64,000 nt of DNA from NCBI RefSeq assembly GCF_016406145.1, contig NZ_CP066306.1, positions 4,650,001 through 4,714,000 on the forward strand. The letters run 5' to 3'. Below the pieces are notes generated by a model. The model did not search any database. It saw only the letters and a program-made list of their open reading frames with translations, and was not told the origin of the DNA. The position numbers were made by a program, and so were the translations under genes. This stretch comes from Pseudomonas putida (lineage in GTDB: Bacteria; Pseudomonadota; Gammaproteobacteria; Pseudomonadales; Pseudomonadaceae). Each line of letters begins with the position of its first letter. Position 1 is the first letter of the stretch. This document shows, piece after piece, positions 1 through 64,000 of the stretch.

Positions 1-740
1 GGAAGGCCGAGGCGATCGACGTGGTGTTCGAGTGCACCGGGCTGTTCACCGACCGCACCAAGGCTGCGGCGCACCTGGCAGCCGGGGCTGGCAAGGTGAT
101 CGTCTCGGCACCGGCCAAGGGCGCCGACGCCACCGTGGTGTACGGCGTCAATCATGACATTCTGCGTGCGTCGCACCAGGTCATTTCCAACGCCTCCTGC
201 ACCACCAACTGCCTGGCGCCGATCGCCCAGGTGCTGGACCGCGAGTTCGGCATCGAGCAGGGGCTGATGACCACCATCCATGCCTACACCAACGACCAGG
301 TGCTGACCGACGTCTACCACAGCGACCCGTACCGTGCGCGCTCGGCGACCCAGTCGATGATCCCGAGCAAGACCGGCGCCGCCGAAGCCGTGGGCCTGGT
401 GTTGCCGGAACTGGCCGGCAAGCTGACCGGCATGGCGGTACGGGTACCGGTGATCAACGTGTCGCTGGTCGACCTCACCGTCAACCTCAAGCGTGAGGCC
501 ACTGCCGAGCAGGTGAACCAGTTGTTCCTCGAAGCCAGCCGGCATTCCAAGGTGCTCGGCTACAACGCCCTGCCGCTGGTCTCATGCGACTTCAATCACA
601 ACCCGTTGTCATCGATATTCGATGCCAACCATACCCGCGCCAACGGCAGGATGCTCAAGGTGCTGGCCTGGTATGACAATGAGTGGGGGTTCTCCAACCG
701 CATGCTGGATAACTGCCTGGCATTGTGCAGCGCCCGCTGA
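1..740 (+). CDS. gap: glyceraldehyde-3-phosphate dehydrogenase, 3' part
   Basis: Type I GAPDH, the NAD-dependent oxidising phosphorylation of glyceraldehyde-3-phosphate in the cytoplasm. The gene is cut by the left window edge: the frame is open from base 3, and about 245 of the usual ~333 residues are present. The catalytic Cys lies in [12 protein letters not shown] (codons near 190-225), and the C-terminal catalytic domain is complete to [13 protein letters not shown]. In P. putida this enzyme works beside the Entner-Doudoroff genes, which would lie to the left. The product is certain; which gap paralogue it is comes only from gene order. Confidence 0.95.
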
Positions 741-759
741 GCGCAGGCGCTTGCTGGGG

Positions 760-866
760 TAGGAGCGGCCTTGCGTCGCGAAAGGGCTGCAGAGCAGCCC
801 CAGGGTATTCTGAGCGCTACAGTTGGGGCCGCTGCGCGGCCCTTTCGCGACGCAAGGCCGCTCCTA
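760..866. repeat. extragenic palindrome with perfect 27-bp arms
   Basis: Two perfectly complementary 27-base arms, 760-786 and 840-866, flank a 53-base loop that contains its own small GC hairpin. The arm begins TAGGAGCGGCCTTG and ends GTCGCGAAAGGG. The same core occurs again at 31970-32050. This is a REP/BIME-like element. It lies just after gap and before the iron-regulated sigma gene, so it could also stop or insulate transcription, although there is no T tract. Confidence 0.85.
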
Positions 867-901
867 CCGACAATCTTTACCTTTTCCTAACACTTCCAGG
901 C

Positions 902-935
902 TTGACCTTCAGGCAAGATGATAAGCATTATCATT
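902..935 (+). promoter_or_regulatory. Fur-controlled promoter of the ECF sigma gene
   Basis: A Fur-box-like inverted repeat, ATGATAA-gca-TTATCAT (918-934), overlaps the probable -10 element CATTAT (926-931). A -35 TTGACC (902-907) stands 18 bases upstream. Iron-loaded Fur bound here would block polymerase, so the sigma gene and, through it, the heme module should turn on under iron limitation. Motifs were read by eye. Confidence 0.75.
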
Positions 936-960
936 AACCTTTCGTCGGCCAGGTCCCCCT

Positions 961-1473
961 GTGAGTCAGTCCCGGTTCAACTCTGTCTTCCTCGTTCAGC
1001 GCCTCCCCCTATTGCGAACCTTGCAACGCATGGTGGGCAACCCCAGCACCGCCGAGGACCTGCTTCAGGAAACCTACCTGCGGGTGTCCCGCGCTCTGGG
1101 GGAGCGGCCCATCGAACACCTCGAGCCCTTCGTCTTCCAGACCGCGCGAAACCTGGCCCTGGACCATCTGCGCACGCGCCGGGTGCAATCGCGCATGCTG
1201 GTCGACGATGTGCCCGAAGAAATCCTGCACAACGTCGCCGCGCCGCTGAGCAGTAGCGAAGATGCCGCACACGCCGAGCAACTACTCAAGCACCTGAGCG
1301 TCAGCCTCAACCAGTTGAGTGAGCGTCAGCAGCGCATTTTCATCCTCAGCCGCCTGCACGGTGCCAGCTACCTGGAAATTGCCGAGCAACTCAATGTCTC
1401 GGCCAGCACGGTCCAGAAGGAGCTGAAACTGATCATGGCAATCTGCATGGGTGTGGCCGAACGCCTGAAGTAA
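961..1473 (+). CDS. FecI-type ECF sigma factor of heme uptake
   Basis: Iron-starvation sigma factor of 170 aa, the normal size for the FecI family. Region 2 is recognisable around residues 10-75 (AEDLLQETYLRV, FVFQTARNLALDHLR), and region 4 with its helix-turn-helix around 110-165 (LSERQQRIFILSRLHGASYLEIAEQLNVSASTVQKEL). It starts at GTG 961; no strong ribosome site is visible. The next genes are its FecR-type regulator and a TonB receptor, the standard cell-surface signalling order. The layout resembles the HxuI/HurI heme systems of pseudomonads, so it probably drives transcription of the receptor. The exact name is inferred. Confidence 0.9.
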   Translation: MSQSRFNSVFLVQRLPLLRTLQRMVGNPSTAEDLLQETYLRVSRALGERPIEHLEPFVFQTARNLALDHLRTRRVQSRMLVDDVPEEILHNVAAPLSSSEDAAHAEQLLKHLSVSLNQLSERQQRIFILSRLHGASYLEIAEQLNVSASTVQKELKLIMAICMGVAERLK

Positions 1474-1563
1474 GACGACCGCTGGCCACCCGAGCTCGGC
1501 GAAGCGCTTGCCACGCCCCGTCTTAGCCTTGATCATTCGGGAAAATCATTTCAAGGATTCACC

Positions 1564-2526
1564 GTGACCGACAGCCCCGCCCCTCGCCCGCCGACCGCAG
1601 GGCCCGACGCCCGCGCCCGTGCGATGGACGAGGCGCTGGACTGGCTGGTCCGCCTGCAATGCGCCACCGAAGCGGACACGCTGGCCTTCGAGCAGTGGCT
1701 GAGCGCCGCGCCGGAAAACGCCGTGGCCTACGTCGAAGCCGAAGCCCTGTGGAACGGCACGCCGGTGCGCCAGGCCGCCACGCAAATGCATCAGGAGCGG
1801 CGCCGCTCTGTACGCGGGCGTCTGCGGGCTCACTGGAAACCCCTGGCGACCGCCGCAGTACTGCTGGTCGGGCTGTTCACCGTGGGCAACTTGCCGATGC
1901 GCCTGCAGGCCGACCACCTGACCGTGGTGGGCGAACGCCAGCGCCTGCAGCTCGATGACGGGGCCAAGGTGCTGCTCAACACCAACTCGGCTTTCGCCAG
2001 CGACGTGCGTGAAGGCCGCCAGGTGGCGCGCCTGCTGCAAGGCGAGGCGTTTTTCCAGGTACCAGGTGGTGCACAGCTGCCCTTGGAAGTGCAGGCCGGC
2101 CCGCTGCGGGCGCAGGTGCGCGACACCGATTTTGCCGTGCGCTACCTCGATGGCGAGGCGCAGGTTCGTGTGCAGCGCGGCGACGTCGATCTGCAGGCCG
2201 CCAGCGACCAGCGTATCCGCCTGAGCGCGGGTGACAGCATCAGCGTCGGCCCGCAAGGCTTCGGCCAGCGCCAGCGCCCGGACATGCACAAGGACCTGGC
2301 CTGGGTCGATGGGCGCCTGGTGTTCGAGAACTGCCCGCTTAGCCAGGTGCTGGCCGAAGTGCGGCGCTATTACCCGGGCTGGATCATCAACCGCAACGCC
2401 CACCTGGACGATATGGCGGTAACCGGCAACTACCGCCTCGATCAGCCGCTGGAGACCTTGCGCGCGCTGGCCCATATCACCTCTGCGCAACTGCACGAAT
2501 ACCCCGCCGTGGTCATCCTCAACTGA
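1564..2526 (+). CDS. FecR-type anti-sigma / sigma regulator
   Basis: Inner-membrane regulator of 320 aa that passes the signal from the outer-membrane receptor to the FecI-type sigma factor encoded just upstream. Residues 1-85 form the cytoplasmic sigma-binding domain (DEALDWLVRLQ...FEQWLSA...AYVEAEALW). A single membrane segment lies near 95-112 (PLATAAVLLVGLFTVGN), followed by the periplasmic FecR domain (TVVGERQRLQLDDGAKVLLNTNSAF) and a C-terminal part with GRLVFENCPLSQVLAEVRRYYPG. The GTG start at 1564 follows AAGGA at 1552-1556. It matches HxuR/HurR-type proteins in context. Confidence 0.9.
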   Translation: MTDSPAPRPPTAGPDARARAMDEALDWLVRLQCATEADTLAFEQWLSAAPENAVAYVEAEALWNGTPVRQAATQMHQERRRSVRGRLRAHWKPLATAAVLLVGLFTVGNLPMRLQADHLTVVGERQRLQLDDGAKVLLNTNSAFASDVREGRQVARLLQGEAFFQVPGGAQLPLEVQAGPLRAQVRDTDFAVRYLDGEAQVRVQRGDVDLQAASDQRIRLSAGDSISVGPQGFGQRQRPDMHKDLAWVDGRLVFENCPLSQVLAEVRRYYPGWIINRNAHLDDMAVTGNYRLDQPLETLRALAHITSAQLHEYPAVVILN

Positions 2527-2652
2527 CCTGAAAACTATTTTTACGCGATCGCCCCACCCCGCCCGTCTCGTTATAGCCAATGCAACTGATTCTTGTTTGA
2601 TAACAGGAACGGTAATCATCTATAACAGTTCGCGCGTCAGGGAGCGCTTTCG

Positions 2653-5241
2653 ATGTCCACAGGTCCAACTAGCCCGTCCCCTCTTCCCCGCCGTACCGGC
2701 CAGCTGTCCCTGCTGACCCTGGCCCTGCTCGCCAGTGGCGCCTGCGGCTTGCCGGCGCTGGCCGCAGAACCTGCGCAGGCGACAAGCCCGCGCATGGGCG
2801 ACTACCGCTTCAGCATCACCCAGCAGCCCCTGGTCGAGGCAATCAACGCCTTCAGCCAGGTGACCGGCTGGCAGGTGGGTTTCAGCGCCGAACTGGCCGA
2901 CGGTGTGGCTTCGCCAGGTGTCCACGGCTCGCTGCCTCCGGAAGCGGCACTGAAACAACTGCTGCAAGGTACCGGCCTGGGCTATCGCAAGATCAGCAAC
3001 GGCAATGTGGTGCTGGAGCGCCAGACGGCGGGCAATGCCATTGCCCTGCAGCAATTGACCGTCAGCGCCACCCGTAGCGCCCAGGACGTCAGCCAGGTAC
3101 CCAGCACCGTGAGCGTACAGACCCGCGAACAGCTGGACCGGCAGAACGTCAACAGCATCAAGGAACTGGTGCGCTACGAGCCTGGCGTGTCGGTCGGCGG
3201 CGTTGGCCAGCGCAGCGGCCTGAACGGTTACAACATCCGCGGTATCGACGGCGAACGCATCCTCACCCAGATCGACGGTGTGTCGATCCCCGACAGCTTC
3301 TTCTACGGCCCCTACGCCCAGACACAGCGCAACTACGTCGATCCCGAGATCGTCAAGCGCGTGGAAATCCTGCGCGGCCCGGCCTCGGTGCTGTACGGCA
3401 GTAATGCCATCGGCGGTGCGGTGAGCTACTTCACCCTCGACCCGGACGACATCATCAAGCCCGGCAAGGATGTCGGCGCGCGGCTGAAGACCGGCTACAG
3501 CTCGGCCGACGACAGCTGGCTGACCTCCGCCACCGTGGCCGGCCGCCAGGGCGATTTCGATGGCTTGCTGCACGTGAGCCAGCGCAACGGCCACGAAACC
3601 GAATCCTACGGTGAAGACGGCGGCACCGGCCTGTCGCGTACCGAAGCCAACCCGGAAGACGTGCGCACCACCAACGTGCTGGCCAAGCTTGGCTGGAACT
3701 ACGCCGACGACGCGCGCCTGGGCTTCACCTATGAACGCTACAAGGATGACCGTGACCAGAACATCCTAAGCGCCGTGGGCGGTCCGTTCATTCCAGGCTT
3801 TGGTGCCATGAACTCCTACCGCATGCGCCAGGGCAACGACACCGTCACCCGCGAGCGCTTCGGCATAAACCACGAGTTCGGCCTCGACAGCCTGGTCGCC
3901 GACCACGTGAAATGGAGCCTGAACTACCAGATCGCCAAGACCGACCAGCGCACCGATGAGCTGTATGTCGCGTCGGGGCGGCAAGTGCTGCGCGACCGCC
4001 AGACCACCTACAAGGACCGCCAATGGGTGTTCGATGCCCAGCTGGACAAAGCCTTCAGCATCGGCCAGACCGATCACCTGCTGACCTACGGCACCACCAT
4101 AAAGCATGAAGAAGTGACCGGCTCACGCAGCGGCTCCGGCACCTGTGTGGCCATTGGCGGTAGCTGCACCGCCATCGGCCAGGACAGCTCGCGCGACGGC
4201 CAGGCCCTGGTCAGCGATTTCCCGGACCCGACCATCAACACCTACAGCCTGTTCGTGCAGGATGAAATCCGCTGGAACAACTGGACCTTCCTGCCAGGTG
4301 CCCGCTACGACTACACGCGCATGGAGCCCAAGTTCACCGACGCGTTCCTGCGTGGCATTCAGGGCTCGGGCGCAGCGCCAGGCGCCCTCGACGACTCGGA
4401 CAAGAAGTGGCACCGCGTGTCGCCCAAGTTCGGCCTGACCTACGCCTTCAACGACAACTACACCTGGTACGGCCAGTACGCCGAAGGCTTCCGCACGCCG
4501 ACAGCCAAGTCGATGTACGGCCGCTTCGAGAACCCGACACTGGGCTACAGCGTGCAGGGCAACCCCGGGCTTGAGCCGGAGAAGAGCAAGAGCTACGAGA
4601 CCGGCCTGCGTGGCAACTTCGATGCCGGTAACTTCAGCGCTGCGGTCTTCTACAACAAGTACCGCGACTTCATCGACGAAGACGCCGTGCAGTCGGCCAA
4701 CCTGGAAACCACTTTCCAGGCCCACAACATCAAGCACGCCACCATCAAGGGCGCCGAGGTCAAGGGCCGCCTCAACCTCGACCACTTCGGTGCGCCAGAA
4801 GGCCTGTACACCCAGGGTTCGATCGCTTACGCCAACGGCCGCAACGACGACAACGGCCAGCCGCTGAACAGCGTCAACCCACTGACCGGCGTGTTCGGCC
4901 TGGGTTATGAGCAGCCAAACTACGGTGGCCTGTTGAGCTGGACCCTGGTCAAGCGCAAGACCCGCGTCGACGACACCACCTTCTTTGCCCCCGACGGCGC
5001 AAGCTCGCAGTTCCGCACGCCCGGCTACGGTGTGCTGGACCTGAGCGGCTTCTACAAGGTGACCGACGATGTCACGGTCAATGCCGGGCTATACAACCTC
5101 ACCGACAAGAAGTACTGGCAATGGGATGACGTGCGCGGCTACGACGGCCAGGGTGAAGCGGGTGTGACCCAGCCTGCCAACCTCGACCGCCTGACCATGC
5201 CAGGGCGCAACTTCGCCATCAATGTGGTTTGGGATATCTGA
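2653..5241 (+). CDS. TonB-dependent heme receptor with signalling domain
   Basis: Outer-membrane heme receptor of 862 aa. A long signal peptide (residues 1-37, ending ALAAEP) is followed by an STN signalling domain (about 50-115, YRFSITQQPLVEAINAFSQVTG), the plug (about 130-260) and a 22-strand barrel ending in the usual aromatic-rich C-terminus (FAINVVWDI). FRTP at 613-616 and NPGLEPEKS from 637 correspond to the FRAP and NPNL boxes of heme receptors. The STN domain, with the sigma/FecR pair upstream and heme oxygenase downstream, supports heme uptake linked to surface signalling (HxuA/HurA type). No convincing target promoter of the ECF sigma was found in 2527-2652. Confidence 0.9.
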   Translation: MSTGPTSPSPLPRRTGQLSLLTLALLASGACGLPALAAEPAQATSPRMGDYRFSITQQPLVEAINAFSQVTGWQVGFSAELADGVASPGVHGSLPPEAALKQLLQGTGLGYRKISNGNVVLERQTAGNAIALQQLTVSATRSAQDVSQVPSTVSVQTREQLDRQNVNSIKELVRYEPGVSVGGVGQRSGLNGYNIRGIDGERILTQIDGVSIPDSFFYGPYAQTQRNYVDPEIVKRVEILRGPASVLYGSNAIGGAVSYFTLDPDDIIKPGKDVGARLKTGYSSADDSWLTSATVAGRQGDFDGLLHVSQRNGHETESYGEDGGTGLSRTEANPEDVRTTNVLAKLGWNYADDARLGFTYERYKDDRDQNILSAVGGPFIPGFGAMNSYRMRQGNDTVTRERFGINHEFGLDSLVADHVKWSLNYQIAKTDQRTDELYVASGRQVLRDRQTTYKDRQWVFDAQLDKAFSIGQTDHLLTYGTTIKHEEVTGSRSGSGTCVAIGGSCTAIGQDSSRDGQALVSDFPDPTINTYSLFVQDEIRWNNWTFLPGARYDYTRMEPKFTDAFLRGIQGSGAAPGALDDSDKKWHRVSPKFGLTYAFNDNYTWYGQYAEGFRTPTAKSMYGRFENPTLGYSVQGNPGLEPEKSKSYETGLRGNFDAGNFSAAVFYNKYRDFIDEDAVQSANLETTFQAHNIKHATIKGAEVKGRLNLDHFGAPEGLYTQGSIAYANGRNDDNGQPLNSVNPLTGVFGLGYEQPNYGGLLSWTLVKRKTRVDDTTFFAPDGASSQFRTPGYGVLDLSGFYKVTDDVTVNAGLYNLTDKKYWQWDDVRGYDGQGEAGVTQPANLDRLTMPGRNFAINVVWDI

Positions 5242-5258
5242 CTGAGCTGATCGGTACT

Positions 5259-5321
5259 GGCCCTATCGCCGGCAAGCCGGCGACAGGGCCGGAACCGACA
5301 ACACAAAGGCCCGGTTTTTTT
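5259..5321 (+). repeat. REP hairpin followed by terminator-like T run
   Basis: A near-perfect hairpin (5259-5272 with 5277-5290, loop CAAG) contains the GCCGGCAAGCCGGC core of the second palindrome family in this window. A second possible stem (5286-5290 with 5308-5312) leads into a run of seven T (5315-5321). The element probably reduces read-through from the receptor gene into hemO. Its termination strength is unknown. Confidence 0.7.
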
Positions 5322-5382
5322 ACTCTCCCCACCCCACTGTTTCGTCTTGTCACTAGACGCCCCCAATCCCCAAGGACACCCC

Positions 5383-5976
5383 ATGACCGACCGCCCAGCC
5401 CTGCGCTCGCAACGCCTCAACCAGGTCACCCACGCCCCGCACACCGAGCTCGACGCCCTGGTCAAATCCCACGCACCGTTCGACAGTCGCGAGAGTTTCG
5501 CCCGTTTCGTCGTCGCCCAGTACCTGTTCCAGTCCGAACTTCAGGCCCTGTACAACGACCCGAAATTGATCGCCATCGTGCCTGACCTGGCCCAGCGCTG
5601 CCGCGCCGATCAAGCCCGCCTGGACCTCGCCGACCTCAATACCGAAGTTCCAGCTGCAGTATCCGGCGCCTTGCACGACCCAAGCCTGGCAGAGGCGTTG
5701 GGCTGGATCTTCGTCTCCGAAGGCTCCAAACTGGGCGCCGCGTTTCTGATCAAGCGGGCCGTGGCCCTGGAACTGTCCGACAGCTTTGGCGCCCGCCACC
5801 TGGGCGAACCAGCCGGTGGCCGCGCCGAGGGTTGGAAGCAGTTCACCCGAATCCTCGATGGCCTGGCGCTGTCCGCCGAAGAAGACGCTGCTGCCGAACG
5901 CGGCGCAGTTGCCGCGTTCGAGCGCTTCACCGAACTGCTCAAACATGCCTACGCCGCCGACAGCGCGCTGGCCTGA
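5383..5976 (+). CDS. hemO: heme oxygenase
   Basis: Cytoplasmic enzyme that opens heme to biliverdin, iron and CO, letting the cell use the heme imported by the upstream receptor. It is 197 aa from ATG 5383, chosen because AAGGA sits 8-12 bases upstream; an earlier TTG frame start lacks this. It closely resembles Pseudomonas PigA/HemO: LRSQRLN, APHTELDALVKS with proximal His20, and GWIFVSEGSKLGAAFL. Aligned by eye to PigA from memory, Asn13, Lys28 and Phe110 match its heme-orientation residues (Asn19, Lys34, Phe117), while PigA Lys132 is Arg125 here. A non-alpha biliverdin product is therefore likely but not certain. Confidence 0.93.
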   Translation: MTDRPALRSQRLNQVTHAPHTELDALVKSHAPFDSRESFARFVVAQYLFQSELQALYNDPKLIAIVPDLAQRCRADQARLDLADLNTEVPAAVSGALHDPSLAEALGWIFVSEGSKLGAAFLIKRAVALELSDSFGARHLGEPAGGRAEGWKQFTRILDGLALSAEEDAAAERGAVAAFERFTELLKHAYAADSALA

Positions 5977-6030
5977 TACGCTTAACCCGGCCGCCCTTCC
6001 GGTGGCCGGACCGTTTTTCGCAGTGAGACC

Positions 6031-6438
6031 ATGACCCGACCTGCCCGCTCGAAACTGTCGCGCCTGCTGTATGGCATCCTGGCTTACGTAAGCCTGGGTA
6101 TCGGCCTGGTCGCCATAGTCATTCCTGGCCTGCCGACCACCGAGTTCATCCTTCTGGCCGCCTGGGCAGCGACACGCAGCTCGCCGCGCCTGTCGGCATG
6201 GCTGGAGAACCACCGGCTGTTCGGGCCTATCCTGTTCAACTGGCGCAATGGCAAGGTGATCCAGCGCCGGGCAAAGGTCAGCGCAACCCTCAGCATGCTG
6301 GTGTGCGCAGGCCTGATGCTGGCCTTCCTTGACCATCACTGGCCGGTATTTCTGGCCATCGCCGGCATGACCCTGGGCAACCTGTGGATCTGGTCACGGC
6401 CAGAGCAGGCATGCCCGCCCGCGTCACAGGCTCAGTAG
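6031..6438 (+). CDS. DUF454 (YbaN-like) inner-membrane protein
   Basis: Small membrane protein of 135 aa. It has an N-terminal hydrophobic hairpin (LLYGILAYVSLGIGLVAIVIPGLPTTEFILLAAWAATRSS), a short loop with ENHRLFGPILFNWRNGKVI, and C-terminal membrane segments. IPGLPTTEF and NWR..GVI-like positions are the family signature. No biochemical role is known to me. In pseudomonads it often sits next to heme or iron genes, and here it follows hemO by 54 bases and may be co-transcribed. Its last 15 bases overlap, tail to tail, the end of the arcD pseudogene. Confidence 0.85.
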   Translation: MTRPARSKLSRLLYGILAYVSLGIGLVAIVIPGLPTTEFILLAAWAATRSSPRLSAWLENHRLFGPILFNWRNGKVIQRRAKVSATLSMLVCAGLMLAFLDHHWPVFLAIAGMTLGNLWIWSRPEQACPPASQAQ

Positions 6439-7858
6439 CCCTGAATACAGCGCATAAGCTGCCAGAGCCGCGCCAATCAGCACCGCCGCAAAGATCAACT
6501 TCTCCCACGTGGTGAACAGCACCTGGCCTTGCTCATGCTTGGCCCGGGCGAACAGGATCACCCCTGGCGCATACAGCAATGCCGACAGCAGCAGGTACTT
6601 GAGCCCACCGGCATACAGCAGCCACAGCGCATACACCAGCGCCACCAACGCCACCAACAGGTCCTTGCGGCGCAGCGCCTCTTGCCCGGCATAACTCTCC
6701 CCGCGCAGTGCCAAAAGCACCGCGTAGGCGGCTGACCACAGGTACGGCACCAGGATCATCGACGACGCCAGGTAGATCAGGCTGGTGTAGGTACCCGCCG
6801 AAACCAGGGTGATCAGCAAGAACCCCTGGATCATGCAGTTGGTCAGCCACAGGGCATTGGCCGGCACATGGTTGGCATTTTCCTTGGCCAAAAAACGCGG
6901 CATGGTCTTGTCCCGTGCCGTGGCGAAGAGAATTTCGGCGCACAGCAGTGCCCACGAGAGCAAAGCGCCGAGTAGCGAAACCGCCAGGCCGATGCTGATC
7001 AGCAACGCGCCCCAGGGCCCGACGATGTGCTCAAGCACCGATGCCAGTGAGGGGTTCTGCAGCCCGGCCAGTTCCGGCTGGGTCATTACGCCCAGCGACA
7101 GCACGTTGACCAGCACCAGCAGCGCCAATACCCCGAGAAAGCCGATCACCGTGGCCTTGCCCACATCGGTACGGCGCAGAGCCCGTCCTGAATAGACACT
7201 GGCGCCTTCGATACCGATGAACACGAATACGGTGACCAGCATCATGTTGCGCACCTGGTCCAGCACGTTACCGAACTGCGGGTTGCTCACGCCCCAGATA
7301 TCCCGGGTAAAGATGTCGGCGCGGAAGGCGAAGGCGGCGATGACGATGAATATCAGCAGCGGCACAACCTTGGCCACGGTGGTCACCTGGTTGATGAGGT
7401 TTTTACGCCGCTTCCTTGATGCCACGCAGCACCAGAAAGTGCACCGACCACAGCAGCAATGAGGCACAGCCGATGGCAATGGGCGTATTGCCCTCGCCGA
7501 ACACCGGAAAATAGAAACCCAGGGTACTGAACAGCAGCACGAAGTACCCCACGTTGCCCAGCCAGGCGCTGATCCAGTACCCCCACGCCGAGGAGAAGCC
7601 CATGTAATCGCCAAAACCTGCCTTGGCATAGGCATACACCCCTGAATCCAGTTCAGGCTTGCGGTTGGCCAAGGTCTGGAACACGAAAGCCAGCGCCAGC
7701 ATGCCCACTGCGGTGATACCCCAGCCGATCAGCACGGCACCGACATCCGCGCGCGCCGCCATGTTCTGCGGCAACGAGAAGATGCCGCCGCCAATCATCG
7801 AACCGACCACCAGTGCGATCAACGCGCCTAGGCGCAGTTTCTGTCCTGGTTCGCTCAT
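6424..7858 (-). pseudogene. arcD: arginine/ornithine antiporter ArcD, second copy, frameshifted
   Basis: A full-length but broken copy of the basic amino-acid antiporter. The first frame (7858 down to the TAA at 7405-7403) reads [31 protein letters not shown] to GIKEAA. The remainder, from [13 protein letters not shown] to the C-terminus, continues in another frame. Compared with the intact paralogue at 8296-9723, the only length difference is seven extra bases, GGTTTTT on the plus strand (7398-7404). Without them the junction would read AAFINQV, matching AAFINLV of the paralogue. The total of 1435 bases equals the paralogue's 1428 plus 7. Start ATG 7858 has a GAGGA ribosome site. No other lesion is seen, so inactivation looks recent. 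Confidence 0.9.
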
Positions 7859-8295
7859 GCGATTCCTCGTCTTTTGTGCGTGTTGTCACAACGCTGAAAC
7901 AGCTTTATCTGCATATAAATAGGGCCACTTATAATAGACAAAGCCATTAAAGCTATAGCACTCATAACTCTTTTGTCTATACCGGCCGACCGAGATAAAC
8001 GCTTGTCCGACGTGCAACTTTAACCACCTCGATGATCCGTGGAATTTATTGAGAAAAGTTTGCGAAAACGGCAAAAACGACTAGCTTCAGAGTTCGCAGG
8101 CTGAACAGGGCGTTTGTTCTGGTTGTACATGGAGGTGCCAGGGTACAGGGCCTGCAACAGGGCTGTCGGCACTCTCCAGGAGTCAAGTGAAGGAAATTTC
8201 CTACTTCACAACGCCATGAACTGATCCATGTCAGATCATGGCCCCGGCGACGGATTTATTCTGTCGTCAACGTTCTCCTGGTACGGAGTTGTTAA
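7859..8295. other. divergent control region between the two arcD copies
   Basis: This 437-base gap separates the minus-strand arcD pseudogene from the plus-strand arcD. The half next to the pseudogene (about 7895-8070) is unusually AT-rich and holds several TATA-like stretches on the minus strand, but no clear ANR box. The half next to the intact gene holds the ANR-type promoter described separately. No open frame with a credible start and family match was seen. Confidence 0.6.
8221..8262 (+). promoter_or_regulatory. ANR/FNR-type promoter of arcD
   Basis: CTGATCCATGTCAG (8221-8234) keeps the TGAY-N4-RTCA core of the ANR/FNR site, with changes only at the outermost bases. A -10 element TATTCT lies at 8257-8262. 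The box centre is therefore about 41.5 bases before the expected start near 8269, which is the spacing of class II FNR activation. This fits the known anaerobic induction of the arginine deiminase pathway in pseudomonads. Confidence 0.7.
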
Positions 8296-9723
8296 ATGGC
8301 TGATTCTTCCGGAAAACTAAAACTCGGCGCACTCGTTGCACTCGTCGTCGGTTCGATGATTGGCGGCGGTATCTTCTCGCTGCCGCAAAACATGGCCGCC
8401 AGCGCAGGGGTTGGCGCCGTGCTGATCGGCTGGGCAATCACCGCAGTGGGCATGCTGACCCTGGCCTTCGTGTTCCAGACCCTGGCCAACCGCAAGCCTG
8501 ACCTGGACGGCGGGGTATACGCCTACGCCAAGGCCGGCTTCGGCGACTACATGGGCTTCTCCTCGGCCTGGGGCTACTGGATCAGCGCCTGGCTGGGCAA
8601 CGTCGGTTACTTCGTGCTGCTGTTCAGTACCCTCGGCTACTTCTTCCCCATCTTCGGTGAAGGCAACACCCCGGCCGCCATCATCGGCGCCTCGGTGCTG
8701 CTGTGGGCGGTGCACTTCCTGGTTCTGCGCGGCATCAAGGAAGCGGCGTTCATCAACCTGGTCACCACAGTGGCCAAGGTTGTGCCGCTGGTACTGTTTG
8801 CGCTGATCTGCGTATTCGCCTTCAGGCTCGACATCTTCACTGCCGACATCTGGGCCACCGGCACGCCGGAACTGGGCAGCGTGATGAACCAGGTGCGCAA
8901 CATGATGCTGGTCACCGTCTGGGTGTTCATCGGCATCGAGGGTGCGAGCATCTTCTCCTCACGGGCGGAAAAACGCGCCGATGTGGGCAAGGCCACGGTC
9001 ATTGGCTTCATCACCGTGTTGCTGTTCCTGGTGCTGGTCAACGTGTTGTCGCTGGGTGTGATGACTCAACCGGAACTGGCCAAACTGCAGAACCCGTCGA
9101 TGGCTGCCGTGCTGGAGCATGTGGTTGGCCATTGGGGCGCGGTGCTGATCAGCGTCGGCCTGATCATCTCGCTGCTAGGCGCCCTGCTCTCATGGGTGCT
9201 GCTGTGCGCCGAGATCATGTTCGCCGCTGCGAAGGATCACACCATGCCGGAGTTCCTGCGCCGCGAGAATGCCAACCAGGTGCCGGCCAACGCCCTGTGG
9301 CTTACCAACGCCATGGTGCAGATCTTCCTGGTGATCACATTGTTCTCCGCCAGCACCTACCTGTCACTGATCTACCTCGCCACCTCGATGATCCTGGTGC
9401 CCTATCTGTGGTCGGCGGCCTATGGCTTCCTGCTGGCCATGCGCGGTGAAACCTACGAGCAGGCTGCCAGAGAACGCAGCAAAGACCTGCTCATCGGCGC
9501 CATTGCACTGATCTATGCCATCTGGCTGCTGTATGCCGGCGGCATGAAGTATCTGCTGCTCTCCGCCCTGCTATATGCCCCCGGGGTGATCCTGTTTGCC
9601 AAGGCCAAGCGTGAAATTGGCCAACCGATCTTCACCAACGTGGAAAAACTGATCTTTGCGGCTGTGGTCATCGGCGCCCTGGTGGCGGCCTATGGCCTGT
9701 ATGACGGCTTCCTGACCCTGTGA
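8296..9723 (+). CDS. arcD: arginine/ornithine antiporter
   Basis: Intact inner-membrane antiporter of 475 aa that exchanges arginine for ornithine. It feeds the arginine deiminase pathway that makes ATP without respiration. About 13 hydrophobic segments are visible, starting with [22 protein letters not shown], the APC-family first helix with the GGGIF substrate loop. ATG 8296 follows ACGGAG. It is the first gene of the arcDABC operon and has an ANR-type promoter. A second, broken copy lies divergently upstream (6424-7858). About 80 percent identity between the two is estimated by eye. Confidence 0.95.
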
Positions 9724-9755
9724 CCCACGTCTTCGCTCAATTGGAGGAAAGAACC

Positions 9756-11009
9756 ATGTCCGCTGAAAAACAGAAGTACGGTGTGCACTCCGAAGCCGGC
9801 AAGCTGCGCAAGGTAATGGTTTGCGCTCCTGGGCTTGCGCACAAGCGCCTGACCCCGAGCAACTGCGACGAACTGCTGTTCGATGATGTGATCTGGGTCG
9901 ATCAGGCCAAACGCGACCATTTCGACTTCGTCACCAAGATGCGCGAGCGCGGCGTGGATGTGCTTGAGATGCACAACCTGCTGACCGACATCGTCCAGAA
10001 CAAAGACGCGCTGAAGTGGATTCTTGACCGCAAGATCACCCCTGACACCGTAGGTGTCGGCCTGACCAACGAGGTGCGCAGCTGGCTCGAAGGCCTCGAG
10101 CCGCGCCACCTGGCCGAGTTCCTGATCGGCGGTGTGGCCGGCCAGGACCTGCCGCAGAGCGAAGGCGCCGACGTGGTCAAGATGTACAACGATTACCTGG
10201 GCCACTCCAGCTTCATTCTGCCCCCGCTGCCGAACACCCAGTTCACCCGCGACACCACCTGCTGGATCTATGGCGGCGTCACGCTGAACCCGATGTACTG
10301 GCCGGCGCGACGCCAGGAAACGCTGCTGACCACTGCCATCTACAAATTCCACCCGCAATTCACCGGTGCCGACTTCCAGGTCTGGTACGGCGACCCGGAC
10401 AAAGACCACGGCAACGCCACCCTTGAAGGCGGTGACGTGATGCCGATCGGCAAAGGCATCGTGCTCATCGGCATGGGCGAGCGCACTTCACGCCAGGCCA
10501 TCGGGCAACTGGCGCAGAACCTGTTCGCCAAGGGCGCAGTGGAAAAGGTCATCGTCGCCGGCCTGCCGAAGTCCCGCGCGGCGATGCACCTGGACACGGT
10601 ATTCAGCTTCTGCGACCGCGACCTGGTCACAGTCTTCCCCGAAGTGGTGAAAGAAATCGTGCCGTTCATCATCCGCCCGGACGAAAGCAAGCCCTACGGC
10701 ATGGACGTGCGCCGCGAGAACAAGTCGTTCATCGAAGTGGTGGGCGAGCAACTGGGCGTCAAGCTGCGCGTGGTCGAGACCGGCGGCAACAGCTTCGCCG
10801 CCGAGCGCGAACAGTGGGATGACGGCAACAACGTGGTGGCGGTGGAACCTGGCGTGGTCATCGGCTACGACCGCAACACCTACACCAACACCCTGCTGCG
10901 CAAGGCCGGCATCGAGGTCATCACCATCAGCGCCGGCGAGCTGGGCCGGGGCCGTGGCGGCGGCCACTGCATGACCTGCCCGATCGTGCGTGACCCCATC
11001 GATTACTAA
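9756..11009 (+). CDS. arcA: arginine deiminase
   Basis: Hydrolyses arginine to citrulline and ammonia, the first step of the ADI pathway, in the cytoplasm. The protein is 417 aa from ATG 9756, chosen for the strong GGAGG site at 9742-9746; this equals the normal family length. Typical stretches are [27 protein letters not shown] at the N-terminus, [39 protein letters not shown] and, at the C-terminus, [14 protein letters not shown]. Cys405 there is the catalytic nucleophile. The gene starts 32 bases after arcD and should be on the same transcript. Confidence 0.97.
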
Positions 11010-11077
11010 CGACCATTTTCCCGGCTGCCCCCACAAGGCGGTGGCCGGGCCGATTACCGAACTCAAGGAGAATCACC

Positions 11078-12088
11078 ATGGCGTTCAACATCCATAACCG
11101 CAACCTGCTCAGCCTCGAACACCACAGCACCCGCGAGCTGAAGTACCTGCTGGACCTGTCCCGCGACCTCAAGCGTGCCAAGTACACAGGTACCGAGCAG
11201 CAGCACCTGAAAGGCAACAACATCGCCCTGATCTTCGAGAAAACCTCAACGCGCACCCGCTGCGCCTTCGAAGTGGCCGCTTATGACCAAGGGGCAAACG
11301 TTACCTACATCGATCCCAACTCTTCGCAAATTGGCCACAAGGAAAGCATGAAGGACACCGCCCGCGTACTCGGGCGCATGTACGATGCCATCGAGTATCG
11401 CGGCTTCAAGCAGGAAATCGTCGAAGAGCTGGCCAAGTTCGCCGGGGTGCCGGTGTTCAACGGCCTGACCGACGAGTACCACCCGACCCAGATGATCGCC
11501 GACGTACTGACCATGCGTGAGCACAGCGACAAGCCGCTGCACGACATCAGCTATGCCTACCTGGGCGACGCCCGCAACAACATGGGCAACTCGCTGCTGC
11601 TGATCGGCGCCAAGCTCGGTATGGACGTGCGTATCGCTGCGCCCAAGGCGCTGTGGCCGCATGACGACCTGGTCGAGCGCTGCAAGCAGTACGCTGAGGA
11701 AAGCGGTGCACGCATCACCCTTACCGAAGACCCGAAAGCTGCGGTCAAAGGTGTGGACTTCGTGCACACCGACGTCTGGGTGTCGATGGGTGAGCCGATC
11801 GAAGCCTGGGGCGAGCGCATCAAGCAGCTCAAACCCTATCAGGTGAACACGGAGCTGATGAAGTCCACCGGCAATCCGCGGACCAAATTCATGCACTGCC
11901 TGCCGGCTTTCCATAACTCCGAGACCAAGGTCGGCAAGCAGATCGCCGAACAGTATCCGGACCTGGCCAATGGCATCGAAGTGACCGACGACGTGTTCGA
12001 GTCGCCCGCCTGCATCGCCTTCGAACAGGCGGAAAACCGCATGCACACGATCAAGGCGATCCTGGTGTCGACCCTGGCTGATCTCTGA
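11078..12088 (+). CDS. arcB: catabolic ornithine carbamoyltransferase
   Basis: Second enzyme of the ADI pathway. It phosphorolyses citrulline to ornithine and carbamoyl phosphate. At 336 aa it has the catabolic OTCase length. The carbamoyl-phosphate motif STRTR is at residues 57-61; [10 protein letters not shown] follows, and MHCLPAFH is the ornithine-site loop with the conserved Cys. AAGGAG sits 8 bases before ATG 11078. It lies 68 bases after arcA. The gap to arcC is longer and holds a palindromic repeat. Confidence 0.97.
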
Positions 12089-12103
12089 TAAGCACCTCGG
12101 TAG

Positions 12104-12188
12104 TGTGGGAGCCGGCTTGCCGGCGATGCAGGCAACACGGTGCATGGCACCGGCTGCGCCGGTGATCGCCGGCAAGCCGGCTCCCACA
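12104..12188. repeat. REP pair between arcB and arcC
   Basis: Two 24-base complementary arms (12104-12127 and 12165-12188) carry the GCCGGCAAGCCGGC-type core, and each arm can also fold on itself. The loop contains a further small inverted repeat. Inside an operon such an element may stabilise the upstream mRNA or attenuate arcC; the sequence alone does not show which. Confidence 0.85.
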
Positions 12189-12230
12189 CAGAAACGAGGC
12201 GCTCCCCCCATCTTCGCAAAGGACATTCCC

Positions 12231-13160
12231 ATGCGAATCGTTGTTGCATTGGGCGGCAACGCCCTGCTGCGCCGCGGCGAGCCCATGACCGCTGACAACC
12301 AGCGCGCCAATATCCGCACCGCCACCGAGCAGATCGCCAAGATTCACCCCGGCAACGAGCTGGTCATCGCCCACGGTAACGGCCCCCAGGTTGGCTTGCT
12401 GTCATTGCAGGCGCTGTCGTACAAACCCGACGAAGCCTACCCGCTGGACGTGCTCGGTGCCGAAACCGAAGGCATGATCGGTTACATGATCGAACAGGAG
12501 CTGGGTAACCTGCTGGCGTTCGAAGTGCCGTTCGCCACCCTGCTGACCCAGGTCGAAGTCGATGCCGACGATCCGGCCTTCAAGGACCCGACCAAGTTCA
12601 TCGGCCCGGTCTACAGCAAGGAAGAAGCCGAACGCCTGGCCAAGGAGAAAGGCTGGGTGGTCAAGGCCGACGGCGACAAATACCGCCGCGTGGTGGCCAG
12701 CCCCAAACCCAAGCGCATCTTCGAGATCCGCCCGATCAAGTGGCTGCTGGAAAAAAACAGCATCGTGATCTGCGCAGGCGGTGGCGGTATCCCCACCATG
12801 TACGATGAAAACCGCAAGCTCAAAGGCATCGAAGCGGTCATCGACAAGGACTTGTGCTCGGCACTGCTGGCCGAACAACTGGAAGCCGACCTTCTGATAA
12901 TCGCCACTGACGTCGATGCGGCTTACATTGACTGGGGCAAACCCACGCAAAAAGCCATTGCCCAGGCCCACCCCGACGAACTCGAACGCCTGGGCTTCGC
13001 CGCCGGCTCCATGGGGCCGAAGGTGCAGGCCGCAAGCGATTTCGCCCGCGCCACCGGCAAGGTCGCCGTGATCAGCTCGCTGGAGAATATCGAGGACATC
13101 GTCAAAGGCACCGCCGGCACCCGTGTTTCAACGGCCAAGCCAGGCATCAGCTACCGTTGA
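12231..13160 (+). CDS. arcC: carbamate kinase
   Basis: Last enzyme of the ADI pathway. It transfers the phosphate of carbamoyl phosphate to ADP, yielding ATP, carbon dioxide and ammonia. It is 309 aa from ATG 12231, which AAAGGA at 12218-12223 supports; the frame is open further upstream but runs through the REP repeat and is not coding there. Signature parts are [47 protein letters not shown], the lid region, and [10 protein letters not shown]. It belongs to the amino-acid kinase fold. Confidence 0.96.
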
Positions 13161-13216
13161 ATGCAGTAGGCGGGCGCAGGCCGCCCGCCATTTTCGACCC
13201 TCCGGAGGATTCCGCC

Positions 13217-13585
13217 ATGGCCCAGTACCAACCTGGTCACGTGCATATCGAGCGCACTGCGCTGAACGCCAATGACCACAGCTACGACCTCAACATCGAG
13301 TACGAAGCGACTCAGGATCCCAGGGAAGGTCGGGGTATCCAGTTCCGCTTGCATGGCAGCATCGAAGGCAAGCCGGTAGATGAAAAGTTTTACCTGCCCA
13401 AAGATCAGGTGTTGCCGAGCTTTTTGATGGTGCTAAGCCGCAAGGCCCAGTCACACCTGCCACCGCACAAGAAATTCGAAACGCTCGGTTCACCGCACAA
13501 GATTTACGACCAGATGTTCGAGGACATCCGCGCCAAACTGGATGTGAAGTCCGGCGATTCGATCAAGCCTGAACATTTAGAGTAA
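13217..13585 (+). CDS. DUF5064 family protein
   Basis: Protein of 122 aa with no membrane segment or signal peptide. It opens MAQYQPGHVHIERTALNANDHSYDLNIEYEA and has many charged residues near the end (KSGDSIKPEHLE). I recognise it as the Pseudomonas DUF5064 family, whose function is unknown. A strong ribosome site, CGGAGGA (13203-13209), precedes ATG 13217. It begins 56 bases after arcC and may be the last gene of the arc transcript; a palindromic repeat follows immediately. A role in arginine metabolism is only suggested by position. Confidence 0.8.
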   Translation: MAQYQPGHVHIERTALNANDHSYDLNIEYEATQDPREGRGIQFRLHGSIEGKPVDEKFYLPKDQVLPSFLMVLSRKAQSHLPPHKKFETLGSPHKIYDQMFEDIRAKLDVKSGDSIKPEHLE

Positions 13586-13676
13586 ACCCAATCGCCGGCA
13601 AGCCGGCTCCCACAGGTACCCCGCTGTCTCAGGTTCTGCGGAGTACCTGTGGGCAGGCTTGCCGGCAATTGGGTTT
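13584..13676. repeat. REP pair after the arc cluster
   Basis: Imperfect complementary arms (13584-13617 and 13644-13676) carry the GCCGGCAAGCC core. The first arm starts inside the stop codon of the DUF5064 gene. It separates the arc cluster from the sigma-54 activator gene and probably acts as a transcription boundary. Confidence 0.8.
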
Positions 13677-13732
13677 ACCACTGCTCCCAAGGCATACTAC
13701 TGCCCTCCCCGGCCATAACCCCCCGCCTCCCC

Positions 13733-15244
13733 ATGCGCATCCATGTCAGCTTCATCGACCGCGTCGGCATCACCCAGGAAGTCCTCGCCCTGCTCGGTGC
13801 CCGCAACCTCAACCTGGACGCCGTAGAGATGGTGCCGCCGAACGTCTACATCGACGCTCCGACCCTCAGCCCCGCCGTACTCGAAGAACTGCACGACGCG
13901 CTGTTCGAAGTACATGGGGTACAGTCGGTAGACGTGGTCGATATCCTCCCTGGCCAGCGCCGCCACCTGCAGCTCGATGCCCTGCTCGCCGCCATGAGCG
14001 ACCCGGTGCTGGCCGTCGACAGCGCAGGCCTGGTGCTGCTGGCCAACCCCGCGCTGATCGCCCTGTGCGGGCGTGAGTCAGCGGGGCGGTCTGTTGGCGA
14101 ACTGTTCGGCGACCCCGGCCTGCTGCAGGCGCTGCTGGACAACAACTTCCACCTGCCGATGCGCGAGATGCAGCTCAACGGCCAGAGCCTGCTGCTCGAT
14201 GCCACGCCCATCACCAACGCCGGCGGCCTGTTGACCCTGTACCCGCCCAACCGCATGGGCGAGCGCCTGTCGGCCCTGCACCACGACCACGCCGAAGGCT
14301 TCGATGCGCTGCTCGGCGAGTCCCCTGCGATCCGCACCCTCAAGGCCCGCGCCCTGCGCGTAGCGGCCCTGGATGCGCCCCTGCTGGTACATGGCGAGAC
14401 CGGCACCGGCAAGGAACTGGTGGCCCGTGCCTGCCATGCCATCAGCAGCCGGCAAGCGGCGCCTTTCCTGGCCCTCAACTGCGCCGCGCTGCCCGAGAGC
14501 CTGGCCGAGAGCGAACTGTTCGGCTACGCCCCAGGCGCTTTCACCGGCGCCCAGCGCGGTGGCAAACCCGGGCTGATGGAGCTGGCCAACCAGGGCACGG
14601 TATTTCTCGACGAGATCGGCGAAATGTCGCCGTACTTGCAAGCCAAGCTGTTGCGTTTTCTCAGTGACGGCAGCTTCCGCCGGGTGGGCGGCGACCGCGA
14701 GGTGAAGGTGGATGTGCGCATCATCAGCGCCACCCACCGCGACCTGGAACGCATGGTCGCCGAAGGCACCTTCCGGGAAGACCTGTTCTACCGCCTCAAC
14801 GTGCTCAACCTGCAGGTGCCGCCCTTGCGCGACCGTGGCCAGGACATTCTGATGCTCGCGCACTACTTCATGCAGCAGGCCTGCACGCAGATCCAGCGCC
14901 CGGCCTGCCGACTGACCCCGGCTACGCACTCGGCATTGCTGGCCAACCCTTGGCCGGGCAACGTGCGCCAGCTGCAAAACGTGATCTTCCGTGCCGCCGC
15001 CATCTGTGAAAGCAACCTGGTCGACATCGGCGATCTGGACATCGCCGGGACATCGGTGGCGCGTGGCCAGGATGGCGAGGTCGCGAGCCTGGAACAGGCG
15101 GTGGGGGATTTCGAACGTGAACTGCTGCAACGGTTATATGCCAGCTACCCATCGACCCGGCAACTGGCGGGGCGCTTGCAGACTTCGCATACCGCGATAG
15201 CCCAGCGGTTGCGTAAGTATGGAATTCCCAAAGCGAAAATTTAA
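13733..15244 (+). CDS. gcsR: TyrR-like sigma-54 activator, GcsR type
   Basis: Enhancer-binding protein of 503 aa. Domains in order: ACT (about 1-72, [30 protein letters not shown]), PAS (about 78-185), AAA+ (about 193-425) with Walker A GETGTGKE at 221-228, and a C-terminal helix-turn-helix (about 460-500, [24 protein letters not shown]). GAFTGA at 268-273 is intact, so it should contact sigma-54. ATG 13733 is chosen because the family begins MRIHVSF. In P. aeruginosa the homologue GcsR senses glycine and activates the glycine-cleavage operon. Here that operon lies one gene downstream and carries a sigma-54 promoter, supporting the same role. Confidence 0.9.
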
Positions 15245-15258
15245 TGATGCAACCATCA

Positions 15259-15289
15259 CCCCTTCTCGGATTACTCCGAGAAGGGGCTT
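15259..15289 (+). terminator. terminator after gcsR
   Basis: Perfect 12-bp stem (15259-15270 with 15275-15286) with loop TTAC, starting 14 bases after the gcsR stop and followed by CTTTAAAT. The T run is short. It separates gcsR from gltS. The remaining 15290-15463 shows no further gene. Confidence 0.75.
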
Positions 15290-15463
15290 TAAATCTAATG
15301 ATCGGCCCGCTCCCACTCTCCATCCCGCATTTCATGGTATTCCGGGCAAGGATTAGAACTTTACGTTATCAGGTTTCAGACTAGTCCTACGGGCGCAGCC
15401 AATACTTCAACAAGCACTGCTGCGAAAATGACGCTCTTCTTTGTTATGGAGAGAGCGCCTCTC

Positions 15464-16669
15464 ATGCTTGAACTCGACTTCTATGGCACATTGGTCGCCG
15501 CCTCCCTGGTGCTGTTACTGGGCCATGGCCTGGTGACTCGTGTCGTTGTCCTGCGAACCTACAATATTCCCGAACCTGTTGCAGGCGGCCTGGTCGTTGC
15601 CCTGATCCTGCTCGTGTTACGCAGCTTCGACCTGCAAGTGCAATTCGATACTTCATTGCAAGCACCGTTGATGCTGGCGTTCTTCGCCACCATCGGACTG
15701 AACGCAGACTTCGCCAGTTTGAAAAAAGGCGGGCGCGTGGTCGGCATCTTCCTGGTCGTGGTGACCGGCTTGCTGCTGGTGCAGAATGCCATGGGCATCG
15801 GTCTGGCCACGGCATTGGGGCTGGACCCGTTGATGGGCCTGCTGACCGGCTCCATCACCCTGTCGGGCGGCCACGGCACGGGCGCGGCCTGGAGCAGTAC
15901 CTTCAGCGAAAAATATGGCCTGGCCTCCGCCTCGGAGCTGGCCTTGGCCTCCGCCACCTTTGGCTTGGTGCTGGGCGGCCTGATCGGCGGCCCGGTCGCC
16001 CGCCTGCTGATCAAGCGTGTGAAGATCCCTGGCGTGGACCAAGCAACGCCTCACTTGCCCAAGGGATTTGAAGAGCCCGAAAAAGAACGCCTGATCACAC
16101 CCTTCTCGTTCATCGAGACTTTAGCGCTGATTTCAGTCAGCCTGCTCGGCGGCACCCTGTTGAATGGCCAACTACTGGGCACGGCGTTCGAACTGCCAAC
16201 ATTCGTTTGCGTCTTGTTTGTCGGGGTGTTGTTACGCAACGTGCTTTCAGCGCTGGGTCTGTATCAGGTATTCGAGCGTGAAATCTCAGTGCTGGGCAAC
16301 GTCAGCCTATCGCTGTTCCTGGCCATTGCACTGATGTCGCTCAAGTTGTGGGACCTGGCGGCACTCGCCCTGCCCTTCCTGATTATCCTGGCCGCACAGA
16401 CGTTGCTCATGGCGCTGTTCGCGATCTTCATCACCTTCCGGGTCATGGGCAGCAATTACGACGCAGCGGTATTGGCAGCCGGGCATTGCGGATTCGGCCT
16501 GGGTGCCACGCCAACCGCCATCGCCAACATGCAAGCCGTAACCCACCGCTTCGGGCCTTCGCATTTGGCGTTTCTGGTGGTGCCGATGGTGGGAGCATTC
16601 TTCATCGACATCATCAATGTCATCGTCATCAAGCTGTACCTGGCATTGCCGTTTTTCGTTGCGGGCTAA
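15464..16669 (+). CDS. gltS: sodium/glutamate symporter
   Basis: Inner-membrane carrier of 401 aa that imports glutamate with sodium ions, the same length as E. coli GltS. The start at ATG 15464 (MLELDFYGTLVAASL) matches the family and has GGAGAG 10-15 bases upstream; earlier in-frame starts at 15428 and 15446 are less likely. Signature stretches: IPEPVAGGLVVALILLVL, LMLAFFATIGLNA, TGSITLSGGHGTGAAWSSTF, FELPTFVCVLFVGVLLRN, and HCGFGLGATPTAIANMQAVT. It lies between the GcsR gene and the glycine-cleavage operon, and the first operator-like repeats of that operon begin 15 bases after its stop. Confidence 0.96.
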   Translation: MLELDFYGTLVAASLVLLLGHGLVTRVVVLRTYNIPEPVAGGLVVALILLVLRSFDLQVQFDTSLQAPLMLAFFATIGLNADFASLKKGGRVVGIFLVVVTGLLLVQNAMGIGLATALGLDPLMGLLTGSITLSGGHGTGAAWSSTFSEKYGLASASELALASATFGLVLGGLIGGPVARLLIKRVKIPGVDQATPHLPKGFEEPEKERLITPFSFIETLALISVSLLGGTLLNGQLLGTAFELPTFVCVLFVGVLLRNVLSALGLYQVFEREISVLGNVSLSLFLAIALMSLKLWDLAALALPFLIILAAQTLLMALFAIFITFRVMGSNYDAAVLAAGHCGFGLGATPTAIANMQAVTHRFGPSHLAFLVVPMVGAFFIDIINVIVIKLYLALPFFVAG

Positions 16670-16683
16670 GCCCAAACGCCTCA

Positions 16684-16722
16684 TTGTATTGATTTCAATA
16701 CACCGTATTGAAATCAATACAA
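16684..16722. promoter_or_regulatory. two adjacent GcsR-like operators
   Basis: Two copies of GTATTGA-ww-TCAATAC (16686-16701 and 16705-16720), each a palindrome, are centred 19 bases apart; together they form one perfect 18-bp inverted repeat around ACC. Written as 18-mers (16685-16702, 16704-16721) they have the form TGTAnnG-N4-CnnTnCn, close to the GcsR consensus I recall from P. aeruginosa. They lie about 170 bases upstream of the sigma-54 promoter of gcvH, a normal enhancer distance. They could also form a hairpin after gltS, but no T run follows. Confidence 0.65.
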
Positions 16723-16784
16723 ACCCCTTCAGATCCGTCTGTGCAAGGGTTTGATCCCCAAACTCTTTTTCCTTTCTCGCCAAC

Positions 16785-16802
16785 TGTATCGTTTTCATTC
16801 CA
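16785..16802. promoter_or_regulatory. third GcsR-like operator
   Basis: TGTATCG-N4-CATTCCA, an imperfect copy of the 18-mers at 16685 and 16704 (12 of 16 core bases shared). It lies about 80 bases closer to the promoter. It is the copy most like the recalled P. aeruginosa consensus TGTAACG-N4-CGTTCCG. An AT-rich stretch (16800-16860) between it and the promoter could help DNA bending. Confidence 0.5.
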
Positions 16803-16865
16803 AAAAAATTGCAAAATGATGACGAACAATATTTAACTTATTGTTTTATAAGATTTTTTTACGAG

Positions 16866-16881
16866 TGGCCGCATTATTGCT
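16866..16881 (+). promoter_or_regulatory. sigma-54 promoter of gcvH
   Basis: TGGCCGCATTATTGCT has the invariant GG and GC with the exact 10-base spacing of the -24/-12 class (TGGCAC-N5-TTGCA). Transcription should start near 16893, about 54 bases before gcvH. With the GcsR-like sites upstream and the activator gene nearby, this is a complete sigma-54 control region. Confidence 0.8.
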
Positions 16882-16946
16882 AAGGGAATCCCAACCCAAG
16901 AGCGCGAACCCACCGCGCCCAACGCCCTGCTTCCCGAGGATTCCCC

Positions 16947-17330
16947 ATGAGCGAGTTGCGTTTCACTGAAGATCACGAATGGCTGCGCGTCGAAGCTGAC
17001 GGTAGCGTCACCGTAGGCATCACCGCCTACGCCCAGAACGCCCTCGGCGATGTGGTCTTCGTGCAACTGCCGGAGCTGCAGCAATACGACAAAGGTGCCG
17101 AAGCCTCCACCGTCGAGTCGGTCAAAGCCGCCAGCGGCGTGTACATGCCCCTGAGCGGGGAAGTGGTCGCCATCAACGACGGCCTGAACGACAGCCCTGA
17201 GCTGGTCAACGAAGACCCCCTGGGCGAAGGCTGGTTCTTCCGTTTCATTCCGGCCGACATGAACGAAGTGGCTGCCCTGCTCGACCAGGACGCCTACGAC
17301 CGCCTGATCAAAGCCAACGACGACGCCTGA
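16947..17330 (+). CDS. gcvH: glycine cleavage system H protein
   Basis: Lipoyl carrier protein of 127 aa. It shuttles the aminomethyl group between the P, T and L proteins. Lys60 in the [10 protein letters not shown] motif is the lipoylation site. It starts at ATG 16947 after CGAGGA. It is the first gene of the gcvH-gcvP-sdaA-gcvT unit, 11 bases before gcvP, under the sigma-54 promoter at 16866. Other gcv sets may exist elsewhere, as is common in pseudomonads. Confidence 0.97.
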
Positions 17331-17341
17331 GGAACCCGACC

Positions 17342-20197
17342 ATGACCATCAACCTCGGCACCGCCAACGAATTCATCGCCCGCCACATCGGCCCACGCGC
17401 CGCGGACGAGCAGGCCATGCTGGCCACCCTGGGCTTCGACTCGCTGGAGGCCATGACCGCCGCAGTCATCCCCGACACCATCAAGGGCACCAGCGTACTG
17501 GGCGCCGAAGACGGCCAGAGCGAGGCCGATGCCCTCGCTGCGCTGAAAGCTATCGCCGGTAAAAACCAGCTGTTCAAGAGCTATATCGGGCAGGGTTATT
17601 ACAACACCCACACCCCGGCGCCGATCCTGCGCAACCTGCTGGAAAACCCGGCCTGGTACACCGCCTACACCCCTTATCAGCCCGAAATCTCCCAAGGCCG
17701 CCTGGAAGCCTTGCTCAATTTCCAGACCCTGATCAGCGACCTGACCGGCCTGCCGATCGCCAACGCCTCCCTGCTCGACGAAGCCACCGCGGCAGCCGAG
17801 GCCATGACCTTCTGCAAGCGCCTGTCGAAGAACAAGGCCAGCCATGCCTTCTTCGCCTCGGTGCATTGCCACCCGCAGACCCTCGACGTCCTGCGTACCC
17901 GTGCCGAACCACTGGGTATCGAGATCGTGGTGGGCGACGAGCGTGAACTCGATGACGTCAGCGCCTTCTTCGGTGCACTGCTGCAATACCCGGCCAGCAA
18001 TGGCGAGGTGTTCGACTACCGCGAGCTGGTGCAGCGCCTGCACGGCGCCAACGCCCTTGTCGCCGTGGCCGCCGACCTGCTGGCCCTGACGCTGCTGACC
18101 CCACCGGGCGAGTTCGAAGCAGACGTTGCCATCGGCAGCGCCCAGCGCTTTGGCGTACCGCTGGGCTTTGGCGGCCCGCACGCGGCCTACTTCGCCACCC
18201 GCGACGCATTCAAGCGCGACATGCCGGGCCGCCTGGTCGGTGTATCGATCGACCGGTTCGGCAAGACTGCCCTACGCCTGGCCATGCAAACCCGCGAGCA
18301 GCATATCCGCCGCGAGAAGGCCACCAGCAACATCTGCACCGCCCAGGTGCTGCTGGCCAACATTGCCAGCATGTTCGCCGTATACCACGGCCCTGCGGGC
18401 CTCAAGCGCATCGCCGAACGCACCCACGCACTGACCTCGATCCTCGCTGCCGGTCTGAAAACCCTTGGCGTGCAAGTGGTCGGAGAAACCGCGTTCGACA
18501 CCCTGACCCTGGCCACCGGCAACGCTACCGCAGGCCTGCACGACAAGGCACGCGCCCAGCGCATCAACCTGCGCCAGATCGACGCCGCCCACCTGGGCCT
18601 GTCGCTCGACGAAACCAGCACCCAGGCTGACGTCGAGGCGCTGTGGCAGCTGTTCGGTGGCCAACAGGCACAACCGGACTTCGCCGCCCTGGCCGCCAGC
18701 ACCGGTTCGCGCCTGCCTGCCGCCCTGCTGCGTCAGTCGGCCATCCTCGAACACCCGGTGTTCAACCGCTACCACAGCGAAACCGAGCTGATGCGCTACC
18801 TGCGCCGCCTGGCCGACAAGGACCTGGCGCTGGACCGCAGCATGATCCCGCTGGGCTCGTGCACCATGAAGCTCAACGCCGCCAGTGAAATGATCCCGGT
18901 GACCTGGGCCGAGTTCGGCAACCTGCACCCGTTCGCGCCGGCCGAGCAAAGCCAGGGCTACCTGCAGATGACCACCGAGCTGGAAGCCATGCTCTGCGCC
19001 GCCACCGGGTATGACGCCGTGTCGCTGCAACCTAACGCCGGCTCCCAGGGCGAATACGCGGGCCTCCTGGCCATCCGCGCCTACCACCGCAGCCGCGGCG
19101 AAAGCCATCGCGACATCTGCCTGATCCCCTCCTCGGCTCATGGCACCAACCCGGCAACCGCACACATGGCCGGCATGCGCGTCGTGGTCACCGCGTGTGA
19201 CGCGCGTGGCAACGTCGATGTCGAGGACCTGCGCGCCAAGGCCATCGAGCACCGTGAGCGCCTGGCCGCGATCATGATCACATACCCGTCGACCCACGGC
19301 GTGTTCGAAGAAGCGATCGGCGAGATCTGCGCGATCATTCACGACAACGGCGGCCAGGTGTACATCGACGGCGCCAACATGAATGCCATGGTCGGCCTGT
19401 GCGCACCGGGCAAGTTCGGCGGCGACGTCTCGCACCTGAATCTGCACAAGACCTTCTGCATTCCGCACGGCGGTGGCGGCCCAGGCGTCGGCCCGATCGG
19501 CGTCAAGTCGCACCTCGCGCCGTTCATGCCCGGCCACGCTCAGTTGCAGAACCGTGACGGGGCGGTATGCGCCGCACCGTTCGGCAGCGCCAGCATTCTG
19601 CCGATCACCTGGATGTACATCCGCATGATGGGCGGTGCCGGCCTCAAGCGTGCCTCGCAGATGGCGATCCTCAATGCCAACTACATCGCCCGCCGCCTGG
19701 AAGAGCACTATCCTGTTCTGTACACCGGCGGCAATGGCCTGGTCGCCCACGAGTGCATCCTCGACCTGCGCCCGCTCAAGGATACCAGCGGCATCAGCGT
19801 CGACGACGTGGCCAAGCGCCTGATCGACTTCGGCTTCCACGCCCCGACCATGTCCTTCCCGGTGGCCGGTACGCTGATGATCGAGCCGACCGAAAGCGAG
19901 GCCAAGGAAGAACTGGACCGTTTCTGCGACGCGATGATCCAGATCCGCGAAGAGATTCGCGCCGTGGAGAACGGTAGCCTGGACAAGGATGACAACCCGC
20001 TGAAGAACGCTCCGCACACCGCTGCCGAGCTGGCTGGCGAGTGGGGCCACGGCTACAGCCGCGAACAGGCGGTGTACCCGCTGCCAAGCCTGGTGGAAGG
20101 CAAGTACTGGCCACCTGTGGGCCGGGTCGACAACGTGTTCGGCGACCGCAATCTGGTGTGCGCCTGCCCGTCGATCGAGAGCTATCAGGACGCCTGA
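17342..20197 (+). CDS. gcvP: glycine dehydrogenase (decarboxylating), P protein
   Basis: Pyridoxal-phosphate enzyme of 951 aa that decarboxylates glycine and loads the aminomethyl group on GcvH. It is the long single-chain form, with both the N-terminal (about 1-440) and C-terminal (about 450-951) halves. The PLP lysine lies in [27 protein letters not shown], and the [13 protein letters not shown] stretch is typical. The gap to gcvH is only 11 bases, so they are co-transcribed. A REP pair separates it from sdaA. Confidence 0.98.
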
Positions 20198-20202
20198 CCG
20201 CC

Positions 20203-20322
20203 TGGGGCCGCTTCGCGGCCCATCGCCGGCAAGCCGGCTCCCACCGGTACTGCAACCCGTCGTGGAAGCAGCGCTGAACCTGTGGGAGCTGGCTTGCCGG
20301 CGATGGGCTGCGCAGCAGCCCC
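20203..20322. repeat. REP pair between gcvP and sdaA
   Basis: Complementary arms 20221-20244 and 20282-20305 (one mismatch) carry the GCCGGCAAGCCGGC core. They are flanked by outer complementary GGGCCGC and GCAGCCC parts. It lies inside the gcv-sdaA gene string, where P. aeruginosa has, as I recall, a glyA gene. It may modulate mRNA stability or read-through. Confidence 0.8.
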
Positions 20323-20356
20323 AAAGGGTTAACCGGATATGTCAGGAGGAAGCACC

Positions 20357-21733
<1,377 letters not shown>

Positions 21734-21760
21734 CCCGACAACAAAACCAAGGAGTCACCG

Positions 21761-22882
21761 ATGTCCGAAACACTGCACAAGACCCCGCTACACGCCCTGC
21801 ACCTGGAACTGGGCGCGCGCATGGTGCCATTCGCCGGCTTCGACATGCCGGTGCAGTACCCGCTGGGCGTGCTCAAGGAGCACCTGCACACCCGTGAGCA
21901 GGCCGGCCTGTTCGATGTCTCGCACATGGGCCAGATCATCCTGCGTGGCAAGAATGCCGCCCAGGCACTGGAAAGCCTGGTGCCAGTGGATATCATCGAC
22001 CTGCCAGTGGGCATGCAGCGCTATGCCATGTTCACCAACGAGCAAGGTGGCATCCTCGACGACCTGATGGTTGCCAACCTGGGCGACGACACGCTGTTCC
22101 TGGTGGTCAATGCCGCCTGCAAGGAGCAGGATCTGGCCCACCTGCAGCAGCATATCGGGGACCGTTGCCAGATTCAGCCACTGTTCGAGGAACGTGCCCT
22201 GCTCGCCCTGCAAGGCCCGGCCGCAGTCACCGTGCTCGCGCGCCTGGCCCCGGAAGTAGCCGGCATGACCTTCATGCAGTTGCGCCCAGTCAGCCTGCTG
22301 GGCGAAGACTGCTTCGTCAGCCGCTCGGGCTACACCGGCGAAGACGGTTATGAAATCTCGGTTCCGGCCAAGGCCGCCGAAGCACTGGCCCGCCGCCTGC
22401 TGGCCGAGCCTGAAGTGCAGCCGATCGGCTTGGGCGCGCGCGACTCTCTGCGCCTGGAAGCGGGCCTGTGCCTGTATGGCCACGATATGGACACCGCCAC
22501 CACGCCGGTCGAGGCCAGCCTGCTCTGGGCCGTGTCCAAGGTCCGCCGCGCCGACGGGGCGCGCGCTGGCGGCTTCCCTGGTGCCGATGTGGTCTTTGCC
22601 CAGCAGCAAGCCGGCGTGGCCCGCAAGCGTGTTGGCCTGCTGCCACAGGAACGTACGCCCGTGCGCGAAGGCGCAGAGATTGTCGATGCATCTGACAAGC
22701 CCGTAGGTAAAGTCAGCAGTGGCGGCTTCGGCCCGACACTTGGCGCACCGGTTGCAATGGGTTATGTCGAGATCGAACATGGCGCGCTGGACACTTCACT
22801 GTTTGCCCTGGTGCGCGGCAAGAAGGTTGCCCTGAAAGTCAGCAAAACGCCTTTTGTGGCGCAACGTTACTATCGCGGTTGA
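21761..22882 (+). CDS. gcvT: glycine cleavage system T protein (aminomethyltransferase)
   Basis: Tetrahydrofolate-dependent enzyme of 373 aa that releases ammonia from the aminomethyl-loaded H protein and forms 5,10-methylene-THF. AAGGAG sits 9 bases before ATG 21761. Recognisable parts: MVPFAGFDMPVQY, FDVSHMGQI, SRSGYTGEDGYEI, GLGARDSLRLEAGLCLYGHDMD and the C-terminal GCV_T barrel with KVSSGGFGPTLGAPVAMGYV. It is the last gene of the operon; hairpins follow at 22950 and 23006. Confidence 0.97.
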   Translation: MSETLHKTPLHALHLELGARMVPFAGFDMPVQYPLGVLKEHLHTREQAGLFDVSHMGQIILRGKNAAQALESLVPVDIIDLPVGMQRYAMFTNEQGGILDDLMVANLGDDTLFLVVNAACKEQDLAHLQQHIGDRCQIQPLFEERALLALQGPAAVTVLARLAPEVAGMTFMQLRPVSLLGEDCFVSRSGYTGEDGYEISVPAKAAEALARRLLAEPEVQPIGLGARDSLRLEAGLCLYGHDMDTATTPVEASLLWAVSKVRRADGARAGGFPGADVVFAQQQAGVARKRVGLLPQERTPVREGAEIVDASDKPVGKVSSGGFGPTLGAPVAMGYVEIEHGALDTSLFALVRGKKVALKVSKTPFVAQRYYRG

Positions 22883-22949
22883 ACGCGGTACATGAGGTTT
22901 GCGAGCAGGTCGACTTATTCGTTTCCGAACCTGCCCCATAACTTATGAA

Positions 22950-22973
22950 CATGGCGCCAGGCCAGGCGCCATG
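22950..22973 (+). terminator. hairpin after gcvT
   Basis: Perfect 9-bp stem (22950-22958 with 22965-22973) with a six-base loop, 67 bases after the gcvT stop. The following bases, CCGTTTGC, give only a weak T run, so termination is probable but not certain. Confidence 0.5.
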
Positions 22974-23005
22974 CCGTTTGCGATGAAATGTACAGTTATC
23001 GAAAA

Positions 23006-23045
23006 AAGCCCGATTTTCCAGCTGACCAAGGGCTTGTTTTTTTCT
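23006..23045 (+). terminator. second terminator-like element before csp
   Basis: Stem AAGCCC (23006-23011) with GGGCTT (23030-23035) around an 18-base loop, followed by G and eight T (23037-23044). The long T run makes this the better stop for the gcv transcript. It overlaps the proposed -35 of the cold-shock gene. Confidence 0.55.
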
Positions 23046-23237
23046 TGGGAGTTGGCGTAGAGTCATTGCACTGTGTTTGCATGGGTCGCAACAGTTCGTG
23101 ACCTGGGCCAGTAGCCGCAATCTGCTACAACCCGTTCGACGTGACTTACTTTCCTGCAACCCAGCCCAGTACTCTTTCACTTTTGATAACGTGAAAGTAA
23201 CTGTCATTAAAATTTAAGCTTCATAGGAAATAAGACA
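23034..23237 (+). promoter_or_regulatory. possible promoter and long 5' leader of the cold-shock gene
   Basis: A weak promoter TTGTTT (23034-23039), 18 bases, TAGAGT (23058-23063) would give a leader of about 165 bases before the ATG at 23238. Long structured leaders are usual for cold-induced csp genes and act as RNA thermosensors. Near the start codon there are AT-rich pieces (23185-23237). The promoter is a guess by eye, and no other gene is visible in 22883-23237. Confidence 0.35.
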
Positions 23238-23450
23238 ATGGCTGAGCGTCAGAACGGTACCGTCAAGTGGTTCAATGACGAGAAAGGTTACGGCTTCATC
23301 ACCCCAGAAAGCGGTGCTGATCTGTTCGTGCACTTCCGTGCCATCGAGGGCAACGGCTTCAAGAGCCTGAAAGAAGGCCAGAAGGTCACCTTCGAAGCAG
23401 TTCAGGGCCAAAAAGGCCTGCAGGCTGACAAGGTTCAAGTCCTCGGCTAA
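23238..23450 (+). CDS. cold-shock domain protein, CspA family
   Basis: Single cold-shock domain of 70 aa that binds RNA or single-stranded DNA. RNP1 is KGYGFITPE (about 16-24) and RNP2 is LFVHFRAI (about 30-37), with [15 protein letters not shown] at the start. The ribosome site (ATAGGAAAT) is moderate. It is monocistronic: a strong terminator follows at 23474. Which csp paralogue this is cannot be told from sequence alone. Confidence 0.95.
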
Positions 23451-23473
23451 GCCGGTCGCGACTTAGAAGAAAG

Positions 23474-23501
23474 CCCCTGCCCAGTGCAGGGGTTTTTTTT
23501 T
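23474..23501 (+). terminator. intrinsic terminator of the cold-shock gene
   Basis: Stem CCCCTGC (23474-23480) with GCAGGGG (23486-23492), five-base loop, then nine T. This is a textbook Rho-independent terminator 23 bases after the stop codon. Confidence 0.93.
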
Positions 23502-23541
23502 GCCCGTAGAATAGCGGCTTCGCCATTCGGAGCTGTCCTGC

Positions 23542-24030
23542 ATGCCCAAGCCTCTGCTTTCACCCCAAGGTGATTTCCCGCCGGTCGGCCTGGGCCGGCG
23601 CCTGGCGGCGATGTTCTACGACTTCCTGTTGTGTACGGCCTTGCTGATCGTCACCGCAGGGGCCTACAAGATGATCCAGATGGCGATCATCGGCGAGGCA
23701 CGCATGCGCGAACTGACCGAGGCTGGTGCGCTGGACGGCGACCCGCTGCTGTCGACAATCCTGCTGTTTGCGCTGTTCGGTTTTTTTGCCAAGTTCTGGA
23801 CCCACGGCGGGCAGACCCTGGGCATGCAGGTATGGGGCGTGCGCGTGCAAAACCTTGATGGCAGCGCAATCAGCCTGTGGCAGGCGCTGCTGCGCTTTAT
23901 CGTGTCGATCGCCTCATGGCTGTGCCTGGGGCTGGGGTTCTTCTGGTCACTGATCGACAAGCGCAAGCGCGGCTGGCATGACATTTACTCGCAGACACAG
24001 TTGGTGCGGGTACCGAAACAGAAGAAATAA
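23542..24030 (+). CDS. RDD family membrane protein
   Basis: Integral membrane protein of 162 aa. The RDD motif is near the start (PVGLGRRLAAMFYDFLLCTALLIV, with conserved Arg and Asp). A second segment reads LLSTILLFALFGFFAKFW, then the typical GGQTLGMQVWGVRVQNLDG and a third hydrophobic stretch before DKRKRGWHDIYSQT. The family is widespread and its function uncertain; some members are linked to sodium or osmotic tolerance. It is convergent with lptG. Confidence 0.85.
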   Translation: MPKPLLSPQGDFPPVGLGRRLAAMFYDFLLCTALLIVTAGAYKMIQMAIIGEARMRELTEAGALDGDPLLSTILLFALFGFFAKFWTHGGQTLGMQVWGVRVQNLDGSAISLWQALLRFIVSIASWLCLGLGFFWSLIDKRKRGWHDIYSQTQLVRVPKQKK

Positions 24031-24089
24031 GCCAGTCAGTTGGCGTTGTTAGGGCCGCTTTGCGGCCCCAAAACGATTACCTGACTGGC
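24031..24089. terminator. bidirectional terminator between RDD gene and lptG
   Basis: Outer arms 24031-24039 and 24081-24089 pair, and an inner GC stem (24052-24058 with 24062-24068) sits in the middle, flanked by TTGTTA and AAAACG. It lies in the convergent gap and can serve both strands. Confidence 0.65.
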
Positions 24090-24127
24090 ATTAACCCTGA
24101 GGTCGGCTTTCTCGCATCATCAGGCCA

Positions 24128-25181
24128 TCATCCCGCCCGGCGCAGCAACCATAAGCCGGCCAGTGCACACACACCAGCCGGGATCACTACCGCCAACAGC
24201 GGCGGGAAGCCGAACACCTGGCTCGAAGGGCCAAGCAGGTCGCCGGCAATACGGAATACAAACCCCACCAGCACGCCAGTGAACACACGCTGGCCGAGGG
24301 TTACCGAACGCAGCGGCCCGAAGATGAACGAAATCGCCATCAGCACCAAGGCCGCAGTCACCGCCGGCTGCAGCACCTTGGTCCAGAACGCCAGCCAGTA
24401 ACGGGCATTGTTCAGGCCCTGGTCGGACAGGTAGTGGATGTAGTCCCACAGCCCGGTGATCGACAGCGACTCCGGGGCCAGCACCACGGTATTGAGCAAT
24501 TGTGGGGTCACCGAGACATCCCAGCGTTCTTCCGAGCTCTTCACCACTTCGGTGTGATCGCCACGGAAGTAGGTGGTGCTGACATCGCTGAGTACCCAAT
24601 GATCGTTCTCATAACGCGCCCGGCGCGCGAAACTCGACGTGACGATCTTACGCTCGTCATCGAAGCGGTAGCGGGTCACACCCAGCAACAGGCCATTGGG
24701 CTGCACCGAGTTGATATGCACGAACTCATCACCCTGACGGTGCCACATGCCGCGCTTGGAGCTCTGCGCCTCACCGCCGCCCTGGGCCAGGGAACGGTCG
24801 GCCTGGGCCTTGTTCTCGCTGATCGGCGCCACGTACTCACCAATCAGCAGGCCGACCAGCATCAGCACCAGCATCGGTTTCATCACCGCCCAGACGATAC
24901 GCCCGATGGAAACCCCGGCGGCACGCATGATGGTCAGTTCGCTGCTGCTGGCCAGGCTGCCCAGGCCGATCAGGCAGCCGATCAGTGCCGCCATCGGCAA
25001 CATGTCGTAGAGCCGGCGGGGCGCCGTGAGCAATGTGAACCAGCCAGCATCCATGACGGTATAGGTATCGCTCAGATCGCTCATCTCATCGATGAATGCG
25101 AACAACGAAGCCAGGCCCAGAATGATGCCCAGCACGGCCAGGATGGCCATCAGCACGCTCTGGCCGATGTAGCGGTCGAGC

Positions 25182-25189
<8 letters not shown>
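24128..25189 (-). CDS. lptG: LPS export permease LptG
   Basis: Inner-membrane subunit of the LptB2FG transporter that lifts lipopolysaccharide out of the inner membrane toward LptC-LptA. It is 353 aa from ATG 25189 (MVKLDRYIGQSVL). There are three N-terminal membrane helices, a periplasmic beta-jellyroll (about 120-260) and three C-terminal helices; the TIMRAAGVSIGRIV cytoplasmic coupling helix contacts LptB. It overlaps the end of lptF by eight bases, so translation is coupled. LptB, LptA and LptC are encoded at 47436-49245. Confidence 0.96.
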
Positions 25190-28080
<2,891 letters not shown>

Positions 28081-28088
28081 TGCCGTGA

Positions 28089-28118
28089 GGCCGGTGACGC
28101 CCCAAGGCGTCACCGGCC
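28089..28118 (+). other. perfect 13-bp hairpin between pepA and holC
   Basis: Complementary arms 28089-28101 and 28106-28118 with a four-base loop, eight bases after the pepA stop. There is no T run, so it may stabilise the pepA mRNA end or attenuate holC rather than terminate fully. Confidence 0.6.
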
Positions 28119-28131
28119 GGCAGAGCGAACC

Positions 28132-28560
28132 ATGAGTAAAGTCGATTTCTACATCCTGCCCACCGACTCGCTGTCGGCACGGCTGGATTTCGCCTGCAAG
28201 CTGTGCGAAAAGGCCTGGCGCCTCGGCCACCGGGTCTACCTGCATTGCCAGGACGCCGAGCAGCGCAGCGAGCTGGACCAACGCCTGTGGCGCTTCAAGG
28301 GCGAAGCGTTCGTACCCCACGACCTGGCGGAGGCACATGCCGACGCCACAGTGGCCCTGGGTCTGGCCGACAACGCCGGCGAGCATCGGGACCTTCTGAT
28401 AAACCTGGGCGCTGATGTGCCCGGCTTTGTCGGGCAATTCGAGCGGGTTGCCGAAATCGTTGTCGAGCAAGCGGATATCCGCCAATCGGCCCGCGAACGA
28501 TTCCGTTTCTACCGCGAACAGGGCTATGCTCTGCAAGACCACCGCTTACAGCGACTTTGA
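28132..28560 (+). CDS. holC: DNA polymerase III chi subunit
   Basis: Clamp-loader accessory subunit of 142 aa that links the replisome to single-strand-binding protein. It opens SKVDFYILPTDSLSARLDFACKLCEKAWRLGHRVYLHCQDAEQ, the typical HolC start. The E. coli-type pepA-holC-valS order is kept here, with one extra small gene between holC and valS. The product is well supported by sequence and context. Confidence 0.93.
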   Translation: MSKVDFYILPTDSLSARLDFACKLCEKAWRLGHRVYLHCQDAEQRSELDQRLWRFKGEAFVPHDLAEAHADATVALGLADNAGEHRDLLINLGADVPGFVGQFERVAEIVVEQADIRQSARERFRFYREQGYALQDHRLQRL

Positions 28561-28565
28561 CGACG

Positions 28566-28943
28566 ATGGACAAGCCTTCCGCCCTACCCGATTCCGCCCA
28601 TCTGCTTGACGACCTTGAGTCGATCCGCCAGCTGCTGGGCGACGCCGACCTGCAACCACCACTGCTCACCGAGACGGTGGAACAGATTCCGCTGCTGCTC
28701 GACACCCCGGCCGGCAACACCCTGCCAGCACCTGAACCGGCTGCAGCACCAGCCGAAGCAGAACCCGAAGAAGACCCGCAGACCCGCCGCCAGGACACAC
28801 TGCTGCACCTGGAAGCCGAGCTCCGCGCCGCCGCCCAGCTGATCATGCAGGACGTGATCAACGACTTCACCCCGCATATCGAAACCGAGATCAAGCGCCG
28901 GCTCGATGCACGCATCGAGCGGCTGATCAAGCGTTCTGAATAA
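28566..28943 (+). CDS. conserved hypothetical protein between holC and valS
   Basis: Protein of 125 aa that I do not recognise by function. The N-terminal part is helical and acidic (HLLDDLESIRQLLGDADLQ). The middle is a low-complexity Pro/Ala/Glu linker (about 55-78), and the C-terminal half is a charged helix (DVINDFTPHIETEIKRRLDARIERLIKRSE). There is no membrane segment. ATG 28566 follows the holC stop by five bases; a TTG at 28557 overlapping holC is also possible. Coupling to holC suggests a replication- or DNA-related role, but that is inference only. Confidence 0.75.
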   Translation: MDKPSALPDSAHLLDDLESIRQLLGDADLQPPLLTETVEQIPLLLDTPAGNTLPAPEPAAAPAEAEPEEDPQTRRQDTLLHLEAELRAAAQLIMQDVINDFTPHIETEIKRRLDARIERLIKRSE

Positions 28944-28962
28944 GCCTTGACAATCGCGGCGC

Positions 28963-28991
28963 ACTCTTTGCGGGTTTACCCCGCCAAGAGT
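28963..28991 (+). terminator. hairpin before valS
   Basis: ACTCTT...GCGGG (from 28963) can pair with CCCGC...AAGAGT (to 28991) around TTTAC, with a bulge. It lies 20 bases after the hypothetical gene. There is no T run. A TATACT (29036-29041) downstream may be the -10 of a valS promoter, but its -35 is poor. Confidence 0.4.
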
Positions 28992-29081
28992 GTCCATAGG
29001 TCTTGCAGCTTGTCGCTTGAAGCTCGCAGCTCCGTTATACTTCCCGGCTTTCCCGAATAAATGCACAGGGTCCCGCCGCGC

Positions 29082-31928
29082 ATGGATAAGACCTACCAGC
29101 CGCACGCCATCGAAACTTCCTGGTACAACACCTGGGAGTCCGAAAACTATTTCGCTCCACAAGGTGCAGGTGAGTCCTACACCATCATGATCCCGCCACC
29201 GAACGTGACGGGTAGCCTGCACATGGGCCACGGTTTCAACAACGCGATCATGGACGCCCTGATCCGTTTCCGTCGCATGCAGGGCCGCGACACCCTGTGG
29301 CAGCCGGGTACCGACCACGCCGGTATCGCCACCCAGATGCTGGTCGAGCGCCAGCTCGAAGCCAAGGGCCAGAACCGTCACGACCTCGGCCGTGACGCCT
29401 TCCTGGACAAGGTCTGGGAATGGAAAGAGCAGTCTGGCGGCAACATCAGCCGGCAGATCCGTCGCCTGGGCTCGTCGGTAGACTGGAGCCGCGAACGCTT
29501 CACCATGGATGACGGCTTGTCCGAAGCGGTCAAGGAAGCCTTCGTGCGCCTGCACGAAGACGGCCTGATCTACCGTGGCAAGCGCCTGGTCAACTGGGAC
29601 ACCAAGCTGCACACGGCCATCTCCGACCTCGAAGTGGAAAACCATGACGAGAAGGGCCACCTGTGGAACCTACGCTACCCGCTGGCCGACGGTGCCAGAA
29701 CTGCCGACGGCCAGGATTACCTGGTGGTTGCCACCACCCGCCCGGAAACCCTGCTGGGTGACGCTGCGGTAGCGGTCAACCCGAACGATGAGCGCTACCA
29801 GGCACTGATCGGCAAGTTCGTCGAGTTGCCACTGGTCGGCCGTCGCATCCCGATCATCGCCGATGACTACTGCGACCCCGAGTTCGGTACCGGCTGCGTG
29901 AAGATCACCCCGGCACATGACTTCAATGACTATGAAGTGGGCAAGCGCCACAACCTGCCGCTGCTCAACATCTTCGACAAGAACGCCTTGGTGCTGCCCG
30001 CCGCCCAGGCATTCAACCTCGATGGCAGCGTCAATGAGCAAGCCGACACCCGCCTGCCCGCCCAGTACGCCGGCCTCGACCGGTTCGTCGCGCGCAAGCA
30101 GATCGTCGCCGACCTGGACGCTCAGGGGCTGCTGGTCAGCATCGACGACCACGCTTTGAAAGTACCGAAGGGCGACCGCTCCGGCACCATCATCGAGCCA
30201 TGGCTGACCGACCAGTGGTACGTCTCCACCAAACCGCTGGCCGAGCCTGCGATTGCTGCCGTTGAAGATGGCCGCATCCAGTTCGTGCCCAAGCAGTACG
30301 AAAACATGTACTTCTCCTGGATGCGCGACATCCAGGATTGGTGCATCAGCCGTCAGCTGTGGTGGGGCCACCGGATCCCGGCCTGGTACGACGAGGCCGG
30401 CCAGGTCTATGTCGGCCGCAACGAAGCCGAAGTGCGCGCCAAGCACAACCTGGGCGCCGACGTGGTCTTGCGCCAGGACGACGACGTGCTCGACACCTGG
30501 TTCAGCTCGGGGCTGTGGACCTTCTCCACCCTCGGCTGGCCGGAGCAGACCGAATTCCTCAAGAAATTCCACTCCACCGACGTGCTGGTCACAGGCTTTG
30601 ACATCATCTTCTTCTGGGTTGCCCGGATGATCATGCTGACCATGCACCTGATCAAGAACGAGGATGGCACCCCGCAGGTTCCGTTCAAGACCGTGTATGT
30701 GCACGGCCTGGTACGTGACGGCCAGGGCCAGAAGATGTCCAAGTCCAAGGGCAACGTGCTTGACCCGCTGGACATCGTTGACGGCATCACCCTGGACGCC
30801 CTGCTGGAAAAACGCACCAGCGGCATGATGCAGCCCAAGCTGGCCGAGAAGATCGCCAAGCAGACCAAGGCCGAGTTCCCGGAAGGCATTGCCAGCTACG
30901 GCACCGACGCCCTGCGCTTCACCTTCTGCTCGCTGGCCTCCACTGGCCGCGACATCAAGTTCGACATGGGCCGCGTCGAAGGCTATCGCAACTTCTGCAA
31001 CAAGATCTGGAACGCCGCCCGCTATGTGCTGGACAAAGGCGAGGACTGCGGCCAGAACGGCGAAGCCTACGAGCTGTCGCTGGCCGACCGCTGGATCATC
31101 TCGCAGCTACAACGCACCGAAGCCGAAGTAACCCGCCAGCTCGAGCAGTTCCGTTTCGACCTAGCCAGCCAGGCCCTGTACGAGTTCATCTGGAACCAGT
31201 ACTGCGACTGGTACCTGGAGCTGTCCAAGCCGGTACTGTGGGACGAAAACGCTCCGGTAGAGCGCGCCCGCGGCACCCGCCGCACCTTGGTGCGCGTGCT
31301 GGAAGTGGCGCTGCGCCTGGCTCATCCGTTCATGCCGTTCATCACCGAAGAAATCTGGCAGCGCATCGCGCCGCTGGCAGGCATCGACGGCAAGACCATC
31401 ATGCTCCAGCCGTGGCCAGTGGCCAACGAAAGCCGCATCGATGCCGCCGCCGAAGGCGATATCGAATGGCTCAAGGAACTGATGGTAGGCCTGCGTAACA
31501 TCCGCGCCGAAATGAACATCGGCCCGGGCAAGCCCCTGCCACTGTTCCTGAAGAACGCCAACGCCGACGACCAGCGCCGCCTGCAGGAAAACGAAGCCCT
31601 GCTCAAGAAGCTGGCCAAGGTCGAGTCGTTCACCGTGCTCGGCGAGGCCGACGAAGCGCCGCTTTCGGCCACCGCACTGGTGGGCGATCTGCAGGTGCTG
31701 GTGCCGATGGCCGGCCTGATCGACAAGGACGCCGAGCTGGCTCGCCTGAACAAGGAAATCCAGCGCCTGCAAGGTGAAGTGCAACGCGTCGGCGGCAAGC
31801 TGTCGAACGCCGCCTTCGTCGACAAGGCACCGCCTGCGGTGATCGAGAAGGAACGCGCCAAGCTGGCCGAGTCCGAGCAGGCCCTGGCCAACTTCACCGA
31901 GCAGCATGCGCGGATCGCTGCGCTGTAA
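29082..31928 (+). CDS. valS: valyl-tRNA synthetase
   Basis: Class I aminoacyl-tRNA synthetase of 948 aa. The start at ATG 29082 ([15 protein letters not shown]) is the family start; an in-frame ATG at 29061 is rejected. The HIGH motif is HMGH in [14 protein letters not shown] (near 42-57), KMSKS is in [14 protein letters not shown] (near 553-566), the editing domain lies between them, and a C-terminal coiled coil (about 880-948) has [18 protein letters not shown]. It charges tRNA-Val and edits mischarged Thr. It is essential and cytoplasmic. Confidence 0.98.
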
Positions 31929-31969
31929 CAGTTACATCGCTGACTGACCGGCGGGGGCTAAGCCCCCGA

Positions 31970-32050
31970 TCGCGACACAAGGCCGCTCCTACAGATTTGA
32001 TGCCGGATTCAACGGCACCGCTATCCTGTAGGAGCGGCCTTGTGTCGCGA
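31970..32050. repeat. extragenic palindrome of the TAGGAGCGGCC family
   Basis: Perfect 24-base arms 31970-31993 and 32027-32050. The core is the same as in the repeat at 760-866, differing by one base (TTGTGTCG against TTGCGTCG). Just upstream, a short GC stem (31952-31968) follows the valS stop and may end its transcript. Confidence 0.85.
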
Positions 32051-32099
32051 AAGGGCCGCGCAGCGGCCCCAGGCCAGCGATGCCCATTTGGATTCAAGC

Positions 32100-33050
32100 A
32101 TGACCCAGAAACCCACCCTGCACCCGCGCAACCGCCATCAGGGGCGCTACGACTTCCCCAGCCTGATCAAGGCCCACCCGGACCTGGCTCGCTTCACCAT
32201 CACTAACCCCCACGGTAAACCCAGCATCGATTTCGCCAACCCCGAAGCCGTGCGGGTGTTCAACCGCGCCTTGCTCAAGGCCCAGTACGGCATCCAGCAC
32301 TGGGACATTCCCGCAGATTACCTGTGCCCGCCGATACCCGGCCGCGCCGACTACATCCACGTAGCCGCCGACCTGTTGGCCGAGGATAACGCTGGCGAAG
32401 TGCCCAAAGGCGCTCAGGTGCGCGCCCTGGACATTGGCGTGGGCGCCAACTGCATCTACCCGCTGCTCGGCCACTGCGATTACCGCTGGCGCTTCCTCGG
32501 CTCGGACATCGACCCGGTGGCACTAGCCTCGGCCAAGGCAATCGTTCAGGCCAATGGCCTGAGCAAAGCCATCGCACTACGCCAGCAGAACAACGCCAAA
32601 CTCATTCTCGGCGGCCTGCTCGAGGAAGACGAACGCTTCGACCTGACCTTGTGCAACCCGCCCTTCCACGCCTCACGCGAGGAAGCCACCCGTGGCAGCC
32701 AGCGCAAGTGGAAGAACCTCGGCAAACAGGACCCCAAGCGCAAGCTGCCCGTGCTCAACTTCGGCGGGCAGAACAACGAGCTGTGGTGTGAAGGTGGCGA
32801 GATCCGCTTCGTCAGCCAGCTGGTTGGCGAAAGCCTACAGTACGCTGTACAGGTGTTGTGGTTCACCAGCCTGGTGTCCAAGGCCAGCAACCTGCCCGGC
32901 ATCGAAGCGGCGCTGAAAAAAGCCGGCGTCAAGGCCGTACGTATCGTTGAGATGGGCCAGGGGCAGAAACAGAGCCGTATGGTCGCGTGGAGCTTCCACG
33001 ACCATAGCCAACGGCAGGCCTGGAACGAGCGACGCAAATCACAGGCATGA
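32100..33050 (+). CDS. rlmF: 23S rRNA adenine(1618)-N6-methyltransferase
   Basis: SAM-dependent RNA methyltransferase of 316 aa. The family start is [24 protein letters not shown]. The SAM-binding loop is [16 protein letters not shown], with acidic [11 protein letters not shown], and the catalytic motif is [11 protein letters not shown] 32100 lacks a strong ribosome site; no better start with one was seen. It modifies helix A1618 of 23S rRNA (E. coli numbering). It is convergent with hupN. Confidence 0.92.
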
Positions 33051-33052
33051 AA

Positions 33053-33083
33053 AAACCGCGCCCGGGCAAGCCGGGCGCGGTTT
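33053..33083. terminator. bidirectional terminator between rlmF and hupN
   Basis: Perfect 13-bp stem (33053-33065 with 33071-33083) with a five-base loop. A run of A on the left becomes a T run for the minus strand, giving a strong stop for hupN and a reasonable one for rlmF. Confidence 0.9.
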
Positions 33084-33101
33084 GGTCAATGCATCAACGA
33101 A

Positions 33102-33383
33102 TTACTTGTTGATAGCGTCGGTCAGCGACTTGGCCGGCACGAATTTGACGACTTTCTTGGCAGCGATTTCGATGGCAGCGCCAGTCGAAGGGTTGCGGCC
33201 GGTACGGGCAGGACGCTCGGAGACTTTCAGCTTGCCGATGCCTGGCAGGGTGATTTCAGCGCCGTTTTCCAGCTGGTCGGCAACGATCTGGCCCAGTTGC
33301 TCCAGAGCGTTTTTGGCGGTGGCTTTCGGCTGAGCGATCGACTCGGCGATATCGGCAATCAGTTGGTCTTTGGTCAATGCCAT
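33102..33383 (-). CDS. hupN: HU family DNA-binding protein
   Basis: Nucleoid protein of 93 aa. It has the HU/IHF fold, with an N-terminal helical dimer (MALTKDQLIADIAESIAQPKATAKNALEQLGQIV) and the DNA-binding arm GRNPSTGAAIEIAAKKVVKFVPAKSLTDAIN. Pseudomonads encode HupA, HupB and HupN; the assignment to HupN rests on remembered gene position next to ndpA. It is monocistronic, divergent from the nucleoid-associated NdpA gene. Confidence 0.9.
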   Translation of the reverse strand: MALTKDQLIADIAESIAQPKATAKNALEQLGQIVADQLENGAEITLPGIGKLKVSERPARTGRNPSTGAAIEIAAKKVVKFVPAKSLTDAINK

Positions 33384-33776
33384 GGTGGTGTTCCTTCCCT
33401 ATCAAATTCAGTGGTTATGCAGCGCTCTACGACGTTATCGGGCCAGCCCCTGAAGTCTGGAGGGCCGCGCCAATCGGGCATGTAGATGCGTAAATCGGCG
33501 TTTGGTTCGACACGGAGCAAGCGCGCTGCCAGCAATGCGCCACCCGAGGTGCGCAAGACCGCGCAAAGCTACCACAGGAATGGATAAATATCCGCTGCCC
33601 GCTTCAATTTAGTGCAGGTTTTTCGGGGGTTTTAGCCAAATTCGCAAAAAATTGAACAAAAAAACAACAACCGGCATTTCTGCCAACATCCGGCCACTGC
33701 ATCACCTGTCGTCTGGGGTAAACTTCACAACTTTTGCAGCGCGGCGCCTGGCCGCCCACGACTGACCGAGAATTCC
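33384..33776. other. divergent region between hupN and ndpA
   Basis: A 393-base gap. The part from 33580 to 33740 is AT-rich and likely holds the promoters of both genes, but no clean pair of hexamers stands out. An A-rich tract, AACAAAAAAACAACAACC (33655-33672), resembles the AAnAAnAA motif bound by Hfq/Crc. A short minus-strand open frame in the hupN-proximal part has no coding features. Confidence 0.5.
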
Positions 33777-34784
33777 ATGCCAATCCGTCATTGCATCGTT
33801 CACCTGATCGACAAGAAGCCCGATGGCAGCCCCGCCGTGCTGCATGCACGGGATACCGAGCTGGGCGCATCGGACGCTATCGAAAACCTGCTGGCCGACC
33901 TTAACGACAGCTACAACGCCAAGCAGGGCAAAGCCTGGGGCTTCTTCCACGGCGAATCCGGCGCCTACCCGCTGAGCGGCTGGCTAAAGCAGTACCTGGA
34001 ACAGGAAAAGGACTTTGCCGCCTTCAGCCGCGTTGCCGTCGAGCATCTGCAAAAGCTGATGGAAGAATCCAACCTTTCCACCGGCGGCCACATCCTTTTC
34101 GCCCACTACCAGCAAGGCATGACCGACTACCTGGCCATCGCTCTGCTGCACCACAGCGAAGGCGTGGCGGTGAACGCCGAACTGGATGTGACGCCCTCGC
34201 GTCACCTGGACCTCGGCCAGTTGCACCTGGCGGCACGTATCAACCTGTCGGAGTGGAAGAACAACCAGAACTCCAAGCAGTACATCTCGTTCATCAAGGG
34301 CAAGAATGGCAAGAAGGTTTCGGATTACTTCCGCGACTTCATCGGCTGCCAGGAAGGCGTCGACGGCCCAGGCGAAACCCGCACCCTGCTCAAAGCCTTC
34401 AGCGACTTCGTTGAAAGCGAGGACCTGCCAGAAGAAGCCGCACGCGAAAAGACCCAGACCCTGGTCGACTACGCTACCACCCAGACCAAACTGGGCGAGC
34501 CGGTAACCTTGGAAGAGCTGTCCAGCCTGATCGACGAAGACCGGCCTAAAGCCTTCTACGACCACATCCGCAACAAGGATTACGGCCTGTCGCCCGAGAT
34601 ACCGGCGGACAAACGTACCCTGAACCAGTTCCGCCGCTTCACCGGGCGCGCCGAAGGCCTGTCGATCAGCTTCGAAGCGCACCTGCTGGGGGACAAGGTG
34701 GAGTATGACGAGGTGGCGGGCACACTGATCATCAAAGGCCTGCCGACGCAACTGGTAGACCAGCTAAAGCGTCGCAAGGACTGA
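33777..34784 (+). CDS. ndpA: nucleoid-associated protein NdpA/YejK
   Basis: Nucleoid-associated protein of 335 aa, soluble and found on DNA in the cytoplasm. Family features are the N-terminal [12 protein letters not shown], then [67 protein letters not shown] and the C-terminal beta-rich domain. Ribosome site GAG is weak. It stands beside hupN, another nucleoid protein. The exact role is not known to me beyond DNA association. Confidence 0.92.
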
Positions 34785-35069
34785 TCAACCGCTGGTATAG
34801 GAGGCGACCAAAGCCTCCTTCGCAGCCTTGCGCAACTTCTTCACCAGGCGCTCCTGGCGCAATGCCTCGCCCTTGTCCGGCCATTGCTCGACGTAGACCA
34901 GCGCCTGCGCCGGGCTGGTCTTGAAATACCGCGCCCCCTGCCCTTTCTGATGCGCTACGAAACGCCGCTGCGGATCATCACTGATGCCGCAGTACAGCGA
35001 ACCATTGGCAGCCCTCACCAGGTAGACATACCAAGGTTTGCAGATGGGGTTCTCGGATACGTCGCTCAC
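34785..35069 (-). CDS. GIY-YIG nuclease-fold protein (UPF0213 type)
   Basis: Small stand-alone GIY-YIG domain of about 94 aa. The motif reads [20 protein letters not shown], followed by [39 protein letters not shown], with the conserved Arg and Glu of the catalytic site. The likely start is GTG 35069 (MSDVSENP); a TTG at 35090 would add seven residues. It ends exactly next to the ndpA stop, tail to tail. UPF0213 proteins have unclear cellular roles. Confidence 0.85.
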
Positions 35070-35108
35070 GATGCTTGTGCCTGGCTGCAAAGCCGACAGC
35101 TTAACCGC

Positions 35109-35579
35109 TCAGTTCGCCTGCTGGAACGCACGCAGCCCTTTGAACGCCTGCTGGCGCACCTTGTTCTGCAGCATGGGCGACCACCCCAGCAACACACCGG
35201 GTGCACCCAACGCCTGACGCGACCAACGCCACAGGTCGAAGCTGTCGTCATGCTGGCAGATCAACCCGTCGCGGATGACGAAGCGCGCCTGGATATCGTT
35301 GACCACGGTACGGCCGGTCTGGCTGAACAGGTAGGTCGCCACCCAATGTGCACAGGCGCTGCGCTCGTCTGCATGGACCTGGTCGAACGTCAGGGAGAAA
35401 TCCTTGGCCCGGGTGGTGAGCATACGCCACATGTCACCGGCATCACGGCCGCGCAGGGTACCGAAAACCGGGTCACTGAAGACGATGTCTTCGCTGTAGC
35501 AAGCCACCATCGCTTCGGCGTCCAGACGCTGGAAAGCCTGATAGAAGCGGGTGATCAGGTCACGGTTGGCGTCGCTCAT
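35109..35579 (-). CDS. NTF2-like (SnoaL-type) protein
   Basis: Protein of 156 aa with the cone-shaped NTF2 fold: NRDLITRFYQAFQRLDAEAMVACYSEDIVFSDPVFGTLRGRDAGDMWRML, a typical SnoaL opening. ATG 35579 is chosen over a GTG at 35612, as the family begins near it. No catalytic set is clear, so an enzyme or a binding role are both possible. It sits between the GIY-YIG gene and a transporter on the same strand but with gaps of 102 bases on the transporter side. Confidence 0.75.
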   Translation of the reverse strand: MSDANRDLITRFYQAFQRLDAEAMVACYSEDIVFSDPVFGTLRGRDAGDMWRMLTTRAKDFSLTFDQVHADERSACAHWVATYLFSQTGRTVVNDIQARFVIRDGLICQHDDSFDLWRWSRQALGAPGVLLGWSPMLQNKVRQQAFKGLRAFQQAN

Positions 35580-35681
35580 GGGCAGGCCCGTCCTGGGAAT
35601 GGAAAGCTGCACGATAATCTGTGGGCACCGGCAATGCCATGCCCATTTGCAACATGAATGCCGGCTGGATCAGTGCAGACT

Positions 35682-36962
35682 TCAGAGCCTTTCGCTACTC
35701 ACTTTGACATGCCGCGCCCGCCCTGCCCCAAGGCCGAACACGATGGCCCCCACACCCAATACGGCAAAGATCCAGCCCACTGCGGCCCAGCCGCCCGTCA
35801 TGTCATGTACCAAGCCCACCGCAAAGGGGCCCATGGAGGCAAGGGTGTAACCCACGCCCTGGGCCATGCTCGACAGGTTGGCCGCCACGTGGGCGTCTTT
35901 GGAACGCAGCACGATCAACGTCAGCGCCAAGGCAAAAGTACCGCCTTGCCCCAGGCCTAACAGCACCGCCCAGCCCCACAGGCCAGACAGCGGCGCATAC
36001 AGGCAGCCGAACAGGCCGGCCAGGGTAATGAGCATGACCAGCACGATTGCCAGCCGCTGGTCTTTGCCCCGCGTGGCCAGCCAGGGTGCACTCAGCGAGC
36101 TGACCAGTTGCACGATCACCGAGCCGGAGAGCACCAGGCCCGCTTCGGTCGGGCTCAGACCACGGCCGATGAGGATCGACGGCAACCAGCCGAACACGAT
36201 ATAGGCCAGCGATGACTGCAACCCCATGTACAAGGTCACCTGCCAGGCCAGCGGATCGCGCCACAGCCCTCTCACTCGGTAAGCCACCTTGTGCAGGCCA
36301 TGCCCCTGGCGCGCCTGGGGCAACCAGACCAGCATGGCCAGCAGTGCAGGGATCATCCAGAAACCCAGGCCCAAGGCCCAGCTGCCGTGCAAATGCTCGG
36401 TCAACGGTACCGTGGCGCCTGCCGCCATGGCTGCGCCTAGGCAAAGGGCCATGGTGTAGACACCCGTCAAGGTGCCGGCATGCTTGGGAAAATCACGCTT
36501 GACGATGCCAGGCAACAGCACACCGATGATGCCAATGCTGGCACCGGCCATGATGCTGCCAAGAAATACCCCGGTTGTACCCATCGCACTGCGTAGAACG
36601 ATGCCTAGCGCCAGCGTCAGCAAGATGCCGAGGATCACCCTCTCGCTACCCCAGCGCCGCGCAAGCAGCGGCGCAAGCGGCGCAAACAGCCCAAGACAGA
36701 GCACTGGCAAGGTCGTCAGCAGCCCAGCCTGAGAGGCACTAAGGCCCAGGCTTTCACTGACCAGGCCAAGTACCGGGGCCATGCTCGACAGCGCCGGGCG
36801 CAGGTTCAGGGCGACCAGTACCAGGCCCAGCAACAGCAACCAAGGCCGCTGCAGCATCACAGGCTGGTCCTGCACTTGCGCATCATCGGCTTCGGCATCA
36901 ATCAGCAGTTCATCCAGCTCGCGCTCGCGGGCAGGTGTGTCACGGGTCATTGGTTCAGCCAT
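35682..36962 (-). CDS. CynX/NimT-type MFS transporter
   Basis: Twelve-segment major facilitator permease of 426 aa in the inner membrane. A soluble acidic N-terminal extension of about 40 residues (ERELDELLIDAEADDAQVQDQ) precedes LVLVALNLRPALSSMAPVLGLV, the CynX-family first helix; LARRWGSERVILG is the loop 2-3 motif. The substrate is unknown; the family includes cyanate and nitroimidazole-related exporters. ATG 36962 follows GAGAAGG. The FadR-type regulator gene lies 13 bases upstream on the same strand and probably controls it. Confidence 0.85.
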   Translation of the reverse strand: MAEPMTRDTPARERELDELLIDAEADDAQVQDQPVMLQRPWLLLLGLVLVALNLRPALSSMAPVLGLVSESLGLSASQAGLLTTLPVLCLGLFAPLAPLLARRWGSERVILGILLTLALGIVLRSAMGTTGVFLGSIMAGASIGIIGVLLPGIVKRDFPKHAGTLTGVYTMALCLGAAMAAGATVPLTEHLHGSWALGLGFWMIPALLAMLVWLPQARQGHGLHKVAYRVRGLWRDPLAWQVTLYMGLQSSLAYIVFGWLPSILIGRGLSPTEAGLVLSGSVIVQLVSSLSAPWLATRGKDQRLAIVLVMLITLAGLFGCLYAPLSGLWGWAVLLGLGQGGTFALALTLIVLRSKDAHVAANLSSMAQGVGYTLASMGPFAVGLVHDMTGGWAAVGWIFAVLGVGAIVFGLGAGRARHVKVSSERL

Positions 36963-36975
36963 GGCCTTCTCGTGG

Positions 36976-37626
36976 TCAGGATTCGATGAGGGTGCGGCTC
37001 AGGCACTTGGCCCGCTCCGCATCGCGTTGTTCGATGGCGTCGAGGATCTGACCATGCAGATCGAAGGTGGCCTGGCAGCGCGGAACAGTGGCCATGTTGT
37101 GCTGCAGCGCGGCAGCCACGACACCCGAGAAATAGCGGTACAACTCGCTAAGCGCCGGGTTGTGTGCAGCGTCGATCAGGCGTTGGTGAAACGCCAGGTC
37201 GCAACTGACATAAGCATCCACATCACCATGAAAATGCTCGGCGCTGCCCTTTAGCGCGATGCGCAGGGCACGCAAGTCGTCATCGGTACGCCGCAGTGCT
37301 GCCAAGCCTATCGCCTCGGTTTCGAGGATGTGCCGCGTTTCCCTCGCCTGTTCCAGCGTGCAGCGGGACATTGCCAGTACAGCCTGCAGCGGGTCCTGGC
37401 AAGTACGCAGGTAACTGCCGTCGCCCTGGCGGATTTCCACCAGGCCGCTGAAGGCCAGCACGCGCATGGCCTCACGCACGGTATTGCGGCTGATGCCCAA
37501 CTCCAGGGCCAGCTCCGGCTCGGTGGGCAGGCGCTGCCCTACCCGCCAGTCACCCTGGAGGATGCGCTCGCGCATGCGCTCCACAGCGAGCTCTACCAAA
37601 GATCGCTTGGCCAATTCACTGCCCAT
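36976..37626 (-). CDS. GntR-family regulator with FCD domain
   Basis: Transcription regulator of 216 aa. The N-terminal winged helix (about 8-75) reads LAVERMRERILQGDWRVGQRLPTEPELALELGISRNTVREAMRVLAFSGLVEIRQGDGSYL; the C-terminal FCD ligand domain (about 85-210) keeps the metal-type His positions (DLAFHQRLIDAAHN). It is the first gene of a two-gene unit with the MFS transporter, so it likely controls that transporter in response to a small acid. The ligand is unknown. Confidence 0.87.
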   Translation of the reverse strand: MGSELAKRSLVELAVERMRERILQGDWRVGQRLPTEPELALELGISRNTVREAMRVLAFSGLVEIRQGDGSYLRTCQDPLQAVLAMSRCTLEQARETRHILETEAIGLAALRRTDDDLRALRIALKGSAEHFHGDVDAYVSCDLAFHQRLIDAAHNPALSELYRYFSGVVAAALQHNMATVPRCQATFDLHGQILDAIEQRDAERAKCLSRTLIES

Positions 37627-37704
37627 GCCTAATCAACCAATCATCCGACGAATTTGCGTATGTTAAGTCAGCGTGGATGGCAGATCAAATCAGCGCGCCA
37701 ACCA

Positions 37705-37737
37705 AATCAGTGGGGCCGCTATGCGGCCCCACTGATT
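37705..37737 (-). terminator. terminator after hisC
   Basis: Perfect 15-bp stem (37705-37719 with 37723-37737) with a three-base loop, directly after the hisC stop on the minus strand. The following T content is modest. It closes the mla-murA-his string. Confidence 0.8.
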
Positions 37738-37738
37738 A

Positions 37739-38785
37739 TCAGCTCAGCGCATCAATCAGCGCCTGGTTCATTTCTGGTGTACCGATGGTGATACGCAGGA
37801 ACTGGGCAATCCGCTGTTGCTTGAAGTGGCGCACAATTACACCTTGCTCACGCAAACGCGCCGCCAGCTGCGCCGCATCCTCCTGCGGGTGGCGGGCGAA
37901 GATGAAGTTGGCCGCCGATGGCAGCACCTCGAAACCCTTGGCAGTCAACTGCTCCACCAGTGCTTCACGGCTGTCGATCACCTTGCGGCAGGTGGCTTCG
38001 AAGTACGCCTGGTCCTCGAACGCCGCAGCGGCGCCGACGATCGCCATACGGTCCAGCGGATACGAGTTGAAGCTGTTCTTGATCCGCTCCAGCGCCTCGA
38101 TGAGGTCCGGGTGCCCTACCGCCAGGCCAACCCGCAAGCCCGCCAGCGAGCGCGACTTCGATAGGGTCTGGGTCACCAGCAGGTTGTCGTAGCGGTCCAC
38201 CAGGCTGATAGCCGTCTGGCCACCAAAGTCGATATAGGCTTCATCGACCACTACCACCGAGTCGCGGTTGGCCTGCAACAACTGCTCGATTGCCTGCAGC
38301 GGCAACAGGCAACCGGTCGGCGCATTCGGGTTGGGGAAGATGATCCCGGCGTTAGGCTTCTGGTAGTCCTCGACACGGATCTGGAACTGTTCATCCAGCG
38401 CCACAGGCTCGAACGGGATGCCATAGAGGCCACAGTACACCGGGTAAAAGCTGTAGCTGATGTCCGGGAACAACAGCGGGCCGCCGTGCTGGAACAGGCC
38501 GTGGAAAATGTGCGCCAGCACCTCGTCCGAGCCGTTGCCTACGAACACCTGCCCAGTGGTTACGCCGTAATACTCGGCTACCGCCTGCTTGAGCCGGTCA
38601 CCATTGGGGTCCGGGTACAGCCGCAGGTTGTCGTTCAGCTCGCCGCGCATGGCCTCCAGCGCCTTGGGCGACGGGCCATAGGGGTTTTCGTTGGTATTGA
38701 GCTTGACCAACCGGGCCAGCTTGGGCTGCTCGCCGGGGACGTAAGGCACCAGGTCCTTGACGAAGGGGCTCCAGAATCGACTCAT
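37739..38785 (-). CDS. hisC: histidinol-phosphate aminotransferase
   Basis: PLP enzyme of 348 aa, class I/II aminotransferase fold, which transaminates imidazole-acetol phosphate in histidine synthesis. Seen: [15 protein letters not shown] at the N-terminus, [23 protein letters not shown], and the PLP lysine in [23 protein letters not shown] 38785 is three bases after the hisD stop, so the two are co-translated. The his genes here are hisG, hisD and hisC; the remainder must be elsewhere, as usual for pseudomonads. Confidence 0.96.
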
Positions 38786-38787
38786 GC

Positions 38788-40113
38788 TCAGTTCCCCTTG
38801 TCTTGGGTCAGGATACGGTATTCGGCGCTACGGGCGTGGGCGGTCAGCGATTCGCCACGGGCCAGGACCGAGGCGGTGTGGCCCAGCTCGGATGCGCCCT
38901 GCTCGGAGCAGAAGATGATCGACGAACGCTTCTGGAAGTCATAAACACCCAGTGGCGACGAGAAGCGCGCGGTACCGGAAGTCGGCAGTACATGGTTGGG
39001 ACCGGCGCAGTAGTCGCCGAGCGCTTCGCTGGTGTGACGGCCCATGAAGATCGCGCCGGCGTGACGGATCTGTCCCAGCCAGGCCTGCGGATCGGCGACC
39101 GACAGCTCCAGGTGTTCGGGGGCAATGCGATTGGCCACTTCGATGGCTTGCTGCATGTCGCGCACCTGTATCAATGCGCCACGGCCATTGATCGACTTCT
39201 CGATGATCTCGGCGCGCTCCATGGTTGGCATCAGCTTGTCGATGCTGGCAGCCACACGGTCGAGGAATTCGGCATCCGGGCTGACCAGGATGGCCTGGGC
39301 ATCTTCATCGTGCTCGGCCTGCGAGAACAGGTCCATGGCGATCCAGTCGGGGTCCGTCTGGCCGTCGCACACCACGAGGATTTCCGAAGGGCCGGCAATC
39401 ATGTCGATACCGACCTGGCCAAACACATGGCGCTTGGCGGTGGCCACGTAGATGTTGCCTGGGCCGACGATCTTGTCTACCTGCGGCACGCTCTCGGTGC
39501 CATATGCCAGGGCCGCGACCGCCTGGGCACCACCCACGGTGAACACACGGTCGACGCCTGCAATGCAGGCTGCAGCCAAGACCAGCTCGTTGACTTCACC
39601 GCGCGGCGTAGGCACCACCATGACCACTTCAGCCACGCCCGCTACCTTGGCCGGGATGGCGTTCATCAGTACCGACGACGGATAAGACGCTTTACCGCCA
39701 GGTACATACAAGCCGGCGCGATCGAGCGGCGTAACCTTCTGGCCCAATACGGTACCGTCGGCCTCGGTGTACTGCCAGGAGTCCTGCTTCTGCCGTTCGT
39801 GGTAGATACGCACGCGCTCGGCGGCCTTCTCCAGGGCTGTGCGCTGGGCGTCGGTGATGCGGGTCAGGGCCAGTTCCAGGCGTTCACGCCCAAGGATCAG
39901 GTCGTTGATGGACGTGGCACCTACACCATCGAAACGCTGGGTGAATTCCACCAGCGCCGCATCGCCGCGCTCGCGCACGGCCTTGATGATGTCGAGCACG
40001 CGCTGGTTGACCGCGTCATCGGACACACTTTCCCAGCTCAGCAGATGATCCAGATGTCGGGCGAAATCCGGATCAGCGGCGTTGAGACGGGCGATTGCAG
40101 TGGACACGGTCAT
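38788..40113 (-). CDS. hisD: histidinol dehydrogenase
   Basis: Zinc-dependent NAD enzyme of 441 aa, last two oxidation steps of histidine synthesis. Signatures: [46 protein letters not shown] and [12 protein letters not shown], with [25 protein letters not shown]. It lies between hisG and hisC on the minus strand. The gap to hisG is 126 bases, long enough for a separate signal, but I saw no clear promoter there. Confidence 0.97.
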
Positions 40114-40239
40114 GGCGAGGGCCTCGATTATTAGCGAATGCTCAGGCGCCCTAGGCTACCAGTCCATCCGCGCGGGCACCCGAGAAAAGTGGCTATGACG
40201 CGGATAGACGGGCGCGACAGCAGAGGTCGCGCGTTCGAG

Positions 40240-40875
40240 TCAGCCGCGGTGTCGCGATTCGACAGCTTGACGCAGGGTGTCGATCAGGCTCTGGATGCGG
40301 GCATGCTGCATCTTCATGGACGCCTTGTTGACCACCAGGCGCGAGCTGATCGTGGCGATCAGGTCCTGGGGCTCCAGGCCATTGGCGCGCAGGGTGTTGC
40401 CGGTGTCGACCACGTCGATGATCTTGTCGGCGAGGTTGATCAGCGGTGCCAGCTCCATCGAACCGTACAGTTTGATGATGTCGACCTGACGGCCTTGCTC
40501 GGCATAGTAGCGCTTGGCTACGTTGACGAACTTGGTTGCAACGCGCAGGCGACCCTTGGGCTCGGGAGCACCGACCACGCCTGCGGTCATAAGCTTGCAG
40601 CGGGCGATCTGCAGGTCCAGCGGCTCATACAAGCCCTGGCCGCCGTACTCCATCAGCACGTCCTTGCCCGCCACACCGAGGTCGGCGGCACCATGCTCGA
40701 CATAAGTCGGCACGTCGGTGGCTCGCACGATCAGCAGACGCACGTCGTCCTGGGTGGTTGGAATGATCAGCTTGCGGCTCTTGTCCGGATTCTCGGTCGG
40801 CACGATACCGGCCTCGGCCAGCAATGGCAGGGTATCGTCGAGGATGCGGCCTTTGGAAAGCGCGATGGTCAACAT
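40240..40875 (-). CDS. hisG: ATP phosphoribosyltransferase, short form
   Basis: First enzyme of histidine synthesis, 211 aa. This is the short HisG without the C-terminal regulatory domain; such enzymes need the HisZ partner, which must be encoded elsewhere. Core parts: [54 protein letters not shown], and [14 protein letters not shown], read here as [17 protein letters not shown]. It follows murA on the minus strand with a gap of 90 bases. Confidence 0.96.
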
Positions 40876-40965
40876 TGGAACGTCGGTCCTTAAGCGGCTA
40901 CAACCGACCCGGTCATCGACCCGGCCGTGTTCAATTCAATGGGCGCATCCTTGCGCCGACGAGCA

Positions 40966-42494
<1,529 letters not shown>

Positions 42495-42540
42495 GCTCAA
42501 CCTCAATCGGCGCCCGATGCGCACGGGTCGGCCATCATAC

Positions 42541-42593
42541 AAAAAAGCCCCCCGCCTGCGAAGCCCACCGAGGGCGTGCGCTGACCGAGGGGC
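42541..42593 (-). terminator. terminator between mlaB and ibaG
   Basis: On the minus strand GGCCCC...GGGGGGC stems lead into six T (42546-42541). It would end the mlaFEDCB transcript before ibaG-murA. The long loop makes the fold less certain. Confidence 0.55.
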
Positions 42594-42612
42594 CTCCATA
42601 AGTGGCAAGCCA

Positions 42613-42915
42613 TCAGCTCGCCAGCACTTCATCGAGGTCATAGACCTCGGCAATTTCCCGCATGTCGTCGGGCATCCCGCGGACCTCGCAGGTCTTGCCG
42701 CCGGCCTGGCCATCGCGGATGAACGCCAGCAGCAGCGACAGGCCGACACTGGAAGACTTTTCTACCGCCGTGCAATCGATTATCAGGCGTGGCTCGCGGG
42801 AAGCCTCGACCAGAGCCTTGCCTTGCTTGCGCAAGGCCGGGCCACTGCGGTAGTCCAGCACACCGACCAGGCGCAACACGCCCGGCTCGGCCATGTTCAC
42901 GCCGCCCTCGCTCAT
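42613..42915 (-). CDS. mlaB: STAS-domain protein MlaB
   Basis: STAS protein of 100 aa, the regulatory subunit of the MlaFEDB lipid transporter on the cytoplasmic side of the inner membrane. Seen: LRLVGVLDYRSGPALRKQGKALV, and LIIDCTAVEKSSSVGLSLLLAFIRD, where the SSS region is the STAS phosphorylation loop. It overlaps the mlaC stop by four bases, so it is translationally coupled. Confidence 0.9.
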   Translation of the reverse strand: MSEGGVNMAEPGVLRLVGVLDYRSGPALRKQGKALVEASREPRLIIDCTAVEKSSSVGLSLLLAFIRDGQAGGKTCEVRGMPDDMREIAEVYDLDEVLAS

Positions 42916-43565
42916 TTCACAGCCTTGTCTGACGAAGTGTCGGCAGTCTGCTTGGCCTTGGCCACCTCGCCGGCCCAGCCATCGATGGTCTTGTCCAGGT
43001 TGTTGCCGTTACGCTGCATGGCGTCGGCGAACTGGTCACGGAACAGCTTGCCGATGTTGATGCCGTTGACGATGACGTTGCGCACCTTCCACTCGCCACC
43101 CAGGTTTTCCATGGTGTACTGCACTGGATAGACGGCGCCGTTATTGCCAGTCACCTTCATGCCGACGCTGGCGCGCTTGCCGTCATCGACCTTGGCCGGA
43201 TCGACGGTAATACCCTGGTTGTTGTATTCCAGCAGGGCGTTGCCATAGAACTGCATCAGGCTGCGCTTGAAGTTTTCCTGGAAGCGCTGCATCTGCTCGG
43301 GCGTGGCCTTGCGCGAGTACTTCACGGTCATGATGCTTTTCGAGATACCGTCAGCATCGACCACCGGGCCAAGGATGCGGTTGAGGGCATCGTAGAAGGC
43401 CTGCGGGTTGGTCTTGTACTGCTCCTTGTTGGACTTGAGGTCACCCAGCAATTCATTGGTCGTGCCCTGCACGACATCGTGCGGAGACTGCCCGGGCGCC
43501 GCTACTGTCAGCAGGGGAAAGGCCGCCAGCAGGACCAGCAGGCCACGTCGCAGGATCGAAATCAT
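42912..43565 (-). CDS. mlaC: phospholipid-binding protein MlaC
   Basis: Periplasmic shuttle of 217 aa that carries phospholipids between the outer-membrane MlaA complex and MlaFEDB. A signal peptide (about 1-23, RRGLLVLLAAFPLLTVAA) is followed by the MlaC/Ttg2D fold: YDALNRILGPVVDADGISKSIM, RFQENFKRSLMQFYGNALLEY. In P. putida the same genes are called ttg2 (toluene tolerance). It starts at ATG 43565 nine bases after mlaD. Confidence 0.95.
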   Translation of the reverse strand: MISILRRGLLVLLAAFPLLTVAAPGQSPHDVVQGTTNELLGDLKSNKEQYKTNPQAFYDALNRILGPVVDADGISKSIMTVKYSRKATPEQMQRFQENFKRSLMQFYGNALLEYNNQGITVDPAKVDDGKRASVGMKVTGNNGAVYPVQYTMENLGGEWKVRNVIVNGINIGKLFRDQFADAMQRNGNNLDKTIDGWAGEVAKAKQTADTSSDKAVK

Positions 43566-43574
43566 GGAAACTCC

Positions 43575-44060
43575 TTAATTAGCCGGTTGTGCTTCTTTCG
43601 GTTCCTTGCCCACGGTATTGAGCAGGAACTTGCCAATCAAATCTTCCAGTACCAACGCCGACTGGGTGTCATGGATGGTTGCGCCCTCCTTGAGCACCTC
43701 TTCCTCACCGCCGACACTGATGCCGATGTACTTCTCGCCAAGCAGACCGGCGGTCAGGATCGAAGCAGTGGAGTCCGTCGGCAGATTGTCGACTTTTCCG
43801 TCCAGCTGCAGGGTCACCCGGCCGGTGTAGGAATCACGGTCCAGATCGATGGCGGTGACCTTGCCGATCGTCACACCGGCCATGGTCACTTTAGCTCTGA
43901 CCGTCAAACCGGCGATATTGTCGAAGTAGGCATAAACTTTATAGGTATCGCTGCTCGGGCTGGCCGATAGCCCGCTGACACGCAGAGCCAGCAGCAGCAA
44001 CGCCAGGATCCCGGCCAACAGAAACAGGCCGACACCGATTTCCAGGGTGCGGTTTTGCAT
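43575..44060 (-). CDS. mlaD: MCE-domain protein MlaD
   Basis: Membrane-anchored MCE protein of 161 aa, which forms a hexameric ring on the periplasmic side of MlaE. One N-terminal helix (residues 6-28, IGVGLFLLAGILALLLLALRVSG) precedes the MCE domain (YKVYAYFDNIAGLTVRAKVTMAGVTIGKVTAI...LTAGLLGEKYIGISVGG). Its ATG overlaps the mlaE stop codon (TGATG at 44060), indicating coupling. Confidence 0.96.
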   Translation of the reverse strand: MQNRTLEIGVGLFLLAGILALLLLALRVSGLSASPSSDTYKVYAYFDNIAGLTVRAKVTMAGVTIGKVTAIDLDRDSYTGRVTLQLDGKVDNLPTDSTASILTAGLLGEKYIGISVGGEEEVLKEGATIHDTQSALVLEDLIGKFLLNTVGKEPKEAQPAN

Positions 44061-44857
44061 CAGAAATCTCCAAACATCAAGGCGGTCAGAATAAAGTCCA
44101 GACCCAGTACAGCCAACGAGGCATAAACCACGGTCTTGGTGGTGGCACGGCTGATCCCTTCTGAGGTGGGCTCGCAGTCATACCCTTGGAATACGGCGAT
44201 CCAGGTCGTGACGAAGGCGAACACCAGGCTCTTGACCAGCCCGTTGAGCACGTCGTCGGTAAAGGAAACACTGTTCTGCATGTTGGCCCAGAACGAGCCT
44301 TCGTAGACGCCCAGCCAGTCCACAGCGACCCACGAGCCACCCCAGATGCCGACCACGCTGAAGATCAGCGCCAGCAGCGGCAACGAAATGAAACCGGCCC
44401 ACAGGCGTGGCGCAACGATGTACTTGAGCGGGTCGACACCGATCATCTCGAGGCTCGACAGTTGCTCGGTGGACTTCATGTTGCCGATTTCGGCGGTCAG
44501 CGCCGAGCCTGCCCGGCCGGCGAACAGCAGTGCAGTGACCACTGGGCCCAGCTCGCGCAGCAGGGTCAGGGCGACCATCTGCCCCACCGCCTGCTCCGAA
44601 CCATACTTGGTCAGAATGCTGTAACCCTGCAGCGCCAGCACCATACCGATGAACACACCGGACACCGCGACGATCGCCAGCGACAGCACGCCCACCGAAT
44701 ACAGCTGCTTGGTCAGCAGCTGGAAGCCGCCGCCGATGCCGCCGCGGCCGACCAGTGCATGGAACAGGAACAGGCAGGAACGCCCGAGCACGGCCAACAC
44801 GTCGATTGCCGAGCGGCCGAACAAGCGGATACGTTCAAGCAAGGATTTTCTGCGCAT
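44060..44857 (-). CDS. mlaE: lipid ABC transporter permease MlaE
   Basis: Permease of 265 aa with about five or six membrane helices. Typical stretches: [72 protein letters not shown] (coupling helix contacting MlaF), and the C-terminal [24 protein letters not shown]. It starts at ATG 44857, one base of which is shared with the mlaF stop. Confidence 0.96.
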
Positions 44858-45666
44858 CAACGCGTCCCCAACAAATCGGCGCGGTAGTCAGGCGCAGGGA
44901 AGTGGAATGGCACAGGGCCGTCCGGATCGCCCTTCATGAACTGGCGAATGCGCGGATTGTCCGAGCCCATCAGCTCATCGGGCGTACCCTGGCCCAGCAC
45001 CTGGCCGTCACCAACCACGTAGATATAGTCGGCGATGCTGGCGGTTTCGGCGAGATCGTGGGATACCACGATGCTGGTAATACCCAGTGCGTCATTGAGC
45101 AACCGGATAAGGCGTACCAGTACACCCATGGCGATCGGGTCCTGGCCGACGAACGGCTCGTCATACATGAGGATCTGCGGATCCAGCGCAATCGCCCGGG
45201 CCAGCGCCACGCGCCGCTTCATGCCACCGGACAGTTCGTCGGGCATCAGGTCGATGGCACCGCGCAGGCCCACGGCCTGCAGCTTCATCAACACGATGTC
45301 GCGGATCATCTCGTCCGACAGCTGGGTGTGCACGCGCAGCGGGAAGGCAACGTTCTCGAACACATCGAGGTCGGTGAACAGGGCACCGCTCTGGAACAGT
45401 ACTCCCATCTGCTTGCGCGCATCGAACAGGTCGCTGCGCGACAAGCTCGGCAGGTTCTGCCCGGCAACCCACACTTCACCAATGGACGGGCGCAACTGCG
45501 CGCCCATCAGGCGCAACAGCGTGGTCTTGCCGCAACCCGACGGCCCCATGATGCCGGTGACCTTGCCACGCGGTATGCGTATGTCGACATTGCTGAAAAT
45601 GCTGCGCGAACCGCGCTTGAAGGTTACGCCCTTCAACTCGACCGCGTAGGCGCTATCCACACTCAT
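44857..45666 (-). CDS. mlaF: lipid ABC transporter ATPase MlaF
   Basis: ATPase subunit of 269 aa that powers phospholipid transport for outer-membrane asymmetry. Walker A is GPSGCGKTT (about 41-49), signature [19 protein letters not shown], and Walker [13 protein letters not shown]; the H-loop is in SHDLAET. It is the first gene of the mla operon on the minus strand, divergent from kdsD across 247 bases. Confidence 0.96.
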
Positions 45667-45876
45667 CTAGACTCCTTGCTAGTACAGCCATGTCCTAATG
45701 GACGCCGGCCCTCATCTTGAAGACACACGCGCCCCTGGCGGGCCGAATAGCGGCGAACTATAGCACCGCTGACAGGGCTGCCCCAAGGCCATGGAGTGAG
45801 TCGTTCAGGCCAGCGACAGGCTCCGATGTCTTTTCATTGCTCAATCGAAAGGGTGAGGCTTTCTTCCATTGCGGCT

Positions 45877-45882
45877 ATAATC
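45877..45882 (+). promoter_or_regulatory. possible -10 element of kdsD operon
   Basis: A perfect TATAAT lies 31 bases before the kdsD start. I found no matching -35 at normal distance, so the promoter is only suggested. The whole 247-base divergent region (45667-45913) holds no gene. Confidence 0.35.
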
Positions 45883-45913
45883 GCCGCCTTTTCATCAGGC
45901 ATTGCTTTTCGAC

Positions 45914-46888
45914 ATGAGCCAATCCAGTGAGCTGATCCAGTCCGCCCAGCGCACCCTGCGCCTGGAAATCGAGGCCGTACAAGGCTTGACGGCCAGCATC
46001 GATGCCAACTTCGTCAAGGCCTGCGAGCTGATCCTGGCGAGCAAGGGCCGCGTCGTGGTGGTCGGTATGGGCAAGTCAGGGCACATCGGCAACAAGATCG
46101 CCGCAACCCTGGCCAGCACCGGCACGCCGGCGTTTTTCGTGCATCCAGCCGAAGCCAGCCATGGCGACATGGGCATGATCACCCGTGGCGATATCATCCT
46201 GGCCCTGTCCAATTCCGGCAGCACTGCCGAAATCGTCACCTTGCTGCCGCTGATCAAGCGCCTTGGCATCGAGCTCATCAGCATGACCGGCAACCCCGAC
46301 TCCCCGCTGGCCCAGGCCGCCGAGGTCAACCTCGATGCCCGTGTCGCCCATGAGGCTTGCCCGCTGAACCTGGCGCCCACCTCCTCGACCACGGCAGCAC
46401 TGGTGCTGGGCGACGCCCTGGCCATTGCCCTGCTCGAAGCGCGCGGCTTTACCGCAGAAGACTTCGCCTTTTCGCACCCCGGTGGCGCACTGGGCCGTCG
46501 CCTGCTGCTCAAGGTCGAGAACGTCATGCACGCTGGCACCGAGCTGCCCCAGGTACAACGTGGCACACTGCTCAAGGACGCCCTCCTTGAAATGTCCCGC
46601 AAAGGCCTGGGCATGACCGTGGTCGCCGAAGCGGACGGCAAGCTGGCCGGGATCTTCACCGACGGTGACCTGCGCCGCAGCCTGGACCGCAACATCGACG
46701 TGCACACCACCCTGATCGACCAAGTCATGACCGTGCACGGCAAGACAGCCCGCGCCGAGATGCTCGCCGCCGAAGCACTGAAGATCATGGAAGACCACAA
46801 GATCAGCGCCCTGGTGGTGGTGGACAAGGACGACCGCCCGGTCGGTGCCCTGAACATGCACGACCTGCTGCGCGCAGGCGTGATGTAA
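45914..46888 (+). CDS. kdsD: arabinose-5-phosphate isomerase
   Basis: Isomerises ribulose-5-phosphate to arabinose-5-phosphate, the entry to KDO for lipopolysaccharide. At 324 aa it has a SIS domain (about 35-170; VVVVGMGKSGHIGNKIAATLASTGTPAFFVHPAEASHGDMGM) and two CBS domains (about 205-324). ATG 45914 (MSQSSELIQSAQ) fits the family start. It heads the plus-strand cell-envelope string kdsD-kdsC-lptC-lptA-lptB. Confidence 0.96.
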   Translation: MSQSSELIQSAQRTLRLEIEAVQGLTASIDANFVKACELILASKGRVVVVGMGKSGHIGNKIAATLASTGTPAFFVHPAEASHGDMGMITRGDIILALSNSGSTAEIVTLLPLIKRLGIELISMTGNPDSPLAQAAEVNLDARVAHEACPLNLAPTSSTTAALVLGDALAIALLEARGFTAEDFAFSHPGGALGRRLLLKVENVMHAGTELPQVQRGTLLKDALLEMSRKGLGMTVVAEADGKLAGIFTDGDLRRSLDRNIDVHTTLIDQVMTVHGKTARAEMLAAEALKIMEDHKISALVVVDKDDRPVGALNMHDLLRAGVM

Positions 46889-46903
46889 ATGAGAACGACG
46901 CAA

Positions 46904-47428
46904 ATGACCCAGAACCTGATGCAGCGCGGCAAGGCCATCAAGCTTGCCGTGTTCGATGTGGACGGTGTGCTCACCGATGGCCGCCTTTACTTCCTCGAAG
47001 ATGGGAGCGAATTCAAGACGTTCAACACACTTGACGGCCAAGGCATCAAGATGCTGATGGCTTCGGGCGTGACCACGGCAATTATCAGCGGGCGCAAAAC
47101 CCCGGTGGTCGAGCGTCGAGCGAAAAACCTCGGCATTCCACATCTGTTTCAGGGCCGCGAAGACAAACTGGTGGTGCTCGACGGCCTGCTCGCCGAACTG
47201 GGCCTAAGCTATGAGCAGGTCGCCTATCTGGGCGACGACCTGCCCGACCTGCCGGTCATTCGCAAGGTCGGCCTGGGTATGGCCGTGGCCAATGCCGCGC
47301 ACTTCATTCGCCAGCATGCCGACGGCGTGACCCAGGCACGCGGCGGCGAGGGTGCCGCTCGCGAATTCTGTGAGCTTATCATGCAGGCCCAGGGCACCCT
47401 GGACGCTGCCAACGCCAACTACCTGTAG
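46904..47428 (+). CDS. kdsC: KDO-8-phosphate phosphatase
   Basis: HAD-family phosphatase of 174 aa that releases KDO. The first motif is FDVDGVLTDGRLYF with the nucleophile Asp; GRKTPVVERRAKNLGI and GDDLPDLPVIRKVGLGMAVANA complete the site. The start is uncertain: ATG 46904 (MTQNLMQRGKAIKL) gives the family length, and ATG 46889 directly after the kdsD stop would add five residues. Confidence 0.93.
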   Translation: MTQNLMQRGKAIKLAVFDVDGVLTDGRLYFLEDGSEFKTFNTLDGQGIKMLMASGVTTAIISGRKTPVVERRAKNLGIPHLFQGREDKLVVLDGLLAELGLSYEQVAYLGDDLPDLPVIRKVGLGMAVANAAHFIRQHADGVTQARGGEGAAREFCELIMQAQGTLDAANANYL

Positions 47429-47435
47429 GTTGCCC

Positions 47436-48008
47436 ATGCTCAGCAAGAAAGCCCGCAATATTGCGCTGCTCGCGGTAATCGCCGCCATGCTGGCGGCAAT
47501 AGGCTACTGGAATGTCAGCCCCGAGAGCTTCCTCGACAAGCCGGTAGCACCGGTGGACGAAAGCGCTATCGACTATTATGCGATCAACGCCCACAGCGTA
47601 CAGTTCTTGCCCGATGGCAAGTTGCAGTATGAAATGACCGCCGACAAGGTCGAACACCTCAAGGCCACCGAGGTCACATTGGTGACCACGCCCGACCTGC
47701 ATATGTACCGGGGCACCGAATACCCCTGGCACATACAGAGCGTGCGCGCCGAGGTCAACCCGGACGGCACCGAAGTCGAGCTGATCGACAAGGTGCGCGT
47801 GGCCCGCACCGATGAAAAGCAGCGTGAGACCATCATTACCAGCTCACGCATGACCGTGTTCCCGCAGAAGCAATATGCGCAGACCGAGCAAGCCGTTAGA
47901 ATCGACGGCGCCGGTGGCACAACTACGGGCAAAGGAATGAAAGCGTATTTGAAAGAAGGCAGGATGGACCTGCTCTCTAACGTAAGAGGACAGTATGAGG
48001 CTCGTTAA
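47436..48008 (+). CDS. lptC: LPS export protein LptC
   Basis: Inner-membrane anchored periplasmic protein of 190 aa that passes LPS from LptB2FG to LptA. One N-terminal helix (about 7-24, IALLAVIAAMLAAIGYW) precedes a beta-jellyroll (YYAINAHSVQFLPDGKLQYEMTADKVEHL). ATG 47436 is eight bases after kdsC. Its 3' end overlaps lptA by 14 bases. Confidence 0.94.
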   Translation: MLSKKARNIALLAVIAAMLAAIGYWNVSPESFLDKPVAPVDESAIDYYAINAHSVQFLPDGKLQYEMTADKVEHLKATEVTLVTTPDLHMYRGTEYPWHIQSVRAEVNPDGTEVELIDKVRVARTDEKQRETIITSSRMTVFPQKQYAQTEQAVRIDGAGGTTTGKGMKAYLKEGRMDLLSNVRGQYEAR

Positions 48009-48519
48009 AACCCTCCCCCTTTTGCTCAGCCTGAGCGCAGCACTGGGAAGCGCGAGCGCCTTCGCCCTGCCGACCGACCGTGACCAGCCTATCCGCATCC
48101 AGGCCGACAACGCGCACCTGGACGACAAGCAAGGCGTAGCCACCTACACCGGTGACGTGATCATCACTCAGGGCTCGATGATGATCAAAGGCAATACCGT
48201 GACCATGACCCGCGCCGCCAACGGTGACATCGACGTGGTCACTTCGGTGGGCAACCTGGCCTATTTCGAGCAGCAGCAAAGCGCTGCAAAGCCTGACAAG
48301 ATGAAAGGCTGGGCCGTGACCATCCAGTATCAGGCACAAAAGGACACAGTGATTCTCACCGACCGCGCCAAGGTCGAAAACGAAGGCAACACCACCGAAG
48401 GCGAAAAGATCGTCTACAACACCAAGTCCCAGGTTGCGACCGCCGGTCGCGGCGGCAACGTGACTCAGCCACGTCAGCGCATCGACATGGTGATCCAGCC
48501 GAAGAAGAAGGCCGAGTAA
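47995..48519 (+). CDS. lptA: LPS transport periplasmic protein LptA
   Basis: Periplasmic bridge protein of 174 aa. A signal peptide (1-22, ending ASAFA) is followed by the OstA-like beta-jellyroll: DRDQPIRIQADNAHLDDKQGVATYTGDVIITQGSMMIKGNTVTM. It overlaps lptC and is followed immediately by lptB, so the three are translated together. Confidence 0.95.
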   Translation: MRLVKTLPLLLSLSAALGSASAFALPTDRDQPIRIQADNAHLDDKQGVATYTGDVIITQGSMMIKGNTVTMTRAANGDIDVVTSVGNLAYFEQQQSAAKPDKMKGWAVTIQYQAQKDTVILTDRAKVENEGNTTEGEKIVYNTKSQVATAGRGGNVTQPRQRIDMVIQPKKKAE

Positions 48520-49245
48520 ATGGCAACCCTCAAAGCCCAACACCTGGCCAAGAGCTACAAAGGGCGCCAAGTCGTGCGTGACGTCAGCCTGTCGATCGAC
48601 AGCGGCCAGATCGTCGGCCTGCTAGGCCCCAACGGCGCCGGCAAGACCACCTGCTTCTATATGATCGTCGGCCTGGTACAGGCCGACCAGGGGCGCGTAC
48701 TCATCGACAGCCTCGATGTCAGCCACCAGCCCATGCATGGGCGCGCACGCGCCGGCATCGGCTACCTGCCACAGGAAGCCTCGATCTTCCGCAAGCTGTC
48801 GGTGGCCGACAACATCATGGCCATCCTCGAGACCCGCAAGGAGCTCGACCGTGAGGGCCGCCGCAAGGAGCTGGAAAGCCTGCTGCAGGAGTTCCACATC
48901 AGCCACATCCGCGACAACCTCGGCATGAGCCTTTCCGGCGGCGAGCGTCGCCGTGTCGAGATCGCACGCGCCCTGGCAACCGCCCCCAAGTTCATCCTGC
49001 TGGACGAACCCTTCGCTGGCGTCGACCCCATTTCGGTCGGTGACATCAAGCAGATCATCCACCACCTCAAGGCCAAGGGCATCGGCGTACTGATCACCGA
49101 CCACAACGTCCGCGAGACCCTGGACATCTGCGAAACCGCCTATATCGTCAATGACGGGCAACTGATCGCCGAGGGCGATGCGCAGACCATCCTGGCCAAC
49201 GAACTGGTCAAGGAAGTTTACCTGGGCCACGAGTTCCGACTCTGA
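48520..49245 (+). CDS. lptB: LPS export ATPase LptB
   Basis: ATPase of 241 aa that drives LptFG. Walker [10 protein letters not shown] is at 36-44, signature [18 protein letters not shown], Walker [14 protein letters not shown], and the H-loop [10 protein letters not shown]. Its ATG directly follows the lptA stop. The LptF and LptG partners are encoded at 24128-26297 in the same window. Confidence 0.97.
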
Positions 49246-49295
49246 TTCAGGGACGCGCCTGGAGCACTGGTTTTACAGCCTTGAATGGGCTTAAG

Positions 49296-49326
49296 TTGTT
49301 ACAGTGCTCTAGGCAAACGCTACAAT
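49296..49326 (+). promoter_or_regulatory. possible promoter of rpoN
   Basis: TTGTTA (49296-49301), 19 bases, TACAAT (49321-49326), about 94 bases before the rpoN start. The -10 is good, but the spacing is long. The gap 49246-49419 has no other feature. Confidence 0.4.
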
Positions 49327-49419
49327 TTAAGGCATAAAACTTGCTTGAAATTGGCGCTCCGGCGCCCTCGTGTAGTGGATGGCGCATGCGCGCCGGCGAA
49401 CAAGGTATTAGCCCCTGCC

Positions 49420-50913
49420 ATGAAACCATCGCTCGTCCTAAAAATGGGCCAGCAACTGACGATGACCCCGCAGTTGCAACAGGCCATCCGCCTACTCCAG
49501 CTCTCTACCCTGGACCTTCAGCAGGAAATCCAGGAAGCGCTGGAGTCCAATCCGATGCTCGAACGTCAGGAAGACGGCGAAGACTTCGACAACAGCGACC
49601 CGATGGCGGACAACGCCGAGAGCAAGCCGGCCGCCGAAGTCCAGGACAACAGCTTTCAGGAAAGCACCACCAGTGCCGAGACCCTGGAAGACGGTGAGTG
49701 GAACGAGCGCATCCCCAATGAGCTTCCGGTCGACACGGCCTGGGAAGACATCTACCAGACCAGCGCCAGCAGCCTGCCGAGCAACGATGACGACGAGTGG
49801 GACTTCACCACCCGCACATCAGCCGGCGAAAGCCTGCAAAGCCACCTGCTGTGGCAGTTGAACCTGGCACCGATGTCCGATACCGACCGTCTGATCGCAG
49901 TCACCCTTATCGACAGCATCAACGGCCAAGGTTATCTGGAAGACACGATCGAAGAGATCTGCGCCGGTTTCGATCCGGAGCTGGATATCGAGCTGGACGA
50001 AGTCGAAGCGGTGCTGCACCGTATCCAGCAGTTCGAGCCTGCAGGTGTCGGTGCACGCAACCTGGGTGAGTGCCTGTTGCTGCAACTGCGCCAACTACCG
50101 GCAAGCACTCCATGGATGGCCGAGGCCAAGCGCCTGGTCACCGAGTTCATCGACCTGTTGGGTGGGCGCGACTACAGCCAGCTGATGCGCCGCATGAAGC
50201 TCAAGGAGGACGAGCTGCGCCAGGTCATCGAACTGGTTCAGAGCCTCAACCCGCGCCCGGGATCGCAAATCGAGTCCAGTGAGCCGGAATACGTGGTGCC
50301 CGATGTCATCGTGCGCAAGGACAGCGATCGCTGGCTGGTCGAACTGAACCAGGAAGCGATCCCGCGTCTGCGGGTCAACCCGCAATATGCCGGTTTCGTC
50401 CGCCGGGCCGACACCAGCGCCGACAACACCTTCATGCGCAACCAGTTGCAGGAAGCACGCTGGTTCATCAAGAGCCTGCAAAGCCGCAACGAAACGCTGA
50501 TGAAAGTCGCCACACAGATCGTCGAGCATCAGCGCGGCTTCCTGGACCACGGCGACGAGGCAATGAAACCATTGGTACTGCATGACATCGCCGAAGCCGT
50601 GGGCATGCACGAGTCGACCATCTCGCGGGTGACCACGCAGAAATTCATGCACACGCCACGCGGCATCTACGAACTGAAATACTTTTTCTCGAGCCATGTC
50701 AGCACCTCCGAGGGCGGAGAATGCTCGTCCACGGCAATCCGCGCGATCATCAAGAAACTGGTTGCGGCGGAAAATCAGAAAAAGCCATTGAGTGACAGCA
50801 AGATCGCTGGTTTACTGGAGGCACAAGGCATCCAGGTAGCCCGTCGCACCGTCGCCAAGTACCGCGAGTCTCTCGGCATCGCACCGTCGAGCGAACGCAA
50901 GCGACTGATGTAG
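49420..50913 (+). CDS. rpoN: RNA polymerase sigma-54 factor
   Basis: Sigma-54, 497 aa. Region I is Gln/Leu-rich ([39 protein letters not shown]), followed by an acidic region II (about 50-120), the core-binding domain, the DNA-binding HTH and the RpoN box [10 protein letters not shown] at 474-483. ATG 49420 gives the standard length; the upstream open frame is discarded. It serves the promoter seen at gcvH in this window and many others. The hpf-ptsN-rapZ-ptsO genes follow, as in most gamma-proteobacteria. Confidence 0.98.
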
Positions 50914-50992
50914 CCCCTCGGATCTGCCACAGCGTTTGTGGGGCAGGTGCAAGACCTGCCTCTTTATGCACGGGCAACAAAGGAGAAGCTGT

Positions 50993-51301
50993 ATGCAAGT
51001 CAATATCAGTGGACAGCATGTAGAAGTCACCGAGCCGCTGCGCGATTACGTGCTTGAAAAACTCGCCAGGGTGGAAAGTCACTTCGACAAGATCACCAAC
51101 GTGCAGGTCATCATGAAAGTCGAGAAGCTGCAGCAGAAGGTCGAAGCGATCCTGCAGATTCCAGGCGGTGAAGTGGTTGCCAACGCCGAACACGAAGACA
51201 TGTATGCAGCGATCGATGCCTTGGCCGACAAGCTCGACCGCCAACTGAAAAAACACAAGGAAAAACAGCAAAGTCTGCTGCAAGGTGCAGCCGCCCGCTG
51301 A
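50993..51301 (+). CDS. hpf: ribosome hibernation promoting factor, short form
   Basis: Ribosome-binding protein of 102 aa that inactivates 70S ribosomes in stationary phase. Seen: MQVNISGQHVEVTEPLRDYVLEKLARVESHFDKITNVQVIM and the C-terminal basic helix DRQLKKHKEKQQ. AAAGGAGA precedes ATG 50993; the frame extends upstream but lacks similarity. It is the short (not dimerising) type. Confidence 0.95.
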   Translation: MQVNISGQHVEVTEPLRDYVLEKLARVESHFDKITNVQVIMKVEKLQQKVEAILQIPGGEVVANAEHEDMYAAIDALADKLDRQLKKHKEKQQSLLQGAAAR

Positions 51302-51312
51302 TCCCCTCATCC

Positions 51313-51777
51313 ATGATCCGACTTGAAACCATCCTGACCCCCGGCCGTTCCTTGGTGAACGTGCCGGGCGGCAGTAAGAAGCGCGCCCTGGAAACGGTCG
51401 CCAAACTTATTCACGATCAAGTACCCGAGCTGGAGATGCAAGACGTCTTCGAAAAGCTGATCGGTCGCGAAAAGCTCGGTTCCACAGGCTTCGGCAATGG
51501 CATCGCCATACCCCACTGCCGACTCGAAGGCTGCACTTCTCCCGTCAGTGCCCTGCTGCACCTGGATGCTCCGATCGACTATGACGCCATCGATGGCGCG
51601 CCAGTCGACCTGCTGTTCATCCTTCTGGTGCCGGAGGCTGCCACCGACGCCCATCTGGAACTGCTGCGCCAGATCGCCAGCATGCTGGATCGCAAGGAAG
51701 TTCGCGAGCGCCTGCGTGCCGCCAACAGCAGCGAGGCCCTGTACCAGGTAGTCCTGGACGCACAGAACGAGCACTGA
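51313..51777 (+). CDS. ptsN: nitrogen-PTS enzyme IIA
   Basis: EIIA-Ntr of 154 aa, the terminal phosphate acceptor of the regulatory PTS; it influences potassium, carbon and polymer metabolism in P. putida. The phosphorylated His is residue 68 in [13 protein letters not shown]. It lies 11 bases after hpf and two bases before rapZ. Confidence 0.96.
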
Positions 51778-51779
51778 AC

Positions 51780-52634
51780 ATGCGCCTGATCATCGTCAGC
51801 GGCCGGTCCGGCTCCGGCAAGAGTACCGCCCTCGATGTGCTGGAAGACAACGGCTTTTACTGTATCGATAACCTGCCTGCCGGTTTACTGCCGCAGTTGG
51901 CGGAAAACGCGTTGATCCATACAGAGTTGCTGCAGCCGAAAGTGGCAGTGTCCATTGATGCCCGCAACCTTCCCAGCCACCTGTCACGCTTCCCTGAACT
52001 GCTCGCTGAAGCGCGTGGCCGACATATCCAGTGCGATGTGCTGTTTCTCGACGCCGACGAGGACACGCTGCTCAAGCGCTTCTCCGAAACGCGCCGGCGT
52101 CATCCGCTGACAAATGCGGATCGCTCACTGGCCGAAGCGATTCGCGTGGAAAGCGAACTGTTGGGGCCAATCTCCGACCTCGCCGACCTGAAGATCGACA
52201 CCACCAGCCTCAACCTTTATCAACTGCGCGACTCGATCAAGTTGCGCCTGCTCAATCAGCCCGAGCCCGGCACTGCATTCCTGGTCGAATCGTTCGGCTT
52301 CAAGCGTGGCATGCCGGTCGATGCAGACCTGGTTTTCGATGTGCGCTGCCTGCCCAACCCGTACTGGAAGCCCGAACTGCGTGAGCATTCAGGCCTGGAT
52401 CAGCCGGTTATCGACTACCTTGCCGCACAGCCGGATGTCGAAGAGATGTTCACCGACATCTCGACCTACCTGCTCAAATGGCTGCCCCGCTTCGCCGCCA
52501 GCAACCGCGCCTACGTCACCATCGCCATTGGCTGCACAGGTGGCCACCACCGCTCGGTGTACATCACCGAGCGCCTCGGCCAACTGCTGCAACAGTCCCT
52601 GAAAAACGTCCAGGTCCGCCACCGCGACCTCTAG
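51780..52634 (+). CDS. rapZ: RNase adapter / nucleotide-binding protein RapZ
   Basis: P-loop protein of 284 aa. Walker A GRSGSGKS is at 8-15; the C-terminal domain carries the conserved [13 protein letters not shown] and [18 protein letters not shown]. In E. coli RapZ binds small RNAs and controls GlmS; in pseudomonads its role is less clear. It is embedded between the two PTS genes, two bases after ptsN. Confidence 0.93.
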
Positions 52635-52654
52635 CCCACAGGATCCGCACCACG

Positions 52655-52927
52655 ATGCCCGCCCGCGAAATCACCATCATCAACAAGCTGGGCCTGCATG
52701 CCCGGGCGGCCGCCAAGTTCGTCGGAGTAGCCGGGCGGTTCCCCTGCCAGGTGCGGGTGGGCCGCGCGCCCGATAAGCTGGTGGACGGCAAGAGCATCAT
52801 GGCCGTGATGATGTTGGCGGCTGGCAAAGGCACCCAGGTGCACCTGCACACCGAGGGTGAGCAGGACAGCGATGCGCTGGACGCACTGGTGGCGTTGATC
52901 AACAACTACTTCGACGAAGGCGAATAA
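52655..52927 (+). CDS. ptsO: nitrogen-PTS phosphocarrier NPr
   Basis: HPr-like carrier of 90 aa that passes phosphate from EI-Ntr to PtsN. The active His is residue 15 in NKLGLHARAAA, and the helix-2 serine is residue 47 in DGKSIMAVMML. ATG 52655 starts 20 bases after rapZ. A REP hairpin follows and probably ends the operon. Confidence 0.95.
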   Translation: MPAREITIINKLGLHARAAAKFVGVAGRFPCQVRVGRAPDKLVDGKSIMAVMMLAAGKGTQVHLHTEGEQDSDALDALVALINNYFDEGE

Positions 52928-52946
52928 GCCACCTCAAATTCAGGCT

Positions 52947-52977
52947 GGCCTCATCGCCGGCAAGCCGGCGATAGGGC
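52947..52977. repeat. REP hairpin between ptsO and the ZIP gene
   Basis: Single hairpin (52947-52960 with 52965-52977, loop CAAG, imperfect outer part) of the GCCGGCAAGCCGGC family. It lies in a convergent gap and may terminate both sides. Confidence 0.75.
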
Positions 52978-52990
52978 CGTCAATACCAAT

Positions 52991-53899
52991 TCAAGACATC
53001 GCCGTATCCATCACCATCATCAGGCAAAAACCCACGCACAGCCCGAGGCTGGCCAAACGGTGATGCCCATTGCTGCGCGACTCGGGGATGATTTCCTGGG
53101 TCACCACCAACAACATCGCCCCTGCCGCACAGGCCAGGCCCAGCGGTAGCAGCAATTCGGCGACATTCACCAGCCAGGCACAGATCACCGCTGCCAGTGG
53201 CTCCACCAACCCCGACGCTGCACCAATCAGAAACGCCTTGAACCGCGGCATCCCCGCCCCTGCCAGCACCAGCGCAATGACCAATCCTTCGGGTACATCC
53301 TGCAAGGCAATACCCATGGCCAGGCTGTCAGCGTCGGCCATGCCACCGCCCGCCGACACACCGATAGCCATGCCTTCGGGAATGTTGTGGCCGATGATGG
53401 CGATCACGAACAGCCAGATTCGCGCCGCGATCACCGGCTGCCTCTCGTTGCCGACCAAGGCCTCGGGCGAAGCACCTGAGACTTTAAGATCGACCACGAA
53501 CAGGCACATCGCACCGAACAGTAAACCGGCACTGATCAGGCCACCCGCGCCCCAAGGGCTGAAACCTATGGACTGAGCGGCATCCAGCCCAGGGATTATC
53601 AGCGAGAAAGCGGTGGCCGCCAGCATCACACCGGCACCGAAACCCAATAAGGTATCGGCCAGGGCCACCGGCATGTTTCGAATCACCAGCACCGGTACCG
53701 CGCCCAGTGCAGTTCCCAGCGCGCACAATGCGCCGCCCTCCAGTGCGCGCAGCATGCGCGGGTCCAGGTCCAACCAGGCGATACCCCGGGCCACCAGCAA
53801 GGCTGTGCCAACCAAGAGCAGCAAAGTACCCAGCGCCAGCCGGAACAGACGCACACTACTGACCGACATCACCTCTGAGCGCATACCGGTCCGACTCAC
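52991..53899 (-). CDS. ZIP family metal transporter
   Basis: Inner-membrane divalent-metal (zinc, iron or manganese) permease of up to 302 aa with about eight helices. The metal site is [48 protein letters not shown], the paired HNxPEG and xxPEG motifs of the family. It starts at GTG 53899, which overlaps the sodA stop; ATG 53884 is an alternative. Coupling to sodA suggests manganese or iron supply to the dismutase, which is an inference. Confidence 0.87.
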
Positions 53900-54507
53900 T
53901 GGCTGGCTTCGAGATAACGACGTTCCACTTCGGCCCAGTCAATTACGTTGTAGAAAGCCCCAATGTATTCCGGGCGACGGTTCTGGTACTTCAAGTAGTA
54001 GGCGTGCTCCCACACATCCAGGCCGAGGATCGGTGTGTTGCCATGCATCAGTGGGCTGTCCTGGTTGCCGCTGCTTTCCACCACGAGTTTCTGCTCAGGG
54101 GTCATGCTGAGCCAGGCCCAGCCGCTGCCGAAGCGGGTCAGCGCAGCTTTGGTGAAAGCTTCCTTGAACGCCTCGAAACCACCCAGTTCAGACTCGATGG
54201 CCTTGGCCACCAGGCCCTGTGGCTGGCCACCGCCTATGGGCGACATGACCTTCCAGAACAGCGAATGGTTGGCGTGACCACCCCCATGGTTGGTCACCGC
54301 GCCTCGCAGGTTCTCCGGCAACTGTTTGACCGCAGCAACCAGCTTTTCAACCGGCCATTCAGCCCACTCGGTACCTTCGAGCGCGGCATTGAGGCCGCTG
54401 ACGTAAGTCTGGTGGTGCTTGGTGTGGTGGATCTCCATAGTCTGGGTATCGATGTGCGGTTCCAGCGCATCGTAGGCATAAGGCAGCGCAGGCAAGGTAT
54501 GAGGCAT
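53896..54507 (-). CDS. sodA: superoxide dismutase, Mn type
   Basis: Converts superoxide to hydrogen peroxide and oxygen in the cytoplasm; 203 aa. Metal ligands: His27 (MEIHHTKHH), His in [16 protein letters not shown], and Asp and His in [16 protein letters not shown]. The Gln in [10 protein letters not shown] marks the Mn rather than Fe type. It begins one base after orfX. The fagA-like/fumC/orfX/sodA order is the Fur-repressed operon known from P. aeruginosa, where the Mn enzyme is made when iron is scarce. Confidence 0.95.
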
Positions 54508-54508
54508 A

Positions 54509-54970
54509 TCAATGGATTCCGTAAGCTGGGGTTGGGGGCGGCAGGCCCGGCTGGGCAGCCAGTTCACTGGCCAAAGGCGCCTGGCGATCGAGCAGGCGCT
54601 CGGTGCGCGGATACTGGCCGTACTCGGCAATGAAGCTCAGCAATTGGGTGTAAGTGCGCCCGCTGTGACGCAGCGCAGCATCACGCAGCGCCTGCGGCAA
54701 GCGCGCTTCGTGGCTGGCCTGGAGCAGGCGCTGGTGAGCGGCGCACAGGTAGTCGGCGCTCTCCTGCGGCTGGTTCAGGCGCAGGTGCAGGTCGGCCAGG
54801 TTGTGATGCGCGATGACGAACGCCGCCACCGCTTCATCGACGTCATGCCAGCGCTCGAACAGCACCTGGGCCAGAGCCAGGGCTTGCAGGTAGAGCTCCC
54901 GGGCATCAACCAGCTCGCCCTGTTCGAACAGGCAGTTAGCGGCCTCGGTGGTGCGTTTCCAGTGCTGCAT
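54509..54970 (-). CDS. conserved protein OrfX of the fumC-sodA operon
   Basis: Soluble protein of 153 aa, mostly helical, with a tetratricopeptide-like stretch ([28 protein letters not shown]...[37 protein letters not shown]). No enzyme motif is visible. It equals OrfX in the P. aeruginosa fagA-fumC-orfX-sodA operon by position. The function is unknown; it may act as an adaptor for either enzyme. Confidence 0.75.
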
Positions 54971-54997
54971 GACATGTCTCCTGGGCGCTGACGGGGG

Positions 54998-56374
54998 TCA
55001 GATGCCCCCAGCGGTGAGTTTTTCCGGGTCCAGCAGCGCCTCGAGCTGATCGCGCGACAGGTCGGTATGCTCCAGCGCCACGTCGATGATCGGCCGGCCC
55101 TGTTTGTAGGCGGTCTTGGCGATCTCAGCGGCCTTGAGGTAGCCGATGATCGGGTTCAGCGCGGTGACCAGGATCGGGTTGCGCGCCAGGGCTTCCTTGA
55201 GCTTGCCCTCATTGACCTTGAAGCTGGAGATGGCCTTGTCGGCCAGCAGGCGGCTGGCATTGGCCATCAGCTCGATGCTCTCCAGCAGGTTGCGGGCAAT
55301 CACCGGCAGCATCACGTTGAGCTCGAAGTTGCCCGACTGGCCGGCAATGGCGATGGTCGCGTCGTTGCCGATCACCTGGGCGGCCACCATGGCTGTGGCT
55401 TCCGGGATCACCGGGTTGACCTTGCCCGGCATGATCGAGGAGCCAGGCTGCAGGCCTTGCAGTTCGATTTCACCGAGGCCGGCGAGCGGGCCGGAGTTCA
55501 TCCAGCGCAGGTCGTTGGCGATTTTCATCAGTGCCACGGCAGTGGTCTTGAGCTGGCCGGACAGCGCCACGGCGGTGTCCTGGGAGCCGATCAGGGCGAA
55601 CAGGTTCTGTCCCCGGGTGAACTCGACCTGGGTGAGGCCGCTCAGCTGACGGGCAAAGCTTGCGGCGAACTGCGGATGGGCGTTGATCCCGGTGCCAACG
55701 GCAGTGCCACCCTGGGCCAGGGCCTGAAGGCTCGGCAGGGTCGCTTCGATGTGCGCGTTGGCGCCTTTGATCTGTGCTGCCCAGCCATCGAGCACCTGGC
55801 TCATGCGCACCGGCATGGCATCCATCAGATGGGTACGGCCAGTCTTCACGTACTGATGCACTTGCACCGATTTGGCCTCGATCACCTCAACCAGGTGAGC
55901 CAGGGCGGGCAGCAACTGCTCATGCAGCGCCAGTGCGGCACTGACATGGATGGTGGTCGGGATGATGTCGTTGCTGCTCTGGCCGCAGTTGACGTGGTCG
56001 ATGGCACTGACCTGCTCACCGAGCAGGCGGCTGGCCAGGGTGGCGATCACCTCGTTGGCATTCATGTTCGAGCTGGTGCCGGAGCCAGTCTGGTACACGT
56101 CCACCGGGAAGTGCTGGATGAAGTCCTCGGCGAGCAGGTGCTCGACCGCCTTGACGATGGCTTGGCCCTGGGCGGCGGAAATCTGCTCCAGCTCGATGTT
56201 GGCCTTGGCTGCCGCAGCCTTGGCCAGCAGCAGAGCACGAATGAACTGGGCCGGCATACGTTGGCCGCTGATCGGGAAGTTGTCGACCGCGCGCTGGGTC
56301 TGAGCGCCATACAGGGCCAGGGCCGGCACCTGCAGTTCACCCATGCTGTCACGCTCGATACGGGTATCACTCAT
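54998..56374 (-). CDS. fumC: fumarate hydratase class II
   Basis: Iron-free fumarase of 458 aa that replaces the iron-sulfur fumarases when iron is low. Signature GSSIMPGKVNPVIPE, plus the fumarase/aspartase fold (GSGTSSNMNANEVIA, HVNCGQSSNDIIPT, GRTHLMDAMPV). Of several starts, ATG 56374 has AGGA seven bases upstream. It overlaps the fagA-like gene by eight bases and precedes orfX by 27. Confidence 0.96.
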   Translation of the reverse strand: MSDTRIERDSMGELQVPALALYGAQTQRAVDNFPISGQRMPAQFIRALLLAKAAAAKANIELEQISAAQGQAIVKAVEHLLAEDFIQHFPVDVYQTGSGTSSNMNANEVIATLASRLLGEQVSAIDHVNCGQSSNDIIPTTIHVSAALALHEQLLPALAHLVEVIEAKSVQVHQYVKTGRTHLMDAMPVRMSQVLDGWAAQIKGANAHIEATLPSLQALAQGGTAVGTGINAHPQFAASFARQLSGLTQVEFTRGQNLFALIGSQDTAVALSGQLKTTAVALMKIANDLRWMNSGPLAGLGEIELQGLQPGSSIMPGKVNPVIPEATAMVAAQVIGNDATIAIAGQSGNFELNVMLPVIARNLLESIELMANASRLLADKAISSFKVNEGKLKEALARNPILVTALNPIIGYLKAAEIAKTAYKQGRPIIDVALEHTDLSRDQLEALLDPEKLTAGGI

Positions 56375-56759
56375 CATCAAATCCTTGCATCAGTTCATCG
56401 GGAGGAATGGACGGCAGCAACCGGCAATTGGCCAGTTGCAGGGCGTAGGGTTGCCAGCGCTGGTTCTGATCCAGGCGGTCCAGGTTGCGCAGTTCAAGCA
56501 GGGGGCGCCAGGCCTGATCCAGGCACTGGCAACGCCAATGCCATGGCAGCATGCGATCGCAGGCGGTATCCAGCAGCAGGCGGAAAGAGGTCAGCGCCAC
56601 CGTCCATGGCGAGGTATCCGTGCAGCAGACCAGGTAGCGGCCTTCGGCAAGGTAGTGCTCGATCAGGCGCGGCTCGTCAGGTTCGAGCGCGCAGCGGATG
56701 CGCCGGCTGAGCCAGCGCCAGTTTTCCAGGTAGGGCAGTTCGCGCAGGGCAGGTTTCAT
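56367..56759 (-). CDS. FagA-like iron-regulated protein
   Basis: Protein of about 130 aa, rich in Trp, Cys and Arg (PYLENWRWLSRRIRCALEP, LLDTACDRMLPWHWRCQCLDQAWRPLLELRNLD). There is no signal peptide or membrane helix. It is first in the operon with fumC, where P. aeruginosa has fagA (Fur-associated gene A). A Fur box lies 24 bases upstream. The start is unclear: 56759, 56765 and 56768 are all possible. Function unknown; the name is by position. Confidence 0.7.
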   Translation of the reverse strand: MKPALRELPYLENWRWLSRRIRCALEPDEPRLIEHYLAEGRYLVCCTDTSPWTVALTSFRLLLDTACDRMLPWHWRCQCLDQAWRPLLELRNLDRLDQNQRWQPYALQLANCRLLPSIPPDELMQGFDDE

Positions 56760-56782
56760 GAACATCATCACCAAAGCACTTG

Positions 56783-56801
56783 GGTAATGATTTTCATTAT
56801 T
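56783..56801. promoter_or_regulatory. Fur box of the fagA-fumC-orfX-sodA operon
   Basis: GGTAATGATTTTCATTATT matches 15 of 19 positions of the Fur consensus GATAATGATAATCATTATC. An overlapping similar repeat continues to about 56811. Iron-loaded Fur should repress the operon. Confidence 0.75.
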
Positions 56802-56838
56802 AAATGATAACCTTAATCACTTCAAGCGCAGGTTGAGC

Positions 56839-56866
56839 AAAAAAAACCCGGCACAGTGGCCGGGTT
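56839..56866 (-). terminator. terminator after pmbA
   Basis: Stem 56845-56852 with 56859-56866, six-base loop, followed on the minus strand by a T run (56846-56839). It is a strong stop between pmbA and the Fur-controlled promoter. Confidence 0.88.
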
Positions 56867-56895
56867 CCGAGGTTTTTGCTTACCGCGTTGACAAT

Positions 56896-58242
56896 TCAGC
56901 TACCTGCAACGGTCATCCGCTCGATCAACACCGAGCCCGTGTGTATATTGCTACGGGTTTCAAGATCACTGCCAATCGCCACAATCTGCTGGAACATGTC
57001 TTTCATGTTGCCGGCAATCGTCACTTCCTGCACCGCATGCTGGATCTCGCCATTCTCAACCCAGAAACCTGCAGCACCGCGCGAGTAGTCGCCCGTGACC
57101 ATGTTCAGGCCATGGCCCATCAGCTCAGTCACCAGCAAACCGCGCCCCATGCGCCGGATCAGTGCCGCCTGATCTTCGATGCCATGGGTGACATACAGGT
57201 TATGCACGCCGCCGGAATTGGCCGTGCTTGGCAAGCCGAGCTTGCGACCGGAATAGGTACCCAGCAGGTAAGACACCAGCTCCCCTTTATCGACAAACGG
57301 CTTGGCATAAGTCGCCAGGCCATCACCGTCGAATGCCGCGCTGCCAAGGGCACGCGGAATATGTGGGCGCTCATCCAGCGTCAGCCAGCTGGGGAACAGA
57401 CGCTGGCCAATGGCACCATCGAGGAACGACGACTTGCGGTACAGGTTGCCACCAGAAATGGCCGACAAGAAGCTGCCGAACAGACCACCCGCCAGTTCGG
57501 CGGAGAACAGCACCGGCACTTCGCAGGTCTTGACCGGACGCGCACCGAGTCGGCTGGCTGCTCGCAGTGCCGCGCGCTGGCCAATGCTGCGCGGGTCGGC
57601 CAACAGCTGGCCCTGGCGGTTGACGTCATACCAGTAATCACGCTGCATCTGGCCTTCACCTTCAGCGATCATCACGCAGCTCAGGCTGTGCCGGGTCGAT
57701 GCGTAGCCGCCGATGAAGCCATGGCTGTTGCCATAGACACGGCAACCCTGATGGGTATTGAGGGTGGTGCCATCGGCGTTGAGAATGCGTGGGTCAGCGT
57801 CGAATGCCGCAGCCTCACAGGCCAGCGCCATCTCGATGGCTTTCTCGGGCTCCAGATCCCAGTCATGGTAAAGATCCAGGTCAGGGATCTCGCGCGCCAT
57901 CAGCGCCGCATCAGCCAGCCCCGAGCACTCGTCTTCGGAGGTGTGCCTGGCAATGGCCAAGGCGGCGGCAACGGTTTCGCGAATTGCCTCCGGCCCACTG
58001 GCCGAGGTGCTGGCCGAGCCCTTGCGCTGGCCAACATAGAGGGTGATGCCAAAGCCTTGGTCACGGTTGAACTCTACCGTCTCGACCTCACGCTGGCGCA
58101 CCGTGGTGGACAAGCCCTGCTCCAGCGATACCGCCACTTCGCAGGCGCTGGCACCCTGCCGGCTCGCCTCGGCGATGATCGCTTCGACCTGCTCCTGCAA
58201 CGCTGGCAGGTCCTTGGGGCCTACGCTCTGGACTGCACTCAT
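56896..58242 (-). CDS. pmbA: metalloprotease-complex subunit PmbA (TldE)
   Basis: Partner of TldD in the heterodimeric TldD/TldE protease that degrades or processes small peptides. It is 448 aa from ATG 58242, which GGAG supports. Typical parts: [16 protein letters not shown], and the C-terminal domain [16 protein letters not shown] [35 protein letters not shown]...[17 protein letters not shown]. TldD lies at 58961 on the same strand, with darP in between on the other strand. Confidence 0.95.
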
Positions 58243-58397
58243 GGTTTTCTCCACTCAAATTCTGCGTTCGGCGAGGGTCATTCTACGACCGGGCCGGACA
58301 AGCGGCCCCCGGGTGGTTATCATGGCGGCAATTTCTATGCCTTGTACGAAAAGTGCCTGCGCGGCGACTTTTCATAAAACTTAAACGGACTGCCACC

Positions 58398-58919
58398 ATG
58401 GTTGATTCATACGACGACGCCTTCGACGGCGAAAAAAGCAAAACCCAGATCAAGCGCGAGTTGCATGCGCTGGTCGAACTCGGCGAACGCTTGACCACGG
58501 TCAAGGCCGATACCCTGGCGCGCCTGCCGTTGACCGACGAGCTGCGCAAAGCCTTGGCCGAAGCCTGCAAGCACACCGCCCATGGCGCACGCAAACGGCA
58601 TATGTCGTTCGTCGGCAAGCTGATGCGCGACCAGGACCTGGACGCCATCCACGCGGTACTCGAGCAGATCGACAGCTCCAGCCGCCAGTACAACGAGCGC
58701 TTCCACAACCTGGAGCGCTGGCGGGACCGCCTGATCGACGGTAACGACGAGGACCTTGAACGCTTCGTCAACGAATACCCCGACACCGACCGTCAGCAAC
58801 TGCGTTCGCTGATCCGTCACGCCCAGCACGAGAAGGCGCGGAATAAGCCGCCTGCCGCTGCGCGCAAGGTATTCAAGTACATCCGCGACCTCGACGAGCT
58901 TCAGCGCGGCCTGCGCTGA
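58398..58919 (+). CDS. darP: ribosome-associated protein DarP (YjgA)
   Basis: DUF615 protein of 173 aa that associates with the 50S ribosomal precursor in E. coli. Seen: [39 protein letters not shown] and FKYIRDL. It is almost all helical and basic at the end. ATG 58398 is the family start. In many gamma-proteobacteria it is adjacent to pmbA, as here (divergent, 155 bases). Confidence 0.92.
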
Positions 58920-58931
58920 ACCCCGCCACCT

Positions 58932-58950
58932 GGGGCTGCCCTGCAGCCCC
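58932..58950. terminator. hairpin between darP and tldD
   Basis: Stem GGGGCTGC (58932-58939) with GCAGCCCC (58943-58950), loop CCT, in the convergent gap of 41 bases. There is no T run on either side, so its strength is uncertain. Confidence 0.5.
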
Positions 58951-58960
58951 GGGGCATGCA

Positions 58961-60400
58961 TCACGCGCCGGTACCACCGACGGTGATCGCGTCCAGCTTC
59001 AATGTCGGCTGGCCAACCCCTACCGGCACCGATTGCCCATCCTTGCCGCACGTGCCCACACCGCTGTCCAACGCAAGATCGTTACCCACCATCGACACTC
59101 GGCTCATGGCCTCGGGCCCGTTGCCGATCAGCGTCGCGCCCTTGACCGGCGCGGTGATTTTCCCGTCTTCGATCAGATAGGCTTCGCTGGTCGAGAACAC
59201 GAACTTGCCGCTGGTGATGTCCACCTGGCCACCGCCAAGGTTGGCGCAATAGATGCCTTTCTTCACTGAAGCGATGATTTCCTGGGGGTCGCTTTCCCCG
59301 GCACGCATGTAGGTGTTGGTCATGCGTGGCATCGGCAGGTGGGCGTAGGATTCGCGGCGGCCGTTACCGGTCACCGCCATCCCCATCAGGCGTGCATTGA
59401 GTTTGTCCTGCATGTAGCCCTTGAGCACGCCGTTCTCGATCAGCGTGGTGCATTCGGTCGGCGTGCCCTCGTCGTCGACACTCAGCGAGCCGCGGCGGCC
59501 CTCCAGGGTGCCGTCGTCTACGATAGTGCACAGGCTCGAAGCCACCTTCTCGCCGATCCGGCCACTGAACGCCGAGCTGCCCTTACGGTTGAAATCGCCT
59601 TCCAGACCGTGGCCGACCGCTTCATGCAACAGCACACCCGACCAGCCGGAACCCAGCACCACCGGCAAGGTACCAGCTGGCGCAGGAATGGCCTCCAGGT
59701 TCACCAAGGCCTGGCGCAGCGCCTCACGGGCATAACCCATGACCCGTTCCTCGGTGAAGAAGCGGTAGTCGGTACGCCCGCCGCCGCCCTGCCCGCCCCG
59801 TTCGCGCCGACCATTTTGCTCGACGATGACACTGACGTTGAAGCGCACCAGCGGCCGCACGTCAGCGGCCAGGCTGCCGTCGGCCGCAGCGATCAGAATG
59901 CGCTCCCAAACCCCGGCCATGCTCACGCTGACCTGCTGGATACGCGGGTCGAGCGCCCGCGTGGCGGCATCGACACGTTTGAGCAGCTCGACCTTTTCAG
60001 CACGGCTGAGCACGTCCAGCGGGTTGTCCGGTGCATACAGGGCCGTCACGTCCTGGCTGCGGAACGCCTGAACAGTGCCATTCTGGCCGGCGCGGGAAAT
60101 CGAACGCGCCGCACGGGCTGCCGAAGTCAGAGCCTCGAGGTTGATCGCGTTGCTGTAGGCGAAACCGGTTTTCTCACCCGACTGGGCACGCACGCCCACG
60201 CCCTGGTCAAGGTTGAAGCTGCCCTCTTTGACAATGCCGTCCTCCAGCGCCCAGGTTTCCGAGATCTGGCCCTGGAAGTACAGGTCGGCGGCGTCGATGC
60301 CCGGCCCGGCCAACTCGCCCAGTACAGCCTGCAGGCTGTCCAGGGTCAGTCCGCCTGGGGCCAGGAGCTGCTCGCTGACGGTGGATAACATCTGGCTCAT
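58961..60400 (-). CDS. tldD: metalloprotease TldD
   Basis: Catalytic subunit of the TldD/TldE protease, 479 aa. The zinc-type motif is [11 protein letters not shown] (HExxxH). Nearby are [21 protein letters not shown] and the C-terminal [30 protein letters not shown] 60400 follows GGAG; the frame is open two codons more. It starts two bases after the nitrilase gene on the minus strand. Confidence 0.96.
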
Positions 60401-60402
60401 AG

Positions 60403-61254
60403 TCACTCCGAGGTGTGCGCAGGCCGCAAGGCGTCCTGCGAAAAAAAGCGCCGGTGCGAGGCAACCGGCATGCGCGCCCGAATGGACGCTTGTTCATCAC
60501 TGTCGCGCTCGGCGAGCAATACCGCTTCGCCTTGCGCCTGTTCGGCGACGATCCGCCCCCAGGGGTCGACGATCGCCGCGTGCCCATAGGTCTCCCGCGG
60601 GCCTGGATGGGTACCGCCCTGTGCTGCGGCCAGCACATAGCACTGGGTTTCAATGGCCCGGGCACGAATCAGCACTTCCCAATGCGCCGCGCCTGTGACC
60701 GCAGTGAACGCCGCTGGTGCCGTGATCAGTTGCGCGCCGGCACTGCGCAGCGCGCTGTACAGTTCCGGGAAACGCAGGTCGTAGCAGACGGTCAAGCCCA
60801 AGCGACCTGCCGGCGTGTCGGCTACCACCACTTGCGCGCCGTGGGCATAGTCGTCGGATTCACGGTAACGGCCGCGGTTATCGGCCACGTCCACGTCGAA
60901 CAAGTGCAGCTTGTCGTAGCGCGCCACCACCTCACCGTGCTCGTCGATCAAAAGCGAGCAGGCATGCGCCTTGGCATCAGGCTGATCGGCAGGTGGCAGC
61001 GGCAAGGTGCCGGCAACAATCCATAATCTGAGGTCGCGGGCCGTGCGTTTCAACCAGGGCAGTATCGGACCCTCACCCAGGGCCTCGGCTCGGCCGATCG
61101 CAGCGGCGTCCTTGCGCCCCATGGCGGCAAAATTTTCTGGCAGCACCGCCAGCCTGGCGCCACCGAATGCCGCCTGTTCCAGCAAGGCACCCGCACGCTG
61201 CAAGTTGGCCAGCACATCGTCCTGGCTGACCATCTGGATCACCGCTACTTTCAT
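60403..61254 (-). CDS. nitrilase-family carbon-nitrogen hydrolase
   Basis: Amidohydrolase of 283 aa with the catalytic Glu-Lys-Cys triad: Glu in LPENFA, Lys in YDKLHLFD, Cys in [14 protein letters not shown]. It is closest to the Nit1-like group (bacterial YbeM/NitT type), which removes damaged deaminated glutathione. ATG 61254 has AGGAG six bases upstream. It stands between yhdP and tldD, with gaps of 14 and 2 bases. Confidence 0.92.
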
Positions 61255-61268
61255 GGGCACTCCTGGCA

Positions 61269-64000
61269 CTACTTGTTGAACGGTTTCACAAAGGTGATTC
61301 TAGGCTCTTTCCACGGCCCTTCGATGCGATAGTGCACGCTGGCGAAGCGCGATACCCGGTCACCGATCAGCCTATCGACCAGGAACAGCGCGCCACCGAC
61401 CGCCGGTGCGCCGACGATCAGCGCGGCCAGCGGCAGGTTGTTGGTCACAGGCAGGGAGACCTGCAGGTTGGCGTCCACCCGGTCGCGAACGAGGTCCAGC
61501 GTACCGTCGAGCTCGAAGTTGCTCGAAGGCCCGGTCACGCTGATCGGCTCGCGGGTCACGTAGACGCCGTCACTGGCTACCAGTAAGCCTTTTACCCGGT
61601 CATAGGCCAGGCCCTTGTCAAACAGGTCGGAGAAGTCCAGGCGCAGGCGCCGACCGATGGAGTTGAAGTTGAGCAGGCCGAACACCCGCAAGGCTTGCGC
61701 GCCGCCCTCCACCTCGACGAACTGGCCCGTGCGCAACGCCGCATCCATGCTGCCCGAGAAGCGGTTTAGGCCAACCCAGGCAGGCGAACCGGGCCAGCGG
61801 CCATCCACATCCAGACGAAAGTCGCGACTGGTCACCGTAGGCGCGAAGCCCCAGGCCGTAAGCACGTCGGCCAGGTTCTTGCCATCCAGGCGCCCCTTGT
61901 ACCAACTACTGGTCGCACCGCTTTCACCTTCCCAGCCGCCCCGGCCGTCGATGTGCAGGCCTTTGAAGACGAGGTCGATATCCTGAGCTGCCACGCCTCG
62001 AGCGGTCGGGCGCAGCTTCAGCGCCAGGTTGCCGTACAGGTCGTCGCCGCGGTACAGCTTGTCGATGGTCAGGTCCAGTGCCGGTACCTTGCGTGGGTCG
62101 AAAGAGGCCAGCGGGTCAGGGCCTTCCTCGGCCTGTGCTTGCGCCGGGTCCGCTGGTGGCAGGCGCAAGGTCTGCAGGCGCACGGTCATCGGTGCGCCCT
62201 TGGCATCGGGTAAACGCGCATTGCCGATGACTTCCTTGCTGTCCAGGCGCAGATCCCATGCAGGGCCTCCCCGGGCCAGACGCACGACCGCCTGGTTCAG
62301 GTCCATGCCGAGGGCCTTCAACTGGCCGATGCTCAGGTCTACGCTCTGCAGAGTCTGCCGGGCACTTGCGCCAGGATCGTCGCCACTCATCTGCGTCATC
62401 TGGGCCTGCCAGGGCGCCAGGTCCAGGCTCTCGAGGCGCCCCCGTACACGCAGGCCCTGCCCAGCTGGCACCTGCGCCTGCCCTGCCCCCAGCAGCAGTT
62501 CGCCGCGACCTTGCTCCAGGTTTTGGCTGGGCGCTGCATAGGCAAAGCGGGCAAGGTCGGCGTAGGCAGCATCCAGACGCCGCTCAGGCCCTTGCAGGGT
62601 CATGCTGAATCGGCTCTCACGGGTATCTGCTGCGGCCTTGCCGAACGGCGCAGGCAAATCGATTACAAGGCCTTTGAGCGACGAATTCACGCTCAGACTG
62701 TTGTCGCGGCTGCCAAGGTTGAGTTGCAACTGATAGGGCAGGTCGCCAGACGCCGGCAAGGGCTGCTTGACCTGCAGCCAGTCGGTCAAGGCCCGCAGCG
62801 ACACCTGGCCATTTGCGTTGATACGCGTCTGCATCTGCCCAGGCTGACCCTCGGCAGTGATCTGCGCGGTCACCGGTTTGCCAAATGCCTGCAGGGCGAT
62901 GTTCTTCCCGCTCAGCCCCTTGTCGAGATCAAAACTGAAATCGCCCTTGAGTCGGCTCAGCTCCAGGCTTGGCGGCGCAACCTTGAGGCGTGCATCGGAG
63001 GTGGCAAAGTCGACCTGTACCTTCGGGCGTTGTCCTCGGGCCAGGGGGATGTCGAGCTTGAGCTTGCCCTTGAGCGGCCCCTCGCCCTCCCATCCTGCGA
63101 AAATTTCCCCCGTGCCGATAGGCGCTTCCTTGAGAATCCTCAGGCCATCGCCAAGGCTGCCGTCGAAATTGCCATCAAGGTACAGGCGGCTTTGCTCGGC
63201 ACCGTCCACATGGGGAATGTTGACACTGACGTCAGTCACCTGGGTGTCCAGCAACAGGCCTTTATTGGCCATGATGCGCACGCCACTGTCCTCGATCAGC
63301 ACATCGCCATCGACGTTTTGCACCTGTGGCCAGCCAGGCTGGAAGTCCAGGGCGGCGTCGTGCACCTTGAAGAACAGGCTGATGCTGCGCGATTCGGGGC
63401 TGGCCCCGTGGTTCAGCGAACCTTGGTACTGGAAGTAGCCTTCATCGACGTTGCCCTTGACGATGGCACTGCGCAGCCATTCGTCGAGCGCCGGGCTAAG
63501 CACCTCAGGCAGGTATTTGGCGGTGTAGCGCCCATCCCCTTCGGTCAGGCCGACGCGCAGGTCCATGTAGCTCTCGCTGCCTTCATTGAACAGCAGGCGA
63601 ATCAGGAAGTCCCCGGCGATCTTGCCCTCTTCGCCCAGCACTTTCAGGTAGGGGGCAGCCAGGGTGAAACCCTCTTTGTCGAGGGTATAGGTCAAACGGG
63701 CGTTGGCTTTCTGATAATGCCAAGGTTTGGCGAAGATCGGATACAGATGCAACATGAAAGCGTCGGTATCCAGGCGTAGCTCGCCATGGCCCAGGTCTCC
63801 GCTGATACTGCCGCTGACATTGCCGGCAGCCGGTGCGCCGTGGTAGGCGTCAAAGCCCACTTTTTCCAGATTGGCAGCGAACTGCAGCCGTTGATCACCC
63901 TCGGCCTTGGGCCGCAAGTCGAGGCGCAAGTTACGCACGGCACCGGTCACATTCAGCGCATCGACCGCAGTCATGAATTTTTCAGGCAGTGGCGCCAGTG
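61269..64000 (-). CDS. yhdP: AsmA-like envelope protein YhdP, C-terminal part
   Basis: The frame is open from base 64000 to the stop at 61269, giving about 910 residues of a protein usually near 1270; the N-terminus with its membrane helix lies beyond the window. The beta-taco AsmA-like repeats are seen throughout (LKGKLKLDIPLARGQRPKVQVDF, GLHIDGRGGWEG), and the family end reads VRDRVDANLQVSLPVTNNLPLAALIVGAPAVGGALFLVDRLIGDRVSRFASVHYRIEGPWKEP. The family moves phospholipids across the periplasm to the outer membrane. Confidence 0.93.
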   Translation of the reverse strand, partial: LAPLPEKFMTAVDALNVTGAVRNLRLDLRPKAEGDQRLQFAANLEKVGFDAYHGAPAAGNVSGSISGDLGHGELRLDTDAFMLHLYPIFAKPWHYQKANARLTYTLDKEGFTLAAPYLKVLGEEGKIAGDFLIRLLFNEGSESYMDLRVGLTEGDGRYTAKYLPEVLSPALDEWLRSAIVKGNVDEGYFQYQGSLNHGASPESRSISLFFKVHDAALDFQPGWPQVQNVDGDVLIEDSGVRIMANKGLLLDTQVTDVSVNIPHVDGAEQSRLYLDGNFDGSLGDGLRILKEAPIGTGEIFAGWEGEGPLKGKLKLDIPLARGQRPKVQVDFATSDARLKVAPPSLELSRLKGDFSFDLDKGLSGKNIALQAFGKPVTAQITAEGQPGQMQTRINANGQVSLRALTDWLQVKQPLPASGDLPYQLQLNLGSRDNSLSVNSSLKGLVIDLPAPFGKAAADTRESRFSMTLQGPERRLDAAYADLARFAYAAPSQNLEQGRGELLLGAGQAQVPAGQGLRVRGRLESLDLAPWQAQMTQMSGDDPGASARQTLQSVDLSIGQLKALGMDLNQAVVRLARGGPAWDLRLDSKEVIGNARLPDAKGAPMTVRLQTLRLPPADPAQAQAEEGPDPLASFDPRKVPALDLTIDKLYRGDDLYGNLALKLRPTARGVAAQDIDLVFKGLHIDGRGGWEGESGATSSWYKGRLDGKNLADVLTAWGFAPTVTSRDFRLDVDGRWPGSPAWVGLNRFSGSMDAALRTGQFVEVEGGAQALRVFGLLNFNSIGRRLRLDFSDLFDKGLAYDRVKGLLVASDGVYVTREPISVTGPSSNFELDGTLDLVRDRVDANLQVSLPVTNNLPLAALIVGAPAVGGALFLVDRLIGDRVSRFASVHYRIEGPWKEPRITFVKPFNK

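Follow-up and report, generated by a model that had tools for sequence, protein, structure and literature searches.

Introduction

In the literature passages available, Lactococcus lactis is described as carrying two arcD genes within one arginine deiminase cluster; both of these genes, ArcD1 and ArcD2, are functional exchangers, and a separate role has been proposed for ArcD2. The same passages give no role for a second arcD copy in Pseudomonas. With respect to regulation, the P. putida subgroup is described in PMC6588701 as lacking the Anr box upstream of arcD.

Here, we examine a comparable pair of genes in Pseudomonas putida, within a stretch of 64,000 nucleotides (contig NZ_CP066306.1, positions 4,650,001 to 4,714,000) that we will call the window. 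As in Lactococcus, two arcD genes sit in one arginine deiminase cluster; unlike there, one of the two, which we call arcD2 (the numbering of arcD1 and arcD2 is our own), is interrupted by seven extra bases. We consider it probable that arcD2 is a private, recent frameshift pseudogene. It resembles the ordinary bacterial kind in every respect that we compared, namely a single small indel, a gene that is otherwise intact, an intact neighboring paralogue, and a lesion private to one genome among those examined, and we found no feature that distinguishes it from that kind. No earlier description of this allele was recognized in the titles and abstract openings of the literature searched.

Gene content of the arc locus

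The features of the locus are as follows, with scores against the protein family models named.

6424..7395, minus strand: arcD2 3' piece, 323 codons plus stop, open; TIGR03810 positions 148-468; 318/323 residues identical to P. putida HAI-2
7398..7404, minus strand: 7-base insertion in arcD2; absent from 80/80 named relatives and 55/55 aligned loci (overlapping sets)
7403..7858, minus strand: arcD2 5' piece, ORF of 151 aa ending at TAA; TIGR03810 arginine-ornithine antiporter, model positions 1-146 of 468
8296..9723, plus strand: arcD1, intact divergent paralogue, 475 aa; TIGR03810, 735 bits (cut-off 591)
9756..11009, plus strand: arcA, arginine deiminase; TIGR01078, 555 bits (cut-off 489)
11078..12088, plus strand: arcB, ornithine carbamoyltransferase; NF002470, 674 bits (cut-off 545)
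12231..13160, plus strand: arcC, carbamate kinase; TIGR00746, 438 bits (cut-off 358)

The arcD-like gene arcD2 thus spans 6424-7858 on the minus strand and is divergent from arcD1, which is followed on the plus strand by arcA, arcB, and arcC. Scored separately against TIGR03810, its pieces obtain 260 and 456 bits; no single arcD2 protein reaches the curated cut-off of 591, because the frame is broken. Descent from this family is supported, since both pieces match it best and arcABC adjoin. Like ArcD, arcD2 matches the model in consecutive parts (1-146 and 148-468) next to arcABC; unlike ArcD, its frame is interrupted and no full-length product is predicted. When ArcD1 was used to search its own genome, it recovered itself, the two arcD2 pieces, and one protein of 28% identity.

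All 80 named relatives (L065-L144, the best 80 of at least 561 candidates) carry a divergent arcD1-like gene beside, and upstream of, arcD2, from which it follows that the pairing is ancient and has been conserved. The interval that separates arcD1 from arcD2, at 7859-8295, was scanned for an Anr/FNR-like box, with up to one mismatch allowed to the motif TTGAYNNNNRTCAA, and none was found. This agrees with what PMC6588701 says of the P. putida subgroup.

Beside the arc genes lie two stretches of ~90 bases, at 13582-13678 and about 12103-12189, that have many partial matches across the source genome and HAI-2. One of the two also matches itself inverted, a pattern like that of repeated intergenic elements.

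The insertion and the reading frame

On the plus strand, the seven extra bases read GGTTTTT at 7398-7404 (AAAAACC on the coding strand). They are flanked by GCGGCGT on one side and TCATCAACCAG on the other, and they can be placed in one way only, with no sliding in either direction. The insertion creates an in-frame TAA (7405-7403), to which its first two bases belong, and this stop terminates the first ORF (7858-7403) at 151 aa. The break falls between two membrane helices predicted from hydropathy, at ~126-147 and 158-176.

The initial annotation had reported an exact 7-bp insertion in the second arcD copy, a frame of 475 codons once GGTTTTT is removed, and the residues AAFINQV at the restored junction. 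Each of these points is borne out by alignment with P. putida HAI-2 (L065), the nearest relative among the matches listed: over 1477 bases, at 94.3% identity, there is one gap opening, of seven bases, and it is the sole length difference. The 1435 bases of arcD2 equal these seven plus 476 codons including the stop, HAI-2 itself reads 475 codons, and AAFINQV is present in HAI-2, with AAFINLV in the intact paralogue. Also upheld is the remark that no other lesion is seen in the gene, as that single gap is accompanied by no further decay.

The same annotation had raised the idea of a phase-variable switch, that is, a reversible change at this site. The clean and recent state of the lesion would suit such a switch, and nothing else speaks for it. 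Phase variation is recognized by tandem repeats, or flanking direct or inverted repeats, at the site, and here no direct repeats were found within 7340-7460, while the one inverted repeat (7364-7383) lies 15 bases away and leaves the insertion outside it. The junction is unique in the genome, with no second copy of its 15-base string at up to one mismatch; the inserted state occurs in no other genome examined, and no alternative state was seen. Slippage would not help either: the A run has only five bases, and because the TAA takes in the first two bases of the insertion, it survives the gain or loss of one or two A bases. With neither repeats nor a second copy nor a second state, we reject phase variation and regard it as extremely improbable. 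Rather than a switch, we see here a gene loss of the ordinary kind and of very recent date, unless the assembly is in error.

We also considered whether the seven bases had been copied from a template, and rejected this, as the genome has a single occurrence of the longer junction string and no donor was found. An untemplated or repair-linked insertion would fit best, given that no repeat or second junction copy was found that might serve as template. The heptamer GGTTTTT itself is found 12 times in the window (both strands), against 4.1 expected from shuffles, perhaps as part of terminator T runs.

The main rival to a recent pseudogene is that the seven bases are an assembly or sequencing artefact and that arcD2 is intact in the living strain. 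The insertion does include a homopolymer, a run of five A bases. However, long-read errors are typically single-base homopolymer changes, and a unique 7-base string would be an unusual one. The genome is assembled in 2 contigs, with 100% completeness and 0.29% contamination, which also argues against an artefact, as does the rest of the window. To scan for further lesions, we took from HAI-2 the 63 ORFs that reach 120 aa or more and compared them with the window, requiring a match at 80% identity or more; the results were read partly by eye. Matches were obtained for 52 of the 63, and 41 of these 52 are full length in one frame. The other 11 comprise two ORFs cut by the window ends, arcD2 itself, and eight that we read either as shadow frames lying opposite an intact ORF or next to one, or as differing ends. 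Among the 52 matched ORFs, then, no split sense gene was recognized in the window other than arcD2. The constraint on the gene (see below) speaks for an artefact; overall, we judge one to be unlikely, at roughly one chance in several.

Occurrence among relatives

Two overlapping sets of sequences were used. The first comprises 55 aligned loci (L004-L029 and L034-L062), from which we left out the window's own loci (L003 and L033) and three matches of ~105-115 bases that cover the neighboring gene only (L030-L032). The second comprises the 80 named relatives introduced above. The same genome can stand in both; for example, L034 (G236) and L065 (HAI-2) show equal identity.

The insertion is present in 0/80 named relatives, the best 80 of at least 561 candidates, and in 0/55 aligned loci. 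For 68 of the 80 the gap falls in identical columns, and in the remaining 12 it is shifted by one column because a neighboring base differs. Read from the start codon, arcD2 has 475 codons in 79/80 named relatives, and in the last (L085) it runs off the end of the locus with no prior stop. All 55 aligned loci likewise read 475 codons, taken from the protein match in the copy most like the arcD2 5' piece, although some of the more distant loci may be arcD1-type copies. A 17-base junction pattern, allowing up to one mismatch, matches 2 of 398 genus genomes, namely the source genome and L063; the latter match is in an unrelated place and has no significant arcD match.

The initial annotation had proposed comparing this locus with other P. 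putida-group genomes and had pointed out that an insertion fixed in all relatives, together with a translated two-part protein, would count against its reading. In the event, the insertion was found in no relative examined in either set. From this comparison, the insertion is private to the source genome among the species representatives examined, and would be either species- or strain-specific. Identity to HAI-2 over this region is ~93-94%, which suggests that the source strain and HAI-2 probably belong to different species of the P. putida group.

Age of the lesion and constraint on arcD2

The first 150 residues of arcD2 are identical to those of HAI-2 (150/150), and the 3' piece shares 318/323. 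Of these five amino-acid differences, two arose on the source side and three on the HAI-2 side. Codon changes were polarized using P. faucium (L078) as outgroup, so as to separate the source branch from the HAI-2 branch. Over both pieces, the source branch carries 32 synonymous changes and 1 nonsynonymous change, and the HAI-2 branch 24 and 1. In the 5' piece the counts are 10/0 on each branch (2 codons unpolarized), and in the 3' piece 22/1 on the source branch and 14/1 on that of HAI-2 (11 codons unpolarized). The intact arcD1 gives similar figures: 29 synonymous and 2 nonsynonymous changes on the source branch and 33 and 1, respectively, on that of HAI-2, with 7 unpolarized. To judge from this similarity, arcD2 was constrained about as strongly as arcD1 until very lately.

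From the polarized counts, freedom from constraint along the whole branch would predict ~69-88 nonsynonymous changes in arcD2. The share of the branch spent free of constraint has a 95% upper bound of, roughly, 0.05-0.07, rising to a similarly rough 0.09-0.11 under a generous allotment of the unpolarized changes that we chose ourselves. By this rough estimate, arcD2 would have been free of constraint for at most about 5-11% of the branch since the split from HAI-2.

The view that the loss is recent, which had first been proposed from the bare sequence, is strengthened by the excess of synonymous over nonsynonymous change on the source branch (32 against 1) and by these bounds. A recent pseudogene is recognized by a lesion that is absent from close relatives and by the lack of further decay, and both are seen here. 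It is important to remember, however, that the constraint figures fit an unbroken gene equally well: a gene still in use would show the same absence of relaxed constraint, and this speaks in favor of an assembly error.

Consequences for arginine metabolism

If arcD2 is a recent pseudogene, as we favor, a private frameshift would have inactivated a gene that lies divergent beside arcD1-arcA-arcB-arcC. In this assembly the frame ends with codon 151 at the stop that the seven bases create; the resulting 151-residue fragment would presumably have no transport activity, and the 3' piece would probably not be usefully translated. We infer from these features a loss of ArcD2 function.

A different outcome would follow if ribosome frameshifting or restart yielded both pieces and these assembled. 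Split transporters can sometimes assemble when broken between helices, which is where this break is predicted to fall, and sequence conservation persists in the two pieces. That conservation is explained by recency, though, and an insertion private to one genome offers no conserved recoding site; nor did inspection by eye reveal a known slippery heptamer, or an obvious Shine-Dalgarno sequence before the 3' piece. We therefore hold a two-part or recoded protein to be very improbable.

Returning to loss of arcD2 by frameshift, the intact arcD1 would carry arginine/ornithine exchange. Because arcD1, arcA, arcB, and arcC are all intact, one antiporter should still serve the arginine deiminase pathway, and arginine fermentation should persist. 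It is also conceivable, if quite unlikely, that the loss is real, very recent, and adaptive, having been fixed by shifting arginine flux to the arcD1 system.

Taken alone, the case has little significance beyond assigning a very late date to the loss of one gene. The relatives examined otherwise retain the divergent arcD pair, which implies that selection on the second antiporter is normally strong. If the lesion is real, this strain offers a natural arcD2 mutant for comparison with HAI-2 on the role of the second copy. The next gene downstream of arcD2 (6031-6438) lies on the opposite strand, so no polar effect on its expression is expected.
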